NCBI GenBank assembly: GCA_900079685.1
Contig: LT599018.1
Coordinates: forward strand, 2,147,486-2,211,485
Length of the DNA stretch: 64,000 bases
Source of the DNA: an uncultured delta proteobacterium
GTDB taxonomy: Bacteria; Desulfobacterota; Desulfovibrionia; Desulfovibrionales; Desulfovibrionaceae
Direction: 5' to 3'
A program made the translations under genes and the position numbers. Each line of letters begins with the position of its first letter. Within the stretch, counting starts at the first letter, position 1. Positions 1 to 64,000 of the stretch are shown here, piece by piece. The notes beneath the pieces were generated by a model. It was not told the DNA's origin, made no database searches, and saw only the letters and a list, made by a program, of their open reading frames with translations.

Positions 1-766
1 CCCAGAATTCGCCGGAAAAAGCCCGCTCCGTAGCGGCCTTCTGCGTGACGGCATATGATTCCTCTGAAAGCGTTTTTTTCAGGACAGCATCAGAGGGTTT
101 GGAATATTTCCCCGGATTAACGATGGGGATCTTCTCGATCCGAACATCCTTGAGGCTGCTGAAATCAATATGACAGTAGCCGCCGGGATTCTTTTTCAAA
201 TAGTCCTGATGATATTCCTCCGCAAGATAGTATTTTTCCAGGGGCACCAGTTCCACCGCCAGCGGTTTTGCATATTTTTTCTGCACTGCCGCCTTGACGG
301 ACGCAAGAACCGGTTTGTCGTCTTCACGGACATAATATATGCCGGTGCGGTACTGGCTGCCCACGTCGTTGCCCTGCCGGTTACGGCTGACCGGGTCGAT
401 GATTGCGAAAAACTGTTCCGCCAGAGTTTTCACGCTGATAACCTTGGGATCATACCGGACGTGCACCGTCTCGGCATGGCCCGTTTTGCCGGAACAGACT
501 TCTTCATACGTCGGATTTTCCTTTGTACCGTTGGCGTAACCAACGGTGACGTCGTGCACGCCGGGCATCCGGGAAAAGTATTCTTCCACGCCCCAGAAAC
601 ATCCTCCGGCAAAGTAAATATCCCGCAAGTTGGCGGTATCAATCTCGGGCATGTCCTTCATGGCCGCTGGTTTGGCGCCGTCGGAGGATGAGAGGCCCGC
701 GGCCAGCGCACTTGCCGTTGCCCAAAAAATGCTCGCCGTCACCAGCAAAAAAAGTAATTTTTTCAT
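1..766 (-). CDS. msrAB: Peptide methionine sulfoxide reductase MsrA/MsrB fusion, secreted (3' end outside window)
   Basis: Reduces methionine sulfoxide in damaged proteins. The start at 766 follows a strong GGAGGTGAG ribosome binding site. Residues 1-23 form a signal peptide (MKKLLFLLV...ALAAG), so the enzyme should act in the periplasm. The MsrA domain starts near residue 49 and carries the catalytic GGCFWG motif (Cys56); a GYANG and an EEYHQDY segment are also typical of MsrA. Around residue 232 the sequence LSEESYAVTQ...TERAFSGEFW is the beginning of an MsrB domain, so this is the common MsrA-MsrB two-domain form. The gene runs off the left edge, and the MsrB catalytic residues cannot be checked. 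Not resolved: whether it has a membrane partner. Confidence 0.93.
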   Translation of the reverse strand, partial: MKKLLFLLVTASIFWATASALAAGLSSSDGAKPAAMKDMPEIDTANLRDIYFAGGCFWGVEEYFSRMPGVHDVTVGYANGTKENPTYEEVCSGKTGHAETVHVRYDPKVISVKTLAEQFFAIIDPVSRNRQGNDVGSQYRTGIYYVREDDKPVLASVKAAVQKKYAKPLAVELVPLEKYYLAEEYHQDYLKKNPGGYCHIDFSSLKDVRIEKIPIVNPGKYSKPSDAVLKKTLSEESYAVTQKAATERAFSGEFW

Positions 767-937
767 TGGATGCTCACCTCCCTGGAAGGAACGCCTGTTG
801 CATTGCCGGCGGCTGATGCGGGGCCGCGATGAGAGGAATTATTCCATGAGCGCATTGCTCAAGCCACGCCCTGAAAGAGTGCTTTTAAAAAGTGCGCACC
901 GATGATCCTCTTCACAGACACTGATAAGGCGAATAAC

Positions 938-1621
938 TCACCACACAAGAGGCAACAATCGGTAGCGCACCTTTTCACAGTATTCCGCATAGCCGGGCAG
1001 ATTGGCCAGCAGATACCGCTCCTCGCGCAACAGGCGGACGATGATGGCCGCGGTTATCAGCGGCGCCGCAGCAAAACCCCAGACCGAAGCCAGGGCCGGC
1101 GGGGTGACCAGAAAGAAAAAAATGGCCCAGCTGTACATGGGGTGGCGGATGCAGGCATAGGGACCGGTGCTGATGACTGTCTGCCCCTTCTGAATTCTGA
1201 TGGTGGCTGCCGCGTAGCCGTTCTCCTTGAGCACCATGTACAGCGGGTACCCGCCCAGGCCGAAGGCGGCCACCGCCAGCACAGAAGCCATGGTGGAAAA
1301 GCGCGGCCCGTTGACGCCGTAATCCATACCGCACAGCGCGAGCAGGCCCATGAACAGCACGGCGCTGGCACACTGAATGACTTTCTGGACCGGGTCCGTC
1401 TCCGCCTGCGGACCGAAGGCCATTCTACTGGCCAGCAGATTCGGGTCATCCCGCAGCAGGATGAGGGAAACAATCAGGCCGAAGCCCAGAAACACCACGA
1501 TGTACAGCCAGCCATGCCAATAGGCCAGGGTGCCCGCCGGCCAGAACAGCAGCAGGCAGAAACTGAAAAAACTCGCAAGATAGGTAACCAGCAGCCTCGT
1601 GCGTAGGGACCGCGCGGCCAT
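938..1621 (-). CDS. Isoprenylcysteine/phospholipid methyltransferase family membrane protein
   Basis: A 227-residue multi-pass membrane protein. Hydrophobic segments lie at about residues 10-30, 37-57, 85-100 and 112-131. The motif RHPMY (159-163) after GPYACI and the downstream EERYL...YxEY pattern (about 195-213) are the SAM-binding signature of the ICMT/PEMT-like family (PF04191 or PF04140 type). AAGGAGGG sits just before the ATG. The substrate is unknown: bacterial members methylate lipids or small thiols and rarely have a proven role. The next gene upstream on the same strand (1689-2243) is a paralogue, so the two probably form one transcription unit. Confidence 0.8.
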   Translation of the reverse strand: MAARSLRTRLLVTYLASFFSFCLLLFWPAGTLAYWHGWLYIVVFLGFGLIVSLILLRDDPNLLASRMAFGPQAETDPVQKVIQCASAVLFMGLLALCGMDYGVNGPRFSTMASVLAVAAFGLGGYPLYMVLKENGYAAATIRIQKGQTVISTGPYACIRHPMYSWAIFFFLVTPPALASVWGFAAAPLITAAIIVRLLREERYLLANLPGYAEYCEKVRYRLLPLVW

Positions 1622-1688
1622 ATGCCCTCCTTCTTCGGTTCCAGATAACAGTCACTGAAATTTCTGTCTTGAACCCGACTGTTCCCCT

Positions 1689-2243
1689 TCACCAGAGGAA
1701 GGGGATCAGCGCCTTTGTCCGTTTTTTATACGCGGGAAAGGCATCCGGAAACTGCCGCGCCAGCAGCCTGTCTTCCGCACCCACGCGCCAGAGGAAAAGA
1801 GGCGTCAGTAAAAGCAGCAGGAAAACGAAGCAGCCCCCGGCAGCCAGGGCCGAACCCAGACAGGAGAGGATGCCGCTGGCGTACATGGGGTGGCGCACAT
1901 AGGCGTAGGGGCCGCGCGTCACCAGTTCATGCCCTTCCTTGGCTGAGACGGTCTGGCTCCAGTTACGTCCCAGCGTCTGGCGCGACCAGACGAAAAAGAC
2001 CGTGCCAAGAGCGGCCAGCGCAAGACCGATACCGCCGCGCACAGGGCTGGCCGCCGCGCTGAGAAAGCGAAAAGACGGCACAAAAGGCAAAGCGAAGGCG
2101 GCCATCATGGCGAACATCAGGAGAAAGCTCTGCCCCAGATGGGGCTTGGCATCCCGTTTGGCCTTGCTTCCCGCCGCGATCAGGTAGACGACCAGGGCGA
2201 TCCACAAGGCGTATATGAGTAAGGCAGGCAGCGTGGTATTCAT
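1689..2243 (-). CDS. Second isoprenylcysteine methyltransferase-like membrane protein
   Basis: A 184-residue membrane protein with about four hydrophobic segments and the same GPYAYVRHPMY motif (RHPMY at 117-121) as its downstream neighbour. The C-terminus has the usual EDRLLARQFPDAFPAYK block. I start it at the ATG at 2243, because the next 51 codons upstream are polar and unlike the family, and because translation from here opens directly with a hydrophobic helix. The ribosome binding site is weak. It is paired with 938-1621; the spacing is 67 bases. The function is inferred only from the family. Confidence 0.75.
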   Translation of the reverse strand: MNTTLPALLIYALWIALVVYLIAAGSKAKRDAKPHLGQSFLLMFAMMAAFALPFVPSFRFLSAAASPVRGGIGLALAALGTVFFVWSRQTLGRNWSQTVSAKEGHELVTRGPYAYVRHPMYASGILSCLGSALAAGGCFVFLLLLLTPLFLWRVGAEDRLLARQFPDAFPAYKKRTKALIPFLW

Positions 2244-2648
2244 GCAGTATGAGATACTAGATGAAGATATGGCTGCCAGCAAGAGGATAGTCAACTTTCG
2301 GTCGCCGTTGCTCCGGGTTGACCGTCCATGGCCGTCAGGATGCCGTACGCGGCCCGCGTCCTGCCCAAATGGGGTAATTCCTCTCACCAACAGCATGATG
2401 CCGGTGTCTGCGGCCGGAATAAAGACCGCATACTCGGCCTTAGCCGAACAGCAATGATTTCAGAGCGATGATATCGCTATCAGACTGGCGCCATCCCTGC
2501 CGGGAAATTCACCAGATCAGTTTCAAATCGCTGCCTCAGCCGAGCAAAAGCCGCCGCGCTTTTCCATTCGGCGTCTTTGGGGTTTTCGTGGGGTTTTCGG
2601 CCAAAGTATGCACGCCGGTATGCACGGCACAGCGTTCGCCAATAGAAA
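2244..2648. other. Non-coding stretch beside tRNA-Ser
   Basis: No convincing gene. On the minus strand just downstream of the tRNA there is a short reading frame rich in Thr, Pro and Lys (about 2536-2640) that has no recognisable domain. A direct repeat of GTATGCAC lies at about 2606-2625. The position beside a tRNA 3' end is a usual place for integration relics, but no integrase motif and no duplicated tRNA end is visible. Confidence 0.4.
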
Positions 2649-2677
2649 AAGGGGTTATCGATTTTCGATAACCCCTT
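2649..2677 (-). terminator. Rho-independent terminator of tRNA-Ser
   Basis: A perfect 13-bp stem (AAGGGGTTATCGA) with a 3-base loop. Read on the minus strand it is followed by TTTTTCTATT. It lies 8 bases past the tRNA 3' end. Confidence 0.85.
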
Positions 2678-2685
2678 GAATTAAC

Positions 2686-2775
2686 TGGCGGAGAGGCAGA
2701 GATTTGAACTCTGGGTACGATTCCTCGTACACACGATTTCCAGTCGTGCTCCTTCGGCCGCTCGGACACCTCTCC
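2686..2775 (-). tRNA. tRNA-Ser (anticodon GGA)
   Basis: A 90-nt class II tRNA including an encoded CCA end. The acceptor stem GGAGAGG pairs with CCTCTCC, followed by discriminator G and CCA. The anticodon stem CACGA/TCGTG encloses the loop CTGGAAA, giving anticodon GGA (serine, UCC/UCU codons). A long variable arm (TACGAGGAATCGTA) and the T-loop GTTCAAATC are present. Its terminator follows at 2649-2677. Confidence 0.95.
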
Positions 2776-2899
2776 TGGATATGCGGTCCGTCCTGATCCC
2801 AAAAGCCCGTTAACACAAGCCGTTATGGGGCAGAACGCAATGCCGCATGGCGTGGGAAGCCTTATCCCATACCATGCGGCATTTATGCAAGCAATTTTT

Positions 2900-3184
2900 T
2901 TACTTCAGACCGTCGGAAAGGCCCTTGGCAACGCTGAATTTCACAGCCTTGCGAGCGGGAATGGTGATGGTCTTGCCGGTCTGGGGGTTGCGGCCCGTGC
3001 GGGCGGCGCGCTGAACAACGCTGAAGGAACCGATGCCGGGAAGGCGTACGCCTTCGCCTTTGCTTACGGCCTTGGCGAGGATCGCGCAGAAAGCATCATA
3101 CGCTTTTTCAGCACCAGCTTTGCTGGAGAACACGTCAGGAAGGGAATCTTTCATCGCGCTCACAAATTCGGCTTTCGTCATCAT
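2900..3184 (-). CDS. HU-family DNA-binding protein
   Basis: A 94-residue histone-like protein that bends DNA as a dimer in the nucleoid. It has the HU/IHF fold pattern: an N-terminal helix pair (MTKAEFVSAM...), then GVRLPGIGSFSVVQRAARTGRNP (the HU signature with the conserved GxFxxxxRxxRxGRNPxTG) and a C-terminal PARKAVKFSVAKGL. AGGAGG lies 7 bases before the ATG at 3184; a second ATG at 3181 is equally possible. The frame extends upstream to 3229, but without a ribosome site. It is monocistronic, with AT-rich DNA upstream. Confidence 0.93.
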   Translation of the reverse strand: MMTKAEFVSAMKDSLPDVFSSKAGAEKAYDAFCAILAKAVSKGEGVRLPGIGSFSVVQRAARTGRNPQTGKTITIPARKAVKFSVAKGLSDGLK

Positions 3185-3788
3185 CCTAGTTCCTCCTAAG
3201 GATATGTACCGGTTTTCCCTTACGGGCACAGCGGCGCAAACTCACCACTGTTAGTAACAGTTGACCCCTGAAACACACTCAAACGCATATTTCCCCCCGG
3301 CGTTGCATGCGTTCGCGCTGCCCCCGGAAGCAAACAATTGTTGACCGTTAGAAGCGACCTTATCAAACGGCATGGAAAAACGCCAGTTTTTGCCGCTTCA
3401 TTTCGGCATCGCCTTACTGTTTACGATGCATACTGACTTCCAGACCGCTTTGTCAACATATTCGCCAGTAAAAATTCTTGGAATTACGGCTTTTTCCAAT
3501 ACCAAATGGACATCGGGCCTTTTAGATCATTTTTTAAAATAAATTATTTCAAACAATTACTGATTTGATCCGTTCCGTACCGGCTCGTTGTATTTTTTTT
3601 CGGTATCAGAACCTTTTCGGCCCTTTTTCCGGGGAAAACCGCCGGAAACATCCGCCCGCGCCCGCGCCGCCGGTTTTTTTTGGTGCAATCCGCGCTGTTT
3701 TTTCCTATATTGCGGAGCAATAGCGCATCGTGGCGGCGTTTGCCGTTATTCAATACCGTATCCCGTACCGGACACCTGGAGAACGTTG
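3185..3788. other. AT-rich intergenic region between HU gene and regulator
   Basis: About 600 bases without a supported gene. The segment from about 3440 to 3600 is markedly AT-rich compared with the flanking genes. It must hold the promoters of the divergent HU gene (minus) and the MerR-like gene (plus). I see no clear hairpin or repeat. A long in-frame upstream extension of the plus-strand gene (to 3588) exists, but its composition is not protein-like. Confidence 0.5.
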
Positions 3789-4400
3789 ATGACGCAACAC
3801 ACGGAGCCGGAACTCCTCACCATTGCCGAGTTGGCGCGCAATCTTGACCTGCCCGAATCCACCACCCGGTATTACTGCAACCGGTTCGCCGAGCATCTGC
3901 CTTCCGTCGGCGAAGGGCGGCGGCGGCGCTTCAAACCCGAAGCCCTGGACGTTTTGCGGACCATCGCGGAAACCATGCGCCGCGACAAAAACGCCTACGC
4001 GGTGGATCTTGTTTTGCGCAACGACAGCAGCCCGCCCGCCGTTCCCGTCACCATCCCTGCCGGAGTGATGACCCAGGATCAGGGATTTGCCGCGTCCGCC
4101 GCGCTCGCGGGGCAGATGCTCTCCCTCATGGAAAACCAGACCAAGGCCCTGCAGGATATCGCCAGCGCCATGACCGTGTTCGCCGAGCGCCTCACCATTG
4201 CGCCCGGAAGGCCGGAAGCAGCGCCTCTCCCGCCGGGTTCCGGGGGTGAGACGCCGCCTTCTCAGGATGAGGCCGCCCTGCGCAGGGAGATCGCCGCCTT
4301 GCGCGAGCAGATCCGCTCCTCCGAGGACGTGCACCAGAACGACCTTGAACAACTCCGCAAATGGCTGACGCGGTTGGGCGAGGCTGTCACGGGTAAATGA
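3789..4400 (+). CDS. MerR-like helix-turn-helix protein with C-terminal coiled coil
   Basis: A 203-residue putative DNA-binding protein. Residues 9-60 (LLTIAELARNLDLPESTTRYYCNRF...RRRFKPEALDVLRTI) fit a winged HTH of the MerR/HTH_17 type. A Pro/Ala-rich linker follows. Residues about 155-203 are heptad-like (ALRREIAALREQI...DLEQLRKWL), suggesting a dimerising coiled coil. No effector domain is visible. I chose the ATG at 3789 because the HTH begins just after it. It stands alone between the HU gene and a palindromic repeat; the target is unknown. Confidence 0.75.
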   Translation: MTQHTEPELLTIAELARNLDLPESTTRYYCNRFAEHLPSVGEGRRRRFKPEALDVLRTIAETMRRDKNAYAVDLVLRNDSSPPAVPVTIPAGVMTQDQGFAASAALAGQMLSLMENQTKALQDIASAMTVFAERLTIAPGRPEAAPLPPGSGGETPPSQDEAALRREIAALREQIRSSEDVHQNDLEQLRKWLTRLGEAVTGK

Positions 4401-4595
4401 CGTGCCCACAAATACGCGTTTCGCGGACAAATACTTCGTCTTACGCAAATCGCTGCGCCGGGCAAAGCCCGCCTTGCTCCGCTACGCGGGCACGGCCTCG
4501 GGCGACTATCGTCGCCTTTTTGCTTCGGTCGGCCTCCCTCCGCAAAAACGGCTTTTCCTCGTCTTTGCCTCGCGCTCCACGCATTTGTGGGCACG
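4401..4595. repeat. Palindromic intergenic element with 16-bp terminal inverted repeats (copy 1)
   Basis: CGTGCCCACAAATACG at 4401-4416 is matched by its reverse complement, with one mismatch, at 4580-4595. Inside are further stems, notably GCCTTTTTGC (about 4513-4522) against GCAAAAACGGC (about 4548-4558) flanking a GGAGGGAGG core. It fills the whole gap between the regulator stop codon and pdxT. The design matches the elements at 26144-26272 and 56991-57138. It carries no transposase and resembles a MITE or REP-like unit. Both strands show open frames, but these are by-products of the repeat. Confidence 0.7.
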
Positions 4596-4609
4596 TCTTC
4601 ACTCTATTT

Positions 4610-5221
4610 TCACACCATCTTGGAACAAAAATAGCGCAGAATCCGCAGATCGTCCGTCAATTCCGGGTGAAAGGCCGTCACCAGCACCGTGCGGTTCTCC
4701 GCCGCGACGATCTTCCCCTTGCATGTCGCGAGGACCGTCACGCCCTTGCCCGCGCGCTCGATATACGGCGCGCGGATAAAGACCGCCGGAACGTCCCGCC
4801 CGATGCCCTTGATGTCCAGCGGCGCCTCGAAGCTGTCCACCTGCCTGCCGAATCCGTTCCGCGACACGGCGATATCCATGATCCCCAACGGCTCGAGCGT
4901 TGCCGCGCCCTCGCCGTCCGCCCCGGTTTCGCCCGGCATGGCCCCGCCGGTGCCGGAAACCTCCGTGCCGCACAGCACAAGCCCGGCGCAGGTGCCCATG
5001 ACGCACCGCTCTCCCGCGAACCGGCGGATGGGGCCGAAAAGGCCGTTTTGGCGGATAAGGCGGCTGATGGCCGTTGACTCGCCGCCGGGTATGATAAGCC
5101 CGTCACAGCCTTCCAGGTCGAGCGGCCGCCTTACGGGCGCGCCGGCAACCCCGGCGCGCTCCAGCATGGACAAATGCTCGGACACCGCGCCTTGCAGCGC
5201 GAGAACGCCAATCCGCCGCAT
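4610..5221 (-). CDS. pdxT: Pyridoxal 5'-phosphate synthase glutaminase subunit PdxT
   Basis: A class I glutamine amidotransferase (203 aa) that releases ammonia from glutamine and passes it to PdxS in the DXP-independent PLP pathway. Visible features: IGVLALQGAVSEH at the N-terminus, the GGEST loop (47-51), the nucleophile Cys78 in GTCAG, and the His185/Glu187 pair in FHPEL. The RNGFGRQVDSF segment is also diagnostic. The ATG at 5221 directly follows the TAG of pdxS with no spacer, so the two are translationally coupled. It carries a somewhat longer Gly-rich insert (about residues 88-108) than typical members. Confidence 0.97.
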   Translation of the reverse strand: MRRIGVLALQGAVSEHLSMLERAGVAGAPVRRPLDLEGCDGLIIPGGESTAISRLIRQNGLFGPIRRFAGERCVMGTCAGLVLCGTEVSGTGGAMPGETGADGEGAATLEPLGIMDIAVSRNGFGRQVDSFEAPLDIKGIGRDVPAVFIRAPYIERAGKGVTVLATCKGKIVAAENRTVLVTAFHPELTDDLRILRYFCSKMV

Positions 5222-6109
5222 CTACCACCCCCGTTCCTGCATCCGGTCTTCGGGTGCCAGGGTCTGGATGGCAATACCGGGCATGGCGCTGCCGAGCCCT
5301 TTGGACAATTTGGCCAGCAGCGCGAAGTCGTCGTAATTGGTCACCGCCTGCACGATGGCCGTCGCGAACTTGGCCGGGTTTTCGGACTTGAAGATACCGG
5401 AACCCACAAACACGCCGTCCGCGCCGAGGAGCATCATCAGGGCGGCGTCCGCCGGGGTGGCCACGCCCCCGGCGGCAAAGTTCACCACCGGCAGCTTGCC
5501 GAGTTTTTTCACTTCGCAGACCAGTTCATAGGGCGCGCCGATATTTTTGGCGTAGGCCATCAGTTCGTCGTCGCGCAGGGCCGCCACCTGGCGGATCTGC
5601 CCGTTGACCTTGCGCATGTGGCGCACGGCTTCCACGATATTGCCGGTGCCGGGCTCGCCCTTGGTCCGCAGCATGGACGCGCCTTCGCCGATGCGGCGCA
5701 GGCCTTCGCCCAGGTCGCGGCAGCCGCAGACAAAGGGAACCGTGAACGTGCTTTTGGGGAGGTGGAACTCCTCATCCGCCGGGGTCAGCACTTCGCTCTC
5801 GTCGATATAGTCAACGCCCATAGCCTCAAGAATGCGCGCTTCCGCGATATGGCCGATGCGGGCCTTGGCCATGACCGGGATGGTCACGGCTTTCACGACC
5901 TTTTCCACGATGGTCGGGTCGGCCATCCGGGCGACGCCGCCCGCCGCGCGGATATCGGACGGCACCCGCTCCAGCGCCATGACCGCCACGGCCCCGGCGT
6001 CTTCCGCTATTTTCGCCTGTTCCGCGTTGACAACGTCCATGATGACGCCGCCCTTCTGCATCTGGGCCATGCCCCGCTTCACTCTTTCCGTGCCTGTTTT
6101 CGCCGCCAT
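5222..6109 (-). CDS. pdxS: Pyridoxal 5'-phosphate synthase subunit PdxS
   Basis: Condenses ribose 5-phosphate, glyceraldehyde 3-phosphate and ammonia to PLP; it forms dodecamers with PdxT. The protein is 295 aa. The family blocks are plain: [16 protein letters not shown] near the start, the Schiff-base Lys82 in [24 protein letters not shown], and the C-terminal [18 protein letters not shown] start at the ATG at 6109, preceded by AGGAGG; a longer frame to 6163 lacks both a ribosome site and family similarity. It forms an operon with pdxT and is divergent from the regulator gene at 6207. Confidence 0.97.
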
Positions 6110-6160
6110 GACAGCCTCCTTGTTTTCCGGCACTATCCATGGCAAAGACCGGAAAGAAAA

Positions 6161-6192
6161 CATCCAATTGGACCCTGTTTATACCATCCAAT
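6161..6192. promoter_or_regulatory. Candidate operator in the pdxS/pdxR divergent promoter region
   Basis: CATCCAAT occurs at 6161-6168 and again at 6185-6192, 24 bases apart and in the same orientation; the first copy is also part of the palindrome TCCAATTGGA. MocR/PdxR regulators are known to bind direct repeats spaced by about two helical turns upstream of pdxST. The assignment is inference from position and spacing. Confidence 0.45.
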
Positions 6193-6206
6193 GTGGCGAG
6201 GACGAC

Positions 6207-7610
6207 ATGTGGCAGCTTGAACCCGGCGATGCCGCGCCGTTATATCAGCGGATTATCCGGCATATCGAGGCCGCCGTGGCAACCGGCCGCCTGGCCCCGG
6301 GCGACCGGTTGCCGCCGGAACGGGACCTGGCCCGCCTGCTCGGCGTCAACCGCTCAACGGTCATCCATGCCCTGGACGCCATGGCGGACAGGGGCGTGCT
6401 GGTCAGGAAGCGCGGCAGCGGAACCTACGTGAACAAGGAAAAATGGGGGGTGCAAACCTACGCCCGGCTCAACTGGCAGGAGCCGCCCGCCCTTTTGCCC
6501 GCCGCCAGGGATACCCCCTTCCACCGCAGGGCCGCCGTGCTCCGCCGGCAGGCCGAGCGGGACAGCGCCCTTGTTCTCCACGACCTTTCCCGCGACGACC
6601 TCTCCCCCGGCCTGCTGCCCGAGATATCCATCCCGGCCGGGTCCTGGGACGATCTGGTCCGCGCGGAACAGGGGGACGAAGCGCCGAACCTGGGCCTTAT
6701 CCCGTTCCGCCGCTCTGTGGCCCGCTTCCTGCGTGAAACCGCCGGGCTGACCGTGCCGTTCGACGATATCTGCATCACCTCGGGCTCGCGCCAGGCCGTG
6801 TTCCTCATCACCCAGTGCCTCTTAAAGGTGGGGGACGCCGTGGGCGTGGAAGCGCCCTCGTACTTTTACTCCCTGCCGGTGTTCCAGGCGGCCGGGCTGC
6901 GCCTGTACGCCCTGCCCATGGACGGGCAGGGCATCACCGTGGACGGGCTGGAGCGCCTCGTCGCCCGCCGGTCGCTGAAGATGATCTTCCTGAACCCCGT
7001 GTTCCACAACCCCACCGGCACGGTCATGACCGACGGAAGGAAAAAGGCCGTGCTTGATTTTTGCGCGGCCGCGCGCATCCCCATCGTGGAGGACGACGCG
7101 TACAGTCTGCTGGATTTCGGAACAACGGCCGGGAACAGCCCCATGAAAGCCCAGGACAAGCGGGACCAGGTGCTCTACACCGGCTCCCTGTCGAGCTACG
7201 CGGGCAGAAACATCCGGGCCGGGTGGCTGGTGGCCCCGCCGGGCATTACCGCCAAACTGGCCGCCGCCCGCCACATGATGGACGCGGGGCTCAGCGTGCT
7301 GCCGCAGCTGCTTGCCGGGGAATATCTGGAGCGCGTGGCCGCGGGCCACCTGCCGCGCCTGCGTGCGGAACTCGCCGCAAGAGCCCGCGCGCTCGCGGAT
7401 TTTCTGCGCGCGGCCTTCGGCGACAGGCTCGTGTTCGACCTGCCGCCCGGCGGCCTGTACATCTACGCCGCCATGCGGCCCGGTGACGCCAAACACTACC
7501 CGGCCATGCAGCAGGAGTTTCTGGACCACGGGATCATCCCCGCGCTCGGCGAGGAGTTCGGCGACACGCAGCCCTCATTCCGGCTGAACCACAGCCTGTT
7601 CCGGGCCTGA
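6207..7610 (+). CDS. MocR/PdxR-type GntR regulator with aminotransferase-like domain lacking the PLP lysine
   Basis: A 467-aa regulator, probably controlling the divergent pdxST operon. Residues 12-75 form a GntR winged helix (PLYQRIIRHIEAAVATGRL...RDLARLLGVNRSTV). Residues about 95-460 form a fold-type I aminotransferase domain with HNPTG and EDDAYS. The loop that normally reads S-K-x-L-x-P-x-x-R-x-G here reads S-S-Y-A-G-R-N-I-R-A-G: the PLP Schiff-base lysine is Ser330 (codon AGC at 7194-7196). The phosphate-binding Ser and Arg are kept. The ATG at 6207 is chosen because the GntR domain begins right after it. PdxR identity rests on the locus; PLP sensing by aldimine should be impossible unless PLP is bound non-covalently. 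Confidence 0.88.
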   Translation: MWQLEPGDAAPLYQRIIRHIEAAVATGRLAPGDRLPPERDLARLLGVNRSTVIHALDAMADRGVLVRKRGSGTYVNKEKWGVQTYARLNWQEPPALLPAARDTPFHRRAAVLRRQAERDSALVLHDLSRDDLSPGLLPEISIPAGSWDDLVRAEQGDEAPNLGLIPFRRSVARFLRETAGLTVPFDDICITSGSRQAVFLITQCLLKVGDAVGVEAPSYFYSLPVFQAAGLRLYALPMDGQGITVDGLERLVARRSLKMIFLNPVFHNPTGTVMTDGRKKAVLDFCAAARIPIVEDDAYSLLDFGTTAGNSPMKAQDKRDQVLYTGSLSSYAGRNIRAGWLVAPPGITAKLAAARHMMDAGLSVLPQLLAGEYLERVAAGHLPRLRAELAARARALADFLRAAFGDRLVFDLPPGGLYIYAAMRPGDAKHYPAMQQEFLDHGIIPALGEEFGDTQPSFRLNHSLFRA

Positions 7611-7611
7611 C

Positions 7612-7642
7612 GTAAAACCCCCGCCATTGGCGGGGGTTTTAC
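7612..7642. terminator. Bidirectional terminator
   Basis: A perfect palindrome GTAAAACCCCCGCCA/TGGCGGGGGTTTTAC between two converging genes, with A- and T-runs suited to both strands. Confidence 0.88.
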
Positions 7643-7661
7643 GGTGGGAAAAGAGAGGAAC

Positions 7662-8546
7662 TTAAAACGCCTTGGTAAAGACCAGAGATGTTATGTTGCC
7701 CTGCGTGGTGTTCTTGTTTTCAAACTCCCACAGGGAGCGCAACGTGACGTTGAGTCCCCAGGGGGCGTGCGTGTAGCCTATTTCCGGCCCCACGGCATAG
7801 GCCTTTTCCATGCCTGGCGCGGCGTTCCGGCCCGTGTCCTCTTTGAGCTGCCATTGGCAGTACCCGGCGATGCCCGCTTCAAAGCCGGAGGAAAATGCCT
7901 TGCCCACGCCCCATTCGAAATGGAAGTCGTCGCCCGGCCGTACGTGGGTTTCCTCCTGATCGCTTACATGATTCTCGTACCGGGCGAGAACGGAGGCGCT
8001 CCAGGTTTTTTCCGCGTCAAAATATACGGTGCCGCCCGCGCTCCAGAACACGGTCCAGAACCCTTTTCCGGGGTTGGCGTTGTAGTTCTTCCGGAATTCG
8101 CCCGTCGGCATGTACAGCCCGACGCCCACGGCCGTATCCCAGCGGTCGCCGTGCCAGTGCAGCAACGCGGGCTCGACCAGGATGTCGCCGACGCCGAACT
8201 TGTGCTGGTCGAAAACGCCGTCCATTTTAATGTCGCTGTAAATCAGGGGCACAACGACGTCCATGCTTAGATTCGCGCCGAAAATCGTGGCCGGAGTCGT
8301 CCAGATGAGCCGGTTGACCAACGCGTACACGTCGGCCTCGAAATCCTTGTTGGATTTCTTGTCGTTGGTTTTCAGTTTGTCGGCCTGGTAATAGACGTTG
8401 TACACGCGCCAATAAACCCCCTCCGGCGGGAGAGTGGCGGCCTTGATGCCCTCGACGCCGTTGGTGTAATGACTGTGCCCGGCAAGAGCCTGGCCGGAAA
8501 ACAACACGCCACAACACAGCGCCACAATGAAAAGCGCCCGGTTCAT
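7662..8546 (-). CDS. SphA/MetA-type outer-membrane barrel protein (phenol-degradation MetA-like family)
   Basis: A 294-aa exported protein. Residues 1-22 are a signal peptide (MNRALFIVALCCGVLFSGQALAG). The mature part is rich in alternating aromatic strands and resembles the family annotated as 'MetA pathway of phenol degradation' transporters (PF13557): LPPEGVYWRVYNVYYQAD near the start, the central GVGLYMPTGEF, and strands ending in Phe (LVFTKAF). AGGAGTTC precedes the ATG at 8546; a frame to 8666 has no ribosome site. No catabolic genes are near, so the substrate is unknown. It is probably an outer-membrane channel for a hydrophobic or anionic solute. Confidence 0.75.
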   Translation of the reverse strand: MNRALFIVALCCGVLFSGQALAGHSHYTNGVEGIKAATLPPEGVYWRVYNVYYQADKLKTNDKKSNKDFEADVYALVNRLIWTTPATIFGANLSMDVVVPLIYSDIKMDGVFDQHKFGVGDILVEPALLHWHGDRWDTAVGVGLYMPTGEFRKNYNANPGKGFWTVFWSAGGTVYFDAEKTWSASVLARYENHVSDQEETHVRPGDDFHFEWGVGKAFSSGFEAGIAGYCQWQLKEDTGRNAAPGMEKAYAVGPEIGYTHAPWGLNVTLRSLWEFENKNTTQGNITSLVFTKAF

Positions 8547-8698
8547 GAACTCCTCCTTTACTGTTAGACAAAAAACGCCTGCAATCGAGCCTAGCCTCAT
8601 ACCCACAACGGCGCGCGCAGTCCAATTATTTTTATACCCGGCAGGAATAACGGGCCGCGGCCTCACGCCGCCGCACCGGCGATATTCTCCCGGAACGC

Positions 8699-10432
8699 TC
8701 AGGCGCGCCAGGCAAAGACCATATGCCGGGCGAAGGCTTCGCCAAAGGCGGGGTCCGTGGCGAGGTCCAGGGTGGTGACGGCTTCCGCCCAGCGCGCGCA
8801 GGTCTCGCGCACGGGCCTGTATTTGAGGAAGAGCGCGGCCCCGGCCAGGGAAGTGTTGCCAACCGGAACGGTTTTATTCCCCATGCCCGGCGGCACGAAG
8901 CCCAGCCCGGTCAGGGCGGCGATCGGCGCGTGCATGCCGAGGGAACCGGCAAGGCAGACGCGGGTCAGCCGCGCCGCCGGGATGGCCGCCTCCCGTAAAA
9001 GATGCGAAACCGCCAGCGTGAAGGACGCCTTGACCTTGAGGATCTCCTCCACGTCCGAGGCGAAGAGCGCCATCCTGCCCGGCAAGCGGATGCTTCTTTC
9101 CCCCATCCGGGCCTCCATTCCGGTCCCTGTCCCGGCCCCCTCGTCCCCGCCCAGCTTGCGGGCCAGAGGCGTGCCGTCCTTCGCGGCGAACAGGCCGTCC
9201 TCGGAAAGAATGCCGGATGCCCGCAACGCCCGCAGCAGGGACAAATAGCCCGTGGCGGTGATGCCCCCCGTGGCTGTAATGCCCCCTTCCGTAGGCGAGC
9301 CGCCCCCCATGACCACGGGTTCCAGGCCGCGCGGCGTGAGCGCGTATTCCGTGACCGCGCCGGGCACGGCTTCGCTGCCGTAGGCCAGGTTGATGCCCTC
9401 CAGGGCCGGGCCCATGGGCAGGCTCGCGGCCAGGGCCTCATGCGGGGAAAGGGCCAGCACGCACTCGCCGTTGGTGCCGAGATCCGCCAGCAGAAACGGG
9501 AATTCCGGGGCCGGGCCCAGGGCCGCATCCGGGTCCAGGACCAGAGCCGCGTACCCGGCGCTCACGTCCCCGCCCACGAACGGCGCGATGAGCGGCGGGA
9601 TGTACACCGGCGGCAAACCGGCCACGGCCGCCTCCCGGTTGCCGGGGCACGGCAGGGCATACGGGGCGCGGGCCAGGGAGCGGGTGTCGCAGCCCAGAAA
9701 AATGCCGGTCATGGCCGGGTTGGCGGCCGCGCACAGTTCCTCCACGCAATACCCTTCCACGCTGGCCGCCGCGACGGTTGCCGCGAGAGCCGCCGTTACC
9801 AGGCCGCCGAGAGTTTCCGTGCCGCCTTCCCGCGCGGCATAGGCGATGCGGGAGATCACGTCGCTCCCCGCGCCCATCTGCGGGTTGGTCATAATCCCGT
9901 GGGGCAGACCGGCGTTATCCGCCCGGTCATCCGCCCGGCCGTCAAGAGTCACGACCCGCCAGTGGATGGACGTCGTGCCCAGGTCCACGGCCAGGCCGAA
10001 ACGGCCCGCGCGAGGCTCCGCGCCTGTTGCCGCGCCTGCTGCCGCCCGCCGCGCGGGCAGGGCCGGAACCAGCACATGCGCGCCTTCTTCCGGCGCGCGG
10101 CGGCAGGCGAGCCGCCAACCCGCGTCCAGGTCGTGGTGGGAAAGAACCGCCCTTTCCGCGTCCAGCGGGAGCGGCGGCGCGGACAAAAAACGCACCCGGC
10201 AGAGGCCGCAGCGGCCCAGCCCCGAGCACAGGGCGGGCGGGGCGAAAAAGCCGGAAAGATACAGACTCTGGGCAAGGGTCGCGCCCGTGACGGGAAGGGC
10301 CGTGTCCGCGAACCCGGCGGGCGGTGCCGCGCCCAGGACCGCCCCGCCGGAAAGATCGCGGAAGTTCCGGGCGGAAAACGGCGGGAACGGGGTGTTCCCT
10401 TGGGTTCTGTGGCGGACGGTTATGGTCGGCAT
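8699..10432 (-). CDS. RACo-like corrinoid activation protein: [2Fe-2S] ferredoxin domain plus ASKHA ATPase (DUF4445 type)
   Basis: A 577-aa protein. The N-terminal domain has Cys69, Cys75, Cys78 and Cys110, the C-x5-C-x2-C...C pattern of plant-type [2Fe-2S] ferredoxins. It continues with an ASKHA-type ATPase region: GLAVDLGTTSIHWRV near residue 145, a second LADLGTNGEC block, and a C-terminal LAGSLGMHAPIAALTGLGF. This is the architecture of reductive activators of corrinoid proteins, which use ATP to reduce Co(II) to Co(I). The ATG at 10432 has GGAG upstream. No corrinoid protein or methyltransferase lies in the window, so its client is elsewhere. Codon use is very GC-rich. Confidence 0.85.
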   Translation of the reverse strand: MPTITVRHRTQGNTPFPPFSARNFRDLSGGAVLGAAPPAGFADTALPVTGATLAQSLYLSGFFAPPALCSGLGRCGLCRVRFLSAPPLPLDAERAVLSHHDLDAGWRLACRRAPEEGAHVLVPALPARRAAAGAATGAEPRAGRFGLAVDLGTTSIHWRVVTLDGRADDRADNAGLPHGIMTNPQMGAGSDVISRIAYAAREGGTETLGGLVTAALAATVAAASVEGYCVEELCAAANPAMTGIFLGCDTRSLARAPYALPCPGNREAAVAGLPPVYIPPLIAPFVGGDVSAGYAALVLDPDAALGPAPEFPFLLADLGTNGECVLALSPHEALAASLPMGPALEGINLAYGSEAVPGAVTEYALTPRGLEPVVMGGGSPTEGGITATGGITATGYLSLLRALRASGILSEDGLFAAKDGTPLARKLGGDEGAGTGTGMEARMGERSIRLPGRMALFASDVEEILKVKASFTLAVSHLLREAAIPAARLTRVCLAGSLGMHAPIAALTGLGFVPPGMGNKTVPVGNTSLAGAALFLKYRPVRETCARWAEAVTTLDLATDPAFGEAFARHMVFAWRA

Positions 10433-10568
10433 GGCTGCGGCTCCGTTATCTGGCGGTCCCAAAGGACGCCAGAGCATATGCCAGCTTGCACGGTTAGGCA
10501 ACGTGACCGTCTTAACGCCCAGGGCGGGCGCATCTTAATTTCATTGCGTCGCGCGGCATTACAAGACA

Positions 10569-10658
10569 CTGGATTCCCGCCTTCGCGGGAATGACGTAGA
10601 GAAAAATGCAACTCTCGGTTAAGACAAACGTCATTCCCCGCGAAGGCGGGGAATCCAG
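10569..10658. repeat. Paired REP-like inverted repeat
   Basis: The left arm 10569-10597 contains GGATTCCCGCCTTCGCGGGA and the right arm 10628-10658 is its near reverse complement (an extra C/G in each hairpin). Each arm is itself a small hairpin (CCCGCCTTCGCGGG). This sequence type is a widespread bacterial REP motif. It sits in the 478-base gap (10433-10910) between the divergent corrinoid activator and fliM genes; the rest of that gap holds no gene I can support. Confidence 0.8.
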
Positions 10659-10910
10659 GCGGCACAAGCTTTGCGTTCTAACTTCCTTGGCGGAGTAAGG
10701 GATTAAGATGCGCTCGCCCTGCCCTGTGCCAGGAAAACCCGTCCCGGACCGGGAGAGGTTCCGTTCATCCATTTTTGGCCCCTATTTTGCATAAAATTCC
10801 ATGCGGACACTTTTGCGGTCAGTACATTGACCTCTTGATGACGAACGCATATCGTGGCGGAGAAACGCGCGCTCCCGGCAAGGCTTTCCGGGACGTTGAG
10901 AAGGTAGACC

Positions 10911-11891
10911 ATGAACAAAATTTTGGCGCAGGACGAAGTTGATGCCCTGCTCAGGGGCCTTTCCGGCGGGGAAATAGATTCCAGCACCGACGAGCCTGTT
11001 GATGATTCCGGCATCGTGCCCTTTGACCTTGCCAACCAGGACAGGATCATCCGGGGCCGCATGCCTGTTCTGGAAATCGTCAACGACCGGTTTTCCCGGC
11101 TCTACACCAACACCCTGTCCAACATCGTCCGCAAACGCGTGGAAGTGAACCCCATTTCCATCGACATGACCAAGTTCGGCGATTTCATGCGCACGCTCCC
11201 CGTGCCCACGAGCATCAATATTTTCAAAATGGACCCGTTGCGCGGCAACGCCATCATCGTGGTGGACGCGCGGCTGGTCTTCGCCCTGGTGGAAAGCTTT
11301 TTCGGCGGCCAGGGCACCCAGCCCAAAATCGAGGGCCGCGAATTCACGCCCATCGAACAGACCATCGTCAACAAGGTCGTCAAAATCGCGCTGGAAAAAA
11401 TGGAGGAATCCTGGCGGCCCGTGCACGACGTGAGCATGGAACTGGTCCGCTCGGAGATCAACCCGCAGTTCGCGGCCATCGTGCCGCCGTCGGACGTGGT
11501 CATCGTCATCACCTTCGAGGTCGAGCTGGAGACGGCCATCGGCTCCATGACCATGTGCCTGCCCTACGCCACCATCGAACCCATCCGTTCCAAGCTCCTG
11601 GCCAGCTTCCAGACCGAACGGCTGGAAGTGGACCACGCCTGGGTGGCCCGGCTGAAAGAGCGGCTCCTGGAAACGCCCGTGGAACTCAAGGTCCGGTTCG
11701 GGGATTCCAAAATTACCAGTAACCAGCTGCTCCGCCTGAAAATAGGCGACGTCATCATGCTCGATACCGACACCGACGACCTGCTCGAATGCTCCATCGC
11801 CGGGATTACCAAATTCTGGGGCATCGCGGGCCAGGTCAAAAGCAACCGCGCCTTCCAGATCATCAACGAGGAAGAACCCAAGACCACATAG
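10911..11891 (+). CDS. fliM: Flagellar motor switch protein FliM
   Basis: A component of the C-ring that binds CheY-P and sets rotation direction. The length of 326 aa is normal. The N-terminus has the CheY-binding stretch ILAQDEVDALLRGLSGG (ILSQxEIDALL in the family), the middle domain begins LANQDRIIRGRMPVLEIVNDRF, and residues about 250-326 form the SpoA domain (VELKVRFGDSKITSNQLLRLKIGDVIML). It is not within a flagellar operon here: the flanking genes are metabolic. The expected FliG/FliN partners are outside the window. Confidence 0.97.
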   Translation: MNKILAQDEVDALLRGLSGGEIDSSTDEPVDDSGIVPFDLANQDRIIRGRMPVLEIVNDRFSRLYTNTLSNIVRKRVEVNPISIDMTKFGDFMRTLPVPTSINIFKMDPLRGNAIIVVDARLVFALVESFFGGQGTQPKIEGREFTPIEQTIVNKVVKIALEKMEESWRPVHDVSMELVRSEINPQFAAIVPPSDVVIVITFEVELETAIGSMTMCLPYATIEPIRSKLLASFQTERLEVDHAWVARLKERLLETPVELKVRFGDSKITSNQLLRLKIGDVIMLDTDTDDLLECSIAGITKFWGIAGQVKSNRAFQIINEEEPKTT

Positions 11892-11950
11892 GCGCACGGA
11901 TCCGGAAAACCGCCGCCCCTTTTTACCCTTTTCACCGATATTCCTTACGC

Positions 11951-11974
11951 GCCCAGCAGGTAAATCTGCTGGGC
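11951..11974 (+). terminator. Hairpin after fliM, possible terminator
   Basis: A 9-bp GCCCAGCAG stem with a 6-base loop. It is followed only by a short CTTTT a few bases on, so it is a weak intrinsic terminator at best. Confidence 0.4.
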
Positions 11975-12065
11975 GCTGGACTTTTCCGCCGGTAAACCGT
12001 ACATAATGCAGATTAGGACTGCTCCGCCATTTCCGGTGGGATCTGATGCAAAAAGGATACGCACG

Positions 12066-12851
12066 ATGCTGACAATGAACACGATAACCTATGAAAAACG
12101 CGGGCATATCGGGCTATTGACCATCAACCGCCCCAAGGCCATGAACGCCTTCAACAATGAGGTGGTCACGGAAGTTTACGTTTGTCTCGAATCCCTCGTG
12201 AACACGGACATCCGGTGTCTCATCGTCACGGGGTCCGGTGAGAAAGCGTTCGTGGCGGGCGCGGACATCCGGGAAATGCAGTACCTCAACCCCTCCCAGG
12301 CCGCTGCCTTCAGCCGGGCGGGCAACGCCGTCATGGCGCTGCTGGAGGATTTCCCCGTGCCCATCATCGCGGCCATCAACGGCTATGCCATGGGCGGCGG
12401 GTGCGAGCTGGCGCTCTCCTGCGATATCCGCATCGCCTCGGAAAACGCCGTGTTCTCCTTCCCGGAGGTTGGCCTCGGCATCATTCCCGGGTTCGGCGGC
12501 GCGCAGCGGCTCGCGCGCATTATCGGCATCGGCAAAGCCAAGGAACTCATCTACACCACCAACCGCATCAACGCGGCGGACGCGCTGACCGTGGGGCTCG
12601 TCAACGCGGTGTACCCGCAGGAACAGCTCCTCGACAAATGCCTGGAAATGGCTGAAAAAATCGCGTCCAACGCGCCCACCGCCGTGCGGGTGGCCAAGGG
12701 CGTCATCAACAAAAGCATGGGCATGGAACTGCACCAGAGCTACGGTCTGGAAGTGCTGCCCTTCAGCACCTGCTTCCTGACCAGCGACCGCCAGATGGCC
12801 ATGGACGCCTTCGTGGACAAGCGCCCGAAAGACGCGTTCACCGGGAAGTAA
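12066..12851 (+). CDS. Enoyl-CoA hydratase (crotonase family)
   Basis: Adds water across 2-enoyl-CoA, for example crotonyl-CoA to 3-hydroxybutyryl-CoA. The 261-aa length is usual for a single-domain crotonase. The oxyanion-hole block [27 protein letters not shown] with the first catalytic Glu, and [14 protein letters not shown] with the second are all present; the C-terminus ends [15 protein letters not shown] start at the ATG at 12066 (AAGGAT upstream); another ATG lies 9 bases on. It pairs with the dehydrogenase at 12929, giving two adjacent beta-oxidation/butyrate steps. No thiolase or acyl-CoA dehydrogenase is nearby. Confidence 0.92.
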
Positions 12852-12928
12852 TGCCTCCTGGCTGGGTTGGGGCAGCGCCCCAATTTTCGAAAGGACAACA
12901 TCCCAATAAGACTCTCAAAGGAGTTTAT

Positions 12929-13765
12929 ATGAAAGTAGGAATCCTCGGGGCCGGAACCATGGGCGCGGGCATCGCGCAGGCGTTCGCCGCGGCGGACGGA
13001 TACGAAGTCATCCTCTGCGACCTGAACCGGGAAGCGGCCCAGAAGGGCATTGACCGCATGAAGGCCAAGCTGGAAAAAACCGTGGCCAAGGGCCGCATGG
13101 AACAGAAAGAGGCGGACGCGATCATGGCCTCCGTCACGGCCGGGGAACACGGGGATCTTTGCGAATGCGAACTCATCGTCGAGGCCGCCATCGAGAACAT
13201 GGAGATCAAGAAAAAGCTGTTCGCGGACCTTACCACAAGTTGCGTGGCCAACGTGATCTTCGCCACCAACACCTCGTCGCTGTCCATTACGGAACTGGGG
13301 CGCGGGCTGCTGCGGCCGGTTATCGGCATGCATTTCTTCAACCCGGCGGAAACCCTTAAATTAGTGGAAGTCATCGCCGGGCTGCACACGCCGCGGGAAG
13401 TCATTGACCGCGTGACCGCCATTGCCAGGGATATCGGCAAAGTTCCCGTGGAAGTGCAGGATTCCGCCGGGTTCGTGGTCAACCGCATCCTCATACCCAT
13501 GATTAACGAAGCGGTCTGCGTGCTGGCCGAAGGCGTGGCCAGCGCGAAAGACATCGACGAAGCCATGAAGCTGGGCGCGAGCCACCCCATGGGCCCCCTG
13601 GCGCTGGGCGACCTGATCGGCCTGGACGTGTGCCTTGCCATCATGGAAGTGCTGCACACGGAAACCGGCGACGGCAAATACCGCCCCCACCCGCTCATGC
13701 GCAAAATGGTGCGCGGCGGCATGCTGGGCCGGAAAACCGGCAAGGGATTTTTCGAGTATTCGTAA
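12929..13765 (+). CDS. 3-hydroxybutyryl-CoA (3-hydroxyacyl-CoA) dehydrogenase
   Basis: Oxidises L-3-hydroxyacyl-CoA with NAD(P), or runs in reverse in butyrate synthesis. The protein is 278 aa. Rossmann fingerprint [11 protein letters not shown] at residues 7-17, catalytic His in GMHFFNPA, then the dimerisation/catalytic domain starting [18 protein letters not shown], and the C-terminal ending [17 protein letters not shown] precedes the ATG. It lies 77 bases after the crotonase gene on the same strand and before a strong terminator, so the two are an operon. Context does not decide between fatty-acid breakdown and butyrate formation. Confidence 0.93.
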
Positions 13766-13782
13766 AGAAATCGCTTCTGCCG

Positions 13783-13824
13783 CAACGCAAAACACCTGCC
13801 TGTTCCGGCAGGTGTTTTGCGTTG
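13783..13824. terminator. Bidirectional terminator
   Basis: An 18-bp perfect stem CAACGCAAAACACCTGCC with a 6-base loop, located between the dehydrogenase (+) and the HD-GYP gene (-). Confidence 0.88.
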
Positions 13825-13835
13825 GGAATGAAAGC

Positions 13836-15000
13836 TTATCGAGAGACGCCCAGCACCGACGCCGGATCCACGCCGAGTTCCGCGGCGGTGAGGACCTTGC
13901 GGATGGGCGGATACCCTCCCCGCGCCAGATCGCATGCGATTTTGCCGCACTGCTTGCCCTCCTTGTCCTTGACGAGCAGGACCGTGGGGCTCATCGGGGC
14001 CGTGACGTTGACCTCGCTGACCACGCCGCGCGAGGCGTCTTCCAGCTCCACCGCGCTGCCGATGGGGTATACGCCGAGCAGGCGGATAAACCGTTCCGCC
14101 ATGCCCGGGAAAAATTCCTTTTCCCGCATGGAGTACAGGATGCTTAAGGCCTTTGAGAGCGGCATGGGGTCTTTGTACACGCGCTTGCTGGAAAGGGCGT
14201 CAAACACGTCCACAACGGCCGCGATGCGGCCCGGCAGGCTTATGGCCTCCGGCCCCAGGGACCGGGGGTAGCCCGTGCCGCAATACTGCTCGTGGTGCTC
14301 CAGAACGACCTGGAAAACTTCCTTGGGCGCGGTTTTGTATTCCTTCAGATAATCGGCGCCGAGCTGCGGGTGCCGCTTCATGACGGCCATTTCATCATCG
14401 TTCAGCCGGCGCGGCGCCTGGAGGATGCGGGCGGGAATAAGCGCCTTGCCCACGTCGTGGAACAGCGCGCCGAGGCCTATGGCCTGCAGCGTGCCGTCGC
14501 CCATGCCCAGGCCGCGCGCGAACATGACCGTGAGCACGGAAACGTTGACGCAATGGGTGTAGGTGTAGTCGTCCGTCTGGCGGAGCTTGCAAAGGCTGAA
14601 CAGGGCGTCGGCGTTGCGGTCGAGGCTTTTGAGGATGTTTTCCACCAGCGGCTCGGCGGCGGGCGCGTCAAAGGGCGCGCCCTTGCGCACGGCGTCCATC
14701 ATTTCCTTCGCCATGTTCAGGGAAAGCGACTATGGGCGGCGGGGGCATGAAATCCGCCGTCATGTCCCTGGCCGCGACCGAGGGCACGAGCGCCGCCATT
14801 TCCGGGGGCAGGCTCCCGGGACGGCAGCGGGAGAGATCGATATAGGCTTCGGTATAGCCGTCCGCCCGGAGCGTATCCAGTTCCTGGCCGGTCAATTCGC
14901 CTTCGTCGGAATACAGATACGGGTGCTGCAACCAGGAAACGCCCGTATTGGCAATGAACATGCCGGGACGAAGGTCTTTTGTTTCAAGTTTGTGGAACAC
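13836..15000 (-). pseudogene. HD-GYP domain c-di-GMP phosphodiesterase, interrupted by a single-base frameshift
   Basis: Two overlapping frames make one protein. The first (GTG start at 15000 after GGAGGAGAA, about 90 aa) is the DUF3391-type N-terminal domain: KLETKDLRPGMFI...YIDLSRCRPG. The second (to 13836) has the HD-GYP domain, with HDVGK, HHEQYCGTGYP and DVFDALSSKRVY, and a C-terminal YPIGSAVELEDASRGVV extension. The frames meet near 14730, where removing one base restores P-I-S-L-S-L-N-M. HD-GYP proteins hydrolyse c-di-GMP and commonly govern motility or biofilm. The shift could be real inactivation or a sequencing error; all catalytic motifs are intact. Confidence 0.8.
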
Positions 15001-15136
15001 GGTTGTTCTCCTCCGTCACCCGGCGGGAAAAGCGCTTACGGGCAAACCCGGCCGCTCTCCGCCGCTGAACGATGGGAAGATTATATTTTTGTTATAAATT
15101 GTATTATACATATAAGCGGAAAATGGCAAAAGAAAA

Positions 15137-15165
15137 GGACGCCGCCGTATTTTCCGGCGGCGTCT
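15137..15165. repeat. Target-site duplication (left copy) carrying a terminator hairpin
   Basis: A 29-base sequence identical to 16737-16765. It includes the hairpin GACGCCGCCG/CGGCGGCGTC. On the minus strand it continues into CTTTTCTTTT, the T-tract expected of the original queF terminator. Confidence 0.85.
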
Positions 15166-15219
15166 CAGACCCTTGACAAAGTCCTGGCCTTTTAGCCGGG
15201 ATTTTGTTTTTATATCTCC

Positions 15220-16677
15220 ATGATAAAGCGCAAAACCGAACAGCAAGGCATGATGGAACTGGTATATATCGAGCAACTCGTGCCTAAAGAACATCTTCTT
15301 CGTAAAATCGACAAGGCTATCGACTTCAGATTCATCTATGACAAGGTCAAAGATAGATACTGTCCCGATAACGGCAGGCCGGCAGTTGATCCGGTTGTGC
15401 TATTCAAGATGCTTTTTATTGGGTATTTGTTCGGCATTCGCAGCGAGCAACAGTTGATTCGCGAAATCGAAGTCAATGTCGCATATCGTTGGTTTCTCGG
15501 CTTTACTCTCACCGACAAAATCCCCCACGCCAGCACCTTCAGCCAAAACCGCCGCAGGCGTTTCAATGACAGCCCGGTTTACCAGGAAATTTTTGACGAG
15601 ATTGTGCTCCAGGCCATAAAGCGCAAGATGGTGGACGGCAAAACGCTGTACACCGATTCAACCCACCTGAAAGCCAGTGCCAACAAGGGAAAATATGACA
15701 AGGCCCAGGTGCTCAAATCCGTACGCGATTATGTGGAGGAACTTGACCGGGACATTGATGAAGACCGCCGCAAGCATGGCAAAAAGCCTTTGCCGCCCCG
15801 CGATGAGACTCCGGAAACCAAGGAAATCAAGGTCAGCACCACGGACCCGGACAGCGGGTATATGGTGCGCGAGGGCAAACCCAAGGGTTTTTTCTATCTG
15901 GATCACCGTACCGTGGACGGAATCTGCGGCATCATAACCGACAGTTTCGTTACCCCCGGCAATGTGCATGACTCTCAGCCCTACCTCTCCCGCCTTGATC
16001 GCCAACGGAAGCGTTTTGGTTTCAACGTCGAGTCCGCAGGCCTTGATGCAGCCTACTTCACTCCCCATATCTGCAAAGGCCTTGTGGAAAGAGATATTTA
16101 TGGAGTCATCGGGTACAGCCGCCCCACACACCGCGCGGGTTACCTGCGCAAAAGGGATTTTGTCTATGATGAGACTTGTGACTGCCAGCTCTGCCCGCAA
16201 AACCGAGTCCTGCGCTATAGGACAACGACCCGGGACGGTTACCGTGAATATGTCTCGGACCCGTCCGTTTGCCGCAACTGCTCCCTTCTCGGGCAATGCA
16301 CCGCCAGTCGCAACCATACCAAAGCAGTAACGCGCCATATCTGGCAGGAATATAAAGATATAATCAACGAATATCGCTACGAGGACAAAGGCAAAGCCAT
16401 CTACAAACGCCGTAAGGAGACAGTGGAGCGGAGCTTTGCCGACGGCAAGGAATTACATGGGCATCGCTACGCCCGCTTCCGAGGCCTTGCGAAGGTCCAG
16501 ATGCAATGCCTCTTGTCCGCCGCCTGCCAGAACATGAAGAAAATAGCCCTGCGCATCTGGGAGCGGTCAAACGGCCCTTGCGGCCCAGGCTTTTCCCGCT
16601 CCCAAACGACACTTTCCCGCTTGTTTTCCCATCTTTGGAGAATTTGCTCCGCTCCAAAATCCGCAGTGCCCGCATAA
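15220..16677 (+). CDS. IS1182-family transposase
   Basis: A 485-aa DDE transposase. The N-terminal DUF772-type region reads PAVDPVVLFKMLFIGYLFGIRSEQQLIREI, followed by FLGFTLTDKIPHASTFSQNRRRRF. Catalytic acidic candidates are in YTDSTHLKASANK, ESAGLDAAY and the C-terminal ETVERSFADGKE. A cysteine cluster (CDCQLCPQN...CRNCSLLGQC) typical of this family lies at about residues 325-370. The last 30 residues (WERSNGPCGP...) are unusual and probably read into the IS end. Purines are richer here than in neighbouring host genes, as expected for a mobile gene. Confidence 0.93.
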   Translation: MIKRKTEQQGMMELVYIEQLVPKEHLLRKIDKAIDFRFIYDKVKDRYCPDNGRPAVDPVVLFKMLFIGYLFGIRSEQQLIREIEVNVAYRWFLGFTLTDKIPHASTFSQNRRRRFNDSPVYQEIFDEIVLQAIKRKMVDGKTLYTDSTHLKASANKGKYDKAQVLKSVRDYVEELDRDIDEDRRKHGKKPLPPRDETPETKEIKVSTTDPDSGYMVREGKPKGFFYLDHRTVDGICGIITDSFVTPGNVHDSQPYLSRLDRQRKRFGFNVESAGLDAAYFTPHICKGLVERDIYGVIGYSRPTHRAGYLRKRDFVYDETCDCQLCPQNRVLRYRTTTRDGYREYVSDPSVCRNCSLLGQCTASRNHTKAVTRHIWQEYKDIINEYRYEDKGKAIYKRRKETVERSFADGKELHGHRYARFRGLAKVQMQCLLSAACQNMKKIALRIWERSNGPCGPGFSRSQTTLSRLFSHLWRICSAPKSAVPA

Positions 16678-16694
16678 CTAAACGCTGCAATAAA

Positions 16695-16726
16695 ACAAAC
16701 CCCCGCTCAAAAAAACGGGGGTTTGT
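16695..16726 (+). terminator. Terminator inside the IS end
   Basis: Stem ACAAACCCCCG/CGGGGGTTTGT with an A-rich loop, shortly after the transposase stop codon and partly overlapping the right inverted repeat. Confidence 0.7.
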
Positions 16727-16736
16727 CAGAGGTCTG

Positions 16737-16765
16737 GGACGCCGCCGTATTTTCCGGCGGCGTCT
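16737..16765. repeat. Target-site duplication (right copy), terminator hairpin next to queF
   Basis: Identical to 15137-15165. This copy lies 22 bases past the queF stop codon. On the minus strand it now runs straight into the IS rather than into a T-tract. Confidence 0.85.
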
Positions 16766-16787
16766 TTTGCCTCTGGCGGGAAAAAAG

Positions 16788-17306
16788 TTACCAGAGTTCG
16801 CGCAGGGCCTGCACCGCGGCCTTGTCCAACGCCGGGTCCATGTGCTCCACGCGCACGGTGATGTCCGTGCCGCCACGCACGTTGAACTGCCCGATCACGG
16901 TCATGCGCCGGGGAGAGAGCACCGCGATGAGGTCATCCGCGATTTTGTTGGTCACGCTTTCCATGAACGAGCCGTGGTTGCGGAACGCGCACATGTACAG
17001 TTTGAACGATTTGGATTCCACGCATTTTGTGCCCGGCGCGTATTGCACGGTGATGGTGGCGAAGTCCGGCTGGCCCGTCATGGGGCAGAGGCTGGTGAAC
17101 TCCGGGTGTTCAAAGGTGATGACGTAATCCCTGTCCGGGTACCGGTTCGGGAAGGCTTCCAGCAGGTCCGGGCCGGGATTGTCGAAGCGGTAGGAGGTCG
17201 GGGCGCCGAGCTTGGTCAACCCGGCCGTCTCTTTGCCCGCCCCGCTCCGGGCGGCCGTTTTTGCCGGGGAAACCGGCTTTTGCTTTTTTTTCGGGGTAGC
17301 TGCCAT
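16788..17306 (-). CDS. queF: NADPH-dependent 7-cyano-7-deazaguanine reductase QueF
   Basis: Reduces preQ0 to preQ1 in queuosine synthesis. The 172 aa correspond to the unimodular QueF form. The nucleophile is Cys74 in FTSLCPMTGQPDFA, and the NADPH/substrate motif is CVESKSFKLYMCAFRNHG. The first 30 residues are a Lys/Ala/Pro-rich extension not seen in the core family. AGGAG lies before the ATG. It is divergent, with only 33 bases between, from a queuosine-precursor transporter gene. Its terminator was split by an IS insertion. QueH (50122) supplies the last step of the pathway. Confidence 0.96.
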   Translation of the reverse strand: MAATPKKKQKPVSPAKTAARSGAGKETAGLTKLGAPTSYRFDNPGPDLLEAFPNRYPDRDYVITFEHPEFTSLCPMTGQPDFATITVQYAPGTKCVESKSFKLYMCAFRNHGSFMESVTNKIADDLIAVLSPRRMTVIGQFNVRGGTDITVRVEHMDPALDKAAVQALRELW

Positions 17307-17339
17307 TGTTTTCTCCTGGCTCGTATTCGATAATCAATC

Positions 17340-17924
17340 ATGCCTTTACCTTTACTTCACGCCAAGGTAAAGAAAGAACCCGGCCGGGCCGCGCGATCGC
17401 CCGCCCGGAATACTCTCTTTCATGTGAAGGCGGTTTTTGTGTTTTACGCTTTGCTCTATGTTTTCAGCGTGGTACTGGTTAACTGGCTGTTTACCGTTAT
17501 CCCGCCCGTCATGCTGCCCGGCGGGGAAGTCTGGCCGCCGACCTCCCTTGTGGTGGGCTTCGTCTTCGTCATCCGCGATTACGCCCAGCGCGCCGTCGGC
17601 CACAAGGTCCTGTTCGCCATGCTCGCGGGCGCGGGCATCAGCTATTTCATGGCCGGCCCGGAAATAGCCTTTGCCAGCATGGCCGCCTTCCTGGTGGGCG
17701 AAGTGCTCGACTGGACCATGTATACCTATACCGGCCGCCCCTTTTCCCAACGCATTTTCCTTTCCAGCCTGGTCAGCACTCCGGTAGACAGCGCGGTCTT
17801 TTTGCTTCTTATCAACATGGCGGGCCTGGGCTCCATCTGCATCATGACCTTAAGCAAGCTCGCGGGCGCGCTGATCGTGTTCCTCCTCGTCCGCCGCAGG
17901 GAACACCCGGCAACGGCAAGCTGA
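17340..17924 (+). CDS. Queuosine-precursor transporter (VUT family, YhhQ-like)
   Basis: An integral membrane protein of 194 aa with about five hydrophobic segments (from residue 29 on). Family signs are PPTSLVVGFVFVIRDYAQR, the EVLDWTMYTYTGR segment and SSLVSTPVDSAVFL. VUT proteins import preQ0, preQ1 or queuine, which fits the divergent queF. The first 28 residues are polar and atypical, and 33 bases is little room for two promoters, so the true start may be the GTG at 17424. With QueF alongside, import of preQ0 is a reasonable guess. Confidence 0.85.
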   Translation: MPLPLLHAKVKKEPGRAARSPARNTLFHVKAVFVFYALLYVFSVVLVNWLFTVIPPVMLPGGEVWPPTSLVVGFVFVIRDYAQRAVGHKVLFAMLAGAGISYFMAGPEIAFASMAAFLVGEVLDWTMYTYTGRPFSQRIFLSSLVSTPVDSAVFLLLINMAGLGSICIMTLSKLAGALIVFLLVRRREHPATAS

Positions 17925-17943
17925 AACACCGGAGGCTTTTCCT

Positions 17944-18924
17944 ATGGCAGCAAACGACTGGACGCGCATGGCGCATGACGTTTTTACAGTGGAGATTGAA
18001 GGGCTGGAGGCCGTGCGCGCGCGCCTCGGCGAATCCTTCGCCCGCGCCGTGGATGCCATGGCGTCCTGCAAGGGCCGCGTGGTGGTGACGGGCCTGGGCA
18101 AATCCGGGCTGGTGGGCCGCAAAATCGCGGCCACGCTTTCCTCCACCGGCACGCCCTCCTTTTTCCTGCACCCCGTTGAAGGGGCGCACGGAGACCTGGG
18201 CGCCATCCGGGACAGCGACGTCATCGTGGCCATTTCCTATTCGGGCAAAACCGCGGAAGTGGTGTCCCTGCTCCCGGCGCTGCGCGCCCTGGGCGCCAAA
18301 ATCATCGGGATGATGGGCGACGTGACCTCCCCCATGGCCAAGCTTTCGGACATCGTTCTGGATATCGGCATCCCGCGCGAAGCGTGCCCCATGGACCTCG
18401 CCCCGACCTCCAGCACCACGGCCACCCTGGTCATGGGGGACGCCCTGGCCGTCTGCCTTATGCGGGCAAAGGCCTTTACCGCGGACGACTTCAAGCGGTT
18501 CCATCCGGGCGGGAGCCTGGGCCAGCGCCTCCGCCTCAAAATTTCCGAAGTCATGCACACGCAAAACCTGCCCGTCGTGCTGGAAACTGCGACGCTGGCG
18601 GCCAGCTTGTCGGTCCAGAACGCCGGCGGGCTTGGCGCGGTACTTGTGACGGACGCGGACGGCAAGCTCCGCGGGATTTTGACCGACGGGGATATCCGCC
18701 GGCATATCAGTAAAAAAGAACCGGATTTCGCCGCGCCCGTGGCGAGCCTGATGACGAAAAACCCGCGCAGCGGCAGCGCGGACAACTCCGTGGCCGAGCT
18801 CCTCAACCTTATGGAACAGGCCGCCATCACGGTCCTGCCCGTGACCAGGGACGACGGAACGCTTTTGGGGGTCATCCACCTGCACGATCTTCTGGGCAAA
18901 GGCACGGTGCATTTCACGGTTTAG
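17944..18924 (+). CDS. kdsD: Arabinose-5-phosphate isomerase KdsD (KpsF/GutQ family)
   Basis: Converts ribulose 5-phosphate to arabinose 5-phosphate, the first step towards KDO for lipopolysaccharide. The protein is 326 aa. The SIS domain (about 35-170) has VVVTGLGKSGLVGRKIA, GTPSFFLHPVEGAHGDLG and the SYSGKT loop; two CBS domains follow (about 200-326: SEVMHTQNLPVV..., ASLMTKNPRSGS...). GGAGG precedes the ATG. It confirms an LPS-bearing Gram-negative. It is co-directional with the transporter before it and the thioesterase after it. Confidence 0.95.
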   Translation: MAANDWTRMAHDVFTVEIEGLEAVRARLGESFARAVDAMASCKGRVVVTGLGKSGLVGRKIAATLSSTGTPSFFLHPVEGAHGDLGAIRDSDVIVAISYSGKTAEVVSLLPALRALGAKIIGMMGDVTSPMAKLSDIVLDIGIPREACPMDLAPTSSTTATLVMGDALAVCLMRAKAFTADDFKRFHPGGSLGQRLRLKISEVMHTQNLPVVLETATLAASLSVQNAGGLGAVLVTDADGKLRGILTDGDIRRHISKKEPDFAAPVASLMTKNPRSGSADNSVAELLNLMEQAAITVLPVTRDDGTLLGVIHLHDLLGKGTVHFTV

Positions 18925-18960
18925 CGCCACCCCAGGCACAGGACACTAAAGGATTACACG

Positions 18961-19851
18961 ATGGAAGGAAGACCGGCATCTCTCGGCCGCCTGGAATCGC
19001 GGATGCGGCCGCAGCCCGAGCACGCCAACAACGGCGGCAACATGCACGGCGGGTATATCTTATACCATCTCGATACCTATTGCGGCATGACGGCGGCGCG
19101 CTTTTCCGGCATGCGGGTGGTCACGGTTTCCGTTGACCGCATGGACTTCGCCCGGCCCGTTACCCTCGGCGCCAACCTGCTGTTTAAAACGTCCGTGAAC
19201 ATGGCGCACAGGCATTCCATGGAAGTGGGCGCGCGCATTGAGCTGGAAAACGCCCGCACCCTCGACGTCACGCACGTGGGCACGGCCTACCTCACCTTTG
19301 TCGCCCTTGATGCAAACGGCAGGCCCACCAACGTGCCGCCCCTGATCCCGGAAACCGACGAAGACAGACGCCGCATGGCCGACGCCGTGCGCCGCTCGTA
19401 CATGCGCCGTATGGAACGCGCCCAATCCAAGGGCAAGGCCTTTGCCTTTTCCATAGAGCTTTTGCCGGACAGTTTTTTCTTGTGCCGGTTTGCCCCCGGC
19501 GTCACGCCGCCGCTGCTGCCGCCGGGTAATTTCACCCTCTGCGCCGCGGCGGACAATGAAACAACGCTCGTTTTCCCCGAGTCCGGCCAATCGGATGGTG
19601 TGGTCAACGCCGTGTGCAAAGCGGACGGGGTGCGCATGGAAAAAGGCTGGCGGGCCTTTGCCGTGCGGGACGCGTTGGATCTTTCGGTCAGCGGCGTGGC
19701 CGCCGCCCTTTCCGCCGTTCTGGCGGCGGAGCACATCAGCGTGCAGTATGTGAGTACGTTCAGTTCCGGCTATTTGCTGGTCAGGGGCGATGCCGTTGCC
19801 GAGGCGGCGGAGGCGCTCCGCTTCGCGGGGCACACCGTGTTCCCTCTGTAG
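18961..19851 (+). CDS. Hotdog acyl-CoA thioesterase fused to an ACT domain
   Basis: A two-domain, 296-aa protein. Residues 1-150 are a YciA/BACH-type hotdog: RMRPQPEHANNGGNMHGGYILYHLD with the conserved Asn, HGG and Asp38, then VTVSVDRMDFARPV and VGTAYLTFVALD. Residues about 160-296 match the ACT_7 type of small ligand-binding protein: LLPDSFFLCRFAPG, CKADGVRMEKGWRAFAVRDALDLSVSGVAAALS, ISVQYVSTFSSGYLLV. The second part is usually a free-standing protein. Fusion suggests that thioester hydrolysis is governed by an amino acid or similar ligand. It is downstream of kdsD by 36 bases. Confidence 0.82.
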   Translation: MEGRPASLGRLESRMRPQPEHANNGGNMHGGYILYHLDTYCGMTAARFSGMRVVTVSVDRMDFARPVTLGANLLFKTSVNMAHRHSMEVGARIELENARTLDVTHVGTAYLTFVALDANGRPTNVPPLIPETDEDRRRMADAVRRSYMRRMERAQSKGKAFAFSIELLPDSFFLCRFAPGVTPPLLPPGNFTLCAAADNETTLVFPESGQSDGVVNAVCKADGVRMEKGWRAFAVRDALDLSVSGVAAALSAVLAAEHISVQYVSTFSSGYLLVRGDAVAEAAEALRFAGHTVFPL

Positions 19852-20019
19852 CGCGGCGCGCGCGAAACTTCCGCGGACCGTGTTCCGCTGTGCGCGCCAT
19901 GCCGCGCACCGTGCCGTTTGCACGACTTGGCCGTGGGGAAACAGCATGGACAATCGCACCAAAGAGCGGTAGCCTGACAGGATCGTGAAAAAGCCAGAGA
20001 CCGTCTATCCGGGGAATGT

Positions 20020-21999
20020 ATGATACCACTGCGCACCACCATACGGAGCCGCGTTTTTTCCGGCTGTCTTGTTCTTTTATGCTGCCTCGCGCTGAGCGGC
20101 TGTCCTGGAAAAACCGTCATAAAAGGACCGGGCCAGACCGTGCCGCCCGCGCGGACGGACACGGCGCCTCCTTCCGGCTTCGGCACGGCCGATGCGGAAG
20201 CCGCCCTCAATGCCGGGCAGACGGCCAGGGCCGAACAGCTCGCCGTGAACCTGTTCCGGAAGGAAGGCATGCCCCCCGCCGAAATGGCCCGCGTGGCCAG
20301 GGTTCTGGCGCTCGCGGCGGCGGCCAACGGCCACCCGTACATGGCCATCAACGGCCTTGAGCGCTGGCTTGAGTCCGACCCTGCCGCCGACGCGTCCCCG
20401 GAATGGCGGGATACCTTCCTGATCGCTCTCGGGCAGCTGCCGCAGCGTGACGCCATAACCCGGGCGCAGGGGTTCATGGCCGACACGAGCCGCCCCTTCC
20501 CCCTGCGGGCCGGTTCCGCCCTGTTCCTCGCCTCCAGGCAATGGGAACGGGCAGCTGAAGCGCCCCAGGCGCTCGCCAACATCCAGGCTTTCTACAGCCA
20601 GACCAGGGACAGGAACCAGCGCGCCCACATGGAACACGCGCTTTTCTCCTTCCTGCAAAACGCGAATGACAACGCCCTCGCCACGCTCGACGGCCTGGTG
20701 ACCGAGGAGAACAGTAACGCCTATCCGTATGCCGTCGTCCGTCTGGAAACCCTCCGCCGCAAAGCGCTGCACGCGACCACCCGGGAGGAAGCCCAGGCCC
20801 AGGCCCAGGCTCTCGCCCAGAACACGACGCTGGCCGACCCCGCCATCCTGCGCTCGTGGGATGCCGCGGTCACGGCCCCGGCCATAACCGTGCCCCTTTC
20901 GGGCCGGACCCTGGTCCTGGCCCTGCCCCTCAGCGGGTCCCCCGGCGGGATCGGCAAAAAGATCGTCCAGGGCGCGGAAGAGGCGAAACGGGAATTCGCG
21001 GCCGCCGGACACACGGTGAACGTGGTCACGCTGGATACCCAGGACGCCTCCTGGCTGGACAAGCTCGCCGCGTTCCCGCCCGAAGCCACGGTGGTGGGCG
21101 GGCCGCTCCGCATGGACGCCTTTACGGCGGCCCACGCGCGCGGCTTGACCGCCACCCGCGCGTTCCTGACCTTTTTGCCCAGCCTCGGCGATGCCGGGGA
21201 AGAAGGCAGAATCGCCTGGCGGTTCTTCCCCAGCCCGGAAGACCAGTTCACGGCGCTCTTCGCCGCGACGTCCAGGGTCGGCGTGACCGAATTCGCCATC
21301 CTGATGCCGGATAACGACGCCTACGCCGCGAGGATGGCGGACCGGTTCACGGCCCACGTCCAGGCCATGGGCGGCCATGTGGTCAAACGGTCGGAATATC
21401 CCAAGAACGGGCAGGAAAGCTGGAACAAGTTCATCGCGTCCTTCCTGGGTTCGAGCAAACACGCCACCCGGGCGCCCGGCGTGTCGCACCGGGCCATCTT
21501 CCTGCCGGATTCCTGGCGGAACATGGAACTCATCGTCCCGAACCTCTTCTACTTTCTGGAGTCACGGCAGATGCTGCTGGGCACCTCCCTCTGGGAACAG
21601 GGCCTTGCGGCAACGGACCACGTGACCGCGCATTACTACAACCTCGCGGTTTTTCCCGGCGCCTGGGACAAAACGGCGACGCTTTCCCCGGCTGCCGCGC
21701 GGCTCCAGGCGGCATACGCCAGGGACGGCCGGAGCGAGCCGGATTTCTGGGCCGGGCTTGGGTACGATTTCGTCCGCTTCGCCTCCACGTTGGATATCCC
21801 GGTCGGGTGGTCCCCGGCCACCGTGAACGCCGCCCTTTCCCGCAACACGGACATGGCGTGGAGCATGGCCCCCCTGCGCTGGTCCGGCCAGGGCCGGGCG
21901 AACCAGAGCCTGTTCCTGTTCACCCCGGTGACGGACGGGTTTGCCCCGGCGGACATGAACGAAATAGAAACCCGGTTCAACAAGGTCTGGAACCGGTAA
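20020..21999 (+). CDS. LpoA-like lipoprotein, penicillin-binding protein activator
   Basis: A 659-aa outer-membrane lipoprotein candidate. The signal peptide ends in the lipobox LSGC (Cys28). Residues about 50-270 are helical and repeat-like (ALNAGQTARAEQLAVNLF..., HPYMAINGLERWL), as in the TPR-like N-domain of LpoA. Residues about 290-659 form a type I periplasmic-binding fold (LVLALPLSGSPGGIGKKIVQGAEEAKREF). LpoA proteins reach through the peptidoglycan to activate PBP1A. Sequence similarity to proteobacterial LpoA is inferred from layout; an ABC-transporter binding protein is the alternative, but no permease is near. gatC follows. Confidence 0.8.
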   Translation: MIPLRTTIRSRVFSGCLVLLCCLALSGCPGKTVIKGPGQTVPPARTDTAPPSGFGTADAEAALNAGQTARAEQLAVNLFRKEGMPPAEMARVARVLALAAAANGHPYMAINGLERWLESDPAADASPEWRDTFLIALGQLPQRDAITRAQGFMADTSRPFPLRAGSALFLASRQWERAAEAPQALANIQAFYSQTRDRNQRAHMEHALFSFLQNANDNALATLDGLVTEENSNAYPYAVVRLETLRRKALHATTREEAQAQAQALAQNTTLADPAILRSWDAAVTAPAITVPLSGRTLVLALPLSGSPGGIGKKIVQGAEEAKREFAAAGHTVNVVTLDTQDASWLDKLAAFPPEATVVGGPLRMDAFTAAHARGLTATRAFLTFLPSLGDAGEEGRIAWRFFPSPEDQFTALFAATSRVGVTEFAILMPDNDAYAARMADRFTAHVQAMGGHVVKRSEYPKNGQESWNKFIASFLGSSKHATRAPGVSHRAIFLPDSWRNMELIVPNLFYFLESRQMLLGTSLWEQGLAATDHVTAHYYNLAVFPGAWDKTATLSPAAARLQAAYARDGRSEPDFWAGLGYDFVRFASTLDIPVGWSPATVNAALSRNTDMAWSMAPLRWSGQGRANQSLFLFTPVTDGFAPADMNEIETRFNKVWNR

Positions 22000-22012
22000 G
22001 CAGGGGATACAT

Positions 22013-22321
22013 ATGCAAAGTCAGGAAAAAGTGGTGCGCGTCGCCAAACTGGCCCGTCTGGATTTGACCGAAGGGTTGACCCCGGCGGAAGCCGAGAAAA
22101 AACTCACCCTGTTCGCGAAACAGTTCGACGACATCGTGGCGCTGATGGACACCTTGAGCGAGGTGGATACCGCCGATGTGGAGCCGCTGTACTGGCCCCT
22201 CAGCGCGGAACCGGCGCCGCCGAGGGAAGACGTGGCCATAAAGACCAATACCCGTGAAGAACTGCTGCGGAACGCGCCGGAACAGGACGGGCAGTTTTTT
22301 GTCGTGCCCAGAATTGTGTAA
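22013..22321 (+). CDS. gatC: Asp-tRNA(Asn)/Glu-tRNA(Gln) amidotransferase subunit C
   Basis: A small belt subunit that stabilises GatA on GatB. The protein is 102 aa. VVRVAKLARLDLTEG, FAKQFDDIVALMDTLSEVDTADVEPLYWPL and the C-terminal LLRNAPEQDGQFFVVPRIV are the family landmarks. It is 13 bases after the LpoA-like gene and 15 bases before gatA. GatB is not in the window. Confidence 0.95.
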   Translation: MQSQEKVVRVAKLARLDLTEGLTPAEAEKKLTLFAKQFDDIVALMDTLSEVDTADVEPLYWPLSAEPAPPREDVAIKTNTREELLRNAPEQDGQFFVVPRIV

Positions 22322-22336
22322 ATAAAGGACTGAAGT

Positions 22337-23806
22337 ATGTCTTCTTTATATACGTTGTCCCTGCACGCCGTCCGTGGCGCCCTGGCAAAGGGCGAGGTCA
22401 CGGCGACCGAGGCAGCAACCGCCTGCTTTGACCGCATCCGCGCAACCGACGGCGTTCTCGGCGCCATCCTGCCCTGGATCACGGAAGAGTCCGTCCTGGA
22501 GCAGACAAAAGCCCTGGACGCCGCCGGTCCGGACCCCGCAAAGCCGCTCTGGGGTGTGCCCGTGGCCCTGAAGGACAATATCTGCCTCAAGGGTTTTGTC
22601 ACGGCGGCGGGGTCCCGCATCCTGGAAAACTTCGTGCCCTTTTACGACGCCTTCGTCGTTGCAAAACTGAAAGAGGCGGGGGCGGTCATCATTGCCAAGA
22701 CCAACCTGGACGAATTCGCCATGGGGTCCACCACGGAAACCTCCGCCTTCAAGGTCACGGTCAACCCCTGGGACGTGACCCGCATACCCGGCGGCTCCAG
22801 CGGCGGCTCCGCCGCTTCCGTCGCGGCGCACCAGGTATACGGCGCGCTCGCCTCCGACACGGGCGGCTCCATCCGCCAGCCCGCGGGCCTCTGCGGCTGC
22901 GTGGGGGTTAAGCCCACCTACGGCAGAATTTCGCGGTACGGCGTGGTCGGCTACGGCTCGTCACTGGACCAGGTGGGCGCGCTGGCAAGGAACGTCGCGG
23001 ACGCGGCCCTGCTTCTCCAGGTCATCGCCGGGCATGACCCGCGCGAGGCCACCAGCGCGCAATTGCCGGTGGAGGATTATCTCGCCGCCGTGCGGTGCAA
23101 AGACAACCTCAAGGGCCTGCGGATCGGCGTGCCCGCCGAGTTCTGGGACGGCAACGCGCCGGAAGTGGACGGTGCCTGCCGCGCGGCCCTTGCCCAGGCC
23201 GAAAAACTCGGCGCGACCCTGGTGGAGGTCTCCCTCCCCAATACCCGCTACGGGGTCGCGGCCTACTACATCCTGAGCCCGGCCGAGGCCAGCACCAACC
23301 TGGCCCGGTTTGACGGCGTGCGCTACGGCCTGCGCGACAAGGAAGCCACCGAACTGCTCGACATGTACGTCGGCTCGCGTTCCAAGGGCTTCGGCGAGGA
23401 AGTGCAGCGGCGCATCCTGCTTGGCACCTTTGTGCTCTCCGCCGGGTATTACGACGCATATTACAAGAAAGCCGCGCAAGTGCGGCGTCTGATCCTGCAA
23501 GACTACCAGAAGGCTTTCGCGCAATGCGATCTTCTGGCCGCGCCCGCCGCGCCCACCACGGCCTGGGCCATGGGGGAGAACAAGGACGACCCCGTGGCCG
23601 CCTACCGCCGGGACGCGCTGACCCTGTCGCTCAACCTGGCCGGCCTGCCGGGCATGACCGTGCCCGCCGGGCTCGGCGAGGATTCCGACCTGCCGGTCGG
23701 CCTCCAGCTGTTCGCCCCGGCCTTCAAGGAAGCGATGCTGCTGGGAGCGGGAGCCGCCCTGTTTGAGGAACTGCCGCCGCTCGGCATGCCCCGGGGAATT
23801 CTGTAG
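22337..23806 (+). CDS. gatA: Asp-tRNA(Asn)/Glu-tRNA(Gln) amidotransferase subunit A
   Basis: Hydrolyses glutamine and feeds ammonia to GatB for tRNA-dependent amide formation. The protein is 489 aa. The amidase Ser-Ser-Lys triad is visible: Lys in [12 protein letters not shown], Ser in [13 protein letters not shown] and Ser in [11 protein letters not shown]. The C-terminal [18 protein letters not shown] is also characteristic. Its presence shows that this organism makes at least one of Gln-tRNA or Asn-tRNA indirectly. It ends at a strong bidirectional terminator. Confidence 0.97.
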
Positions 23807-23830
23807 CCCACGGACGACGCCGTGCAATAA

Positions 23831-23865
23831 AACAAAAAAGCCGCTCTTGCAGCGGCTTTTTTGTT
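23831..23865. terminator. Bidirectional terminator between gatA and bacterioferritin
   Basis: Stem AACAAAAAAGCCGCT/AGCGGCTTTTTTGTT, 15 bp and perfect, with A and T tracts on the two sides. Confidence 0.9.
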
Positions 23866-23880
23866 CCCTGTCGTTGGGGC

Positions 23881-24390
23881 TCAGTCGTTTTCCCCGCCCA
23901 CGTCCGTCCCGGCGACTTTCGCCAGGAAGCTCTTGTCCATGGTCTTGATATGGGTGGCGGTGTCGTCGAAATAGGTCTGATGGCGCTGCTCGTCCTCAAT
24001 GATGCGCTCGAAGAGCCGCATGCTGACGATATCGCCGTTTTCCCGGCAGACCGCCGCGAAATCGTTGTATTTGTCCAGCGTGTCGAGTTCCACGTCGCTG
24101 TCGTAGGGGTAAATCTTGTACACATCCTGGTCCAGGATGGCTTTGGCGGAGTGGTCCTGGGTCGGGATGGCGCCAAGATCCTTGATGCGCTCGGCGAATT
24201 CCTCGGCGTGCTTCATTTCGTCAATCGCGATCTTCCGCATGTTCGCGGCCAGGACGGCGTAATCGTCGTCATCCAGCCTGTAATGCTGTTGCATATACTG
24301 AGCAATGGCAAAAAGTTCCATGCTCCGGGCCCTGTTCAATACGTCCACGACTTTTTGCTTTTTGGCGGACTGGTCTTTTCTCACAGCCAT
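23881..24390 (-). CDS. bfr: Bacterioferritin
   Basis: A 24-mer iron-storage protein with a di-iron centre and, in bacterioferritins, an intersubunit haem. The protein is 169 aa. Ligands visible: Glu in ARSMELFAIAQYMQQHY, Glu/His in IDEMKHAEEF, and Glu/Glu/His in ERIIEDEQRHQTYF. The Met in LAANMRKIAIDE is where the Desulfovibrio desulfuricans protein binds its unusual haem (iron-coproporphyrin III). The start at 24390 has AGGAGC upstream. The Desulfovibrio-like sequence supports the taxonomic guess. Confidence 0.93.
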   Translation of the reverse strand: MAVRKDQSAKKQKVVDVLNRARSMELFAIAQYMQQHYRLDDDDYAVLAANMRKIAIDEMKHAEEFAERIKDLGAIPTQDHSAKAILDQDVYKIYPYDSDVELDTLDKYNDFAAVCRENGDIVSMRLFERIIEDEQRHQTYFDDTATHIKTMDKSFLAKVAGTDVGGEND

Positions 24391-24560
24391 GACAAGCTCC
24401 TTTTGGGGTGTTGCCGCAGAATACCCTGCGCTAAAATATGGCAATGTGAAAAGCTATAAAGATTGTCAGAAGAAGTCTGTTATAAGGTACCGGGCCAAGC
24501 CTCTTGCGCCGCCGTTTCGGCAGAAAGCGGAACGCGGCGGCGGCGGAACGCGAAAATAAT

Positions 24561-24588
24561 AACGCCCGGCGCTTTCGCGCCGGGCGTT
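24561..24588 (-). terminator. Terminator of the M99 peptidase gene
   Basis: Stem AACGCCCGGCGC/GCGCCGGGCGTT, followed on the minus strand by ATTATTTTCG, a few tens of bases past the stop codon. Confidence 0.75.
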
Positions 24589-24608
24589 GAGGTTGTTGTG
24601 ACGGCTGG

Positions 24609-26063
24609 CTAGAAGCCGAAGTCCGATTCCGGCCCCTTGGTCGCGGTCATGGTATCGCGGGATGCGGGCGCGGTTTTGCCGAACCGTACCAGGATCATCC
24701 CGGCAAAGGCCTTGCCCTTGTAGATTTCCACCCGGTAGGTAGTGGCATCCTTGTCCACGGAATACCGGGGAAGGAAATCCTTTTTGCGCAAAGTGACGTT
24801 GCATTCGCTCCCGTCCGCCTTATCCTTCATCGCGCCGATGGCATTGACGCGGAACCCCTTCACGCTTTTGACGAGAAAGGAGTCCGTCACGGTCACGAGC
24901 TGCCCCAGAGGAACGGAGGCTGTTTTGCCGTCCTGCACGGTGTCCACGGAAGACAGGCTTTCGTCAAAATCCATGTACTGGGGAGAAAGCCGGGTCAGGG
25001 TGCGGTTGCCGTAGGCCACCCGCCAGGAGGCGTTCTTTTTCTCCTGCAGCATAGCCAAAAGGGGTTTTGTTCCCTTGAGTTCCACGGGAGCGCCCTTTTT
25101 CATGGGAACGAACGTCAGGCTGGGGCGGACGTTGTCCAGCGCCAGGACCAGGCGGTTGTCGTACAGGGCGATGCCCACGTCGCTGTTGATGGCGTCCTTG
25201 ACGCCGTCGGGCGAGAGGGAGAATTTACGCTCGAAGGTGATGCCCATCTGGCGCATGAAGGATTCCAGCACCTGGAGATGGTAGTAGGCGCGGAATTCCG
25301 TGGTGAAATTCTTGCTCGCCTCAAGGCCGAAGGCGGGTTTGTTGTGGCGCACGGCGTAATAGCTGAGGGTCTTTTCCATCTCCTTGTCGCCCTTGCGCGT
25401 TTCCGTGTTGCGCAGGTGGTACTGGTGCTCGTCCTTCAACAGGCCCTTGTTGGCATCTTTCACGGCGGTCAGGGCCATGTCGGAAAGCCTGGAGAAACGG
25501 TGGGCCGCGTCAAGGCAGTCCTGGTCGATAATCACGCACTGGCCCCAGCGCTTGGGGTTGTGCATGGGGCTTTCGTACTGGGGCCTGTAAAACCCGGAAC
25601 CGTCGTGCAGGTTCAGGATAAGGTCCACTTCGGGCGCGCGGATGATTTCCTGGATCGTCATGACCGCGGGGTAATCCGGGTCCTCGGGGCTCACGTGGGC
25701 GAACTTGCGGTTCATGTCCCCGAACGCGCCCCGGCTGCGGTTGACGATGCTGGGGAAATTGAGGTTGGGCACCACCCAGACCTGGCCGGAGGTGATGGTA
25801 TAGTTCGTCACCAGCAGAGACGCGGCGGAAAATCCGCCCGGCTCATCCCCCTGGATGCCGCCGACAACCAGCAGCGTCGCGCCGCCGCCGGGCCCCAGGC
25901 GGTGGAAGGAAAACTCCAGGTCCGGCCTGTCCGCTTCAACGGCCACGGCTTTCGCCGCGCGCGCGTCAATGGCCGGGGAAGCGGCGCAAACGGGCCGCGC
26001 CGCCATGCTGCAAGCTGCCGCAAGGAAAAACGCCGCTGCCAGAAAAATGCGAACGTGCTTCAT
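24609..26063 (-). CDS. M99/M14-like zinc carboxypeptidase, Csd4/Pgp1-type cell-shape enzyme
   Basis: A 484-aa exported peptidase. Residues 1-28 are a signal peptide. The zinc site reads GGIQGDEPGG (Gln71, Glu74) and NLHDGSGFYRP (His153). Gln in place of the usual His is the mark of Helicobacter Csd4 and Campylobacter Pgp1, which trim peptidoglycan tripeptides to dipeptides and give helical shape. GLEASKNF may carry the catalytic Glu. The C-terminal 200 residues form beta-rich domains as in Csd4. I start at the ATG at 26063, where the signal peptide opens; the frame extends to 26114. It is monocistronic. A role in vibrioid shape is inferred. Confidence 0.85.
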   Translation of the reverse strand: MKHVRIFLAAAFFLAAACSMAARPVCAASPAIDARAAKAVAVEADRPDLEFSFHRLGPGGGATLLVVGGIQGDEPGGFSAASLLVTNYTITSGQVWVVPNLNFPSIVNRSRGAFGDMNRKFAHVSPEDPDYPAVMTIQEIIRAPEVDLILNLHDGSGFYRPQYESPMHNPKRWGQCVIIDQDCLDAAHRFSRLSDMALTAVKDANKGLLKDEHQYHLRNTETRKGDKEMEKTLSYYAVRHNKPAFGLEASKNFTTEFRAYYHLQVLESFMRQMGITFERKFSLSPDGVKDAINSDVGIALYDNRLVLALDNVRPSLTFVPMKKGAPVELKGTKPLLAMLQEKKNASWRVAYGNRTLTRLSPQYMDFDESLSSVDTVQDGKTASVPLGQLVTVTDSFLVKSVKGFRVNAIGAMKDKADGSECNVTLRKKDFLPRYSVDKDATTYRVEIYKGKAFAGMILVRFGKTAPASRDTMTATKGPESDFGF

Positions 26064-26143
26064 GTGATTGCCGAAAACCCCTTTGGGAGATGGAACAGCG
26101 GCACTATACGCCAAGGTTCATACTCTTGGCAAATGGGCCTTTT

Positions 26144-26272
26144 CGGCAGCGGCCCGGTTTGCCGTGATACTGCGTCAACGCACGATTTTCCTCCGGGTCA
26201 TGGACCAAAGAGTCCACTCCCCTCCGGAAAATCGCACGTTTCCTTGTCTGACGGCAAACCGGGCCGCTGCCG
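26144..26272. repeat. Nested palindromic intergenic element (copy 2)
   Basis: The outer arms at 26144-26165 (CGGCAGCGGCCCGGTTTGCC...) and 26251-26272 are perfect inverted repeats of 22 bp. The inner arms (GATTTTCC against GGAAAATC) enclose a core reading GGGGAGTGGACTCT on the minus strand, like copy 3 (GGGAGTGTACTCT). TTGACGCAGTAT also recurs. It occupies the divergent gap between the M99 gene and dnaX and could fold into a large cruciform. Confidence 0.75.
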
Positions 26273-26344
26273 CGCCTTTCCGAATGCCTTGACCTCCCGC
26301 GCCGCATCTCGTAGCGTATACCTTTGCCAGGAGAAAACCCCCTC

Positions 26345-28312
26345 ATGAACCATGCCAATTTAACGGCCCGGTACCGGCCGCAGAAATTTTCCGAACTTGC
26401 CGGACAGGAAACGGTACGGGCCATTTTGTCCCGCGCCGCCGCGGAAAACAGCGTGGCTCCGGCCTATCTTTTCAGCGGCACGCGCGGGGTGGGCAAGACT
26501 ACCGTGGCCCGCGTCTTCGCCAAAGCGCTCAACTGCGCGCACGCCCCGGCGGCGGAACCGTGCAACGAATGCGAAAACTGCCGCCAGATCACCCTGGGCA
26601 CCGCCGTGGACGTGGTGGAAATCGACGGCGCCTCCAACCGGGGCATCGACGACGTGCGCAAGCTCAAGGAAGTCGTGGGGTACGCGCCCATGCAGGGCCG
26701 TTACAAGATTTTCATCATCGACGAAGCGCACATGCTCTCCCGCGACGCGTTCAACGCGCTCCTGAAAACCCTGGAAGAGCCCCCGGCCAACGTCACCTTC
26801 ATCCTGGCCACCACGGAGCCGCACAAGTTCCCGGCAACCATCATCAGCCGCTGCCAGCACTACGTGTTCAAGCGCCTGCCGGAAAACGGGCTGGAAGAGC
26901 ATCTTTCCTCGGTTCTCACAAAAGAAGGCGTTCCTTTTGAGGAAGGCGCCGTCCGGCTGCTCGCCCGCAGGGCCGCCGGCAGCGTGCGCGACGCCATGTC
27001 TTTACTGGGCCAGGTCCTGGCGCTGGGCGGGGAGACCCTGACCGAAAAGGATACCCGCATGGTGCTCGGCCTTGCCGGGCAGGAACTGTTCTTCACCCTG
27101 TTCCGCACCCTGCGCGGCGGCAACAGCGCCGAGCTTACCGCCATGGTGGGGGAGATGCTCGATTCCGGCCTGGACCTCGGGTTTTTCCTGCGGGAGATGG
27201 CCTTATGCTGGCGGAACATGTTTATCCTGCGCCAGTCGGGCGATGCCGCCGCCGCCATCCTGGACATCCCGGCCAAGGAAGCGGACCGCTGGAAGGAAGA
27301 GGCCGCGTCCTTTGACCTCGCCCATATCCACGCCGCCTGGCAGATGACCATCGACGGTCAGCGCCGGGTGCTCACCAGCCTGGAACCGGCCCTCGCCCTT
27401 GAGCTCTTGCTCTGTAACATCGCCATGCTGCCCCGGCTTCTGCCGCTGGAAGGCGTCGCCCGCATGGGCCGCTCCGGCCAGCTGCCCGATTCGGGCGCGG
27501 GTCCGGGCGCGGCTTCCGGCCCGTCCACGGGACAAGGCGCGGGACAAGGCGCGGGCCAGGGCACGGGCCGGGGCACGCCGCCCCCGCCCTCTGGAATAGG
27601 CGCGGCTCAAGCCCAAACGGACGCACCCCAACGGATGGAGGCCTCTAAGGCCCAGGCTGCCCGGGAGGAAGCCTCCGGCCCTTTTGACGCGGGGCCGGGT
27701 TTCCAGGCGGAGCCGAATTTCCAGGCGGAGCCTAATTTCGAGGACGAGGCCTACCTCGCGGGCATGGCGGAAGATCTGCCGCCCGACCAGGATGGTGCCG
27801 AGCCGGACTTCGCCGAATTCGCCGGGCCCGAAGAAATCACGGCATCGCCGGTGGCACAAGCCGCGCCCCGGCCCGCGCCGGTCGTACAATCGGGCATACA
27901 ACAGGGCGGATCAGCGGCCAAACCATCAGCCGGTGCGCCGGGCCCGGTCGCCGTGAGGCCTGAGGACCGTTCCTGGTCGGCGTTTTTCCGGTTCTGCAAG
28001 CAGCGCCAGGATATTTCCCCCGCCTTTGCGGGCATGCTCCGCACCGTCAGCGGGGAATATGCGGACAACGTTCTGGCGCTCACGCCCGGCAGCGAATTCT
28101 GCGCCGAGCGGTTGCGGTCCCCGGAAACGGCGGAGTTGCTGGCCGCCCTGGTCGCCGGGTATTTCGGCGAGGGCACGGCCATTACGCTTCTGCCCCCGCC
28201 GCGCGTGAAAACAGCCGCCGAAATAAAAGAAGCCGTGCGCCGGCATCCGGCCGTGAACCTGCTGGAAAAGGAAATGGGCGCCCGCCTCATCGACTACGGC
28301 CAGCAGGGGTGA
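26345..28312 (+). CDS. dnaX: DNA polymerase III subunit gamma/tau
   Basis: The clamp-loader ATPase of replication. The protein is 655 aa. ARYRPQKFSELAGQE opens the protein; Walker A is GTRGVGKTT, the zinc site is C-x9-C-x2-C-x2-C (CAHAPAAEPCNECENC), then DEAHMLSRDAFNALLKTLEEPP and TTEPHKFPATIISRC. Domain III follows to about residue 370. After it comes a Gly/Gln/Ala-rich linker with a tandem GQGAGQGAGQG stretch and a tau-like C-terminal domain. I see no A-rich slippery site in the linker, so gamma by frameshift is not supported. The ATG at 26345 has AGGAG upstream. ybaB and recR follow in the classic order. Confidence 0.96.
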   Translation: MNHANLTARYRPQKFSELAGQETVRAILSRAAAENSVAPAYLFSGTRGVGKTTVARVFAKALNCAHAPAAEPCNECENCRQITLGTAVDVVEIDGASNRGIDDVRKLKEVVGYAPMQGRYKIFIIDEAHMLSRDAFNALLKTLEEPPANVTFILATTEPHKFPATIISRCQHYVFKRLPENGLEEHLSSVLTKEGVPFEEGAVRLLARRAAGSVRDAMSLLGQVLALGGETLTEKDTRMVLGLAGQELFFTLFRTLRGGNSAELTAMVGEMLDSGLDLGFFLREMALCWRNMFILRQSGDAAAAILDIPAKEADRWKEEAASFDLAHIHAAWQMTIDGQRRVLTSLEPALALELLLCNIAMLPRLLPLEGVARMGRSGQLPDSGAGPGAASGPSTGQGAGQGAGQGTGRGTPPPPSGIGAAQAQTDAPQRMEASKAQAAREEASGPFDAGPGFQAEPNFQAEPNFEDEAYLAGMAEDLPPDQDGAEPDFAEFAGPEEITASPVAQAAPRPAPVVQSGIQQGGSAAKPSAGAPGPVAVRPEDRSWSAFFRFCKQRQDISPAFAGMLRTVSGEYADNVLALTPGSEFCAERLRSPETAELLAALVAGYFGEGTAITLLPPPRVKTAAEIKEAVRRHPAVNLLEKEMGARLIDYGQQG

Positions 28313-28467
28313 CCCCTGCACCCATTAGGGACGCCCGGACGTTTGTGTAGTGAGAAAACTTGTGCTACGCGCATGGCTCCCGCGTTGAATACGTGCCCAC
28401 ACCGGGAGCATCGCGCGTAACGGAACAAACCACGTAACCGCACCCTCCATGCGTCCCTGTCGGGGTT

Positions 28468-28513
28468 GCAAGGGGGTCACCCCCTTGCCGGGGTGCAGGG
28501 GCCGCGCCCCTGC
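28468..28513. repeat. GC-rich hairpin cluster between dnaX and ybaB
   Basis: Two perfect hairpins: GCAAGGGGG/CCCCCTTGC (28468-28488) and GCAGGGGC/GCCCCTGC (28495-28513). Similar GC-only hairpins recur after other genes in the window (33288-33337, and GGGGCAGCGCCCC near 12868). No T-tract follows, so they may be repeat debris or attenuation sites. The 231-base gap holds no gene. Confidence 0.55.
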
Positions 28514-28543
28514 CCGCCGGAGGCAAAAATAAAGGATTGTACC

Positions 28544-28852
28544 ATGTTCGGAATGGATATTATGAAACAGGTCCAGCAGATGCAGGAAAAAATGGCCAAA
28601 CTCCAGGACGAGCTGGGCGCGAAAGTGCTGACCGGCTCCAGCGGCGGCGGCATGGTCACGGTGACCTGCAACGGCAAACAGGAACTGCTCTCCGTCCGCA
28701 TCGACAAAACCCTGCTGGACGATTCCGACAGCTCCATGCTGGAAGACCTGGTCCTGACGGCGGTGAACGACGCCTTGCGCCAGTCGCGCGACCTGATGGG
28801 CAACGAAATGCGCGCCCTGACCGGCGGCATCAGCATCCCCGGCATTTCCTGA
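28544..28852 (+). CDS. YbaB/EbfC family nucleoid-associated protein
   Basis: A 102-aa DNA-binding dimer often encoded between dnaX and recR, as here. MQEKMAKLQDELGAKVLTGSSGGGMVTVTCNGKQELLSVRID and LLDDSDSSMLEDLVLTAVNDALRQSRDLM are family landmarks. The start at 28544 has AAAGGA upstream; a longer frame runs through the hairpin cluster and is not credible. Its precise role is unsettled in the family (nucleoid protein, possibly linked to recombination). Confidence 0.95.
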   Translation: MFGMDIMKQVQQMQEKMAKLQDELGAKVLTGSSGGGMVTVTCNGKQELLSVRIDKTLLDDSDSSMLEDLVLTAVNDALRQSRDLMGNEMRALTGGISIPGIS

Positions 28853-28885
28853 AAAGCGCTCCGAGAAATCACCCCGAGAAAAACC

Positions 28886-29494
28886 ATGAGCAGCCGCCTT
28901 CCCCAACCCCTGGCCGACGTGGTGGGCCAGATCGCAGGGCTTCCCGGCCTGGGGCCGAAGTCCGCCCTGCGTATCGCCATGACCTTCCTGAAATGGCCGG
29001 AAGCGCAGACCAGAAGCCTTGGCCGCGCCATCCACGACCTGCGGGACAACCTCCACCTGTGCTCCCTCTGCGGCGCGCTCACGGATTCCGACCCCTGCCC
29101 CATCTGTTCCGACCCCGGCCGCGCGCCGGAAACGCTCTGCCTGGTCTCGGACTGGGACAGCATGCTGACCCTTGAGGACGGCGCGTTTTACAAAGGGTTG
29201 TACCTCATCCTCGGCGGCCTGCTGGCCCCGCTGGACAACATCACCCCGGACACCCTGGAAATGGACCGGCTGGAAGACCGCCTGGCCCAAGGGGTTGTCA
29301 CGGAACTCATCCTGGCGCTCGGCACGCGGCTGGAGGCGGAAACCACCGCTTCCTTCATCCGCAACCGGATCAACGCGAAGTTCCCCCACATCACCGTAAC
29401 CCGCCTGGCCCAGGGCATTCCCCTCGGGGCCGAGGTCCGCTTCATGGACCGGGAAACGTTGCGCCAGTCCCTGGCTTACAGGCAGAAGGTGTAG
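28886..29494 (+). CDS. recR: Recombination mediator protein RecR
   Basis: Works with RecO to load RecA at single-strand gaps. The protein is 202 aa, of normal length. Helix-hairpin-helix GLPGLGPKSALRIA, a zinc site with four Cys (CSLCG...CPIC), a Toprim domain starting LCLVSDWDSMLTLE and the C-terminal Walker-like ALGTRLEAETTASFI...ITVTRLAQGIPLG are all visible. It is 34 bases after ybaB and one base before the next gene. Confidence 0.96.
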   Translation: MSSRLPQPLADVVGQIAGLPGLGPKSALRIAMTFLKWPEAQTRSLGRAIHDLRDNLHLCSLCGALTDSDPCPICSDPGRAPETLCLVSDWDSMLTLEDGAFYKGLYLILGGLLAPLDNITPDTLEMDRLEDRLAQGVVTELILALGTRLEAETTASFIRNRINAKFPHITVTRLAQGIPLGAEVRFMDRETLRQSLAYRQKV

Positions 29495-29495
29495 C

Positions 29496-30536
29496 ATGCG
29501 CACGGTCGTCGCCATTCCTCCCATGCCCCGGATGACGGGCGGCATCGCGGTTTTTTACCAGATCGCGGCACGGCTGCGCGAGCTGGGCCGGGAGGTCGTG
29601 CTGACGGGCGATGCCGACGCGCCCGGCCTCAAGGAGCAGGCGGACGACGGTTTCGCCGTGCTGCCCTGGGATGCCGTATGGGACGCGGCTTCCGGGCGGA
29701 AGGGCGCCCCGTTCCTGCGGGAAACGGACATCCTTTTTATCGCCGAGGGCTGGCCCAACATGATGGCCCCGGCCCTGGCGGCCAAGGCCCGGACGCTTGT
29801 GTACGCGCAGAACTGGGCCTACGTGTTTTCCGCCCTGCCCGAGGGCGCGTCCTGGGACAAGCTGCCCGCGACGTTCCTCGCGGTCTCGCATCCCGTGGCC
29901 CGGTTCGTGGAGGATATGGCCAAACTCCCGCTGGCGGGCGTCGTGCGCCCGGCCATCGACGGCTCCCGTTTCCGCCCGGAACCGCGCGATACGGCCAAAA
30001 CCGTGCGTATCGCCTGGATGCCCCGCAAGAACAAGGCTCTCGCCGAGCAGATCATGCAGATCGCGGGAGCCATGGACAAGGGCGGCAAGCCTCGCCTGGA
30101 GTGGGTGGAAATCCGCAACATGACGCCCGGCGAGGTGGCGCAAACCTTGGCTTCCTGCCATATTTTCCTCGCAACCGGCTTTCCCGAGGGCTGCCCGCTC
30201 CCGCCGCTGGAAGCCATGGCTTCCGGCTGTCTGGTGGTCGGGTTTTCCGGGTTCGGCGGGTGGGATTACATGCGCCAGGCCGAGCCCGGCCGGTACACCC
30301 CGCGCATCGAACCGCGCCCGGTGCCGTGGACCGGCAACGGCCTGTTCGCCGCCGACGGCGACGTGGTGGAAGCGTCCTTCCTCCTGGCCCACGCCGTGCG
30401 CCTGGTCCGCGAGAACGCGCCGGAATACGCCGCCATCCGCGGGCAGGCGCTTAAAACCGCCGCCGGGTATTCCGCCGGCGCACAGCGCGAGGAAGTCCGC
30501 GCCGTCTGGGACGCGCTGGAGAAACAACGCTCATGA
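29496..30536 (+). CDS. Glycosyltransferase-like protein (GT-B fold, function unknown)
   Basis: A 346-aa cytosolic protein. The N-terminus MRTVVAIPPMPRMTGGIAVFYQIAARLRELG has the Gly-rich loop of GT-B enzymes. The C-terminal half has FLATGFPEGCPLPPLEAMASGCLVVGFSGFGGWDYM, close to the donor-binding motif of GT4 enzymes (E-x7-E with G-x-P). The middle part is divergent. It starts one base after recR and overlaps tatD by four bases (ATGA), so it is translated with them. Substrate and product are unknown. Confidence 0.72.
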   Translation: MRTVVAIPPMPRMTGGIAVFYQIAARLRELGREVVLTGDADAPGLKEQADDGFAVLPWDAVWDAASGRKGAPFLRETDILFIAEGWPNMMAPALAAKARTLVYAQNWAYVFSALPEGASWDKLPATFLAVSHPVARFVEDMAKLPLAGVVRPAIDGSRFRPEPRDTAKTVRIAWMPRKNKALAEQIMQIAGAMDKGGKPRLEWVEIRNMTPGEVAQTLASCHIFLATGFPEGCPLPPLEAMASGCLVVGFSGFGGWDYMRQAEPGRYTPRIEPRPVPWTGNGLFAADGDVVEASFLLAHAVRLVRENAPEYAAIRGQALKTAAGYSAGAQREEVRAVWDALEKQRS

Positions 30537-31366
30537 GCAAGCACAAGCACGGCGCCCCGGCCGTTGCCCCGGAGTCGCTGCACATGCCCCTGACCGGGGC
30601 GGATTCCCACGCGCATCTGGATATGCGTCATTTCGAAGACAACGAGGTTACCGCCGTCCTGGAACGCGCCGCGGCCGCCGGGGTAGCGAGCATCGGCAAC
30701 GTGTTTCTCGGCACAACGGCCTGGGAAACGGGCAAAGCGCGGTTCGCAAACCATCCCGGCGTGTTCTTTCTGCTGGGCATCCATCCCACGGACGCCATGG
30801 AGTACACCCCCGCCGAGAAGGAAGCGATGATCCGCGCCTTTGCGATGGATTCCCGGTTGCGGGCCGTCGGGGAGATCGGTCTGGATTTCTACTGGAAAGA
30901 CTGCCCGCCCGAAGTGCAGATCCCGGCCTTCATCGACCAGCTGCATCTGGCGCGCGACCTGAAAAAGCCCGTGGTCATCCATTCCCGCGACGCGTACGAC
31001 GCCACCCTGAAAATCCTGCGCGACGAGGGGTTCCACGGGTATCCTCTGCTCTGGCACTGTTTCGGCGGCACGCGGGATCAGGCCCAGTATCTTGTCGACG
31101 CGGGCTGGCACATTTCCATCCCCGGCCCGGTTACCTTCCCGGCCAACACCGCCTTGCGCGAAGCTCTCGCGGTCATCCCCAAGGACAGGCTCCTGGCCGA
31201 GACCGATTGCCCCTACCTTGCGCCCATGCCCTACCGGGGCAAGCGGAACGAGCCCGCCTACACCGTGTTCACCGTCAGCGCCATGGCCGAGGCGTTGGGC
31301 GAGGACCCCAAAGAGCTTTGGACCCGGTGCGGGAACAACACCCGTAAATTTTTCGGGGTTGCATAA
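30533..31366 (+). CDS. TatD family metal-dependent hydrolase
   Basis: A 277-aa TIM-barrel hydrolase; relatives are 3'-5' exo-DNases or RNases. Metal ligands and signatures: DSHAHLDMRHF near residue 22, GIHPTDAMEYT, VGEIGLDFYWKDCPPEVQ, VVIHSRDAYD, HCFGGTRDQAQYLVDAG and ETDCPYLAPMPYRGKRNEPAY. The first 20 residues are extra. It shares ATGA with the upstream glycosyltransferase and ends the dnaX-side operon. Confidence 0.93.
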   Translation: MSKHKHGAPAVAPESLHMPLTGADSHAHLDMRHFEDNEVTAVLERAAAAGVASIGNVFLGTTAWETGKARFANHPGVFFLLGIHPTDAMEYTPAEKEAMIRAFAMDSRLRAVGEIGLDFYWKDCPPEVQIPAFIDQLHLARDLKKPVVIHSRDAYDATLKILRDEGFHGYPLLWHCFGGTRDQAQYLVDAGWHISIPGPVTFPANTALREALAVIPKDRLLAETDCPYLAPMPYRGKRNEPAYTVFTVSAMAEALGEDPKELWTRCGNNTRKFFGVA

Positions 31367-31493
31367 CTGATTTTCTTCCTATTCCCACCCGCCCGGGGGG
31401 TGACCCCCGGCCCTCGCTTTGGTATGCTGGGGACGTACACATTCATTTCCTTCCCTTTTCCCGTCGAAAAGGTTTGGAGGAAAGGGATGGGGT

Positions 31494-31547
31494 CTGGGGG
31501 AAGGGAAAGGAACCTTTCCTCAAAAGGTCCCTTTCCCTTCCCCCCAG
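31494..31547. repeat. 54-base near-perfect palindrome upstream of the flavoprotein gene
   Basis: CTGGGGGAAGGGAAAGGAAC... pairs with ...GTCCCTTTCCCTTCCCCCCAG around a CCTC loop. One strand is almost pure purine, the other almost pure pyrimidine. It ends 19 bases before the start codon of the next gene, so its RNA hairpin would sit next to the ribosome site. A related purine-rich stretch lies at about 31450-31490. Confidence 0.75.
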
Positions 31548-31566
31548 CACATCTTGGGAGGCTTCT

Positions 31567-33282
31567 ATGTCATTGCATGTTGTTGTTGTCGGCGGCGTGG
31601 CCCTTGGGCCCAAAGCGGCCTGCCGGTTTATGCGCCTGATGCCCGAAGGCACGGTGACCCTCATCGACCAGACGGACAGAATTTCCTATGGCGGTTGCGG
31701 CATCCCCTTTTTCGTCTCCGGCGAGGTCAGCCGGGTGGAAGACCTGCGGTCCACACCCTACGGCGTGGTGCGCGATAAAGATTTCTTCTTCCGCTACAAG
31801 GGGGTGAACGTGCTCACGCGCAGCAAGGTCATCGGCATCGACCGGGACAGGAAACGCGTGCGCATGCAGGACCTGGACACCATTGAAGTCCGCGAAATAG
31901 CTTATGACAGGCTGGTTCTGGCAACAGGCAGCCGCGCGAAAATGCCCCCCATCCCCGGCATCGACCTCCTCGGCGTGACAGCCGCCGCCACCCTGGACGA
32001 CGCCGAACGCATCAAAACCGCCGTGGCCCAGGGCAAGGTCAACGCGGCCGTCGTGGTCGGCGGCGGGTTCATCGGGCTGGAAATGGCCGTGGCCCTCGCG
32101 GACCTCTGGGGCCTGCCGGTCTCCGTGGTGGAATTCGCGGAGCATATCCTGCCGTCCAACGTCTCCCCCCTGCTCGCCACCATGGCCACGCAGGACCTCA
32201 AGAAAAGCGGCGTCGACGTTTTCTGCTCGGAAAAAGTCCTGCGGCTGGAAGGCGAAAACGGCCAGGTGAAGCGCGTCGTTACCGATAAGCGTACGATTGA
32301 GGCCGATCTGGTCATCATGTCCGTGGGCGTTTCCCCGGAAACCGCGCTGGCCAAAGAAGCCGGGCTGGAAATGACGGAAAACGGCCTGATCCTCGTGGAC
32401 GAGCACATGCGCACCTCGGACCCCTCCATCTACAGCGGCGGGGACTGCGCGGCCGTCGCCAACCTGGTGACCGGCGAGCCCGGCTGGTTTGCGCTGGGGT
32501 CCCAGGCCAACCGGCAGGGCCGGGTTATCGGCACCAACCTCGCGGGCGGCGACGCCACTTTCCCCGGCGCGGTCGGGGCCTGGGGGGTGAAGCTCTTTTC
32601 CCAGTCCGTCTCGGGCGCGGGGCTCACGCTGGCCCAGGCCAAGAAGGCCGGGTTCGACGCCATGTCCGTGCACGTGGAGCAGGTGGACCGGGCGCATTTC
32701 TACCCGGATCACGCCATGATGGCGCTTGAACTGATTGTGGACCGGCCGACGCGCCGCGTTCTGGGCATCCAGGGCATGGCGGAATCGGGCGACGCGCTGG
32801 TGGGCCGCATCAACGCCGTGGTGCCGTATCTCGGCGCCAAGGGCACGGTGGCGGACATCAGCAACCTGGAAGTGGTTTATTCCCCGCCCTTCGCCTCTGC
32901 CATGGACGTTCTCAACGTGGTGGGGAACGTGGCGGAAAACGCCCTGGAAGGCCGCAGCCGGACCATGGATGTGGACGAGTTCGCGCTTCTGTGGGATAAG
33001 CGGGCGAGCGGCGACGCCTGCTTCCTGGACGTGCGCGACCCCGTCAGCGCGGAAACCCTGGCGCTCGCCTACCCCGGCGAATGGAAGAACGTGCCGCAGG
33101 ACATGTTGCGGGACAGGCTTAACGAACTGCCCGCGGATACGCCGCTCGTGCTGGTCTGCAACACGGGCCTGCGCGCCTTTGAGGCCCAGCGGGTGCTGGA
33201 TTCCCTGGGCCGCAAGGATACGCGCGCCGTTGCCGGCGGGCTTGTGGCCGTGGGCCGGGCCGGGCACGCAATGACGAAGTAA
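31567..33282 (+). CDS. CoA-disulfide-reductase-like flavoprotein with C-terminal rhodanese domain
   Basis: A 571-aa FAD/NAD(P)H oxidoreductase. FAD site VVVVGGVALGPKAACRFMR at the start; the single redox Cys44 in SYGGCGIPFF matches Cys43 of CoA disulfide reductases; the NAD(P) site is AVVVGGGFIGLEMA; the FAD tail is YSGGDCAAV. Residues about 470-571 form a rhodanese domain (CFLDVRDP, active Cys531 in VLVCNTGLRA). Related CoADR-RHD enzymes reduce CoA disulfide or polysulfide, which would suit a sulfur-metabolising host. The start at 31567 has GGGAGG; the frame extends upstream through the palindrome but has no ribosome site there. Confidence 0.9.
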   Translation: MSLHVVVVGGVALGPKAACRFMRLMPEGTVTLIDQTDRISYGGCGIPFFVSGEVSRVEDLRSTPYGVVRDKDFFFRYKGVNVLTRSKVIGIDRDRKRVRMQDLDTIEVREIAYDRLVLATGSRAKMPPIPGIDLLGVTAAATLDDAERIKTAVAQGKVNAAVVVGGGFIGLEMAVALADLWGLPVSVVEFAEHILPSNVSPLLATMATQDLKKSGVDVFCSEKVLRLEGENGQVKRVVTDKRTIEADLVIMSVGVSPETALAKEAGLEMTENGLILVDEHMRTSDPSIYSGGDCAAVANLVTGEPGWFALGSQANRQGRVIGTNLAGGDATFPGAVGAWGVKLFSQSVSGAGLTLAQAKKAGFDAMSVHVEQVDRAHFYPDHAMMALELIVDRPTRRVLGIQGMAESGDALVGRINAVVPYLGAKGTVADISNLEVVYSPPFASAMDVLNVVGNVAENALEGRSRTMDVDEFALLWDKRASGDACFLDVRDPVSAETLALAYPGEWKNVPQDMLRDRLNELPADTPLVLVCNTGLRAFEAQRVLDSLGRKDTRAVAGGLVAVGRAGHAMTK

Positions 33283-33287
33283 GCGGC

Positions 33288-33337
33288 GCGGGGGCTCCGC
33301 GAGGAGCCCCCGCAACGTTGCCGGGGAGCCTCCCCGG
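33288..33337 (+). terminator. Twin GC-rich hairpins after the flavoprotein gene
   Basis: GCGGGGGCTCC/GGAGCCCCCGC (33288-33313) and CCGGGGAG/CTCCCCGG (33321-33337). No T-tract follows, so intrinsic termination is uncertain. Confidence 0.45.
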
Positions 33338-33393
33338 CCCCCTCCAGCGGGTTGATCTGGAATAATCACGCAATCAAGTATGGGACCAGCCGG

Positions 33394-34353
33394 ATGCATC
33401 TGAAAAAACGGGTTCTGATTACGGGCGGCGCGGGATTTTTAGGACGGCATCTGACCGGGGTCCTCCTGGATCGCGGGGATGAAGTGCTCTGCGTGGATAA
33501 TTTTTTCACGGGCAGCCGCGACAACATTGCCGAATTTTTCGGCAACCCCAACTTTGAATTCCTGCGCCACGACGTCACCTTCCCCCTGGTGGTGGAGGTG
33601 GACGCCATCTTCAACCTGGCCTGCCCGGCATCCCCGATCCATTACCAGGTCGACCCGGTGCAGACCATCAAGACCTGCGTGCACGGGGCCATCAACGTGC
33701 TCGGTCTTGCCAAACGGCTGAAGATTCCCATTTTCCAGGCATCCACGTCCGAAGTGTACGGCGACCCGGAAGTCCACCCCCAGGAGGAAAGTTACTGGGG
33801 CAAGGTCAACCCCATCGGGCTCCGCTCCTGCTACGACGAAGGCAAACGCTGCGCCGAGGCGCTGATGTTCGCCTATCACCGGCAGAACGCCACGCGCATC
33901 AAGGTAGGCCGCATTTTCAACACCTACGGCCCGTTCATGCATCCCAACGACGGCCGGGTCGTGTCCAACTTCATCATGCAGGCGCTCCGGGGGGAACCCA
34001 TCACCATCTACGGCGACGGGAACCAGACCCGCTCCTTCTGCTACGCGGAGGACCTCGTCCGCCTGATGGTGCTGTTCATGGACGACGAGAGCGGCTTCAC
34101 CGGCCCCATGAACATGGGCAACCCCGGCGAATTCACCATGCTGGAACTGGCAAAAACGATTATCGAGATCACCGGGTCCGCGTCCGTTATCAGCCACGAA
34201 CCGCTGCCCGCCGACGACCCGAAGCAGCGCCGGCCCAATATCGACGTGGCCAAAGCGCGGTATGGATGGGAGCCGAAAACGCACCTGCGGGAAGGGCTCG
34301 TGAAGACGATTGCGTATTTTGACGGGCTGCGCAAACGCGGGGTTGTGCGGTAG
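33394..34353 (+). CDS. UDP-glucuronate decarboxylase (UDP-xylose synthase-like SDR)
   Basis: Makes UDP-xylose from UDP-glucuronate for envelope or capsule sugars. The protein is 319 aa, the usual length of the soluble form. NAD site [14 protein letters not shown] near residue 6, [11 protein letters not shown], the [10 protein letters not shown] block, the [14 protein letters not shown] block and the [11 protein letters not shown] Tyr-x3-Lys catalytic pair are all as in Uxs. The ATG at 33394 has only a weak ribosome site. It is alone between two hairpin-rich gaps. Confidence 0.9.
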
Positions 34354-34479
34354 CGGCGAAGGGGGCATCCTCGCCCTCCATACCCCTTGCCGCCATGGCC
34401 CCGTATTGCCATCGGCCCGTATTTGAGGCACAACAGGCGGGTACATTTTCTCTTAATGCCACTCTCAGGAGACAACATC

Positions 34480-35592
34480 ATGGCGAATCTTCTTGACGGT
34501 CTTAAACCCACCCTGCTGATGGGCCCCGGCCCTTCCTGCGTGTTCGACGAAGTCTACGCCGCGCTGGCAAAGCCCACCATCGGGCACCTTGACCCCTATT
34601 TCATCAGCATCATGGACGGCATCAAGGTTCAGCTCCAGACCATGATGAACACGAAAAACGCCTGCACCATCCCCATGTCCGGCACGGGTTCCGCCGGGAT
34701 GGAAACCTGCTTCGTGAACCTGGTGGAAAAGGGCGACCGCGTTCTTGTCATCATCAACGGCGTGTTCGGCAAACGCATGCAGGATGTGGCCGGACGCCTC
34801 GGCGCCGATGTGGACGTCATCGAATTCGAATGGGGCACCCCGGTCAAACCCGCGGCGGTCGCCGAACAGCTCAAGAACGGCCCCTACGCCCTCGTGGCCG
34901 TCGTCCATGCGGAAACCTCCACCGGCGTGTGCAACCCGGTCATGGAAATCGGCAAACTGGTGCAAGAAACCGGCGCGCTCTACCTGGTGGACTGCGTGAC
35001 CAGCCTTGGCGGCATCCCCGTGGAAATGGACGCCTGGGGCTGCGACGCCCTGTACAGCGGCACCCAGAAGTGCCTGTCCTGCCCTCCGGGGCTCGCTCCC
35101 GTGTCCTTCTCGGACAAGGCCGTCGCCAAGCTCAAAGCCCGCAAGACCAAGGTGCCCAACTGGTACCTGGATCTCTCCATGATTATCAACTACTGGGAAG
35201 GCCACAGCCGCGCTTACCACCACACCGCGCCCATCAATATGCTGTACGGCCTGTACGCGGCGCTGGACACGGTCCTGAAGGAAGGCCTGCCCGCCTCCTT
35301 CGCGCGCCACCAGGCCATGCACGAACGGCTGGGCAAGGGGCTGGAAAAGCTCGGCATCGCGTTCTTCGTGGAAAAGGGCTACCGGCTGCCGCAACTGAAC
35401 GCGGTCACCATCCCCGACGGCGTTGACGAAGCCGCCGTGCGCGCCCGTCTGCTGAAAGAATTTCAGATCGAGATCGGCTCGGGCCTCGGCCCCCTGGCCG
35501 GTAAAATCTGGCGGATCGGCCTCATGGGCCACACCGCCCGCCCGGAAAACGTGGACAGGCTCATCGCCGCCCTGGAAAAATGCCTTAAGTAG
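34480..35592 (+). CDS. Class V aminotransferase (serine-pyruvate/alanine-glyoxylate aminotransferase type)
   Basis: A PLP enzyme of 370 aa that moves an amino group between small amino acids and glyoxylate or pyruvate. LLMGPGPSCV at the start, SGTGSAGMETCFVNL, HAETSTGVCNPVMEI, VDCVTSLGGIPVEMDAW, and the PLP lysine Lys197 in SGTQKCLSCPPGLAPV. The Arg in the C-terminal WRIGLMGH binds the carboxylate. AGGAGA precedes the ATG at 34480. It lies 5 bases before ftsY, so the two are co-transcribed. The exact substrate pair cannot be read from sequence. Confidence 0.92.
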   Translation: MANLLDGLKPTLLMGPGPSCVFDEVYAALAKPTIGHLDPYFISIMDGIKVQLQTMMNTKNACTIPMSGTGSAGMETCFVNLVEKGDRVLVIINGVFGKRMQDVAGRLGADVDVIEFEWGTPVKPAAVAEQLKNGPYALVAVVHAETSTGVCNPVMEIGKLVQETGALYLVDCVTSLGGIPVEMDAWGCDALYSGTQKCLSCPPGLAPVSFSDKAVAKLKARKTKVPNWYLDLSMIINYWEGHSRAYHHTAPINMLYGLYAALDTVLKEGLPASFARHQAMHERLGKGLEKLGIAFFVEKGYRLPQLNAVTIPDGVDEAAVRARLLKEFQIEIGSGLGPLAGKIWRIGLMGHTARPENVDRLIAALEKCLK

Positions 35593-35597
35593 GTCGC

Positions 35598-36950
35598 ATG
35601 GGATTTTTTTCATCCATCAAAAAACTCTGGGGACCGGGCGGCGGTGATGCCGCGCCCGGTCCTGACGTTACGGCAGCGCCGGCCGCCGCCCCTGCTTCCC
35701 CTCTTGCTCCCGAGGACACCGGCGAGTGGAAAGAATCGCTCTCCCTTGCCCTGCGCGAGGCGGAGCCGCGCCTTTCCGTCTGGCTGGCCCTGGTCCTTAA
35801 GGGTGTTTCCGAAGCCGGGCCCCTCTTGTGGGAACGGCTCGGCTTTCTGTTCGACGCTCTGGAAATTCCGGCAGGTGAAAAGGAGGCGTTCATCGCGTCC
35901 TTTGCCGCCTGGCTCGACGATATGGGCTACGCCCATGTGGACGAGTTCCGGTCGGAACTGCAGTTCCGCCTGGCGCTCGCCCTTGACCTGGAAGACGAGG
36001 AAGATGAAAAGAGCCGCCTGCTCCTGAAACTTTCCGACAGCCTGGCCAAAACCCGCGAACAGCTGGGGCGCGGCCTGGACACGCTTTTCGCCTCCCACGC
36101 CACCATTTCAGGCGCCTTGTGGGAAGAGCTGGAAGAACTCCTCATCATTGCAGACGTGGGGGTAGCATCATCCCAGGAGCTGGTTTCCCGGCTGAAAAAA
36201 CGCGCCTACCGCGAAAAGATCACAGACCCCTCCGCCCTGCGCGGCCTCCTGTTCAAGGAACTGGCGGGCGTGTTCACGCCCCGCAAGCGCATCCAGGCCG
36301 TAACCCTGCCGGAAGTGGTCATGGTCATCGGCGTCAACGGGGTGGGCAAAACCACCACCATCGCCAAAATGGCCTACCGCGCCCGCATGCAGGGTAAAAC
36401 GGTCCTCGTCGCGGCGGCGGACACCTTTCGCGCGGCCGCGGTGGAGCAGCTTGAAGTCTGGTCCAAACGCGTGGGCGCCTCGTTCTACGCCAAGGGAGCT
36501 AACGCCGACCCGGCTGCCGTGGCCTACGAGGCCGTGGAAAAAGCCCTTGAGCAAGGCGTTGACCTTCTGCTCGTGGATACGGCGGGGCGGCTCCACACCA
36601 AGGCCAACCTGATGGAAGAACTGACCAAGATCCGCCGCGTATTGGGCAAAAAACACCCCGGCGCGCCGCACCGCTCCATCCTGGTCATTGACGCCACCAC
36701 CGGCCAGAACGCGCTTTCCCAGGTCAAACTGTTCCAGGAAGCCGCCGGGATTGACGAAATAATCCTGACCAAACTCGACGGCACGGCCAAGGGCGGCATT
36801 GTGGCAGCCGTCGCCATGCAGTTCGCGATCCCGATCACGTATGTCGGGCTCGGCGAAAAGATGGAAGATCTCCGGCCCTTTGACGGCGAGCAGTTCGCCC
36901 GCGCCCTGATCGGCGCCGATCACGCGGGCGGCGCAGACGGCGCGGCCTGA
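35598..36950 (+). CDS. ftsY: Signal recognition particle receptor FtsY
   Basis: A GTPase that docks ribosome-SRP complexes at the inner membrane. The protein is 450 aa. The N-terminal A domain (about 1-130) is Ala/Pro- and acid-rich, the N domain follows, and the G domain has GVNGVGKTTTIAKMA (about 246-260), AADTFRAAAVEQL, LVDTAGRLHTK, TKLDGTAKGG and the C-terminal DLRPFDGEQFARAL. It starts 5 bases after the aminotransferase gene and is followed by a strong terminator. Confidence 0.97.
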   Translation: MGFFSSIKKLWGPGGGDAAPGPDVTAAPAAAPASPLAPEDTGEWKESLSLALREAEPRLSVWLALVLKGVSEAGPLLWERLGFLFDALEIPAGEKEAFIASFAAWLDDMGYAHVDEFRSELQFRLALALDLEDEEDEKSRLLLKLSDSLAKTREQLGRGLDTLFASHATISGALWEELEELLIIADVGVASSQELVSRLKKRAYREKITDPSALRGLLFKELAGVFTPRKRIQAVTLPEVVMVIGVNGVGKTTTIAKMAYRARMQGKTVLVAAADTFRAAAVEQLEVWSKRVGASFYAKGANADPAAVAYEAVEKALEQGVDLLLVDTAGRLHTKANLMEELTKIRRVLGKKHPGAPHRSILVIDATTGQNALSQVKLFQEAAGIDEIILTKLDGTAKGGIVAAVAMQFAIPITYVGLGEKMEDLRPFDGEQFARALIGADHAGGADGAA

Positions 36951-36982
36951 ATCCGGCGCCCTTCCTGACCCAATCCGGCAGG

Positions 36983-37030
36983 AAAGAAACCGGCGCGTGC
37001 CGCTTGCCGCGGCACACGCCGGTTTCTTTT
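36983..37030 (+). terminator. Terminator of ftsY
   Basis: Long stem AAAGAAACCGGCG...CGCCGGTTTCTTT with an inner GTGCCGC/GCGGCAC part, about 32 bases past the stop codon. The remainder of the gap to 37182 holds no gene. Confidence 0.85.
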
Positions 37031-37182
37031 GCCGCGCAAGACACGGAGCCCGCGTACCCGCCGGTTTGGAAAAAGTATAGACTGTATCTACACCCGTATT
37101 TTTTACCGCGCCGATACCGCTCCCGCCGGGGATTTGCCGCATAATGCGGCCGGGAAGGGCGGAACCCGTTCAGGAACCCCTT

Positions 37183-37581
37183 CTAGGAACCCGTGGACGC
37201 TTTCGGCGTCAGCGCCCCTTTTGGCGTCAACGTCCGGGGGATGGAGAAGTCGCGGACCGTGAGGCCCAGTTCTTTCGCGGCCTCTTCGGCCAGCAGGCAA
37301 TCCCCGCTGGAAGCCAGGTTTTTGTAGATCAGACTGGAGCCGCCGCAAATGTAGGCGTCATCGACGCTGGTTTTGTATTGCCGGCATTTGGCCAGTTGCA
37401 GCGAAAGCAGCGTGCGGTTCTCGATAAACGCCTGTTTCTTCCGGTCCCGCTCCGCTTGTCCTGGTCCCAGATACGAGGCAACGCCGCCGTTTGAAAACAG
37501 CATTGCCAAGAATACCGACACGCAAAGGATGATGACGGGGAGCGCTGTCCGGAGAAACCCTCCCGTTGTTTTCTTTTCCAT
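37183..37581 (-). CDS. Single-span membrane protein of unknown function
   Basis: A 132-aa protein I do not recognise. GGGAGG precedes the ATG at 37581. A transmembrane helix lies at about residues 11-29 (ALPVIILCVSVFLAMLFS), and the rest appears to be outside the cytoplasm. Three Cys (CRQY, ICGG, GDCL) in the soluble part could form a disulfide. The tail has a short repeat, TPKGALTPKA. Small anchored proteins like this accompany envelope machinery, but the neighbours (ftsY and an RND pump, both on the other strand) give no link. Confidence 0.6.
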   Translation of the reverse strand: MEKKTTGGFLRTALPVIILCVSVFLAMLFSNGGVASYLGPGQAERDRKKQAFIENRTLLSLQLAKCRQYKTSVDDAYICGGSSLIYKNLASSGDCLLAEEAAKELGLTVRDFSIPRTLTPKGALTPKASTGS

Positions 37582-37795
37582 TGCCGCCTCCCGCGGACCG
37601 GGACTGCCGTCTTCGCGGGCCGTACGGCGGCCCGCCGGGTACGCGCGGCCTTTCCCGGTTTTCGCGCCATAAGTATACGCCCGTGCCGAAAAAACGGCAA
37701 GGAGTTGGAACATTTTGCTCCGGAAATGCCCCGCCGGATAAGCCGCCGCCCGCGCCAAGATGTTTGACGATTCTCGCTTTCAGGAGCTATAGAAT

Positions 37796-39055
37796 ATGGC
37801 GGTTCAGCAAAAACACCAGCAAAGCAGAGCATACATGGTGCTTCTCCATATTTTTCCAAGGCCTGTTCTCGCGGCGCTTTGCGCCGGGGTCATGGCCGTC
37901 CTTCTTTCCGCCTGCGGCGACGGGGGCAAGGAAACCGCGCGCCCGGAGCGGGCCGCCCCGGTGGTGACCGCCAAAGTGGCCCGGCGGGACGTGCCCCGCA
38001 CCCTGAACGCCGTGGGCACCGTGCAGCCCGCCGCGAGCGTGGCGGTAAAACCCCAGGTGGGCGGGCAGATCGTCGAGGTGCCCGTCTCCTCCGGCCAGGA
38101 CGTCATCAAGGACCAGGTGTTGTTCCGCATCGACCCCAGGCCGTACGAAGCCGCCGTCAGGGAAGTGGAAGCGCGTCTTCTGCGCAACCAGGTGCTGCTC
38201 AAAAAAGCCGAGGAAGACCAGGCGCGGTTTTCCCGCCTGGTGCGCCAAGACGCCATCAGCCGGGAACAGTACGACCAGGCCGTTGCCAACGCCAATTCCC
38301 AGCGCGCTCTGGTCATCCAGGACCAGGCCACGCTGGCCTCCGCCAAGCTCCAGCTGGAATACGCCACCATCAAAGCGCCGGTTTCCGGCAGGATCGGCGA
38401 GGTGTTCCTGGATTTGGGCAACGTGGTCAAAGCCAACGACGACAGGACGCTTCTCGTCATCAACACCCTGGCCCCGGCCAAAATAGGTTTTGCCGTGCCC
38501 GAGCGCTACCTTCCCGAGGTCATGGCCCAGTTCCGGCAGGGACCCATTGCCGTTGTGGCCGCGCCGGAAGGGTTTACCCGCTTTTCCTCCACAGGCCGCC
38601 TGACCAGCATTGACAACGCCGTTGACGCCACCACCGGCACCATCAAGCTGGAGGCGACCTTTGACAACAAGGACCTTACCCTCTGGCCCGGCCAGTTCGC
38701 CCGGGTGACCGTGGACCTGGCCACCATGCCCGACGCCCTCGTCATCAACGCCTCGGCCGTGCTGGAAGGCATTATCGGCCAGTATGTGTATATCGTGGAT
38801 GCGGAGGGCAAGGCCCAGGTCCGCCCGGTCAAGGCCCGGTTCGTGACCGGGGACGAAATGATGGTCGAGGAAGGGCTTAACGCCGGGGACCGCGTGGTGC
38901 TCGACGGGCAGCTCAACCTGGCCGCGGGGATCCCGGTCGTGGAGCGCCGGGCCGACGGCAGCCCCGCGAACGCGCCGTCCGACGCGAACACGCCGTCCGA
39001 CGCGAACACGCCTTCGGGCGCGAACACGCCTTCGGGCGGACCCGGCCAGAAATGA
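37796..39055 (+). CDS. RND efflux periplasmic adaptor (MFP) lipoprotein
   Basis: Bridges an inner-membrane RND pump to an outer-membrane channel. The protein is 419 aa. The signal peptide ends in the lipobox LLSAC (Cys40). PQVGGQIVEVPVSSGQDVIKDQVLFRIDPRPYEAA is the lipoyl/barrel half-motif, a coiled-coil hairpin follows (about 120-185), then APVSGRIGEVFLDLGNVV. The last 30 residues are a tandem repeat of (N-T-P-S-D-A) and (N-T-P-S-G-A), absent from typical adaptors. AGGAGC precedes the ATG. Its stop overlaps the start of the pump gene by four bases (ATGA). Confidence 0.94.
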   Translation: MAVQQKHQQSRAYMVLLHIFPRPVLAALCAGVMAVLLSACGDGGKETARPERAAPVVTAKVARRDVPRTLNAVGTVQPAASVAVKPQVGGQIVEVPVSSGQDVIKDQVLFRIDPRPYEAAVREVEARLLRNQVLLKKAEEDQARFSRLVRQDAISREQYDQAVANANSQRALVIQDQATLASAKLQLEYATIKAPVSGRIGEVFLDLGNVVKANDDRTLLVINTLAPAKIGFAVPERYLPEVMAQFRQGPIAVVAAPEGFTRFSSTGRLTSIDNAVDATTGTIKLEATFDNKDLTLWPGQFARVTVDLATMPDALVINASAVLEGIIGQYVYIVDAEGKAQVRPVKARFVTGDEMMVEEGLNAGDRVVLDGQLNLAAGIPVVERRADGSPANAPSDANTPSDANTPSGANTPSGGPGQK

Positions 39056-42000
39056 ACATTTCCTCCCTTTTCATCCGGCGGCCCGTGGCTACAACGCTGG
39101 TCATGTTCGCCATCCTCATGGCCGGGGCCATCGGCTACAGGTTGTTGCCGGTGGCGGACCTGCCCACCGTGGACTTTCCCACCATCGAGGTCACGGCCAA
39201 CCTGTCCGGCGCCAACGCGGATACCATGGCGACGTCTGTCGCGACGCCCATTGAAAAGGAATTTTCCACCATCGCAGGCCTGGATTCCATGACCTCGGTC
39301 AGCGGCCAGGGCACAACCCGCATCACCCTGCAATTCGCCCTCAACCGGGATATCGACGCCGCCGCGCTGGACGTGCAGTCCGCCCTTTCCCGCGTGCAGC
39401 GGCGGCTGCCCTCGGACATGACCAACCCGCCGAGTTTCCGCAAGGTGAACCCGGCGGACGCGCCCGTATTTTACCTGTCCCTTTCCTCCAAGACCATGCG
39501 CCTCTCGGACGTGACGGAATACGGGGAAAACTTCATCGGCCAGCGCCTCTCCATGATCGACGGGGTGGCCCAGGTCATGGTCTACGGTTCCCAGAAGTAC
39601 GCCGTGCGCGTGCATGTGGATCCCCAGGCCATGGCCGCCAAGCAGATCGGCATAGATGAGGTGGCGGACGCGCTCCGGTACGGCAACGTCAATTTGCCGG
39701 TCGGCTCCATGACCGGGCCGTACACGGAATACACCATCCAAAGCTCCGGCAAGCTCATGGACGCCGCCGCCTTTCAGCCGCTCATCGTGGCCTGGCGCAA
39801 CGGCGCGCCCGTGCGTATCCAGGAAATCGGCACCGCTGTCGATTCCGTGGAGAACGACCGCCGCAAAAACTGGTTTGACGGCGTGCCGGGCGTGACCCTT
39901 GCCATCCAGCGCCAGCCCGGCTCCAACACTGTGGCCGTGGTGGATTCCATCAAGAACATGCTCCCGTCCCTGCGCGCCCAGGTTCCGGCAGCCATCGACA
40001 TGACCATCACCTACGATCGCTCCAAATCCATCCGGGAATCCGTGCGGGACGTGCAGTTCACCATGATGCTGACCATCTGCCTGGTCATCCTGGTCATATT
40101 CCTCTTCCTGCGCAACATACCGGCGACGGTCATCCCGTCGCTGGCCGTGCCGCTTTCCGTTATGGGCACTTTCGCGGTCATGCAGCTTCTCGGCTTCTCG
40201 GTGAACAACCTCACCCTCATGGCCCTGACCCTTGCGGTCAGCTTCGTGGTGGACGACGCCATCGTCATGCTGGAAAACATCGTCCGCCACATGGAACAGG
40301 GGAAAAGCCGCCTTGAGGCCGCGTTCGAGGGGTCCAGGGAAATCGGCTTCACCATCCTGTCCATGACCATTTCCCTGACGGCCGTGTTTATCCCGGTGCT
40401 GTTCATGGGCGGCATTGTGGGCAGGCTGTTTCACGAATTCGCGGTCACGGTCATGACGGCCATTCTGCTTTCCGGCTTCGTTTCCCTGACCCTTACCCCC
40501 ATGATGTGCGGCCGCTTCCTGACATCCATGCAGCACACAAAGATGCAGGAAGGTTTTTCCGGCTTCATGGAGCGGCTTTTCGACGCCTGGCTCGCGCTGT
40601 ATAAAAAAACTCTAGAAATAGCGCTCCTGCATAAAGGCTTACTGCTCCTGTTCTCCGGGGCTCTGCTGTTCCTGACGGGCTGGCTGTTCACCGTTGTGCC
40701 CAAGGGTTTCATCCCGCTGGAAGACAACGACCGCATCGTCATCCAGACCGAGGGGCTGCAAGGATCAAGCTTTGAGAACATGGCCCGCCATCAGCAGGAA
40801 CTGGTGGCCATTGTGGCGGCGGAACCGGCGGTTGAAGGCTACATGTCCGTTGTCGGCCCTTCCGGCGGGCAGCCGTTCAGCAACTCGGGCACCATCGTCC
40901 TGCGCCTGACGCCCAAATCCGGGCGGGAACACGCCTCGGTTATCATAAACCGGCTGCGGCAGAAATTCTCCCAGGTGCCGGGTATCCGGGCCTACCCGTC
41001 CATCCCGCCGTCCATCCGCATCGGAGGCTCGTCCACCAAGAGCCTGTACCAGTTCACCATGCAGAGCCCCAACACCCAGGACCTCTACGACAACGCGGAC
41101 GCGTTTCTGGAAAAGGTGCGCGCGCTCCCGCACGTGGCGGACGTGGCAACGGACCTGCAGATTCGTAACCCGGAAGTCCACATCAGCATAGACCGGGACA
41201 AGGCCTCGGCGCTCGGCATTACCGCGCAGCAGCTTGAGGACGCTCTCTCCTCGGCTTACAGCACCCGGGAAGTCTCCTCCATCCGCGCGGCCACCAACGA
41301 TTACTCCGTGCTGCTCCTGGTCGACCCGGTCTACCGGCGCAACCCGGAAGCGCTGAAACTGCTCTACGTCAGGAGCAAGAGCGGGCAGCTCGTGCCCCTG
41401 TCCACCCTGGTCCAGACCACCACGGGCGTCGGCCCCATGTCCGTGAACCACAGCGGGCAGCTGCCCTCGGTGACGGTTTCCTTCAACCTGGCGCCGGGCT
41501 ATTCCCTCGGCCAGGCCGTTGATGCCGTGCAGGCCCTTGCCACCCACAACCTGCCCGCCTCGGTTTCCACCATGTTCCAGGGCACGGCCCAGGCCTTCCA
41601 GGACTCTTTTGCCAACCTCTGGCTGCTCATGATGCTGGCCATTCTGGTCATCTATATCGTGCTCGGCATTTTGTACGAGAGCTTCATCCACCCCATAACC
41701 ATTCTCTCGGGGCTTCCGTCGGCAGGGGTGGGCGCGCTGATTACCCTGCTCATTTTCGGGAAGGATCTCGATATCTACGCCTTTGTGGGCATCATCATGC
41801 TCATCGGGATCGTGAAGAAAAACGCCATCATGATGATCGACTTCGCCCTGGAAGCGCAGCGCAAGGAATCCCTCGAGCCGGAAAAGGCCATCTACGCCGG
41901 GGCCATCATCCGCTTCCGGCCCATTATGATGACCACCATGGCCGCCCTGATGGGCTGCCTGCCCATCGCCCTGGGCCACGGGGCCGGGGCGGAATCGCGC

Positions 42001-42144
42001 CAGCCGCTGGGGCTCGCGGTGGTCGGCGGGCTTCTTGTTTCCCAGCTCCTCACCCTGTACCTCACCCCCGTGTACTACATCTACCTCGACCGCTTGCAGC
42101 GCTTCGGGGCATCCCTGCTCCGGAAGAAGAAAAAAACCGGATGA
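39052..42144 (+). CDS. RND multidrug efflux permease (AcrB/MdtB type)
   Basis: A 1030-aa inner-membrane drug/proton antiporter with 12 TM helices. Starts ISSLFIRRPVATTLVMFAI as in HAE1-family pumps. The TM4 proton-relay motif LAVSFVVDDAIVMLENI has the paired Asp residues; the TM10-12 area has LMIGIVKKNAIMMIDFAL-like sequence (MLIGIVKKNAIMMID). Two large periplasmic loops flank it. It is translationally coupled to its adaptor. No outer-membrane factor gene is here, so it must use a TolC encoded elsewhere. MdtB/MuxB-like sequence (RRLPSDMTNPPSFRKVNPADAPV) suggests a drug or bile-salt efflux role. Confidence 0.96.
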   Translation: MNISSLFIRRPVATTLVMFAILMAGAIGYRLLPVADLPTVDFPTIEVTANLSGANADTMATSVATPIEKEFSTIAGLDSMTSVSGQGTTRITLQFALNRDIDAAALDVQSALSRVQRRLPSDMTNPPSFRKVNPADAPVFYLSLSSKTMRLSDVTEYGENFIGQRLSMIDGVAQVMVYGSQKYAVRVHVDPQAMAAKQIGIDEVADALRYGNVNLPVGSMTGPYTEYTIQSSGKLMDAAAFQPLIVAWRNGAPVRIQEIGTAVDSVENDRRKNWFDGVPGVTLAIQRQPGSNTVAVVDSIKNMLPSLRAQVPAAIDMTITYDRSKSIRESVRDVQFTMMLTICLVILVIFLFLRNIPATVIPSLAVPLSVMGTFAVMQLLGFSVNNLTLMALTLAVSFVVDDAIVMLENIVRHMEQGKSRLEAAFEGSREIGFTILSMTISLTAVFIPVLFMGGIVGRLFHEFAVTVMTAILLSGFVSLTLTPMMCGRFLTSMQHTKMQEGFSGFMERLFDAWLALYKKTLEIALLHKGLLLLFSGALLFLTGWLFTVVPKGFIPLEDNDRIVIQTEGLQGSSFENMARHQQELVAIVAAEPAVEGYMSVVGPSGGQPFSNSGTIVLRLTPKSGREHASVIINRLRQKFSQVPGIRAYPSIPPSIRIGGSSTKSLYQFTMQSPNTQDLYDNADAFLEKVRALPHVADVATDLQIRNPEVHISIDRDKASALGITAQQLEDALSSAYSTREVSSIRAATNDYSVLLLVDPVYRRNPEALKLLYVRSKSGQLVPLSTLVQTTTGVGPMSVNHSGQLPSVTVSFNLAPGYSLGQAVDAVQALATHNLPASVSTMFQGTAQAFQDSFANLWLLMMLAILVIYIVLGILYESFIHPITILSGLPSAGVGALITLLIFGKDLDIYAFVGIIMLIGIVKKNAIMMIDFALEAQRKESLEPEKAIYAGAIIRFRPIMMTTMAALMGCLPIALGHGAGAESRQPLGLAVVGGLLVSQLLTLYLTPVYYIYLDRLQRFGASLLRKKKKTG

Positions 42145-42354
42145 TTCCCTTTTTAGACTTCTTTTAGAAAAATTTAAACTTCGTTCTCCCCCAATCAAGG
42201 CGACCATAATTGTGTTGTCTCCCTTCATTTTTTCTTTGCAAGTCCTTTCCCCTGCACTGGAAACCTCCGTTAGTCTAGGTACATAATCATTGCCGCTGCT
42301 ATAAATACTCTTATGTTCGACACTAGATATAAAAATGATCCATGGAGGTGGAGT

Positions 42355-42630
42355 ATGGGGGAACGTTTATCGCATACAGCGGGAATTCAGGAAGAAGTCA
42401 TTCGCGCGCTTCTGGCCAACTCTCTGGCTGTCATGGATATTGCCAACCAGCTTGGTCTTACGCCACGCGAAGTCCGGGACATTCTGCAAGAGACCCTTTT
42501 ACAGTTTGGTGATCCTTTGCCGATGGCAAATAACATCATTCCGGTCGCGGCCCACATCCCCGCGGAAATACCGAAGCTGGGCGGCAACGGGTTACGGGTG
42601 CTCCTGGCCAAAAGCCACAGCAGCAACTGA
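42355..42630 (+). CDS. Small helix-turn-helix protein of unknown function
   Basis: A 91-aa protein. The ATG at 42355 has GGAGGTGGAG upstream; the frame opens at 42313, but that start has no ribosome site. Residues about 11-45 (EEVIRALLANSLAVMDIANQLGLTPREVRDILQETLL) fit a sigma-70-r4-like or trpR-like HTH. The rest is short and hydrophobic with no domain I know. An AT-rich region with promoter-like character (42145-42350) precedes it, so it has its own promoter. It may be a transcription regulator of the RND pump beside it, but this is a guess from position. Confidence 0.6.
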   Translation: MGERLSHTAGIQEEVIRALLANSLAVMDIANQLGLTPREVRDILQETLLQFGDPLPMANNIIPVAAHIPAEIPKLGGNGLRVLLAKSHSSN

Positions 42631-42901
42631 GGCGTAACGCCGCCTCCCGAAAACCGCCGCCCGCGGCATCAGGCGGGCCGTCGATACAGGCCTTTGTATC
42701 GGCGGTCCGCCACAAAAGCGCAGCCCTTTTGCGCCGCGCCGCTCCACGCCGATATGAGCGTGCCCCTACAACTCGTTACCTTTCTCCGGACAGGCCTTTC
42801 CACAGGACCGTGACCGCAGGCGGCCCTTGCTGCGGCGGTCAAAACCACGTAGTATTCAGGCATCTTACAACCACCCACCACGATACTTCCGGAGGAGTGC
42901 C
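42631..42901. repeat. Hairpin-rich intergenic region
   Basis: A 271-base gap with several imperfect hairpins: 42673-42710 (GCGGGCCGTCGATACA against TGTATCGGCGGTCCGC) and GCGCAGCCCTTTTGCGC at about 42718-42734. Composition and layout resemble the palindromic repeats elsewhere in the window, but it shares no clear core with them. The reading frames crossing it look spurious. Confidence 0.45.
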
Positions 42902-43735
42902 ATGACCGCGTTCCGTTCTCTGCCGCGTTTCGCCATGACCGCTTGTTTCGTTTTTCTCGTCGCGGGCCTCGCCGCCTGCGCCAAACAGCCGGACCCGCAG
43001 ACGAACCTCGCCAAAGCCGGCGCCCGCGCGAACATGGGGGATTTCACCGTGTTCGCCGTCGAAGCGGAACCCGGGACAAACCTTGTGCAGCCGACCGTGC
43101 TGTATAAAAACCGGGACATTTCCCAACCCGGCGACCCCGTGCGGGAAATGACCCCGGGGAAAATCGTGCTGAACTTTCCCCAGCCCGGCTGCGAGAGCAT
43201 GAAAGTGGAGACGTTCACCGGCGGCGCCAACTGCTGTTTCGGGTATTACCTGCTCACAACCTGCCCGGACGGCCCCCATGCCGCATATATTGAACCGCAG
43301 AACGGCGGCGTCGGCGACGCGGAACAGAAGCTGCGCGCCTATCCCATCGACGACCCGGCCTTTTTCTACTACGAACCCCAAAACCAGACCGGCGGGACCA
43401 AACTTTCCTTGAGCCGGGTGGATTCTCCCCGCATCACCCGCTTCCTGGTCTTCGACAACGGCGTCTGGCGCGCGGACCACGCCGGGGAACTTGCCGCCGC
43501 CTACAAGGCCCTGCTGGACCAGGCCCGTAAGGATAAAACCATGAACAAGGCGGCCCGCGCCATCAGCATGGCCTACTATTCCCTGATGGCCGGGGGCAAA
43601 ACCGCCGCCGCCGAACGCCTTTTGAAACAGGCGCTGCCCCGGGAATACACGCATCTTACGCCCGCCATCATGAAGGATATCCAGACTTCGGTCAGTTCTT
43701 TCAACCCCGTGCGCAGCCTGACCGTGACGCAATAG
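42902..43735 (+). CDS. Lipoprotein of unknown function
   Basis: A 277-aa exported protein with a signal peptide ending in the lipobox LAAC (Cys26). GGAGGAG precedes the ATG. The mature part has KVETFTGGANCCFGYYLLTTCPDG, with a vicinal Cys pair and one further Cys, and an EPQNGG segment; the latter half is helical (AAYKALLDQARKDKTMNKAARAISMAYYSLMAGG), resembling a TPR-like unit. I do not recognise the family. It ends at a strong terminator and is monocistronic. Confidence 0.75.
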   Translation: MTAFRSLPRFAMTACFVFLVAGLAACAKQPDPQTNLAKAGARANMGDFTVFAVEAEPGTNLVQPTVLYKNRDISQPGDPVREMTPGKIVLNFPQPGCESMKVETFTGGANCCFGYYLLTTCPDGPHAAYIEPQNGGVGDAEQKLRAYPIDDPAFFYYEPQNQTGGTKLSLSRVDSPRITRFLVFDNGVWRADHAGELAAAYKALLDQARKDKTMNKAARAISMAYYSLMAGGKTAAAERLLKQALPREYTHLTPAIMKDIQTSVSSFNPVRSLTVTQ

Positions 43736-43760
43736 GGGCATCGGCCGCCGCATACTGCAA

Positions 43761-43796
43761 CAAGGCCTGCCGCATGCGCGGCAGGCCCTGTTTTTT
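43761..43796 (+). terminator. Terminator of the lipoprotein gene
   Basis: Stem GGCCTGCCGC/GCGGCAGGCC with loop ATGC, followed by CTGTTTTTT. Confidence 0.88.
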
Positions 43797-43811
43797 AACC
43801 GTTCTTCTGTA

Positions 43812-44558
43812 TCACGCCGCGCGTTTGCGCCGCCGGTACACGCTGAACGCCGTCTCCAGGATCACCGGCAAAAGGAACAGGATCGTCATGACGCGCAGGT
43901 ATGCGTAAAAAGGCTTGAACGCCTGCGTTACCTGATGCTCCAAAATATCGCAGACGATGCCGCCCTGCAAAAGAACCACGAGGTCCGATTTCCAGATCCG
44001 CTGCAGGAGTTCCTTGTCCACCTTTGTCGCTCCGGCAAGGGTATCGACGAGTTTTTCCTCAATGTACGCGCCGAGGGAAAGGGCCACCCCCTCCTGCAAC
44101 CCGGAGACCAGCGGCTTCATGAACAGGGTGAAGCGCGAGGTATCGGAAAAGCCTTCCAGCAGCTTGGCACTGTATTCACGCGCCACCTCGCGTCCCAATT
44201 CGCGCAGGGAGATGGTCGGCTCCTTCCGGAACCGGCTCACGATACTGCTCCAAACAGAACTCGCGTAGTCCGCGCTGGCGGTGGCAATCGCCGGGCGCGC
44301 CTGGTCAACGGCGCTCAAAAAGCCGCTTTGCGCTGAGTACACCGTAGACCAGGCCGTGGCGGCGCAGACAAACACAATGGGAATATACAGGTAGTAGACG
44401 CAGACCAGGGTCCGGTGCCATTTCGCTTCCCGGCGCATCAGCCCGGTTTTGCGCATGACGAACAGCACAACGACCGCCGCGAGCAGGGCATACACGATGA
44501 CCATGAAATTAAATTCGCCCGTGGCGTGGGCAAAAGCGTTCCGCCAAATGGTGTTCAT
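43812..44558 (-). CDS. Membrane protein of unknown function
   Basis: A 248-aa protein. Hydrophobic spans lie at about 17-36 (FMVIVYALLAAVVVLFVM), 50-72 (VCVYYLYIPIVFVCAATAW) and 216-237 (YLRVMTILFLLPVILETAF). A long soluble helical stretch (about 80-200) sits between spans 2 and 3. The C-terminus is basic (RRRKRAA). I do not recognise it. It ends eight bases upstream of nothing coding on its strand and begins just after the prfC stop, so it may be the distal gene of the trmI-prfC unit. A structural or sensor role cannot be told. Confidence 0.65.
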   Translation of the reverse strand: MNTIWRNAFAHATGEFNFMVIVYALLAAVVVLFVMRKTGLMRREAKWHRTLVCVYYLYIPIVFVCAATAWSTVYSAQSGFLSAVDQARPAIATASADYASSVWSSIVSRFRKEPTISLRELGREVAREYSAKLLEGFSDTSRFTLFMKPLVSGLQEGVALSLGAYIEEKLVDTLAGATKVDKELLQRIWKSDLVVLLQGGIVCDILEHQVTQAFKPFYAYLRVMTILFLLPVILETAFSVYRRRKRAA

Positions 44559-44566
44559 CGCTTCCC

Positions 44567-46165
44567 CTAAGAAATTTCCCGTGTGTTGCGGAACACCACG
44601 TCCGGATACCGCTCCTCGGCGGATTCCAGCTTCCAGACGTTCGGGGCGAGGTAGGCCAGCGCGCCTTCGGCATCGATGGCGAGATCGCCCCGGTAATAGT
44701 CCTGGAACTCCTCGAACTGTTTTTTGTTGTCCGAGCCGACCCAGCGGGCCGTGTTGGTGGAAATGGCCTCGTAATCGGCCTTGACGTTGTATTCGTCCGC
44801 CAGGCGGGAGATAATCACGTCAAATTGCAGCACCCCGACGGCGCCGAGGATATAGTCGTTGTTCACCAGCGGGCGGAAGAGTTGCACCGCGCCTTCCTCG
44901 GCAAGTTGCTCAAGGCCTTTTTGCAGCTGCTTGGCTTTAAGCGGATCCCGCAGCCGCACCCGGCGGAAATGCTCCGGCGCGAAGTTCGGGATGCCGATGA
45001 ATTTCAACTCCTCCCGGCCCTGCGTGAACGCGTCCCCGATCTTGATGGTGCCGTGGTTGGGCAGCCCGATGATGTCGCCGGGCCAGGCTTCCTCCACCCC
45101 GGTCCGGTCCTGGGCCATGAAGATGGTGGCGGCGTTGATGGCGATTTCCTTGCCCGTGCGGTGGTGGAAGAGCTTCATGCCGCGCTGGAACCGGCCCGAG
45201 CAGATGCGTAAAAACGCGATACGGTCGCGGTGGGCTTTATCCATGTTCGCCTGGATCTTGAACACGAACCCGGTGAACTCCGGCTCGTCCGGCGCGACGG
45301 TCCGGGTTGTCGTGGGCCTGGGGCCGGGCGGGGGCGCAAGTTTCACAAAGGTGTCGAGCAGTTCCTGCACCCCGAAATTGTTGATGGCGCTGCCGAAAAA
45401 CACGGGCGTCTGGGCTCCGGCCAGGTATTTTTCCACGGAAAAAGGCGTGCCCGCCTCTGAAAGCAGTTCCATGTCCAGGCGAAGCTGGCCCGCCAGGTCG
45501 CCGAGGTGTTCGTCCAGCAGGGGGTCGTCAAGGCCCGCTATCCGCACGGCCGGTTCCTGCTTCTTGCCGCCGTGGGTCGGCGAGAACAGCAGGAGCTCGC
45601 CCTTGGCGATGTTGTAGGTGCCCTTGAAATCCTGCCCCATGCCCACGGGCCAGGTCAGCGGCACACACTCGATGCCCAGGTGTTCCTCGATGTCCGCCAT
45701 CACGTCCAAGGGGGTAAGGCCCTCGCGGTCCAGCTTGTTCACAAAGGTCATGACCGGCGTGTTGCGCATCCGGCAGACGTCCATGAGCTTTTTTGTCTGG
45801 GTTTCCACGCCTTTGGCCGCGTCGATCACGATCAGCGCGGAGTCCACGGCCGTGAGCACGCGGTAGGTGTCTTCGGAAAAATCCTGGTGGCCGGGGGTGT
45901 CGAGCAGGTTCACTTCATACCCGTCATAAGTGAACTTCATGACCGAGGAGGTGACGGAAATGCCCCGCTCCTTTTCCATGGCCATCCAGTCGGAGGTGGC
46001 GTGGCGCGCGGCTTTGCGCGCCCTGACCGAGCCGGCCAGCTGGATGGCGCCGCCGAAGAGCAGCAGTTTTTCCGTCAGCGTGGTCTTGCCCGCGTCCGGG
46101 TGGCTGATGATGCCGAACGTCCGGCGTTTCGCGATTTCCTCGCGCAAGGTTGCCTCAAAGCTCAT
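44567..46165 (-). CDS. prfC: Peptide chain release factor 3
   Basis: A GTPase that removes RF1/RF2 from ribosomes after termination. The protein is 532 aa. G1 is [11 protein letters not shown]3 is [14 protein letters not shown] and G4 is NKLD; the RAR...[20 protein letters not shown] block is RF3-specific. The start at 46165 has AGGAGA upstream; an in-frame ATG at 46183 is possible. The end of the trmI gene overlaps its beginning by 11 bases, so the two are coupled. Confidence 0.96.
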
Positions 46166-47033
46166 AATCACTCGTCTCCTCATCCGTATCCAGGCCCAGC
46201 CGTTCCCGCTTCGCGGCTTCCTGCTTGCGCTCGCGCGTGCCTTTGGGCGCGCGCGCGTCGAATTCCGCGCACATTTCCTGATGGCGGGCGAAGATAAGGA
46301 AGCCGGTGTGGGCGATCATGCGGTCGTCCGGCCGCAACCGGTCGGCCAGCGCCTTCCAGCGGCGGATGAAGACCTCTTCGACCTCGATATCCGCGAAGGG
46401 CCGCGTTTCCATGGCGCGCAAGAGCTCGGAAACCTGGTTCACCACGGGCAGGAAAAAAGCGAACCGCGCGCCGGGTTTTGTGGCGGCGAGGGCGTTGTCC
46501 AGGTATTCCCAGGGGGTGCGCACGTCCAGGAACAGCGCGTCCGCGTCGGTCTGGTCAAACCCTTCGATGATGTCGCGGTTATACTGGGTCACGTTATGGC
46601 CGAGCCCGGCCCACTCCAGGTTGCGGCCCGCGAGTTTGTAAAATTCAGGCCTGGCTTCATAAGTATACACGTGGCCGGACTCGCCGGAAAACCAGGAAAG
46701 GGCCATAGTCAGCGAGCCGGACCCGGACCCGGCCTCAATGACGCGCGTGCCGTTGCCGACGCCGAGCCGCATGCAGATATAGCCGATGTCCTTGGGGTAG
46801 AGCACCTGCGTCTGGCGTTTCACCCCGCGCACCAGGTCGTAGAGCGAGGGGCGCATGAGGCGGTAGGGGCAGCCCTGCTGCGTGAACACAACCTGGCCGA
46901 ATTCGGCTGCCGCGACGTCGGCGGCGAACAGCACGCCGTCGTTGCCGTGGATGTCATCCCCCTCGGTCAGGCGGCGCAGCATGCGTTTGCCTTTCGGGGT
47001 GACGAGAATGATAAGGTCGCCGTATGCGGGCAT
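46155..47033 (-). CDS. trmI: tRNA (adenine-N1)-methyltransferase, TrmI type
   Basis: Makes m1A58 in the T-loop of tRNA. The protein is 293 aa. An N-terminal beta domain ([14 protein letters not shown]...) is followed by [37 protein letters not shown], the TrmI SAM motif I, then [17 protein letters not shown] and [17 protein letters not shown]. The C-terminus is charged. CCGGAG precedes the ATG at 47033. The frame runs on to 47198, without family similarity. It forms a unit with prfC. Confidence 0.93.
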
Positions 47034-47506
47034 GGTAACTCCGGTGTAAAAAAACAAGGGCCGGGCGGGGGGAAACGGGATCCGCGCCGCGCGGTCAGGG
47101 CTGTGCGCGTTCACGCAAAACAGAGCCGGTTCAGCGCCGCGCAAAACGGCTCGCTGTGATCGATGGGGTTGCGTACAGCCCGTAGCGCTCCCTGTCAAGT
47201 CTCCCGATGGCCTCCGCGCCCTTATTTTTCCACTGGGGCTTCATTTTTTTTCTAAATTTGCCATAATTGTATTGCTTTTTTTTGAGAAAAAAGCTTTTAT
47301 CCACTCCGAGAAAGTAGTATGGCACGTGTTTCGTGATGGCGATGCTTTGGCGCGCCGCTTTCCCCAGCATATTTTGCGGCGTTGTGCCGCATATACGATA
47401 CTTTTGCTTCACTTTTGCTTCCGCGGGCAAACCGCCCCGGTACACGCGCGACGTGCTTTTTACGGTGCCACGACGCACCCGCATGTGCGCAATGTAAGGA
47501 TTTTCA
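47034..47506. promoter_or_regulatory. Promoter and long leader region of the RNase E/G gene
   Basis: A 473-base gap, divergent between trmI (-) and the RNase gene (+). The segment 47225-47300 is very AT-rich (T-runs, CCATAATTGTATTG) and is the likely promoter zone, which would give a leader of about 200 nt. RNase E genes are classically autoregulated through such leaders. A similar CCATAATTGT string occurs near 42205, upstream of the small HTH gene. No exact promoter boxes are claimed. Confidence 0.4.
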
Positions 47507-50119
47507 ATGACACAGGAAAACGATTCCGCTGCGTCGTCCGGCAAAACGCCGGACCAGGCAGCCGCGCCCGCCAAAAAAGCCGGCGCAACGCCCAAAAAGA
47601 CAACGGCCCGCAAGACGGCTTCCCCCAAAACCGCACCCGCCAAAAAAGCGGCTGCGCCCACGAAAGAAGCGGCAGCGCAGGCCGGGGAAAAAACCGCTCC
47701 CGCCAAAAAGCCGCGCGCGGCAGCCAAGCCCGCCGCTAAAACAACGTCCAAAACAGCCCCTGCGACCGGCACCGACGCGAGCGCGAAAGCCCCCGCCAAA
47801 GCTCCCGCAAAGCCCCTGACGGCCACGGCGAGCAAGACGGACGGCGAAGCCGCGAAAAACACCGCGAAGACCCCCGCGAAAAAAGCTCCGGCCAGACCCC
47901 GTGGCGCGGCCAAGCCTAAAACGGCCCCCGTTCCGGTAGCGGATGCCGCTCCGGCGCAATCTCCCGCCAAAGAAACCGCTGCGCCCGCTGCAAAAATGGA
48001 CACGCCCGCGCAAAAACAGGCTGCGCCCGCAAAAACGGATACCGTGAACGCGGATAGCGCGGGCACGCCCCGCGCGCCCGAATCCAAAGCCGCCAAACCG
48101 CGCAATGCGCGCCGGGGAGCCTCTCCCAAGAAGGCCGCCGGACCGGCCATGGAAAAACAGGCGGAACCGGCCGCGAAAGAATCCGCCGCAACGACGCGGG
48201 CCGAACCGCCCGTGACCCCGGCGGCCTCCCAGGCCCCGGCTTCGGCCCAGGCCACGCTCCCGGCAACCGGCCCGGAAGCCCGGACGGGCGATGCGCCCGA
48301 AGCGCCTGCCAAACCCGCGTCACGCCGGTCACGGCGCGGCGGGCGGCGCCGCAACAAATCCAGAGCGGCGGCGGCGGAAAACGCGGCGGCAGCGGCGGCG
48401 GCCACCCCCGCGTCCGTGAACGCGCCGGAAACGGCCGATCCCGCCACGGAAGCGGAGGCCACCCCGGCTGCCACGCGGGAAACGGCCGCTGAAATGCCGG
48501 AAAAAGCGCCCGGGGCCAAGCCCGAGCCCAAAACGGGCGACTCCGGGAAACATGCGCCCAAGGCGGCCGCGCCCAAAACGGCCGCACCCAAAACGGCCGC
48601 ACCCAAAACGACCGCAAAAGACAAAAAGGCGCCGCCGAAAGCGGAAGCCAAAACGCCGGGCGGCAAGCAGAAAATGTTCATCAGCGTGCTTTCCGGCGAG
48701 CTGGTGGAAGTGGTGCTGGCCGAGGAAGGCGTCATCGTCGAATACTATGTGGAGATGCAGCACCAGGCCAAGGTCAAGGGAAACATCTACAAGGGCGTCG
48801 TCAGCAATATCGACGCGAACTTGCAGGCGGCCTTCATCTCCTATGCCGGGGGCGTGAAAAACGGCTTCCTCCAGATCGACGAAGTGCACCCGGAATACTA
48901 CATTTCCCATCACGACGCGGCCAAGGGGCGCAAATATCCCCCCATCCAGAAAGTGCTGAAGCCGGGGCAGGAAATTCTTGTTCAGGTCGTCAAGGAACCC
49001 GCGGGCACCAAGGGCGCGTTCCTGACTTCCTACCTCTCCCTGCCGGGGCGGTTCCTCGTCCTTACCCCGGGCCGCGAGCAGATCGGCGTCTCCCGCAAGG
49101 TGGAGATCGACGAGGAACGCGTCCGGTTGCGCGGCCTGCTTGAAGGGCTCAACCCCGGCCCCGGGCTCGGAGTGATCGTGCGCACGGCCAGCACGGGCGC
49201 GACCAAGACCAGTTTGCAGCGCGACCTTCTGTTTTTAAAGCGCCTCTGGAAAGACGTGCGCGCCAAAGGCCAGACATCCCCGGCCCCCGGCCTCATTTAC
49301 GAGGAACTGGACCTCTCCACCCGCGCCGTGCGCGACTACCTCACGGAAGACGTGCAGGAGGTCTGGGTGGATGACGTGGCCACGGCCGACCAGGTTACGG
49401 AACTCGCCTCCCTCCTCTTCCCCAAGAAGCAGGACCTGGTGCAGGTGCACCAGAACAACGGCCAGACGCTGTTCGAGCGTTTCTCCCTGCAGAAACAGCT
49501 GGACCAGATCCATTCCCGCGAAGTGAGCCTGCCGTCCGGCGGGAGCCTTGTCATCGACAAGACCGAAGCCCTGACGGCCATAGATATCAACTCCGGCCGC
49601 AGCAGCGGCAAGACGAATTTTGAGGACATGGCCTACCGCACCAACATGGAAGCGGCGAAAGCCATCCCCCTGCAGCTGCGCCTGCGCGATATCGGCGGCC
49701 AGATCGTGGCGGACTTTATCGAAATGCGCGACCGCGACCACTGGCGGGAAGTGGAAAAAGTCGTCAGAAACGGCATGAAAGGCGACCGCGCCCGGTACGA
49801 CGTGGGCAAGATAGGCCCCTTCGGTATGCTGGAAATCGTGCGGCAGCGGCTCGGTTCCTCGGCCATTTCCATCAGCACGGAACCGTGCCCCTGCTGCAAG
49901 GGCACGGGCATCCGCCGCAACCTGGAATGGCAGGCCATGCAGGCCCTGCGCGACATCAGCAAACAGCTGCGCCAGGCGGCCGCCAACAACCAGACCGCCA
50001 TGACGTACCCCATGGAAACGGAACTGGCCTTTTATGTCCTGAACGCCAAGCGCGCCATCCTGCAAAGCCTGGAGGCCGAGTCCGGCGTGGCGCTCTCCGT
50101 CACCCCGAAAACGGAGTGA
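47507..50119 (+). CDS. Ribonuclease E/G with a 389-residue basic, histone H1-like N-terminal extension
   Basis: An endoribonuclease for rRNA processing and mRNA decay, 870 aa. Residues 1-389 are low-complexity Ala/Lys/Pro/Thr with many AAPKK- and TAPKT-like units. The catalytic core starts near Met390: an S1 domain (GVVSNIDANLQAAFISYAGGVKNGFLQ), the 5'-sensor and DNase I-like part (ALTAIDINSGRSSGK, ADFIEMRD with the catalytic Asp residues), and the Zn-link CPCCKGTG (about 794-801). In E. coli RNase E the disordered scaffold is C-terminal. TAAGGA precedes the ATG. queH follows after two bases. Confidence 0.94.
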   Translation: MTQENDSAASSGKTPDQAAAPAKKAGATPKKTTARKTASPKTAPAKKAAAPTKEAAAQAGEKTAPAKKPRAAAKPAAKTTSKTAPATGTDASAKAPAKAPAKPLTATASKTDGEAAKNTAKTPAKKAPARPRGAAKPKTAPVPVADAAPAQSPAKETAAPAAKMDTPAQKQAAPAKTDTVNADSAGTPRAPESKAAKPRNARRGASPKKAAGPAMEKQAEPAAKESAATTRAEPPVTPAASQAPASAQATLPATGPEARTGDAPEAPAKPASRRSRRGGRRRNKSRAAAAENAAAAAAATPASVNAPETADPATEAEATPAATRETAAEMPEKAPGAKPEPKTGDSGKHAPKAAAPKTAAPKTAAPKTTAKDKKAPPKAEAKTPGGKQKMFISVLSGELVEVVLAEEGVIVEYYVEMQHQAKVKGNIYKGVVSNIDANLQAAFISYAGGVKNGFLQIDEVHPEYYISHHDAAKGRKYPPIQKVLKPGQEILVQVVKEPAGTKGAFLTSYLSLPGRFLVLTPGREQIGVSRKVEIDEERVRLRGLLEGLNPGPGLGVIVRTASTGATKTSLQRDLLFLKRLWKDVRAKGQTSPAPGLIYEELDLSTRAVRDYLTEDVQEVWVDDVATADQVTELASLLFPKKQDLVQVHQNNGQTLFERFSLQKQLDQIHSREVSLPSGGSLVIDKTEALTAIDINSGRSSGKTNFEDMAYRTNMEAAKAIPLQLRLRDIGGQIVADFIEMRDRDHWREVEKVVRNGMKGDRARYDVGKIGPFGMLEIVRQRLGSSAISISTEPCPCCKGTGIRRNLEWQAMQALRDISKQLRQAAANNQTAMTYPMETELAFYVLNAKRAILQSLEAESGVALSVTPKTE

Positions 50120-50121
50120 GC

Positions 50122-50754
50122 ATGCGGGTTTTGCTGCACCTGTGCTGCGGCCCGTGCGCCATCATGCCGGTCAGGGAGTTGCAAAAAGCCGGGCACACCG
50201 TTGCCGGATGGTTTTATAACCCCAACATTCACCCGCTGGCCGAATACCTGCGCCGCCGCGAAGGCGCGGCGCGGGTAGCGGCCTTGCACGATATGCCGCT
50301 GTTCTTTCCATATCAGGGGCCATATCAGGGGCCATATCAGGGGCCACAGCAGGGGCCGGAAGCGGACCCGGGTGCGCCGGGCAGGGCCGAATACGGCGTT
50401 GCCGCCTGGTGCCGGGCCGCCCTGGACGCGCCGGGCGGCCGCTGCCTCTATTGCCGGGAATCCCGCTTTGACGCGGCCGCGAAGGCCGCCCGCGAGCGGG
50501 GGTTTGACGCGTTCACCTCTTCCCTTCTCTATTCGCGGCGGCAAGATCATGACGGCATGCGGGCGGCGGGCGAAAAAGCCGCGGCAACGTGGAACGTCGC
50601 CTTTCTGTACCAGGATTTCCGCCCTTTTTGGCAGGCAGGCATTGCCGCGTCAAAGGAACTCGGTATTTACCGCCAGCAGTATTGCGGCTGCGTGTTCAGC
50701 GAGGAAGAGCGCTACGCGCGGGACCTGGAAAAAGCCGTTCAAAACCTTTCCTGA
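50122..50754 (+). CDS. queH: Epoxyqueuosine reductase QueH
   Basis: Reduces epoxyqueuosine in tRNA to queuosine, the last step of the pathway. The protein is 210 aa. The Cys pairs of the family are LLHLCCGPC (Cys8, Cys9, Cys12) and QYCGCVF (Cys188, Cys190); GWFYNPNIHP and SRFDAAAKAARERGFDAFTSSLLYSR are also typical. Between them is an insert with three tandem PYQG units and a PQQG (about residues 63-78), encoded by a 12-base tandem repeat. It begins two bases after the RNase E/G gene. With queF it completes queuosine synthesis from preQ0. Confidence 0.93.
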   Translation: MRVLLHLCCGPCAIMPVRELQKAGHTVAGWFYNPNIHPLAEYLRRREGAARVAALHDMPLFFPYQGPYQGPYQGPQQGPEADPGAPGRAEYGVAAWCRAALDAPGGRCLYCRESRFDAAAKAARERGFDAFTSSLLYSRRQDHDGMRAAGEKAAATWNVAFLYQDFRPFWQAGIAASKELGIYRQQYCGCVFSEEERYARDLEKAVQNLS

Positions 50755-50788
50755 ACAAACGGCTTGCGGATAAAAACCGCCGGGCCGC

Positions 50789-51313
50789 TTACACCATACG
50801 CGGTTTTCGCGAGCCGATGCCGCCCTTGTCCACCCACGTTCCCGCCAGTAGCTGCGGGATGTTCCCGCTCTCTTCGACCGGCATGAAAAACTCCCTGTGG
50901 TTGTCCAGATGGGCCAGCCACCAGGCTTTCAGGTACAGGAGGAAGTGCTGCGGGTACGTATCAAGGTGGAACAGGCTTTCGGCCTTGAGGAGGTATGCGC
51001 GCAACTCCTCGTGCTGCATATCGTACAGCGCGGCGTATCCCGGCTCGTTGAACTCGAGCACCATTTTTTCGGTGCAGCAGTGTATGCCCGCGTATGACCG
51101 GAACGCCAGCAGCGCCGGCAGGGCGACGGCCCCCCGGTCATGCCGCCGCATATGGTACAGCAATGTATTGATCGCCCCCATGAGCCCCTTGTGCTGGTCA
51201 TCTATGATGGAAATACCCGTTTCATACTTTTCTCGAAAAATAAGCATCATATCACACGCATCGTCACGATCATTCATCATATTATGATTACCAGCATATT
51301 TTTTATTCACCAT
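50789..51313 (-). CDS. Bacteriohemerythrin
   Basis: An oxygen-binding di-iron protein, about 174 aa. Iron ligands are visible as His in IIDDQHKGL, His and Glu in IHCCTEKMVLEF, His in YDMQHEEL and the His pair in WLAHLDNHREFF; these follow the hemerythrin pattern H...HxxxE...H...HxxxxD. I prefer the ATG at 51313, which has GGGGAG upstream, over the one at 51346. The tail after the domain (WVDKGGIGSRKPRMV) is short. In microaerophilic or anaerobic species such proteins carry or scavenge oxygen. Confidence 0.88.
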   Translation of the reverse strand: MVNKKYAGNHNMMNDRDDACDMMLIFREKYETGISIIDDQHKGLMGAINTLLYHMRRHDRGAVALPALLAFRSYAGIHCCTEKMVLEFNEPGYAALYDMQHEELRAYLLKAESLFHLDTYPQHFLLYLKAWWLAHLDNHREFFMPVEESGNIPQLLAGTWVDKGGIGSRKPRMV

Positions 51314-51572
51314 GAAAATCTCCCCGTGCAATGTATTTTTCTTCATTGATGAAAGAATACATTGGCAACATGCAAAAAAATTCTTCTTTCACCTATTGTT
51401 TATCTGCGGGAATATTACTGGTACATGATATGATTCTTATAAAGAACAGCCTCCACCTTTCCGCGTATCACGGCCGCCGGTCCGCTTTTCCCGGGGGCCG
51501 ATCCGGGGTATTATCCGCCGACACCGCCGGGTGAAACGGCGGCCGATTGAAGGCCCCCATGTAAGGAATGCC

Positions 51573-52769
51573 ATGCTGCTCTATATCCATGTGCCCTTTT
51601 GCCGCGCCAAATGCCGTTACTGCGCGTTCTATTCCGTGCCGCTCCCCGGCCTTGGGGCGTTGCGCGAGTATACGAATGCGCTGCTTCTGGAAATTGCGCA
51701 CTGGGGCGACACGCTGGGCAGGGAAAAAATAGAGAGCATATTTTTCGGCGGCGGCACGCCAAGCCTTTTGCCGCCCAAGCTGCTGCAAACCATTCTGGGA
51801 AAAATCCGCGCGGCCTTTGACGTCTCCCCCAAAGCGGAAATAACCCTTGAGGCCAACCCGGACTCTTTGCTGGCCATCGGGTACGCCCACGATATCGCGG
51901 CGCTGGGCGTCAACCGCCTCTCCCTCGGCGTGCAAAGCCTTGACGAGGGCGCCCTCGCGGCGCTGGGCAGGCCCCACGGCAGGCGGGAAGCTCTCATGGC
52001 TTACGAGCTCGCGCGCTCCGCTAATTTCGCCTCGGTCAGCCTCGATCTTATCTGGGGGCTCCCGGGCCAGCGGCGGCGCGACTGGATGCGGGAGCTGGCC
52101 GAAGTGGCCGCCTTGCAGCCCGATCATCTCTCCTGCTACGGTTTGACGCTGGAAGACGGTACACCCATGGCCAAAGCCTTTGAGGAGGGGCTCGTTGAAC
52201 TGCCCGTTGAAAAAGACCAGGCCGCCATGTACGTGGACGGGGCCGACTATCTGGAAACGGCGGGCCTGTTGCAGTATGAGATATCCAACTTCGCGCGCAT
52301 GGGGTTCCAGTGCCGCCACAACCTGGGATACTGGGAAAACAGCGACTATCTGGGGCTCGGCCCCGGCGCCACCTCCACCATGAAGGGGGTGCGCTGGACC
52401 AACCCGCAGGACATCGGGGAATGGGCCGGCAACGTCCGGGCGGGCATTGCCGCCCGCGACGCGGAAACGCTCTCCCCCAAGATCAGGCTGCTGGAGACCG
52501 TCATGCTCCGGTTGCGCACCACCAGGGGGCTCCGGATCAAGGCATACCGCGATATGACCGGGCGCGATTTCATGAAAGACAACAAGGAACTCTTGCATCT
52601 GCTGCACCGGCAGGGCCTGGTGCGGTTCCGCAACGGGTACGTGCGCCTGACCCGCAACGGCATGCTCGTCTCCAACTCCATCCTGGAGTATCTTTTCGAC
52701 GCCATGGAATCCCGGCTGGAAGGCAGTTCCGGGAACGAGCCGCACATGCTCGGCAACGGGATGCCGTGA
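51573..52769 (+). CDS. hemW: Radical SAM protein HemW (coproporphyrinogen III oxidase-like)
   Basis: A radical SAM enzyme, 398 aa. The [4Fe-4S] motif is Cys10-x3-Cys14-x2-Cys17 (CRAKCRYC). IFFGGGTPSLLP, NPDSL, VNRLSLGVQSLDEGALAALGRPHG and EISNFARMGFQCRHNLGYWE are the HemN/HemW blocks. The absence of the HemN-specific N-terminal extension before the Cys motif fits HemW, a haem chaperone. The ATG at 51573 has TAAGGA upstream; the frame opens at 51531. It is followed by an AT-rich stretch before the LacI gene. Confidence 0.92.
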   Translation: MLLYIHVPFCRAKCRYCAFYSVPLPGLGALREYTNALLLEIAHWGDTLGREKIESIFFGGGTPSLLPPKLLQTILGKIRAAFDVSPKAEITLEANPDSLLAIGYAHDIAALGVNRLSLGVQSLDEGALAALGRPHGRREALMAYELARSANFASVSLDLIWGLPGQRRRDWMRELAEVAALQPDHLSCYGLTLEDGTPMAKAFEEGLVELPVEKDQAAMYVDGADYLETAGLLQYEISNFARMGFQCRHNLGYWENSDYLGLGPGATSTMKGVRWTNPQDIGEWAGNVRAGIAARDAETLSPKIRLLETVMLRLRTTRGLRIKAYRDMTGRDFMKDNKELLHLLHRQGLVRFRNGYVRLTRNGMLVSNSILEYLFDAMESRLEGSSGNEPHMLGNGMP

Positions 52770-53013
52770 TAAAAAACGGCGGCGATGCATGTTCCGGCGG
52801 CTCCCGCCGGCACCGGGAGGACGTTGTGTGAACATTCCCGATAGAAAAATTTTCCGGGTTATAAAATTGATTCGTTCTTTTGATCTTCTTTTATAAGTGG
52901 TAAAGGTTTTCTCACGCAAAATCCTTTCCGGTTGCGCACGAAAGAGCAGATCTGGTATGCTTTAGACTAATCAGTTGCTGCAAGTGCGCCCGAATAACGA
53001 CGCAGGAGTAATC

Positions 53014-54027
53014 ATGGGCAAGCAAGTTTCCATTAAAGACGTGGCGTTGCGCGCAAGCACATCCATTGCCACGGTTTCCAGAATTCTTAACAACGTCGGG
53101 TACCCCGTATCCGACGAGCTCCGGACCAGGGTCGAGGCGGCCATCCGCGATCTCGGCTACCGGCCGAACCGCATGGCCCAGAACCTGCGCAGCAAGCAGA
53201 CCCAGTCCATCGGGCTCATCGTTCGCGATATTTCCGTCAGCTATTTCAGTCTCATCGCCAAGGGCGTCACGGAAGAAGCCTCCTCCCGCGGGCTCATGCC
53301 GCTGGTGTGTTCCTCCAAACGCAACCCCAAGCTTGAAATTGAATACATGCGCCTTCTGGCCCAGTACCAGGTCGCCGGGGTCATTCTCGCCGGCGCGAGC
53401 TGGGAGGACCCCGACTATAAAAAGCGCATGGAGGAAACCGTGGCGGACCTCCGCGCGCAGGACGTGCGCGTCATCGGCTGCGCCCCGCAGGAGGTTCCCA
53501 TGCCCTGCGCGCTGGTGGATAACGCCGGCATCGGCAAACAGGCCTTTGACGTCCTGCACAAGTACGGGCACTCCCATTTCGCCATTCTGGGGGGGGAAGC
53601 GGCCAACATGTCGAACAGGCTCCGCATCCAGGGCTTCACCCAGGCCGCGGACAAAAAAGGCGCCACCTACAAAATCGCCGCGGGCGCGTTTTCCTGGGAG
53701 CACGGACACGCCGCGCTTTCCGCGATCCTCGCGGAAGATCCCGCGATAACCGCCGTGTACGCGACCAACGACCATATCGCTCTGGGCGCGCTCCGCTATC
53801 TTGAGGAGAACGGCAGAAGCGTCCCGGAGGAAATCTCCGTGATGGGCACGGGGGATGTGGCGGTCGCCCCCTATACCTTCCCGGCCCTCTCCACCATCAA
53901 GATGCCTTTTGAGGAACTCGGGTCCGCCGCCGTGAAAATGATCTTCGACCCCAATCTCGGCACGGATACCGTGGTCCCCTTCAAATGCTCGTACGTCGAA
54001 CGGGAAAGCGTGGGGCCGAGACCTTGA
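53014..54027 (+). CDS. LacI-family transcriptional regulator
   Basis: A 337-aa repressor-type protein. The N-terminal HTH (SIKDVALRASTSIATVSRILNNVGYPVSDELRTRV, about 5-40) is followed by hinge LGYRPNRMAQNLRSKQTQSIGLIV and a type I periplasmic-binding-like effector domain, with YATNDHIALGALRYLEE and VMGTGDVAVAPYTFPALSTI near the end. GCAGGAG precedes the ATG at 53014. Its stop codon overlaps the likely TTG start of the TAXI gene, so it is the first gene of the transporter operon and probably controls it. The inducer is unknown. Confidence 0.93.
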   Translation: MGKQVSIKDVALRASTSIATVSRILNNVGYPVSDELRTRVEAAIRDLGYRPNRMAQNLRSKQTQSIGLIVRDISVSYFSLIAKGVTEEASSRGLMPLVCSSKRNPKLEIEYMRLLAQYQVAGVILAGASWEDPDYKKRMEETVADLRAQDVRVIGCAPQEVPMPCALVDNAGIGKQAFDVLHKYGHSHFAILGGEAANMSNRLRIQGFTQAADKKGATYKIAAGAFSWEHGHAALSAILAEDPAITAVYATNDHIALGALRYLEENGRSVPEEISVMGTGDVAVAPYTFPALSTIKMPFEELGSAAVKMIFDPNLGTDTVVPFKCSYVERESVGPRP

Positions 54028-54998
54028 TACCGCGCGCGCCGCATCCAGCCCGCCTGCTGATGGCGGCATTGCTGACGGCCGTCTGCGCGGCGGGCTTTGC
54101 GGCGCCCTCGCATGCCGAAACGCTCCTGACCCTCGGCGCGGCCCCCCTGGGAGGAACCTATTACCCCGCGGCCATCGCCATCGCCGATATCATCGCCAAA
54201 CATGTTCCGGGGACGGACATCCGGGTGGAGGTGACCGGCGGCACCATGGAAAACCCCGCCCTTATGCAGCAGGGGGAATTGCAGCTGGGGCTCGCCAACG
54301 CGGATGCGGCCTTTTTCGCCTTTCACGGCAAACCGCCGTTTAACGCCCCCCATACCGATCTGCGCGCCCTGTTCGTCGGGTTGGCGCCCGGCGTTGTGCA
54401 GTATGCGGTTACGGATGATTCCGGCATTTTCACCATCAAGGATCTGGCCGGGAAACGCGCCGCCGTGGGACCGCAGGGCAACAGTTCCGGGCTGCTGTTC
54501 ACGAAAATTCTGCATTTTTACGGCCTGCGCGACAGTGATCTGACGCGCAGTTTTGTTTCCTTTTCCGACGGCGTCAACGAACTCATCGACGGGAACGTGG
54601 ACATGGCCATCGTGCAGGCGGGCCTGCCCGCGCCGGGTTTGCAGGAGGCCTTTACCGGGCATCGGAAAATCCGCCTCCTTTCGTTCCCGGAAGCCGAGCG
54701 CGACGGGTTTTTACGCGAGTACCCCTACTACATCCCGGTCACCATCCCCAAAGCCACGTATCACGCCATGGGGGGTGACGTAACGACCCTGGCGACCCAG
54801 AACATGGTCCTGGTGCATGCCTCGCTCCCGGACGGCCTGGTCCATGCCATGACCAAGGCCATTTTCGAACACTTGCCGGAGCTGTATGCCGCGCATCCCT
54901 CACTGCGCTCCGTCACGCTGGAAACGGCGGCAAAAAGCCCCATCCCCCTGCACGCGGGCGCGTTGCGCTACTTTACCGAAATGGCTGTCACGCCGTAG
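54024..54998 (+). CDS. TAXI family TRAP transporter solute-binding protein
   Basis: The periplasmic receptor of a TRAP transporter, about 324 aa. A signal peptide (LLMAALLTAVCAAGFAAPSHA) is followed by LTLGAAPLGGTYYPAAIAIADIIAKHVPGTDIRVEVTGGTMENP, the TAXI signature, and later AVGPQGNSSGLLFTKILHFYGL. I start at a TTG at 54024 inside the TTGA overlap with the LacI gene, preceded by a GGGG; ATGs at 53985 and 54060 are alternatives. The permease follows 6 bases later. TAXI proteins mostly bind amino acids or organic acids; the ligand here is unknown. Confidence 0.9.
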   Translation: MIPRAPHPARLLMAALLTAVCAAGFAAPSHAETLLTLGAAPLGGTYYPAAIAIADIIAKHVPGTDIRVEVTGGTMENPALMQQGELQLGLANADAAFFAFHGKPPFNAPHTDLRALFVGLAPGVVQYAVTDDSGIFTIKDLAGKRAAVGPQGNSSGLLFTKILHFYGLRDSDLTRSFVSFSDGVNELIDGNVDMAIVQAGLPAPGLQEAFTGHRKIRLLSFPEAERDGFLREYPYYIPVTIPKATYHAMGGDVTTLATQNMVLVHASLPDGLVHAMTKAIFEHLPELYAAHPSLRSVTLETAAKSPIPLHAGALRYFTEMAVTP

Positions 54999-55004
54999 TT
55001 GCCT

Positions 55005-56951
55005 ATGCCGGATTCCCTCTTCGCGACGACCTTGCCGGGGAGACACACCCCACTTCCCGATACCGTTCCAGGGCAGCTTCCCGCCCGCTCGAAAACCCGC
55101 GCCGCGCTCATCCTGACCCTTTCCGCCGTCATCTTTTCCTTCCACATGTATACCGCCATGCGGGGCCTCTTTTCCGCGGACGTCCAACGGGCCGTGCACT
55201 GGAGTTTGATGGCCGCGCTGCTGTTCGTCATCTCCACGCCGCCGGAAAACCCGGCGGGCAAAAAATTGGCCCTGGCCTGGGATATCCTGTGCGTCATTGC
55301 CATCGCCGCCGCCTGCGTGTACCTGACAGCATTCTGGGACAACGTTTCTCGAGTGAACCCCCCAAGCGCGGCGGAGCTTTTTTTCGGCGCCGCGCTCATT
55401 CTCGCCACGCTTGAAGCGGCCCGCAGGACGTCCGGCATATTCCTTCCCCTCACTGCCGCGGTGTTCCTGGCGTATGCCCTTGTCGGCCCGTACATGCCGG
55501 GGCTGCTGAAACACAAAGGGTATTCCCTCTCCCGCCTCGTTTCCTACCTCTACAGCACGTCTTCCGGGATATACGGCATACCGCTCGGCGTTTCCGCGAC
55601 CTACATCGTTCTGTTCGTGTTTTTCGGGACTTTTTTGAACGCCTCGGGCGCGGGCAGGCTCCTTATGGAATGCAGCCTGGCCCTGACCGGGCGGTTCGTG
55701 GGGGGCGCTGCCAAGACGGCGGTTGTGGCCAGCGCCCTGATGGGGACCATGTCCGGGTCGCCCATCGCCAACGCGGTGACCACCGGGCCCATCACGATCC
55801 CGCTGATGCGCGAAAGCGGGTTCAGCACCAACGTCGCCTGCGCGGTGGAAGCTGTTTCCTCCACCGGCGGGATGATTATGCCGCCGGTTATGGGCGCGGC
55901 GGCCTTCCTTATCATGGAATACCTGAACCTCGACTACGCCACGCTCATGAAAGCCGCCTTTCTGCCGGCGCTCGTCTTTTTCATCTCCATTTATTTCACC
56001 ATTGATTTTTACGCGCGCAAGCACAAGATCGGCGCGTCCGCCAGGCGGGAAACCCATGCGCTCACAACGCTGCGGCAAACCTGGCACCTGCTCGTCCCCA
56101 TCGTCTGCCTGATCGTCCTCCTGATGCTGCGGTACTCGCCCATGAAGTCGGTGGTCTGGTCCCTGATCGTTCTCTTCGCGGTTTCCTGGCTGCGCCGGGA
56201 AACGCGCTTAACGCCCGCGCGCTGCCTCACGGCCATAACGGAAGGGGCCAAAAACTCCGTGGCCGTGGCCGCGGCCTGCGCGACCTCCGGCATCATTCTG
56301 GGCGCCATCTCGCTCACGGGCGTCGGGACCGCCGTTTCCAGCGCCATTTTCGCCAAATTCAGCAATTTCCTCCCCGGCGCGCTGCTGGCCTCCATGGTGG
56401 TTTCCCTCATTCTGGGCATGGGCATGCCCGCGACGGCCGTGTACCTCATCCTGGCGACGCTGGCCGCGCCGTCCCTGGTGCAGCTCGGGGTACACCCCCT
56501 GGCCGCCCACATGTTCGTGTTTTACTTCGGGATCATCAGCACCATCACGCCGCCCGTAGCGCTGACGGCCTACGCCGCCGCGGCCGTGGGCGGCGGCGCC
56601 CCCCTGCGGGTGGGCACGAAGGCCTTTGTCCTGGGCATCGCCGCGTACTGTATTCCCTTTGTGCTGGTCTACGCTCCGGAAATGATGCTGATCGGCAGCA
56701 TTCCGGCGGCGCTGCTGCGGTTTGCCATCAGCATCGCGGCCGTCTACGCCGTGGCTCTGGCGACGGTCGGGTTCCTGGTCAAGAAGATGGCGCCCGGATG
56801 CAGGGCACTCGCGGCCCTGGCGGGCCTTTTGCTCATAACCCCCAACCTCACCACGGACTTTCTCGGATTCGGCCTGCTCGTGCTCGTCCACGTCATGCAT
56901 TACTTGCGGCGGGACGTCTGCTGTACCGAGGGGGAGGAAAAGCCTTCCTAG
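55005..56951 (+). CDS. TRAP transporter fused permease (4TM/12TM)
   Basis: A 648-aa permease that couples solute uptake to the sodium or proton gradient. It joins DctQ- and DctM-like parts: TM helices span the first 200 residues (AALILTLSAVIFSFHMYTA...), then the DctM domain with SASGSPIANAVTTGPITIPLMRESGF-like sequence (MSGSPIANAVTTGPI), VEAVSSTGGMIMPPVMGAAAF and LILGMGMPATAVYLILATLAAP. I give the ATG at 55005; an in-frame TTG lies at 54999. It belongs with the TAXI receptor. Confidence 0.93.
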   Translation: MPDSLFATTLPGRHTPLPDTVPGQLPARSKTRAALILTLSAVIFSFHMYTAMRGLFSADVQRAVHWSLMAALLFVISTPPENPAGKKLALAWDILCVIAIAAACVYLTAFWDNVSRVNPPSAAELFFGAALILATLEAARRTSGIFLPLTAAVFLAYALVGPYMPGLLKHKGYSLSRLVSYLYSTSSGIYGIPLGVSATYIVLFVFFGTFLNASGAGRLLMECSLALTGRFVGGAAKTAVVASALMGTMSGSPIANAVTTGPITIPLMRESGFSTNVACAVEAVSSTGGMIMPPVMGAAAFLIMEYLNLDYATLMKAAFLPALVFFISIYFTIDFYARKHKIGASARRETHALTTLRQTWHLLVPIVCLIVLLMLRYSPMKSVVWSLIVLFAVSWLRRETRLTPARCLTAITEGAKNSVAVAAACATSGIILGAISLTGVGTAVSSAIFAKFSNFLPGALLASMVVSLILGMGMPATAVYLILATLAAPSLVQLGVHPLAAHMFVFYFGIISTITPPVALTAYAAAAVGGGAPLRVGTKAFVLGIAAYCIPFVLVYAPEMMLIGSIPAALLRFAISIAAVYAVALATVGFLVKKMAPGCRALAALAGLLLITPNLTTDFLGFGLLVLVHVMHYLRRDVCCTEGEEKPS

Positions 56952-56990
56952 GCCCCTCCCTCTGAATACCGTCTTCCCGTTTTTCCCGCA

Positions 56991-57138
56991 GGGGCTGTCT
57001 CCAAATAACGAATTTTGCGCCGAGAGCAAGGAAAGCGGCCTTTTTTGCGAAGGGAGTGTACTCTGAGGTACTCGACCGTAGCAAAAAAGGCCGCTTGACG
57101 CAGCTATCGGACAAAAGGCGTTATTTGGGGACAGCCCC
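56991..57138. repeat. Palindromic element with 20-bp terminal inverted repeats (copy 3), abutting the tkt stop codon
   Basis: The left end (56991-57010) begins GGGGCTGTCTCCAAATAACG; the right end (57119-57138) is its inverted copy with one mismatch. Inner arms AGCGGCCTTTTTTGC (57034-57048) and GCAAAAAAGGCCGCT (57081-57095) are perfect. Core GGGAGTGTACTCT. The last base is shared with the tkt stop codon (57138-57140). Short reading frames inside are artefacts. Confidence 0.85.
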
Positions 57139-59135
57139 TACAGCAAACTTTCCATGGCCTTCATGACATGCTCGGCGGTGAAGCCGAAATGCGTGAACAA
57201 CTCGCCCCCCGGCGCGCTTTCGCCGAAAGAGTTCATGCCGATGACGATGCCGTCAAGGCCCACGTATTTCGTCCACCAGTCGGAAGCCGCGGCTTCCACC
57301 GCGACGCGCGCCCGGATGGAAGAAGGCAGCACACTCTCTTTCCAGGCTTTGTCCTGCGTCTCAAACACTTCGGCGCAGGGCATGGAAACGACCCGGATCT
57401 TCCGGCCCCGCTTTTCCATGGCCTGGGCGGCTTCCACCGCAATGGCCACTTCCGACCCCGTGGCGATGATGATGCCCTGGGGCGCGCCTTTGGGTTCGTA
57501 CAGCACGTATGCGCCGCGTTCCATGGATTTGCCCTGCTCCATGGTCCGTTTCTGCATCGGCAGATTCTGGCGGCTCAGGATAAGGCAGGAAGGCGCGTTT
57601 TCGCTGTCCACGGCGCATTTCCAGGCCACGACGGTTTCCACCGCATCGCACGGGCGCCAGACCCGCAGGCCCGGGATAAGGCGCAAGCTGGGCACATGCT
57701 CCACGGGCTGGTGCGTGGGGCCGTCTTCGCCGACCCCGATGGAGTCGTGCGTCAAAACCCAGATGACGCGCAGTTTCATGAGGGCCGCAAGGCGGATCGC
57801 CCCGCGCGCGTAGTCGGAAAAAACAAGGAACGTGCCGCCGTAGGGGATGAACCCGCCGTGCAGGGCGATGCCGTTCATGACGGCGCCCATGGCGAATTCC
57901 CGCACGCCGTAGGCGATATACTGCCCGTTGGGGCTTTCCGCGGTGACGAGTTTCGCGCCGTTCCACTGGGTATTCACCGAGGGGGTCAGGTCGGCGGCCC
58001 CGCCGAGAAGGCCGGGGAGGCCATCCGGCATGATCCCGTTCAGCACGTTGCGCAGGGCCACGCGCGTAGCGACGCTCTCACCGGCTTTGAACGCGGCGAC
58101 CCCGACGTGGGCCAGGCTTGTGACCCAGGAGGAGGGCAACTCGTTCCGCATGCGGCGGCTGAATTCCCCGGCAAGTTCGGGATGGGCCGCGGCATAGGCC
58201 TCAAAAAGTTTTTCCCAGGCCTTTTCCGCGGCTTTGCCCTTGCGGCGGGCGTCCCACGACTTTTTAACGGCATCGGGCACGGTAAAGGGCTCGTAGTTCC
58301 AGCCCAGGGCCTTGCGGGCGCCGGCAATTTCCTCCGCGCCGAGGGGGGAGCCGTGGGTTTTGGCCGTGCCCGCCTTGGTGGGCGCGCCGTAGCCGATAAC
58401 GGTGGTGCAGCATATAAGGCTGGGTCTCGCCGTATCCTTGCGGGCTTTGGCGATGGCCCGTTTCACGGCCAGGGGGTCGTGGCCGTCGACGTTGTCGATG
58501 ACCTGCCAGCCGTAAGCCTTGTACCGGGCGGCCACGTTTTCCGTGAACCAGCCTTCGACCTTGCCGTCAATGGAAATGCCGTTCTTGTCAAAGAGGCAGA
58601 TGAGTTTGCCGAGCCCCTGGGTCCCGGCGAAGGAGGACGCCTCGCTCGACACGCCTTCCATCAGGCAGCCCTCGCCGAGGAACACGTAGGTGTGGTGGTC
58701 CACGACGGGAAAGCCGTCCCGGTTGAACTCGGCGGCGAGGATCTTCTCCGAGAGCGCCATGCCGACGGCCATGGCGAGGCCCTGCCCGAGGGGGCCGGTC
58801 GTGGCCTCAACGCCCGGCGTGACGCCGAGTTCCGGGTGGCCCGGCGTTTTGGAGCCGAGCTGGCGGAAATTTTTGATATCGTCCATGGACAGGTCGTACC
58901 CGGTCAGGTGCAGCACGCTGTACAGCAGCATGGAGGCATGGCCGTTGGAAAGCACGAATCTGTCACGGTTCACCCATTGCGGGTTGGCCGGGTTGTGACG
59001 GAGAAAATCGTTCCACAAGACCTCCGCCATATCCGCCATGCCCATGGGCGCGCCGGGATGGCCGGAATTCGCCCGCTCGATGGCGTCCATGGAAAGCGCG
59101 CGAATGGCGTTGGCTCGTTCTGTACGGGTCGGCAT
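57138..59135 (-). CDS. tkt: Transketolase
   Basis: A TPP enzyme of the pentose-phosphate pathway, 665 aa, of normal length. RALSMDAIERANSGHPGAPMGMADMAEVLW near the start, TGPLGQGLAMAVGMAL, FLGEGCLMEGVSSEASSFAG (TPP/metal), then a central pyrimidine domain (HDSIGVGEDGPTHQPVEH) and a C-terminal domain ending FGFTAEHVMKAMESLL. Products feed nucleotide and aromatic synthesis; it also supplies the ribulose 5-phosphate branch used by KdsD and PdxS. The 3' end touches the palindromic element. Its promoter lies within 59136-59444. Confidence 0.96.
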   Translation of the reverse strand: MPTRTERANAIRALSMDAIERANSGHPGAPMGMADMAEVLWNDFLRHNPANPQWVNRDRFVLSNGHASMLLYSVLHLTGYDLSMDDIKNFRQLGSKTPGHPELGVTPGVEATTGPLGQGLAMAVGMALSEKILAAEFNRDGFPVVDHHTYVFLGEGCLMEGVSSEASSFAGTQGLGKLICLFDKNGISIDGKVEGWFTENVAARYKAYGWQVIDNVDGHDPLAVKRAIAKARKDTARPSLICCTTVIGYGAPTKAGTAKTHGSPLGAEEIAGARKALGWNYEPFTVPDAVKKSWDARRKGKAAEKAWEKLFEAYAAAHPELAGEFSRRMRNELPSSWVTSLAHVGVAAFKAGESVATRVALRNVLNGIMPDGLPGLLGGAADLTPSVNTQWNGAKLVTAESPNGQYIAYGVREFAMGAVMNGIALHGGFIPYGGTFLVFSDYARGAIRLAALMKLRVIWVLTHDSIGVGEDGPTHQPVEHVPSLRLIPGLRVWRPCDAVETVVAWKCAVDSENAPSCLILSRQNLPMQKRTMEQGKSMERGAYVLYEPKGAPQGIIIATGSEVAIAVEAAQAMEKRGRKIRVVSMPCAEVFETQDKAWKESVLPSSIRARVAVEAAASDWWTKYVGLDGIVIGMNSFGESAPGGELFTHFGFTAEHVMKAMESLL

Positions 59136-59444
59136 AGTCCTCTCCTGTTGGATTCTCTGAAGCGATAGGAAGTGTTGTCCGGCAGCCGTTGCGGCGGTAT
59201 CCCGCGTCTGTCCCGCCTCACGCGGGCGCGCGCGGGCGGTGCCGCGCGTCTTGCGCGGAGCCGCCTTCGTGCCTGCCGTGCACGCTGAACCACCACCGGT
59301 ATTCTGTCCGGCTCTTCCTTATCAAAAATTGAACGCGGCGTCATCGGTTGGCGGAACGGCGATTTTTCAGACCGGGCCGTTGCCCCGCAGCGGTTTTGCC
59401 GCAACCCGGCTGCAATTTTTGAAAAAAATTGTCAGCAAACCGGA
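59136..59444 (-). promoter_or_regulatory. Upstream region of tkt
   Basis: A 309-base gap between the ridA stop codon and the tkt start codon, both on the minus strand. An AGGAGA ribosome site lies just before tkt. The stretch 59395-59450 is AT-rich. No gene and no clear hairpin with a T-tract is seen; GCGCGC-rich stretches lie at 59215-59260. Confidence 0.4.
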
Positions 59445-59819
59445 TTATTCCGCTATTTCGGCAATGGCGTCCACTTCAACCAGAATGCCCCGGAGCGAGC
59501 AGCTTACCGTCGTGCGCGTCGGGAACGGCGGGGAAAAATACGTCGTATAAATCGCGTTGAAAGCCGCGAAGTTCGCTATGTCCGTAAGATACACCGTGAC
59601 CTTCACCACGTCGTCCATGGTGCCGCCGCCCGCTTCCAGCACGTGGCGGACGTTTTCCAGGACCTGCTTGGCCTGGGAGGCGAAATCCTCCGGTATCTTG
59701 CCGGTGGCCGCGTCCGCCGGACGCTGCCCCGCGACGTAGATCCGGGACCCCACTTTCAACCCCTGGGAGTATGGGCCGCCGGGCAGCGGCGCTTTTTCGG
59801 TACGGATTTCCTGTTTCAT
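59445..59819 (-). CDS. RidA family reactive intermediate (enamine/imine) deaminase
   Basis: A 124-aa trimeric protein that hydrolyses reactive 2-aminoacrylate-type imines from PLP enzymes. GPYSQGLKVGSRIYVAGQ at the start, then NVRHVLEAGGGTMDDVVKVTVYLTDIANFAAFNAIYTTYF and the C-terminal PTRTTVSCSLRGILVEVDAIAEIAE. The family's anchoring residue Arg in TRTTV is present. GGAGG precedes the ATG at 59819. It lies 34 bases from the PHP gene on the same strand, and both may be co-transcribed with purT. Confidence 0.95.
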   Translation of the reverse strand: MKQEIRTEKAPLPGGPYSQGLKVGSRIYVAGQRPADAATGKIPEDFASQAKQVLENVRHVLEAGGGTMDDVVKVTVYLTDIANFAAFNAIYTTYFSPPFPTRTTVSCSLRGILVEVDAIAEIAE

Positions 59820-59853
59820 GGTTCCTCCACAAATAGCGTAAAAGATAGTGCCC

Positions 59854-60720
59854 TCAGTATACGGGCTGCCCCTGCCGGGCACGCCGCTCGAGCAGGTCTT
59901 CCAGGATATGGCCGGGCACGCGGCCGTTGTTCCATATCCTGCCGAGCCGCACCTCGGGGCGCACGGCCCCATGGTAGTCCGAACCGCCGCTGAGCGCCAG
60001 GCCATGCCGTTCGGCCAGTTTTTTCGCGCGGCGCGTCGCTGTCGCGTCATGTTCCGGATAATATGCTTCCACACCGTCCAGCCCCATGGCGGCCAGCGTT
60101 CCCACCAGGGCATCCAGTTCCGGAAGCGTGGCCCGGAGCAGCATGGGGTGGGCCAGGACCGTCGTGGCCTTTTCCGCCCGCAGCATGGCCATACCCTCTT
60201 CGGGAGTGGGCAGTGCGCGCGGCACGTACATTGCCTTGTCGTCCCCGAGAAATTTGACGAAAGCCTCACGGGTGCTCGCGCAAACGCCCTTTTGCACCAG
60301 GAGCCTCGCCATGTGCGGCCTGCCGACGGATTCCCCCGCGGCCACGGCCAGCAGTTCCGCGTAGGTGACGTCAAACCCCGCCCGGCGGAAATTTTCCACC
60401 ATTTCCCTGTTGCGCGCGTCGCGCGCTTCCCGGATGGCCGTGAGCGCCGCCGCGAGGGAGGCGGGATGTTCCGGCAGCCACAGCCCGAGGATATGGACCT
60501 CCCCGTGGGGCGAGGACACGGCCAGCTCGCACCCGCGCACCACGTCGACCCCGAGGCGCTCCCCGGCCGCGCTGGCCTCGGCCAGGCCGGAAATCGTGTC
60601 GTGATCCGTGAGGGCGACGGTTCCCAAACCTTCCCCGGCGGCCAGGGCGACAAGATCCCCGGGGCTGTCCGTGCCGTCGGAGGCGGAAGAATGGGTGTGC
60701 AGGTCAATATACGTGTGCAT
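59854..60720 (-). CDS. PHP domain phosphoesterase (RNase AM / YciV type)
   Basis: A 288-aa metal-dependent phosphoesterase. DLHTHSSASDGTDSPGDLV is the metal-binding start, followed by LTDHDTISGLAEA, GCELAVSSPHGEVHILGL, VLAHPMLLRA and GGSDYHGAVRPEVRLGR. Relatives hydrolyse 3',5'-nucleoside bisphosphates or trim small RNAs 5'-3'. The ATG at 60720 lies between purT and ridA in a minus-strand run. Confidence 0.9.
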   Translation of the reverse strand: MHTYIDLHTHSSASDGTDSPGDLVALAAGEGLGTVALTDHDTISGLAEASAAGERLGVDVVRGCELAVSSPHGEVHILGLWLPEHPASLAAALTAIREARDARNREMVENFRRAGFDVTYAELLAVAAGESVGRPHMARLLVQKGVCASTREAFVKFLGDDKAMYVPRALPTPEEGMAMLRAEKATTVLAHPMLLRATLPELDALVGTLAAMGLDGVEAYYPEHDATATRRAKKLAERHGLALSGGSDYHGAVRPEVRLGRIWNNGRVPGHILEDLLERRARQGQPVY

Positions 60721-60752
60721 GCCGTTCCCGGGCCCCCCATGGCGCGCGGGCG

Positions 60753-61946
60753 CTACAGGGAAACCCCCACCCCGGCGGCCGCGGCCCGCGCTTTTTCCTT
60801 GGCGTTCTCGATACTGCCGCCAAGGGCCAGCGCCACGCCCATACGGCGGCGGCCCGCGATCTCCGGCTTGCCGAACAGCATGATGGCCGTGTCCGGTTCT
60901 TCCAGGACCGCGTCTATATTATGGAACGCCGGGGATGTGCTGTTCCCCTGCGGCAAAATCACGGCCGACGCCGCCGGACCATACTGCCGCAAAGACGGAA
61001 CGGGCAGCCCCAGAATGGCCCTGGCGTGCAGGGCAAATTCCGACAAATTCTGGGAAATGCAGGTCACAAGGCCCGTGTCGTGGGGCCGGGGCGACACTTC
61101 GCTGAACCAGACCATGTCGCCCTTGACGAAAAGCTCCACCCCGAAAATACCCCAGCCGTTCTGGCTCCCGGCCAGGGCGCTGGTGATCGCGCCCGCGATG
61201 CGCCGGCTCTCGAGCAGAGCTTTTTCGCTCATCGGCTGGGGTTGCCAGGAAAGACGGTAGTCGCCGTCTTCCTGATAATGGCCTATGGGCTCGCAAAACG
61301 TGACCCCGCCCTTGTGGCGCACGGTCAGCTGCGTAATTTCATAATCAAAGTCGATAAAGCCTTCCACGATCACCGTGCCGCCGCCAGCCCGGCCCCCGCT
61401 CTGCGCGTAATCCCAGGCTTTCGCGATGCCGTCGTGCGTTTTGACGACGCTCTGCCCCTTGCCCGAGGAGCTCATGACGGGTTTCACCACGCACGGCATG
61501 CCGATGGCAACGACCGCGGCGGAAAAATCCTCAAAGGTGGCAGCAAAGGCGTAGGGGGAGGTCGGCAGGCCGAGTTCCTCCGCCGCGAGGCGCCGGATGC
61601 CCTCACGGTTCATGGTCAGTTTCGCGGCCCGCGCCGTGGGCACCACGGTAAACCCTTCCTTTTCCAGTTCCAGAAGTGTGTCCGTGGCGATGGCCTCGAT
61701 TTCCGGCACGATGAGGTCCGGCTTTTCCCGCTCCACTACCGCCCGGAGCGCGGCGCCGTCCAGCATGGAGATGACGTGGCTTCCGTGCGCGACCTGCATG
61801 GCGGGCGCTCCTGCGTATCTGTCAACGGCGATGACCTCCACCCCGAGCCGCATGGCCTCGATGGCGACTTCCCGCCCGAGCTCCCCGGACCCCAGAAGCA
61901 GCAATTTTTTCGCGGTTTTCGTCCCCGGCGTGCCGATACTGACCAT
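60753..61946 (-). CDS. purT: Formate-dependent phosphoribosylglycinamide formyltransferase
   Basis: Makes formyl-GAR from GAR, formate and ATP in purine synthesis. The protein is 397 aa, an ATP-grasp enzyme. [37 protein letters not shown] at the start, [43 protein letters not shown] and [11 protein letters not shown] are the PurT landmarks. AGGAGG precedes the ATG at 61946. It is divergent from the flagellin gene. Confidence 0.96.
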
Positions 61947-62093
61947 GACTCCCTCCTGAAAGCTGATCCGTCTTCATACCGGGCCGCACCCCTCCTGTCC
62001 AGAACGCAACGCCGCGAGCCCCCGTGGCGACAGGGAACAGGATTTCGTTGCCCCTGTGGCTGTTTTTATTTTTCAAAAAAATAACGTTGCGGC

Positions 62094-62120
62094 TAAAGTA
62101 TTTCGGCGGCCGCCCGAAAA
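62094..62120 (+). promoter_or_regulatory. Sigma-28 (FliA) promoter of flagellin
   Basis: TAAAGTAT, 11 bases, then CCCGAAAA, against the consensus TAAAGTTT-N11-GCCGATAA: good fit in both boxes and exact spacing. It implies a leader of about 190 nt before the flagellin ATG. It lies in the 374-base gap 61947-62320, which otherwise carries the purT promoter region and no gene. Confidence 0.8.
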
Positions 62121-62320
62121 GAGAGACAGGCAGCCCGGAACAGGACCATGATGGGCATGGCTCCGTCGGGACGGCAGGTTTGGAAAAAAACTTTTGGAAG
62201 ACCCTAAAGGAAATTCCGGAACAGCCGAAAAGGAAGCAACAACACAATGGTGGGAGTGTCGCAGGGAAGCGGCCGCATATGGTGCACCACCGGGAAACAT
62301 AATATTCACGGAGGAATGTT

Positions 62321-63211
62321 ATGGCTCTTACTATCAATAACAACTTGATGGCCGCTAACGCCGCAAGGAACTTGTCCAACAGTTACAGCGCTCTGTCCAC
62401 CTCTGTCCGCCGCCTGTCTTCCGGTCTTCGCGTCGGCCAGGCTTCCGACGACGCAGCCGGTCTCGCCATCCGCGAACTTATGCGCGCCGACATCGCGTCC
62501 CTGAACCAGGGCGTGCGTAACGCGAACGACGCGATCTCCCTTATCCAGACTGCTGACGGCGCCCTCGGCGTCATCGACGAAAAGCTGATCCGGATGAAGG
62601 AACTCGCCGAACAGGCCGCCACGGGTACCTACAACTCCGACCAGCGTCTGATGATCGAATCCGAATACCAGGCCATGGCTTCGGAAATCACCCGTATCGC
62701 CAACGCCACGGACTTCAACGGCGTGTACCTGCTCAACGGCAACCTCTCCAGCAGCACCCACGACGGCACGGAGCTCGTGTCCAAGGGCAAGCTGAAGGTC
62801 CACTTCGGTACGGCCAACGACTCGGCGGAAGACTACTACTACATCCAGATCGGCAACTCCACGGCCTCCGCGCTCGGCGTCGGCAACGAAGCCGACAGCA
62901 CCATGGAAGCGTACACCGTGTCCACCCAGGCCCGCGCGCAGAGGGCTCTGGTCGGTCTGAACAGCGCCATCATCTCCAAGGACAAGATCCGCGCGGCTCT
63001 CGGCGCCATGCAGAACCGCCTGGAAAACACCGTGTCCAACTTGCAGATTCAGGCTGAAAACCTGCAGGCCGCCGAATCCCGCATCTCGGACGTGGACGTC
63101 GCGACCGAAATGACCGAATTCGTCCGCAACCAGGTTCTCACGCAGGCGGCGGTGGCCATGCTCTCCCAGGCCAACTCCCTGCCGCAGATGGCCCTGCAGC
63201 TCATCGGCTAA
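62321..63211 (+). CDS. fliC: Flagellin
   Basis: The filament protein, 296 aa. Conserved D0/D1 ends: MALTINNNLMAANAARNL...LSSGLRVGQASDDAAGLAI at the N-terminus and ENLQAAESRISDVDVATEMTEFVRNQVLTQAAVAMLSQANSLPQMALQLIG at the C-terminus. The middle domain is very short (about residues 140-195), so the filament surface is minimal. The RMKELAEQAATGTY segment lies where TLR5 binds other flagellins. GGAGGA precedes the ATG. Transcribed by sigma-28, with a terminator at 63252-63294. Confidence 0.97.
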   Translation: MALTINNNLMAANAARNLSNSYSALSTSVRRLSSGLRVGQASDDAAGLAIRELMRADIASLNQGVRNANDAISLIQTADGALGVIDEKLIRMKELAEQAATGTYNSDQRLMIESEYQAMASEITRIANATDFNGVYLLNGNLSSSTHDGTELVSKGKLKVHFGTANDSAEDYYYIQIGNSTASALGVGNEADSTMEAYTVSTQARAQRALVGLNSAIISKDKIRAALGAMQNRLENTVSNLQIQAENLQAAESRISDVDVATEMTEFVRNQVLTQAAVAMLSQANSLPQMALQLIG

Positions 63212-63251
63212 TATGGGTAGCCGAAAGCGTATGGGTCAGGGGATCTAGCCG

Positions 63252-63294
63252 CAAAAACAAATCGGGCCGTCTTGCGACGGCCCGATTTTTGTTT
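63252..63294. terminator. Terminator between flagellin and the SlyB-like gene
   Basis: Stem ATCGGGCCGTC/GACGGCCCGAT with a TTGC loop, followed by TTTTTGTTT on the plus strand; the A-rich 5' side suits the converging minus-strand gene too. Confidence 0.9.
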
Positions 63295-63319
63295 ATCAAG
63301 AAAACTCCAACCAAGCGGC

Positions 63320-63799
63320 TCAGTTTGCTTTAACAACCCGCGCGCGGTTGCCGGAACTGCGCAGGATGCGGACGCGGTCGCCCACGGCGTAGTCGCCGTC
63401 AATGGCCTGGACGATGCTGATGGTCCCGCCGTTGTTTTCCAGGTCGATCATGAATTCATACGCTTTTTCCGTGCGGACGGCCTTTTCGCCCAGCGCGCCC
63501 AGCACCGCGCCGATAGCCGCGCCGCCCGCCGTGGTAAGGATGCGCCCCTTGCCGCCGCCCATGGTGCTGCCGACAACGCCGCCGAGAACGCCGCCGATGC
63601 CCGTCCCGACAATGCTCGCATCCTGCTCGATGCTCACTTCGCTAATGGACACGATAACGCCCCGCTGCACGGTCTGCACCTGCCGGGCCTCTTCTTTGCT
63701 GTAAGATTTGCCGCCGGTCGTGGCGCAGCCGCCGAGCGCGAGGAGCGCGGCCAGAATAAAAACCGGCACGGCACTTTTACGGATCATCATTTTTTTCAT
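63320..63799 (-). CDS. SlyB-like outer-membrane lipoprotein with glycine-zipper domain
   Basis: A 159-aa lipoprotein. Signal peptide with lipobox ALGGC (Cys25). Residues about 65-105 are glycine-zipper sequence (GTGIGGVLGGVVGSTMGGGKGR...GGAAIGAVLGALGE), and the C-terminal 45 residues form a small beta domain (YEFMIDLENNGGTISIVQAIDGDYAVGDRVRIL). This is the SlyB/Pcp layout; such proteins stabilise outer-membrane domains. AAGGAGG precedes the ATG. Converges on the flagellin terminator. Confidence 0.9.
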   Translation of the reverse strand: MKKMMIRKSAVPVFILAALLALGGCATTGGKSYSKEEARQVQTVQRGVIVSISEVSIEQDASIVGTGIGGVLGGVVGSTMGGGKGRILTTAGGAAIGAVLGALGEKAVRTEKAYEFMIDLENNGGTISIVQAIDGDYAVGDRVRILRSSGNRARVVKAN

Positions 63800-63899
63800 G
63801 GATACCTCCTTTTGCCGAAAAAACTATGCCCGCAGCCGGGTGAAAGGTCCAGAGTTTCCGGTTCGCTTGCGGGAAAGCACGTCTTTTTCCCGTGAAAAA

Positions 63900-63930
63900 G
63901 CGCATCCGCTGCAAAAAAAAGCGGATGCGC
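63900..63930 (-). terminator. Terminator of the partial gene at the right edge
   Basis: Stem GCGCATCCGC/GCGGATGCGC with an A-rich loop (plus strand), followed on the minus strand by TTTTTCACG. Confidence 0.85.
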
Positions 63931-63937
63931 CCATACC

Positions 63938-64000
63938 TTATGCCAAATCCCCTTTCAGGCCGTGCATGCTCGCGCCGGTAACCCGCACGGGCACGGTTTC
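63938..64000 (-). CDS. C-terminal end of an unidentified gene
   Basis: Twenty residues ending VRVTGASMHGLKGDLA before TAA. The VxVTgA...L.G pattern is reminiscent of the C-terminal TRAM domain of MiaB-like methylthiotransferases, but the fragment is far too short to be sure. It is followed by a proper terminator, which supports a real gene end. Confidence 0.4.
   Translation of the reverse strand, partial: ETVPVRVTGASMHGLKGDLA

Follow-up and report, generated by a model that had tools for sequence, protein, structure and literature searches.

A MocR regulator of the PdxR lineage with serine at the Schiff-base lysine position in Desulfovibrionaceae

The closest described relatives of the regulator considered here are PdxR proteins. 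PdxR of the L. monocytogenes type is described as having a GntR–AAT architecture and a gene divergent from pdxST (PMC5320631), and our locus has both features likewise. According to the same source, the characterized apo-PdxRs activate pdxST with PLP as an anti-activator, and PdxR of Bacillus clausii is a PLP-sensing pdxST activator (PMC5320631). Structures of the latter are 7zla, 7zn5 and 7zpa; 7pq9 and 7zth have the same sequence. EnuR and GabR also share the two-domain architecture of our regulator, but their mechanism requires a covalent PLP–lysine link. Loss of the Schiff-base lysine with retention of the fold is known among fold type I proteins from serine palmitoyltransferase LCB1 and from ColD; unlike our regulator, these are not transcription factors and have other roles. 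Within the MocR proteins, Lys312 is reported to be conserved across all clusters (PMC6677901), and the lysine of EnuR is reported in 278 of 278 cases (PMC8739950). In the literature searched, to which Belitsky 2014 and Tramonti 2015 did not belong, we recognized no description of a natural lysine-less MocR.

The regulator, its PLP loop and its pdxST target

The window analyzed here is a stretch of DNA of 64,000 nucleotides. It carries on the + strand the gene of a lysine-less PdxR-type MocR regulator of 467 residues (6207–7607, stop codon 7608–7610), as delimited by its open reading frame, Pfam domains and an AlphaFold2 model. The N-terminal GntR winged helix–turn–helix domain (residues 12–75; 6240–6431, + strand) scores 65.3 bits against a cut-off of 27 (PF00392, E 4e-18), and the C-terminal fold type I aminotransferase-like sensor domain (residues 163–459; 6693–7583, + strand) scores 78.1 bits against 19.7 (PF00155, Aminotran_1_2, E 9e-22). 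The model has a mean pLDDT of 83.8 and falls below 50 at residues 80–99 only. Its fold resembles those of GabR, B. clausii PdxR and PLP aminotransferases in Foldseek and VIA-align, comparisons that speak for the fold alone: the best Foldseek match is GabR 4n0b (E 1.3e-27), B. clausii PdxR 7zpa follows the fold with E 3.3e-25 at 19% identity in the structural alignment, and VIA-align superposes 359 residues on 3aov with a Z score of 40.0 and an rmsd of 2.6. The best NCBIfam family is the PdxR equivalog NF052282, at 233.4 bits and thus short of the cut-off of 320; since the lysine-bearing proteins of L078 (Listeria) and L065 also fall below it (285.1 and 279.3 bits), this model does not discriminate here.

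The PLP loop, located by sequence and alignment, extends from L328 to G339 (7188–7223, + strand) and includes Ser329, Ser330 and the phosphate-binding Arg337; with its flank it reads G326-S-L-S329-S330-Y-A-G-R-N-I-R337-A-G339. A first-pass annotation of this DNA had proposed a full GntR–aminotransferase MocR architecture divergent from pdxST, with serine at the lysine position, and both proposals are borne out, the former by the Pfam domains and the layout of the reading frames, and the latter by the window sequence and the orthologue alignment, in which Ser330 (AGC, 7194–7196, + strand) occupies column 404. HNPTG (267–271), EDDAY (295–299), Ser327/Ser329 and Arg337 are all present, as it had also stated. 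The spacing given there, S-S-(x)7-R, needs correction to S-S-(x)6-R, and the lysine-bearing relatives read S-K-(x)6-R.

The regulator gene adjoins and diverges from pdxST on the − strand, which comprises the pdxS reading frame (5222–6163, likely start at 6109; Pfam SOR_SNZ, E 6e-106) and pdxT (4610–5221; Pfam SNO, E 5e-55). In the pdxR–pdxS interval lies a predicted PdxR operator, CCAATTGG-N16-CCAAT (6164–6192, strand not assigned), a direct repeat 24 bp apart with a palindromic first half. The pattern CCAATTGG-(about 16)-CCAAT between regulator and pdxS is common to the pdxST-linked lineages, lysine-bearing PdxR loci included. Counted anywhere in the locus, with near-duplicates included and the window left outside, it occurs among pdxST loci at 26/27 that lack the lysine and at 67/69 that have it; among loci with no pdxS in the stretch examined, it occurs at 26/66 with the lysine and at 1/5 without. 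By chance 0.04 occurrences would be expected in the window. The 4.0-Mb genome has no second copy of the pattern, and the regulon therefore probably consists of pdxST plus the regulator itself. Listeria loci L077 and L082 have the same operator as the window regulator; the named Listeria loci, among which L. monocytogenes does not figure, differ in the loop, with GSLSK or GSFSK in 8/8 at 39–43% identity.

Seven of the nine Desulfovibrionaceae genomes with the lysine-less regulator have it beside pdxS, and in the other two the contig that carries it (7.6 and 9.7 kb) includes no pdxS. In L063 (Desulfovibrio sp. MAG), where pdxST is not alongside, the 9.7-kb contig also encodes an IS110 transposase and a phage integrase. 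In Desulfovibrio cuneatus DSM 11391 (L044, 5780–6010) the second operator half is degenerate, and pdxT gave no tblastn match in the stretches L044 and L040. Regarding the alternative B6 gene pdxJ, it is present in 137 of the 288 Desulfovibrionaceae genomes and was found in none of the nine genomes with a lysine-less orthologue, some of which are incomplete (74–98%); pdxST is therefore probably their sole de novo B6 route. Elsewhere in the window are a RACo-type corrinoid activation protein with C-terminal and middle domains in Pfam (8702–10501, − strand) and, directly past fliM (10911–11888), an enoyl-CoA hydratase followed by a 3-hydroxyacyl-CoA dehydrogenase (12057–13762, + strand).

Distribution and origin of the lysine-less regulators

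Serine is found at the site in 9/9 Desulfovibrionaceae orthologue genomes, the window included, at identities down to 51%. Among 59 genomes, that of the window included, there are three strong orthologues (identities of 74, 54 and 52%), each with GSLSSY in the loop, and the 27 weaker matches among those listed, at most about 30% identical and at least two of them plain aminotransferases, all have the S-K motif. When 288 Desulfovibrionaceae genomes were scanned, ten gave a match with an E value of at most 1e-60. Nine of these, counting the window, are the lysine-less orthologue; the tenth (L099) is another MocR with Lys, 31% identical to the window regulator and with no pdxST within its 1.5-kb flanks. 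Ser330 is neither a sequence error nor a strain mutation, because all nine orthologue genomes have it; the first-pass annotation had named lysine in close relatives as the sign of such an error. Its view that plain decay is less likely can be put more firmly: decay is very unlikely given the conserved operator, the lack of internal stops in the ten family matches and a dN/dS of about 0.2 between the window and L042 (NG86; dN 0.179, dS 0.984). Nine other lysine-less pairs give about 0.03–0.20 and four lysine-bearing pairs with defined dS give 0.07–0.10; several of the dS values in this comparison approach saturation. The lysine-less regulator genes are thus under purifying selection.

A scan of genome contigs with two degenerate patterns, TYVNxEKW and [VI]E[AM]PSYFY, returned 48 relatives; because it rested on these two patterns, the scan may have overlooked lysine-less relatives at a greater distance. 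Eight are Desulfovibrionaceae-type loci with Ser, four belong to Lactobacillaceae and have Pro (twice), Thr or Met, and the remaining 36 have Lys, including Trichococcus, Alkalibacterium, Marinilactibacillus, Listeria and two Pseudomonadota records (L048, Enterobacterales; L065, Martelella alba). We then compared even samples of larger groups, reading the site residue at 30 loci and 19 further stretches in an order-level scan, at 30 and 19 in Lactobacillaceae, and at seven loci in the order of L065. Among 397 Lactobacillaceae genomes, 87 gave a match with an E value of at most 1e-90. The best 21 loci (L150–L170, three from the same genomes as L084, L088 and L089) have no Lys at the site, which is Ser, Thr, Pro, Met or Glu, and pdxS adjoins 19 of them. 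Ser is also found in L175, whose gene is truncated; the remaining eight loci (L171–L174, L176–L179) have Lys and no pdxST within 1.5-kb flanks, and the 19 further stretches, none with pdxS, have Lys in 18 and Leu in one (L187). Two relatives with Thr (L157 and L160, genomes G765 and G747) have neither pdxST nor the operator in their 1.5-kb flanks; the gene adjoining the former encodes an FGGY carbohydrate kinase. The order-level scan gave Lys in 29/29 loci besides L088's own gene and in 19/19 further stretches, and in the order of L065 all seven loci, one of which repeats L065, have Lys beside pdxS.

From 168 collected proteins (loci L016 and L034 yielded none), 105 rows were kept, each of at least 440 residues and one per group of at least 85% identity sharing the site residue. 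Column 404 has Lys in 79 of them and another residue in 26 (S18, T2, P2, E2, M1, L1). The tree was built from 94 rows with the site column excluded; 11 distant lysine-bearing Desulfovibrionales rows were dropped and L200–L206 stand outside it. It requires two changes between Lys and non-Lys. The eight Desulfovibrionaceae rows form a clade (SH-aLRT 92, below the 95 mark), sister to two Pseudomonadota Lys rows (joint SH-aLRT 99) and joined with these and Carnobacteriaceae at 100, so that the window regulator is nested among lysine-bearing, pdxST-linked regulators. A separate clade (SH-aLRT 99) holds the 18 Lactobacillaceae rows that lack the lysine. These values come from a short search with SH-aLRT as the only support measure, a long L187 branch (1.67) and an outgroup that does not fall on one side of a branch, and the program flagged the letter composition of the window row and of 22 further rows as odd. 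A single clade of all 26 lysine-less rows is rejected (delta lnL 122, p-AU 1.8e-17). The serine codons differ as well, being AGC or AGT in 9/9 Desulfovibrionaceae rows and TCN in 14/14 Lactobacillaceae Ser rows. From the two changes, the rejected single clade and the codons, we infer that the lysine was lost twice, separately in Desulfovibrionaceae and Lactobacillaceae. In the Desulfovibrionaceae orthologues the loss is fixed, and they descend from a lysine-bearing PdxR. The window regulator therefore belongs to the PdxR lineage by descent, target and operator, and is a non-canonical MocR by the lysine criterion.

The PLP pocket and its possible mode of sensing

To compare the pocket between lineages, we assigned residue roles by alignment with aminotransferases, taking the positions to act as they do in aspartate aminotransferase. 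D296 and Y299 of EDDAY (7092–7103, + strand) align with the positions of the pyridine-nitrogen Asp and the O3′ Tyr. Asn268, Ser329 and Arg337 are kept in 26/26 lysine-less tree rows, and Tyr219 and Asp296 in 25/26, the exception being L187. With that row left out, Gly193, Tyr219, Asn268, Asp296, Ser329 and Arg337 are kept in 8/8 Desulfovibrionaceae and 17/17 Lactobacillaceae rows, Ser192 in 8/8 and 15/17 (two Ala), and residue 327 is Ser with one Thr. Over the 62 columns that are at least 95% conserved among 28 lysine-bearing pdxST-linked rows, the consensus is kept at 0.953 in pocket columns against 0.91 in the others in Desulfovibrionaceae, and at 0.985 against 0.882 in Lactobacillaceae. Hypergeometric P values for the retention are 4e-4 and 3e-3. 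Such retention is not proof of a ligand, the pocket columns being of our own choosing and structural as well.

Two pocket positions vary. Tyr299 is replaced by Leu, Phe or His in 17/17 Lactobacillaceae rows and by Ser in one of eight Desulfovibrionaceae rows, and is Phe in 10/28 lysine-bearing rows. Arg459, presumably the contact of the amino-acid carboxylate in the enzymes, is Ser or Cys in two of seven readable Desulfovibrionaceae rows. PLP alone may need neither, since lysine-bearing rows also vary at Tyr299 and the role of Arg459 concerns the carboxylate. A lysine elsewhere, which the first-pass annotation had considered, did not emerge as a clade-specific substitute at residues 60–462: a screen of this range for Lys, Arg, His or Cys present in at least 7/8 Desulfovibrionaceae rows and fewer than 30% of the 28 lysine-bearing rows returned only Arg176, Arg254 and Arg255. 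The phosphate-binding loop (residues 191–196, 6777–6794) reads TSGSRQ. Arg195 is present in 5/8 Desulfovibrionaceae rows, where 27/28 lysine-bearing rows have Gln; it is possible that it adds charge at the phosphate and offsets the lost covalent link, though not universally.

Judged on sequence, we consider it fairly probable that the protein is a working regulator of the divergent pdxST in which the internal aldimine no longer forms and PLP or PMP is read non-covalently. By likeness to characterized PdxRs, the predicted dimer would bind the pdxR–pdxS operator, activate pdxST when PLP is scarce and repress its own gene. Entry of PLP, possibly PMP, into the pocket would turn pdxST activation off. 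PMP needs no aldehyde. The ligand would be held solely through its phosphate (Ser192–Gly193 loop, Ser327/329, Arg337), its ring (Tyr219) and its pyridine nitrogen (Asp296). Loss of the Schiff base should lower affinity and speed release, making a weaker, faster-reversing sensor, so that a higher level of free PLP would be needed to turn pdxST off. That a lysine-less pocket may still hold the cofactor is suggested by K258A aspartate aminotransferase, which is reported to be rescued by added amines (PMC12018205).

The main rival to non-covalent sensing is a constitutive, PLP-blind activator locked in the apo form, with pdxST always on and only autorepression left. EnuR Lys302His is reported to have lost PLP and become a constitutive repressor (PMC8739950), so sensing can disappear with the lysine, and the activator in the characterized cases is apo-PdxR (PMC5320631). 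The variable site in Lactobacillaceae, which tolerates even Pro and Glu, agrees with this, as does L187 (genome G1001, 2941–4362, − strand), which has Leu at the lysine site, lacks further pocket residues (Asp296 to Gly, Tyr219 to Ser), still has the same operator pattern and adjoins an ECF transporter substrate component. The same locus is a natural contrast, indicating from its sequence that the pocket can be lost. The pocket of a PLP-blind regulator should drift in this way, whereas Asp296, Tyr219 and Arg337 are invariant in 8/8 and 17/17 rows of the two lineages, and we regard constitutive action as unlikely.

A change of ligand, in which the pocket reads another phosphorylated B6 compound or a PLP–amino-acid adduct instead of free PLP, appears improbable. 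The phosphate and pyridine contact positions would suit it, and neither PMP, PNP nor an external aldimine needs the lysine. However, the operator and the pdxST target are unchanged, the neighborhood offers no hint of a new ligand, and the Arg459 position expected to hold a substrate carboxylate is lost in some rows, as noted above. Sequence error, strain mutation or a pseudogene has a negligible chance, refuted as it is by serine in the orthologues, the uninterrupted reading frames and purifying selection. As read from the alignments, retention of the PLP contacts in two lineages favors non-covalent binding over another ligand or constitutive action.

In summary, descriptions of MocR regulators base their PLP dependence on an aldimine with a lysine, and two lineages here are without that lysine, though most of the pocket, the operator and the target remain. 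These lineages are natural mutants for asking whether PdxR must bind PLP covalently or whether occupancy of the pocket is enough, and lysine-less PdxRs are candidate non-covalent PLP sensors. Tentatively, each of the two losses may have made PdxR a non-covalent receptor for B6 phosphates, tuned to higher free PLP or to PMP. If so, a transcription factor with the cofactor pocket of an enzyme would bind that cofactor reversibly, like any other ligand.
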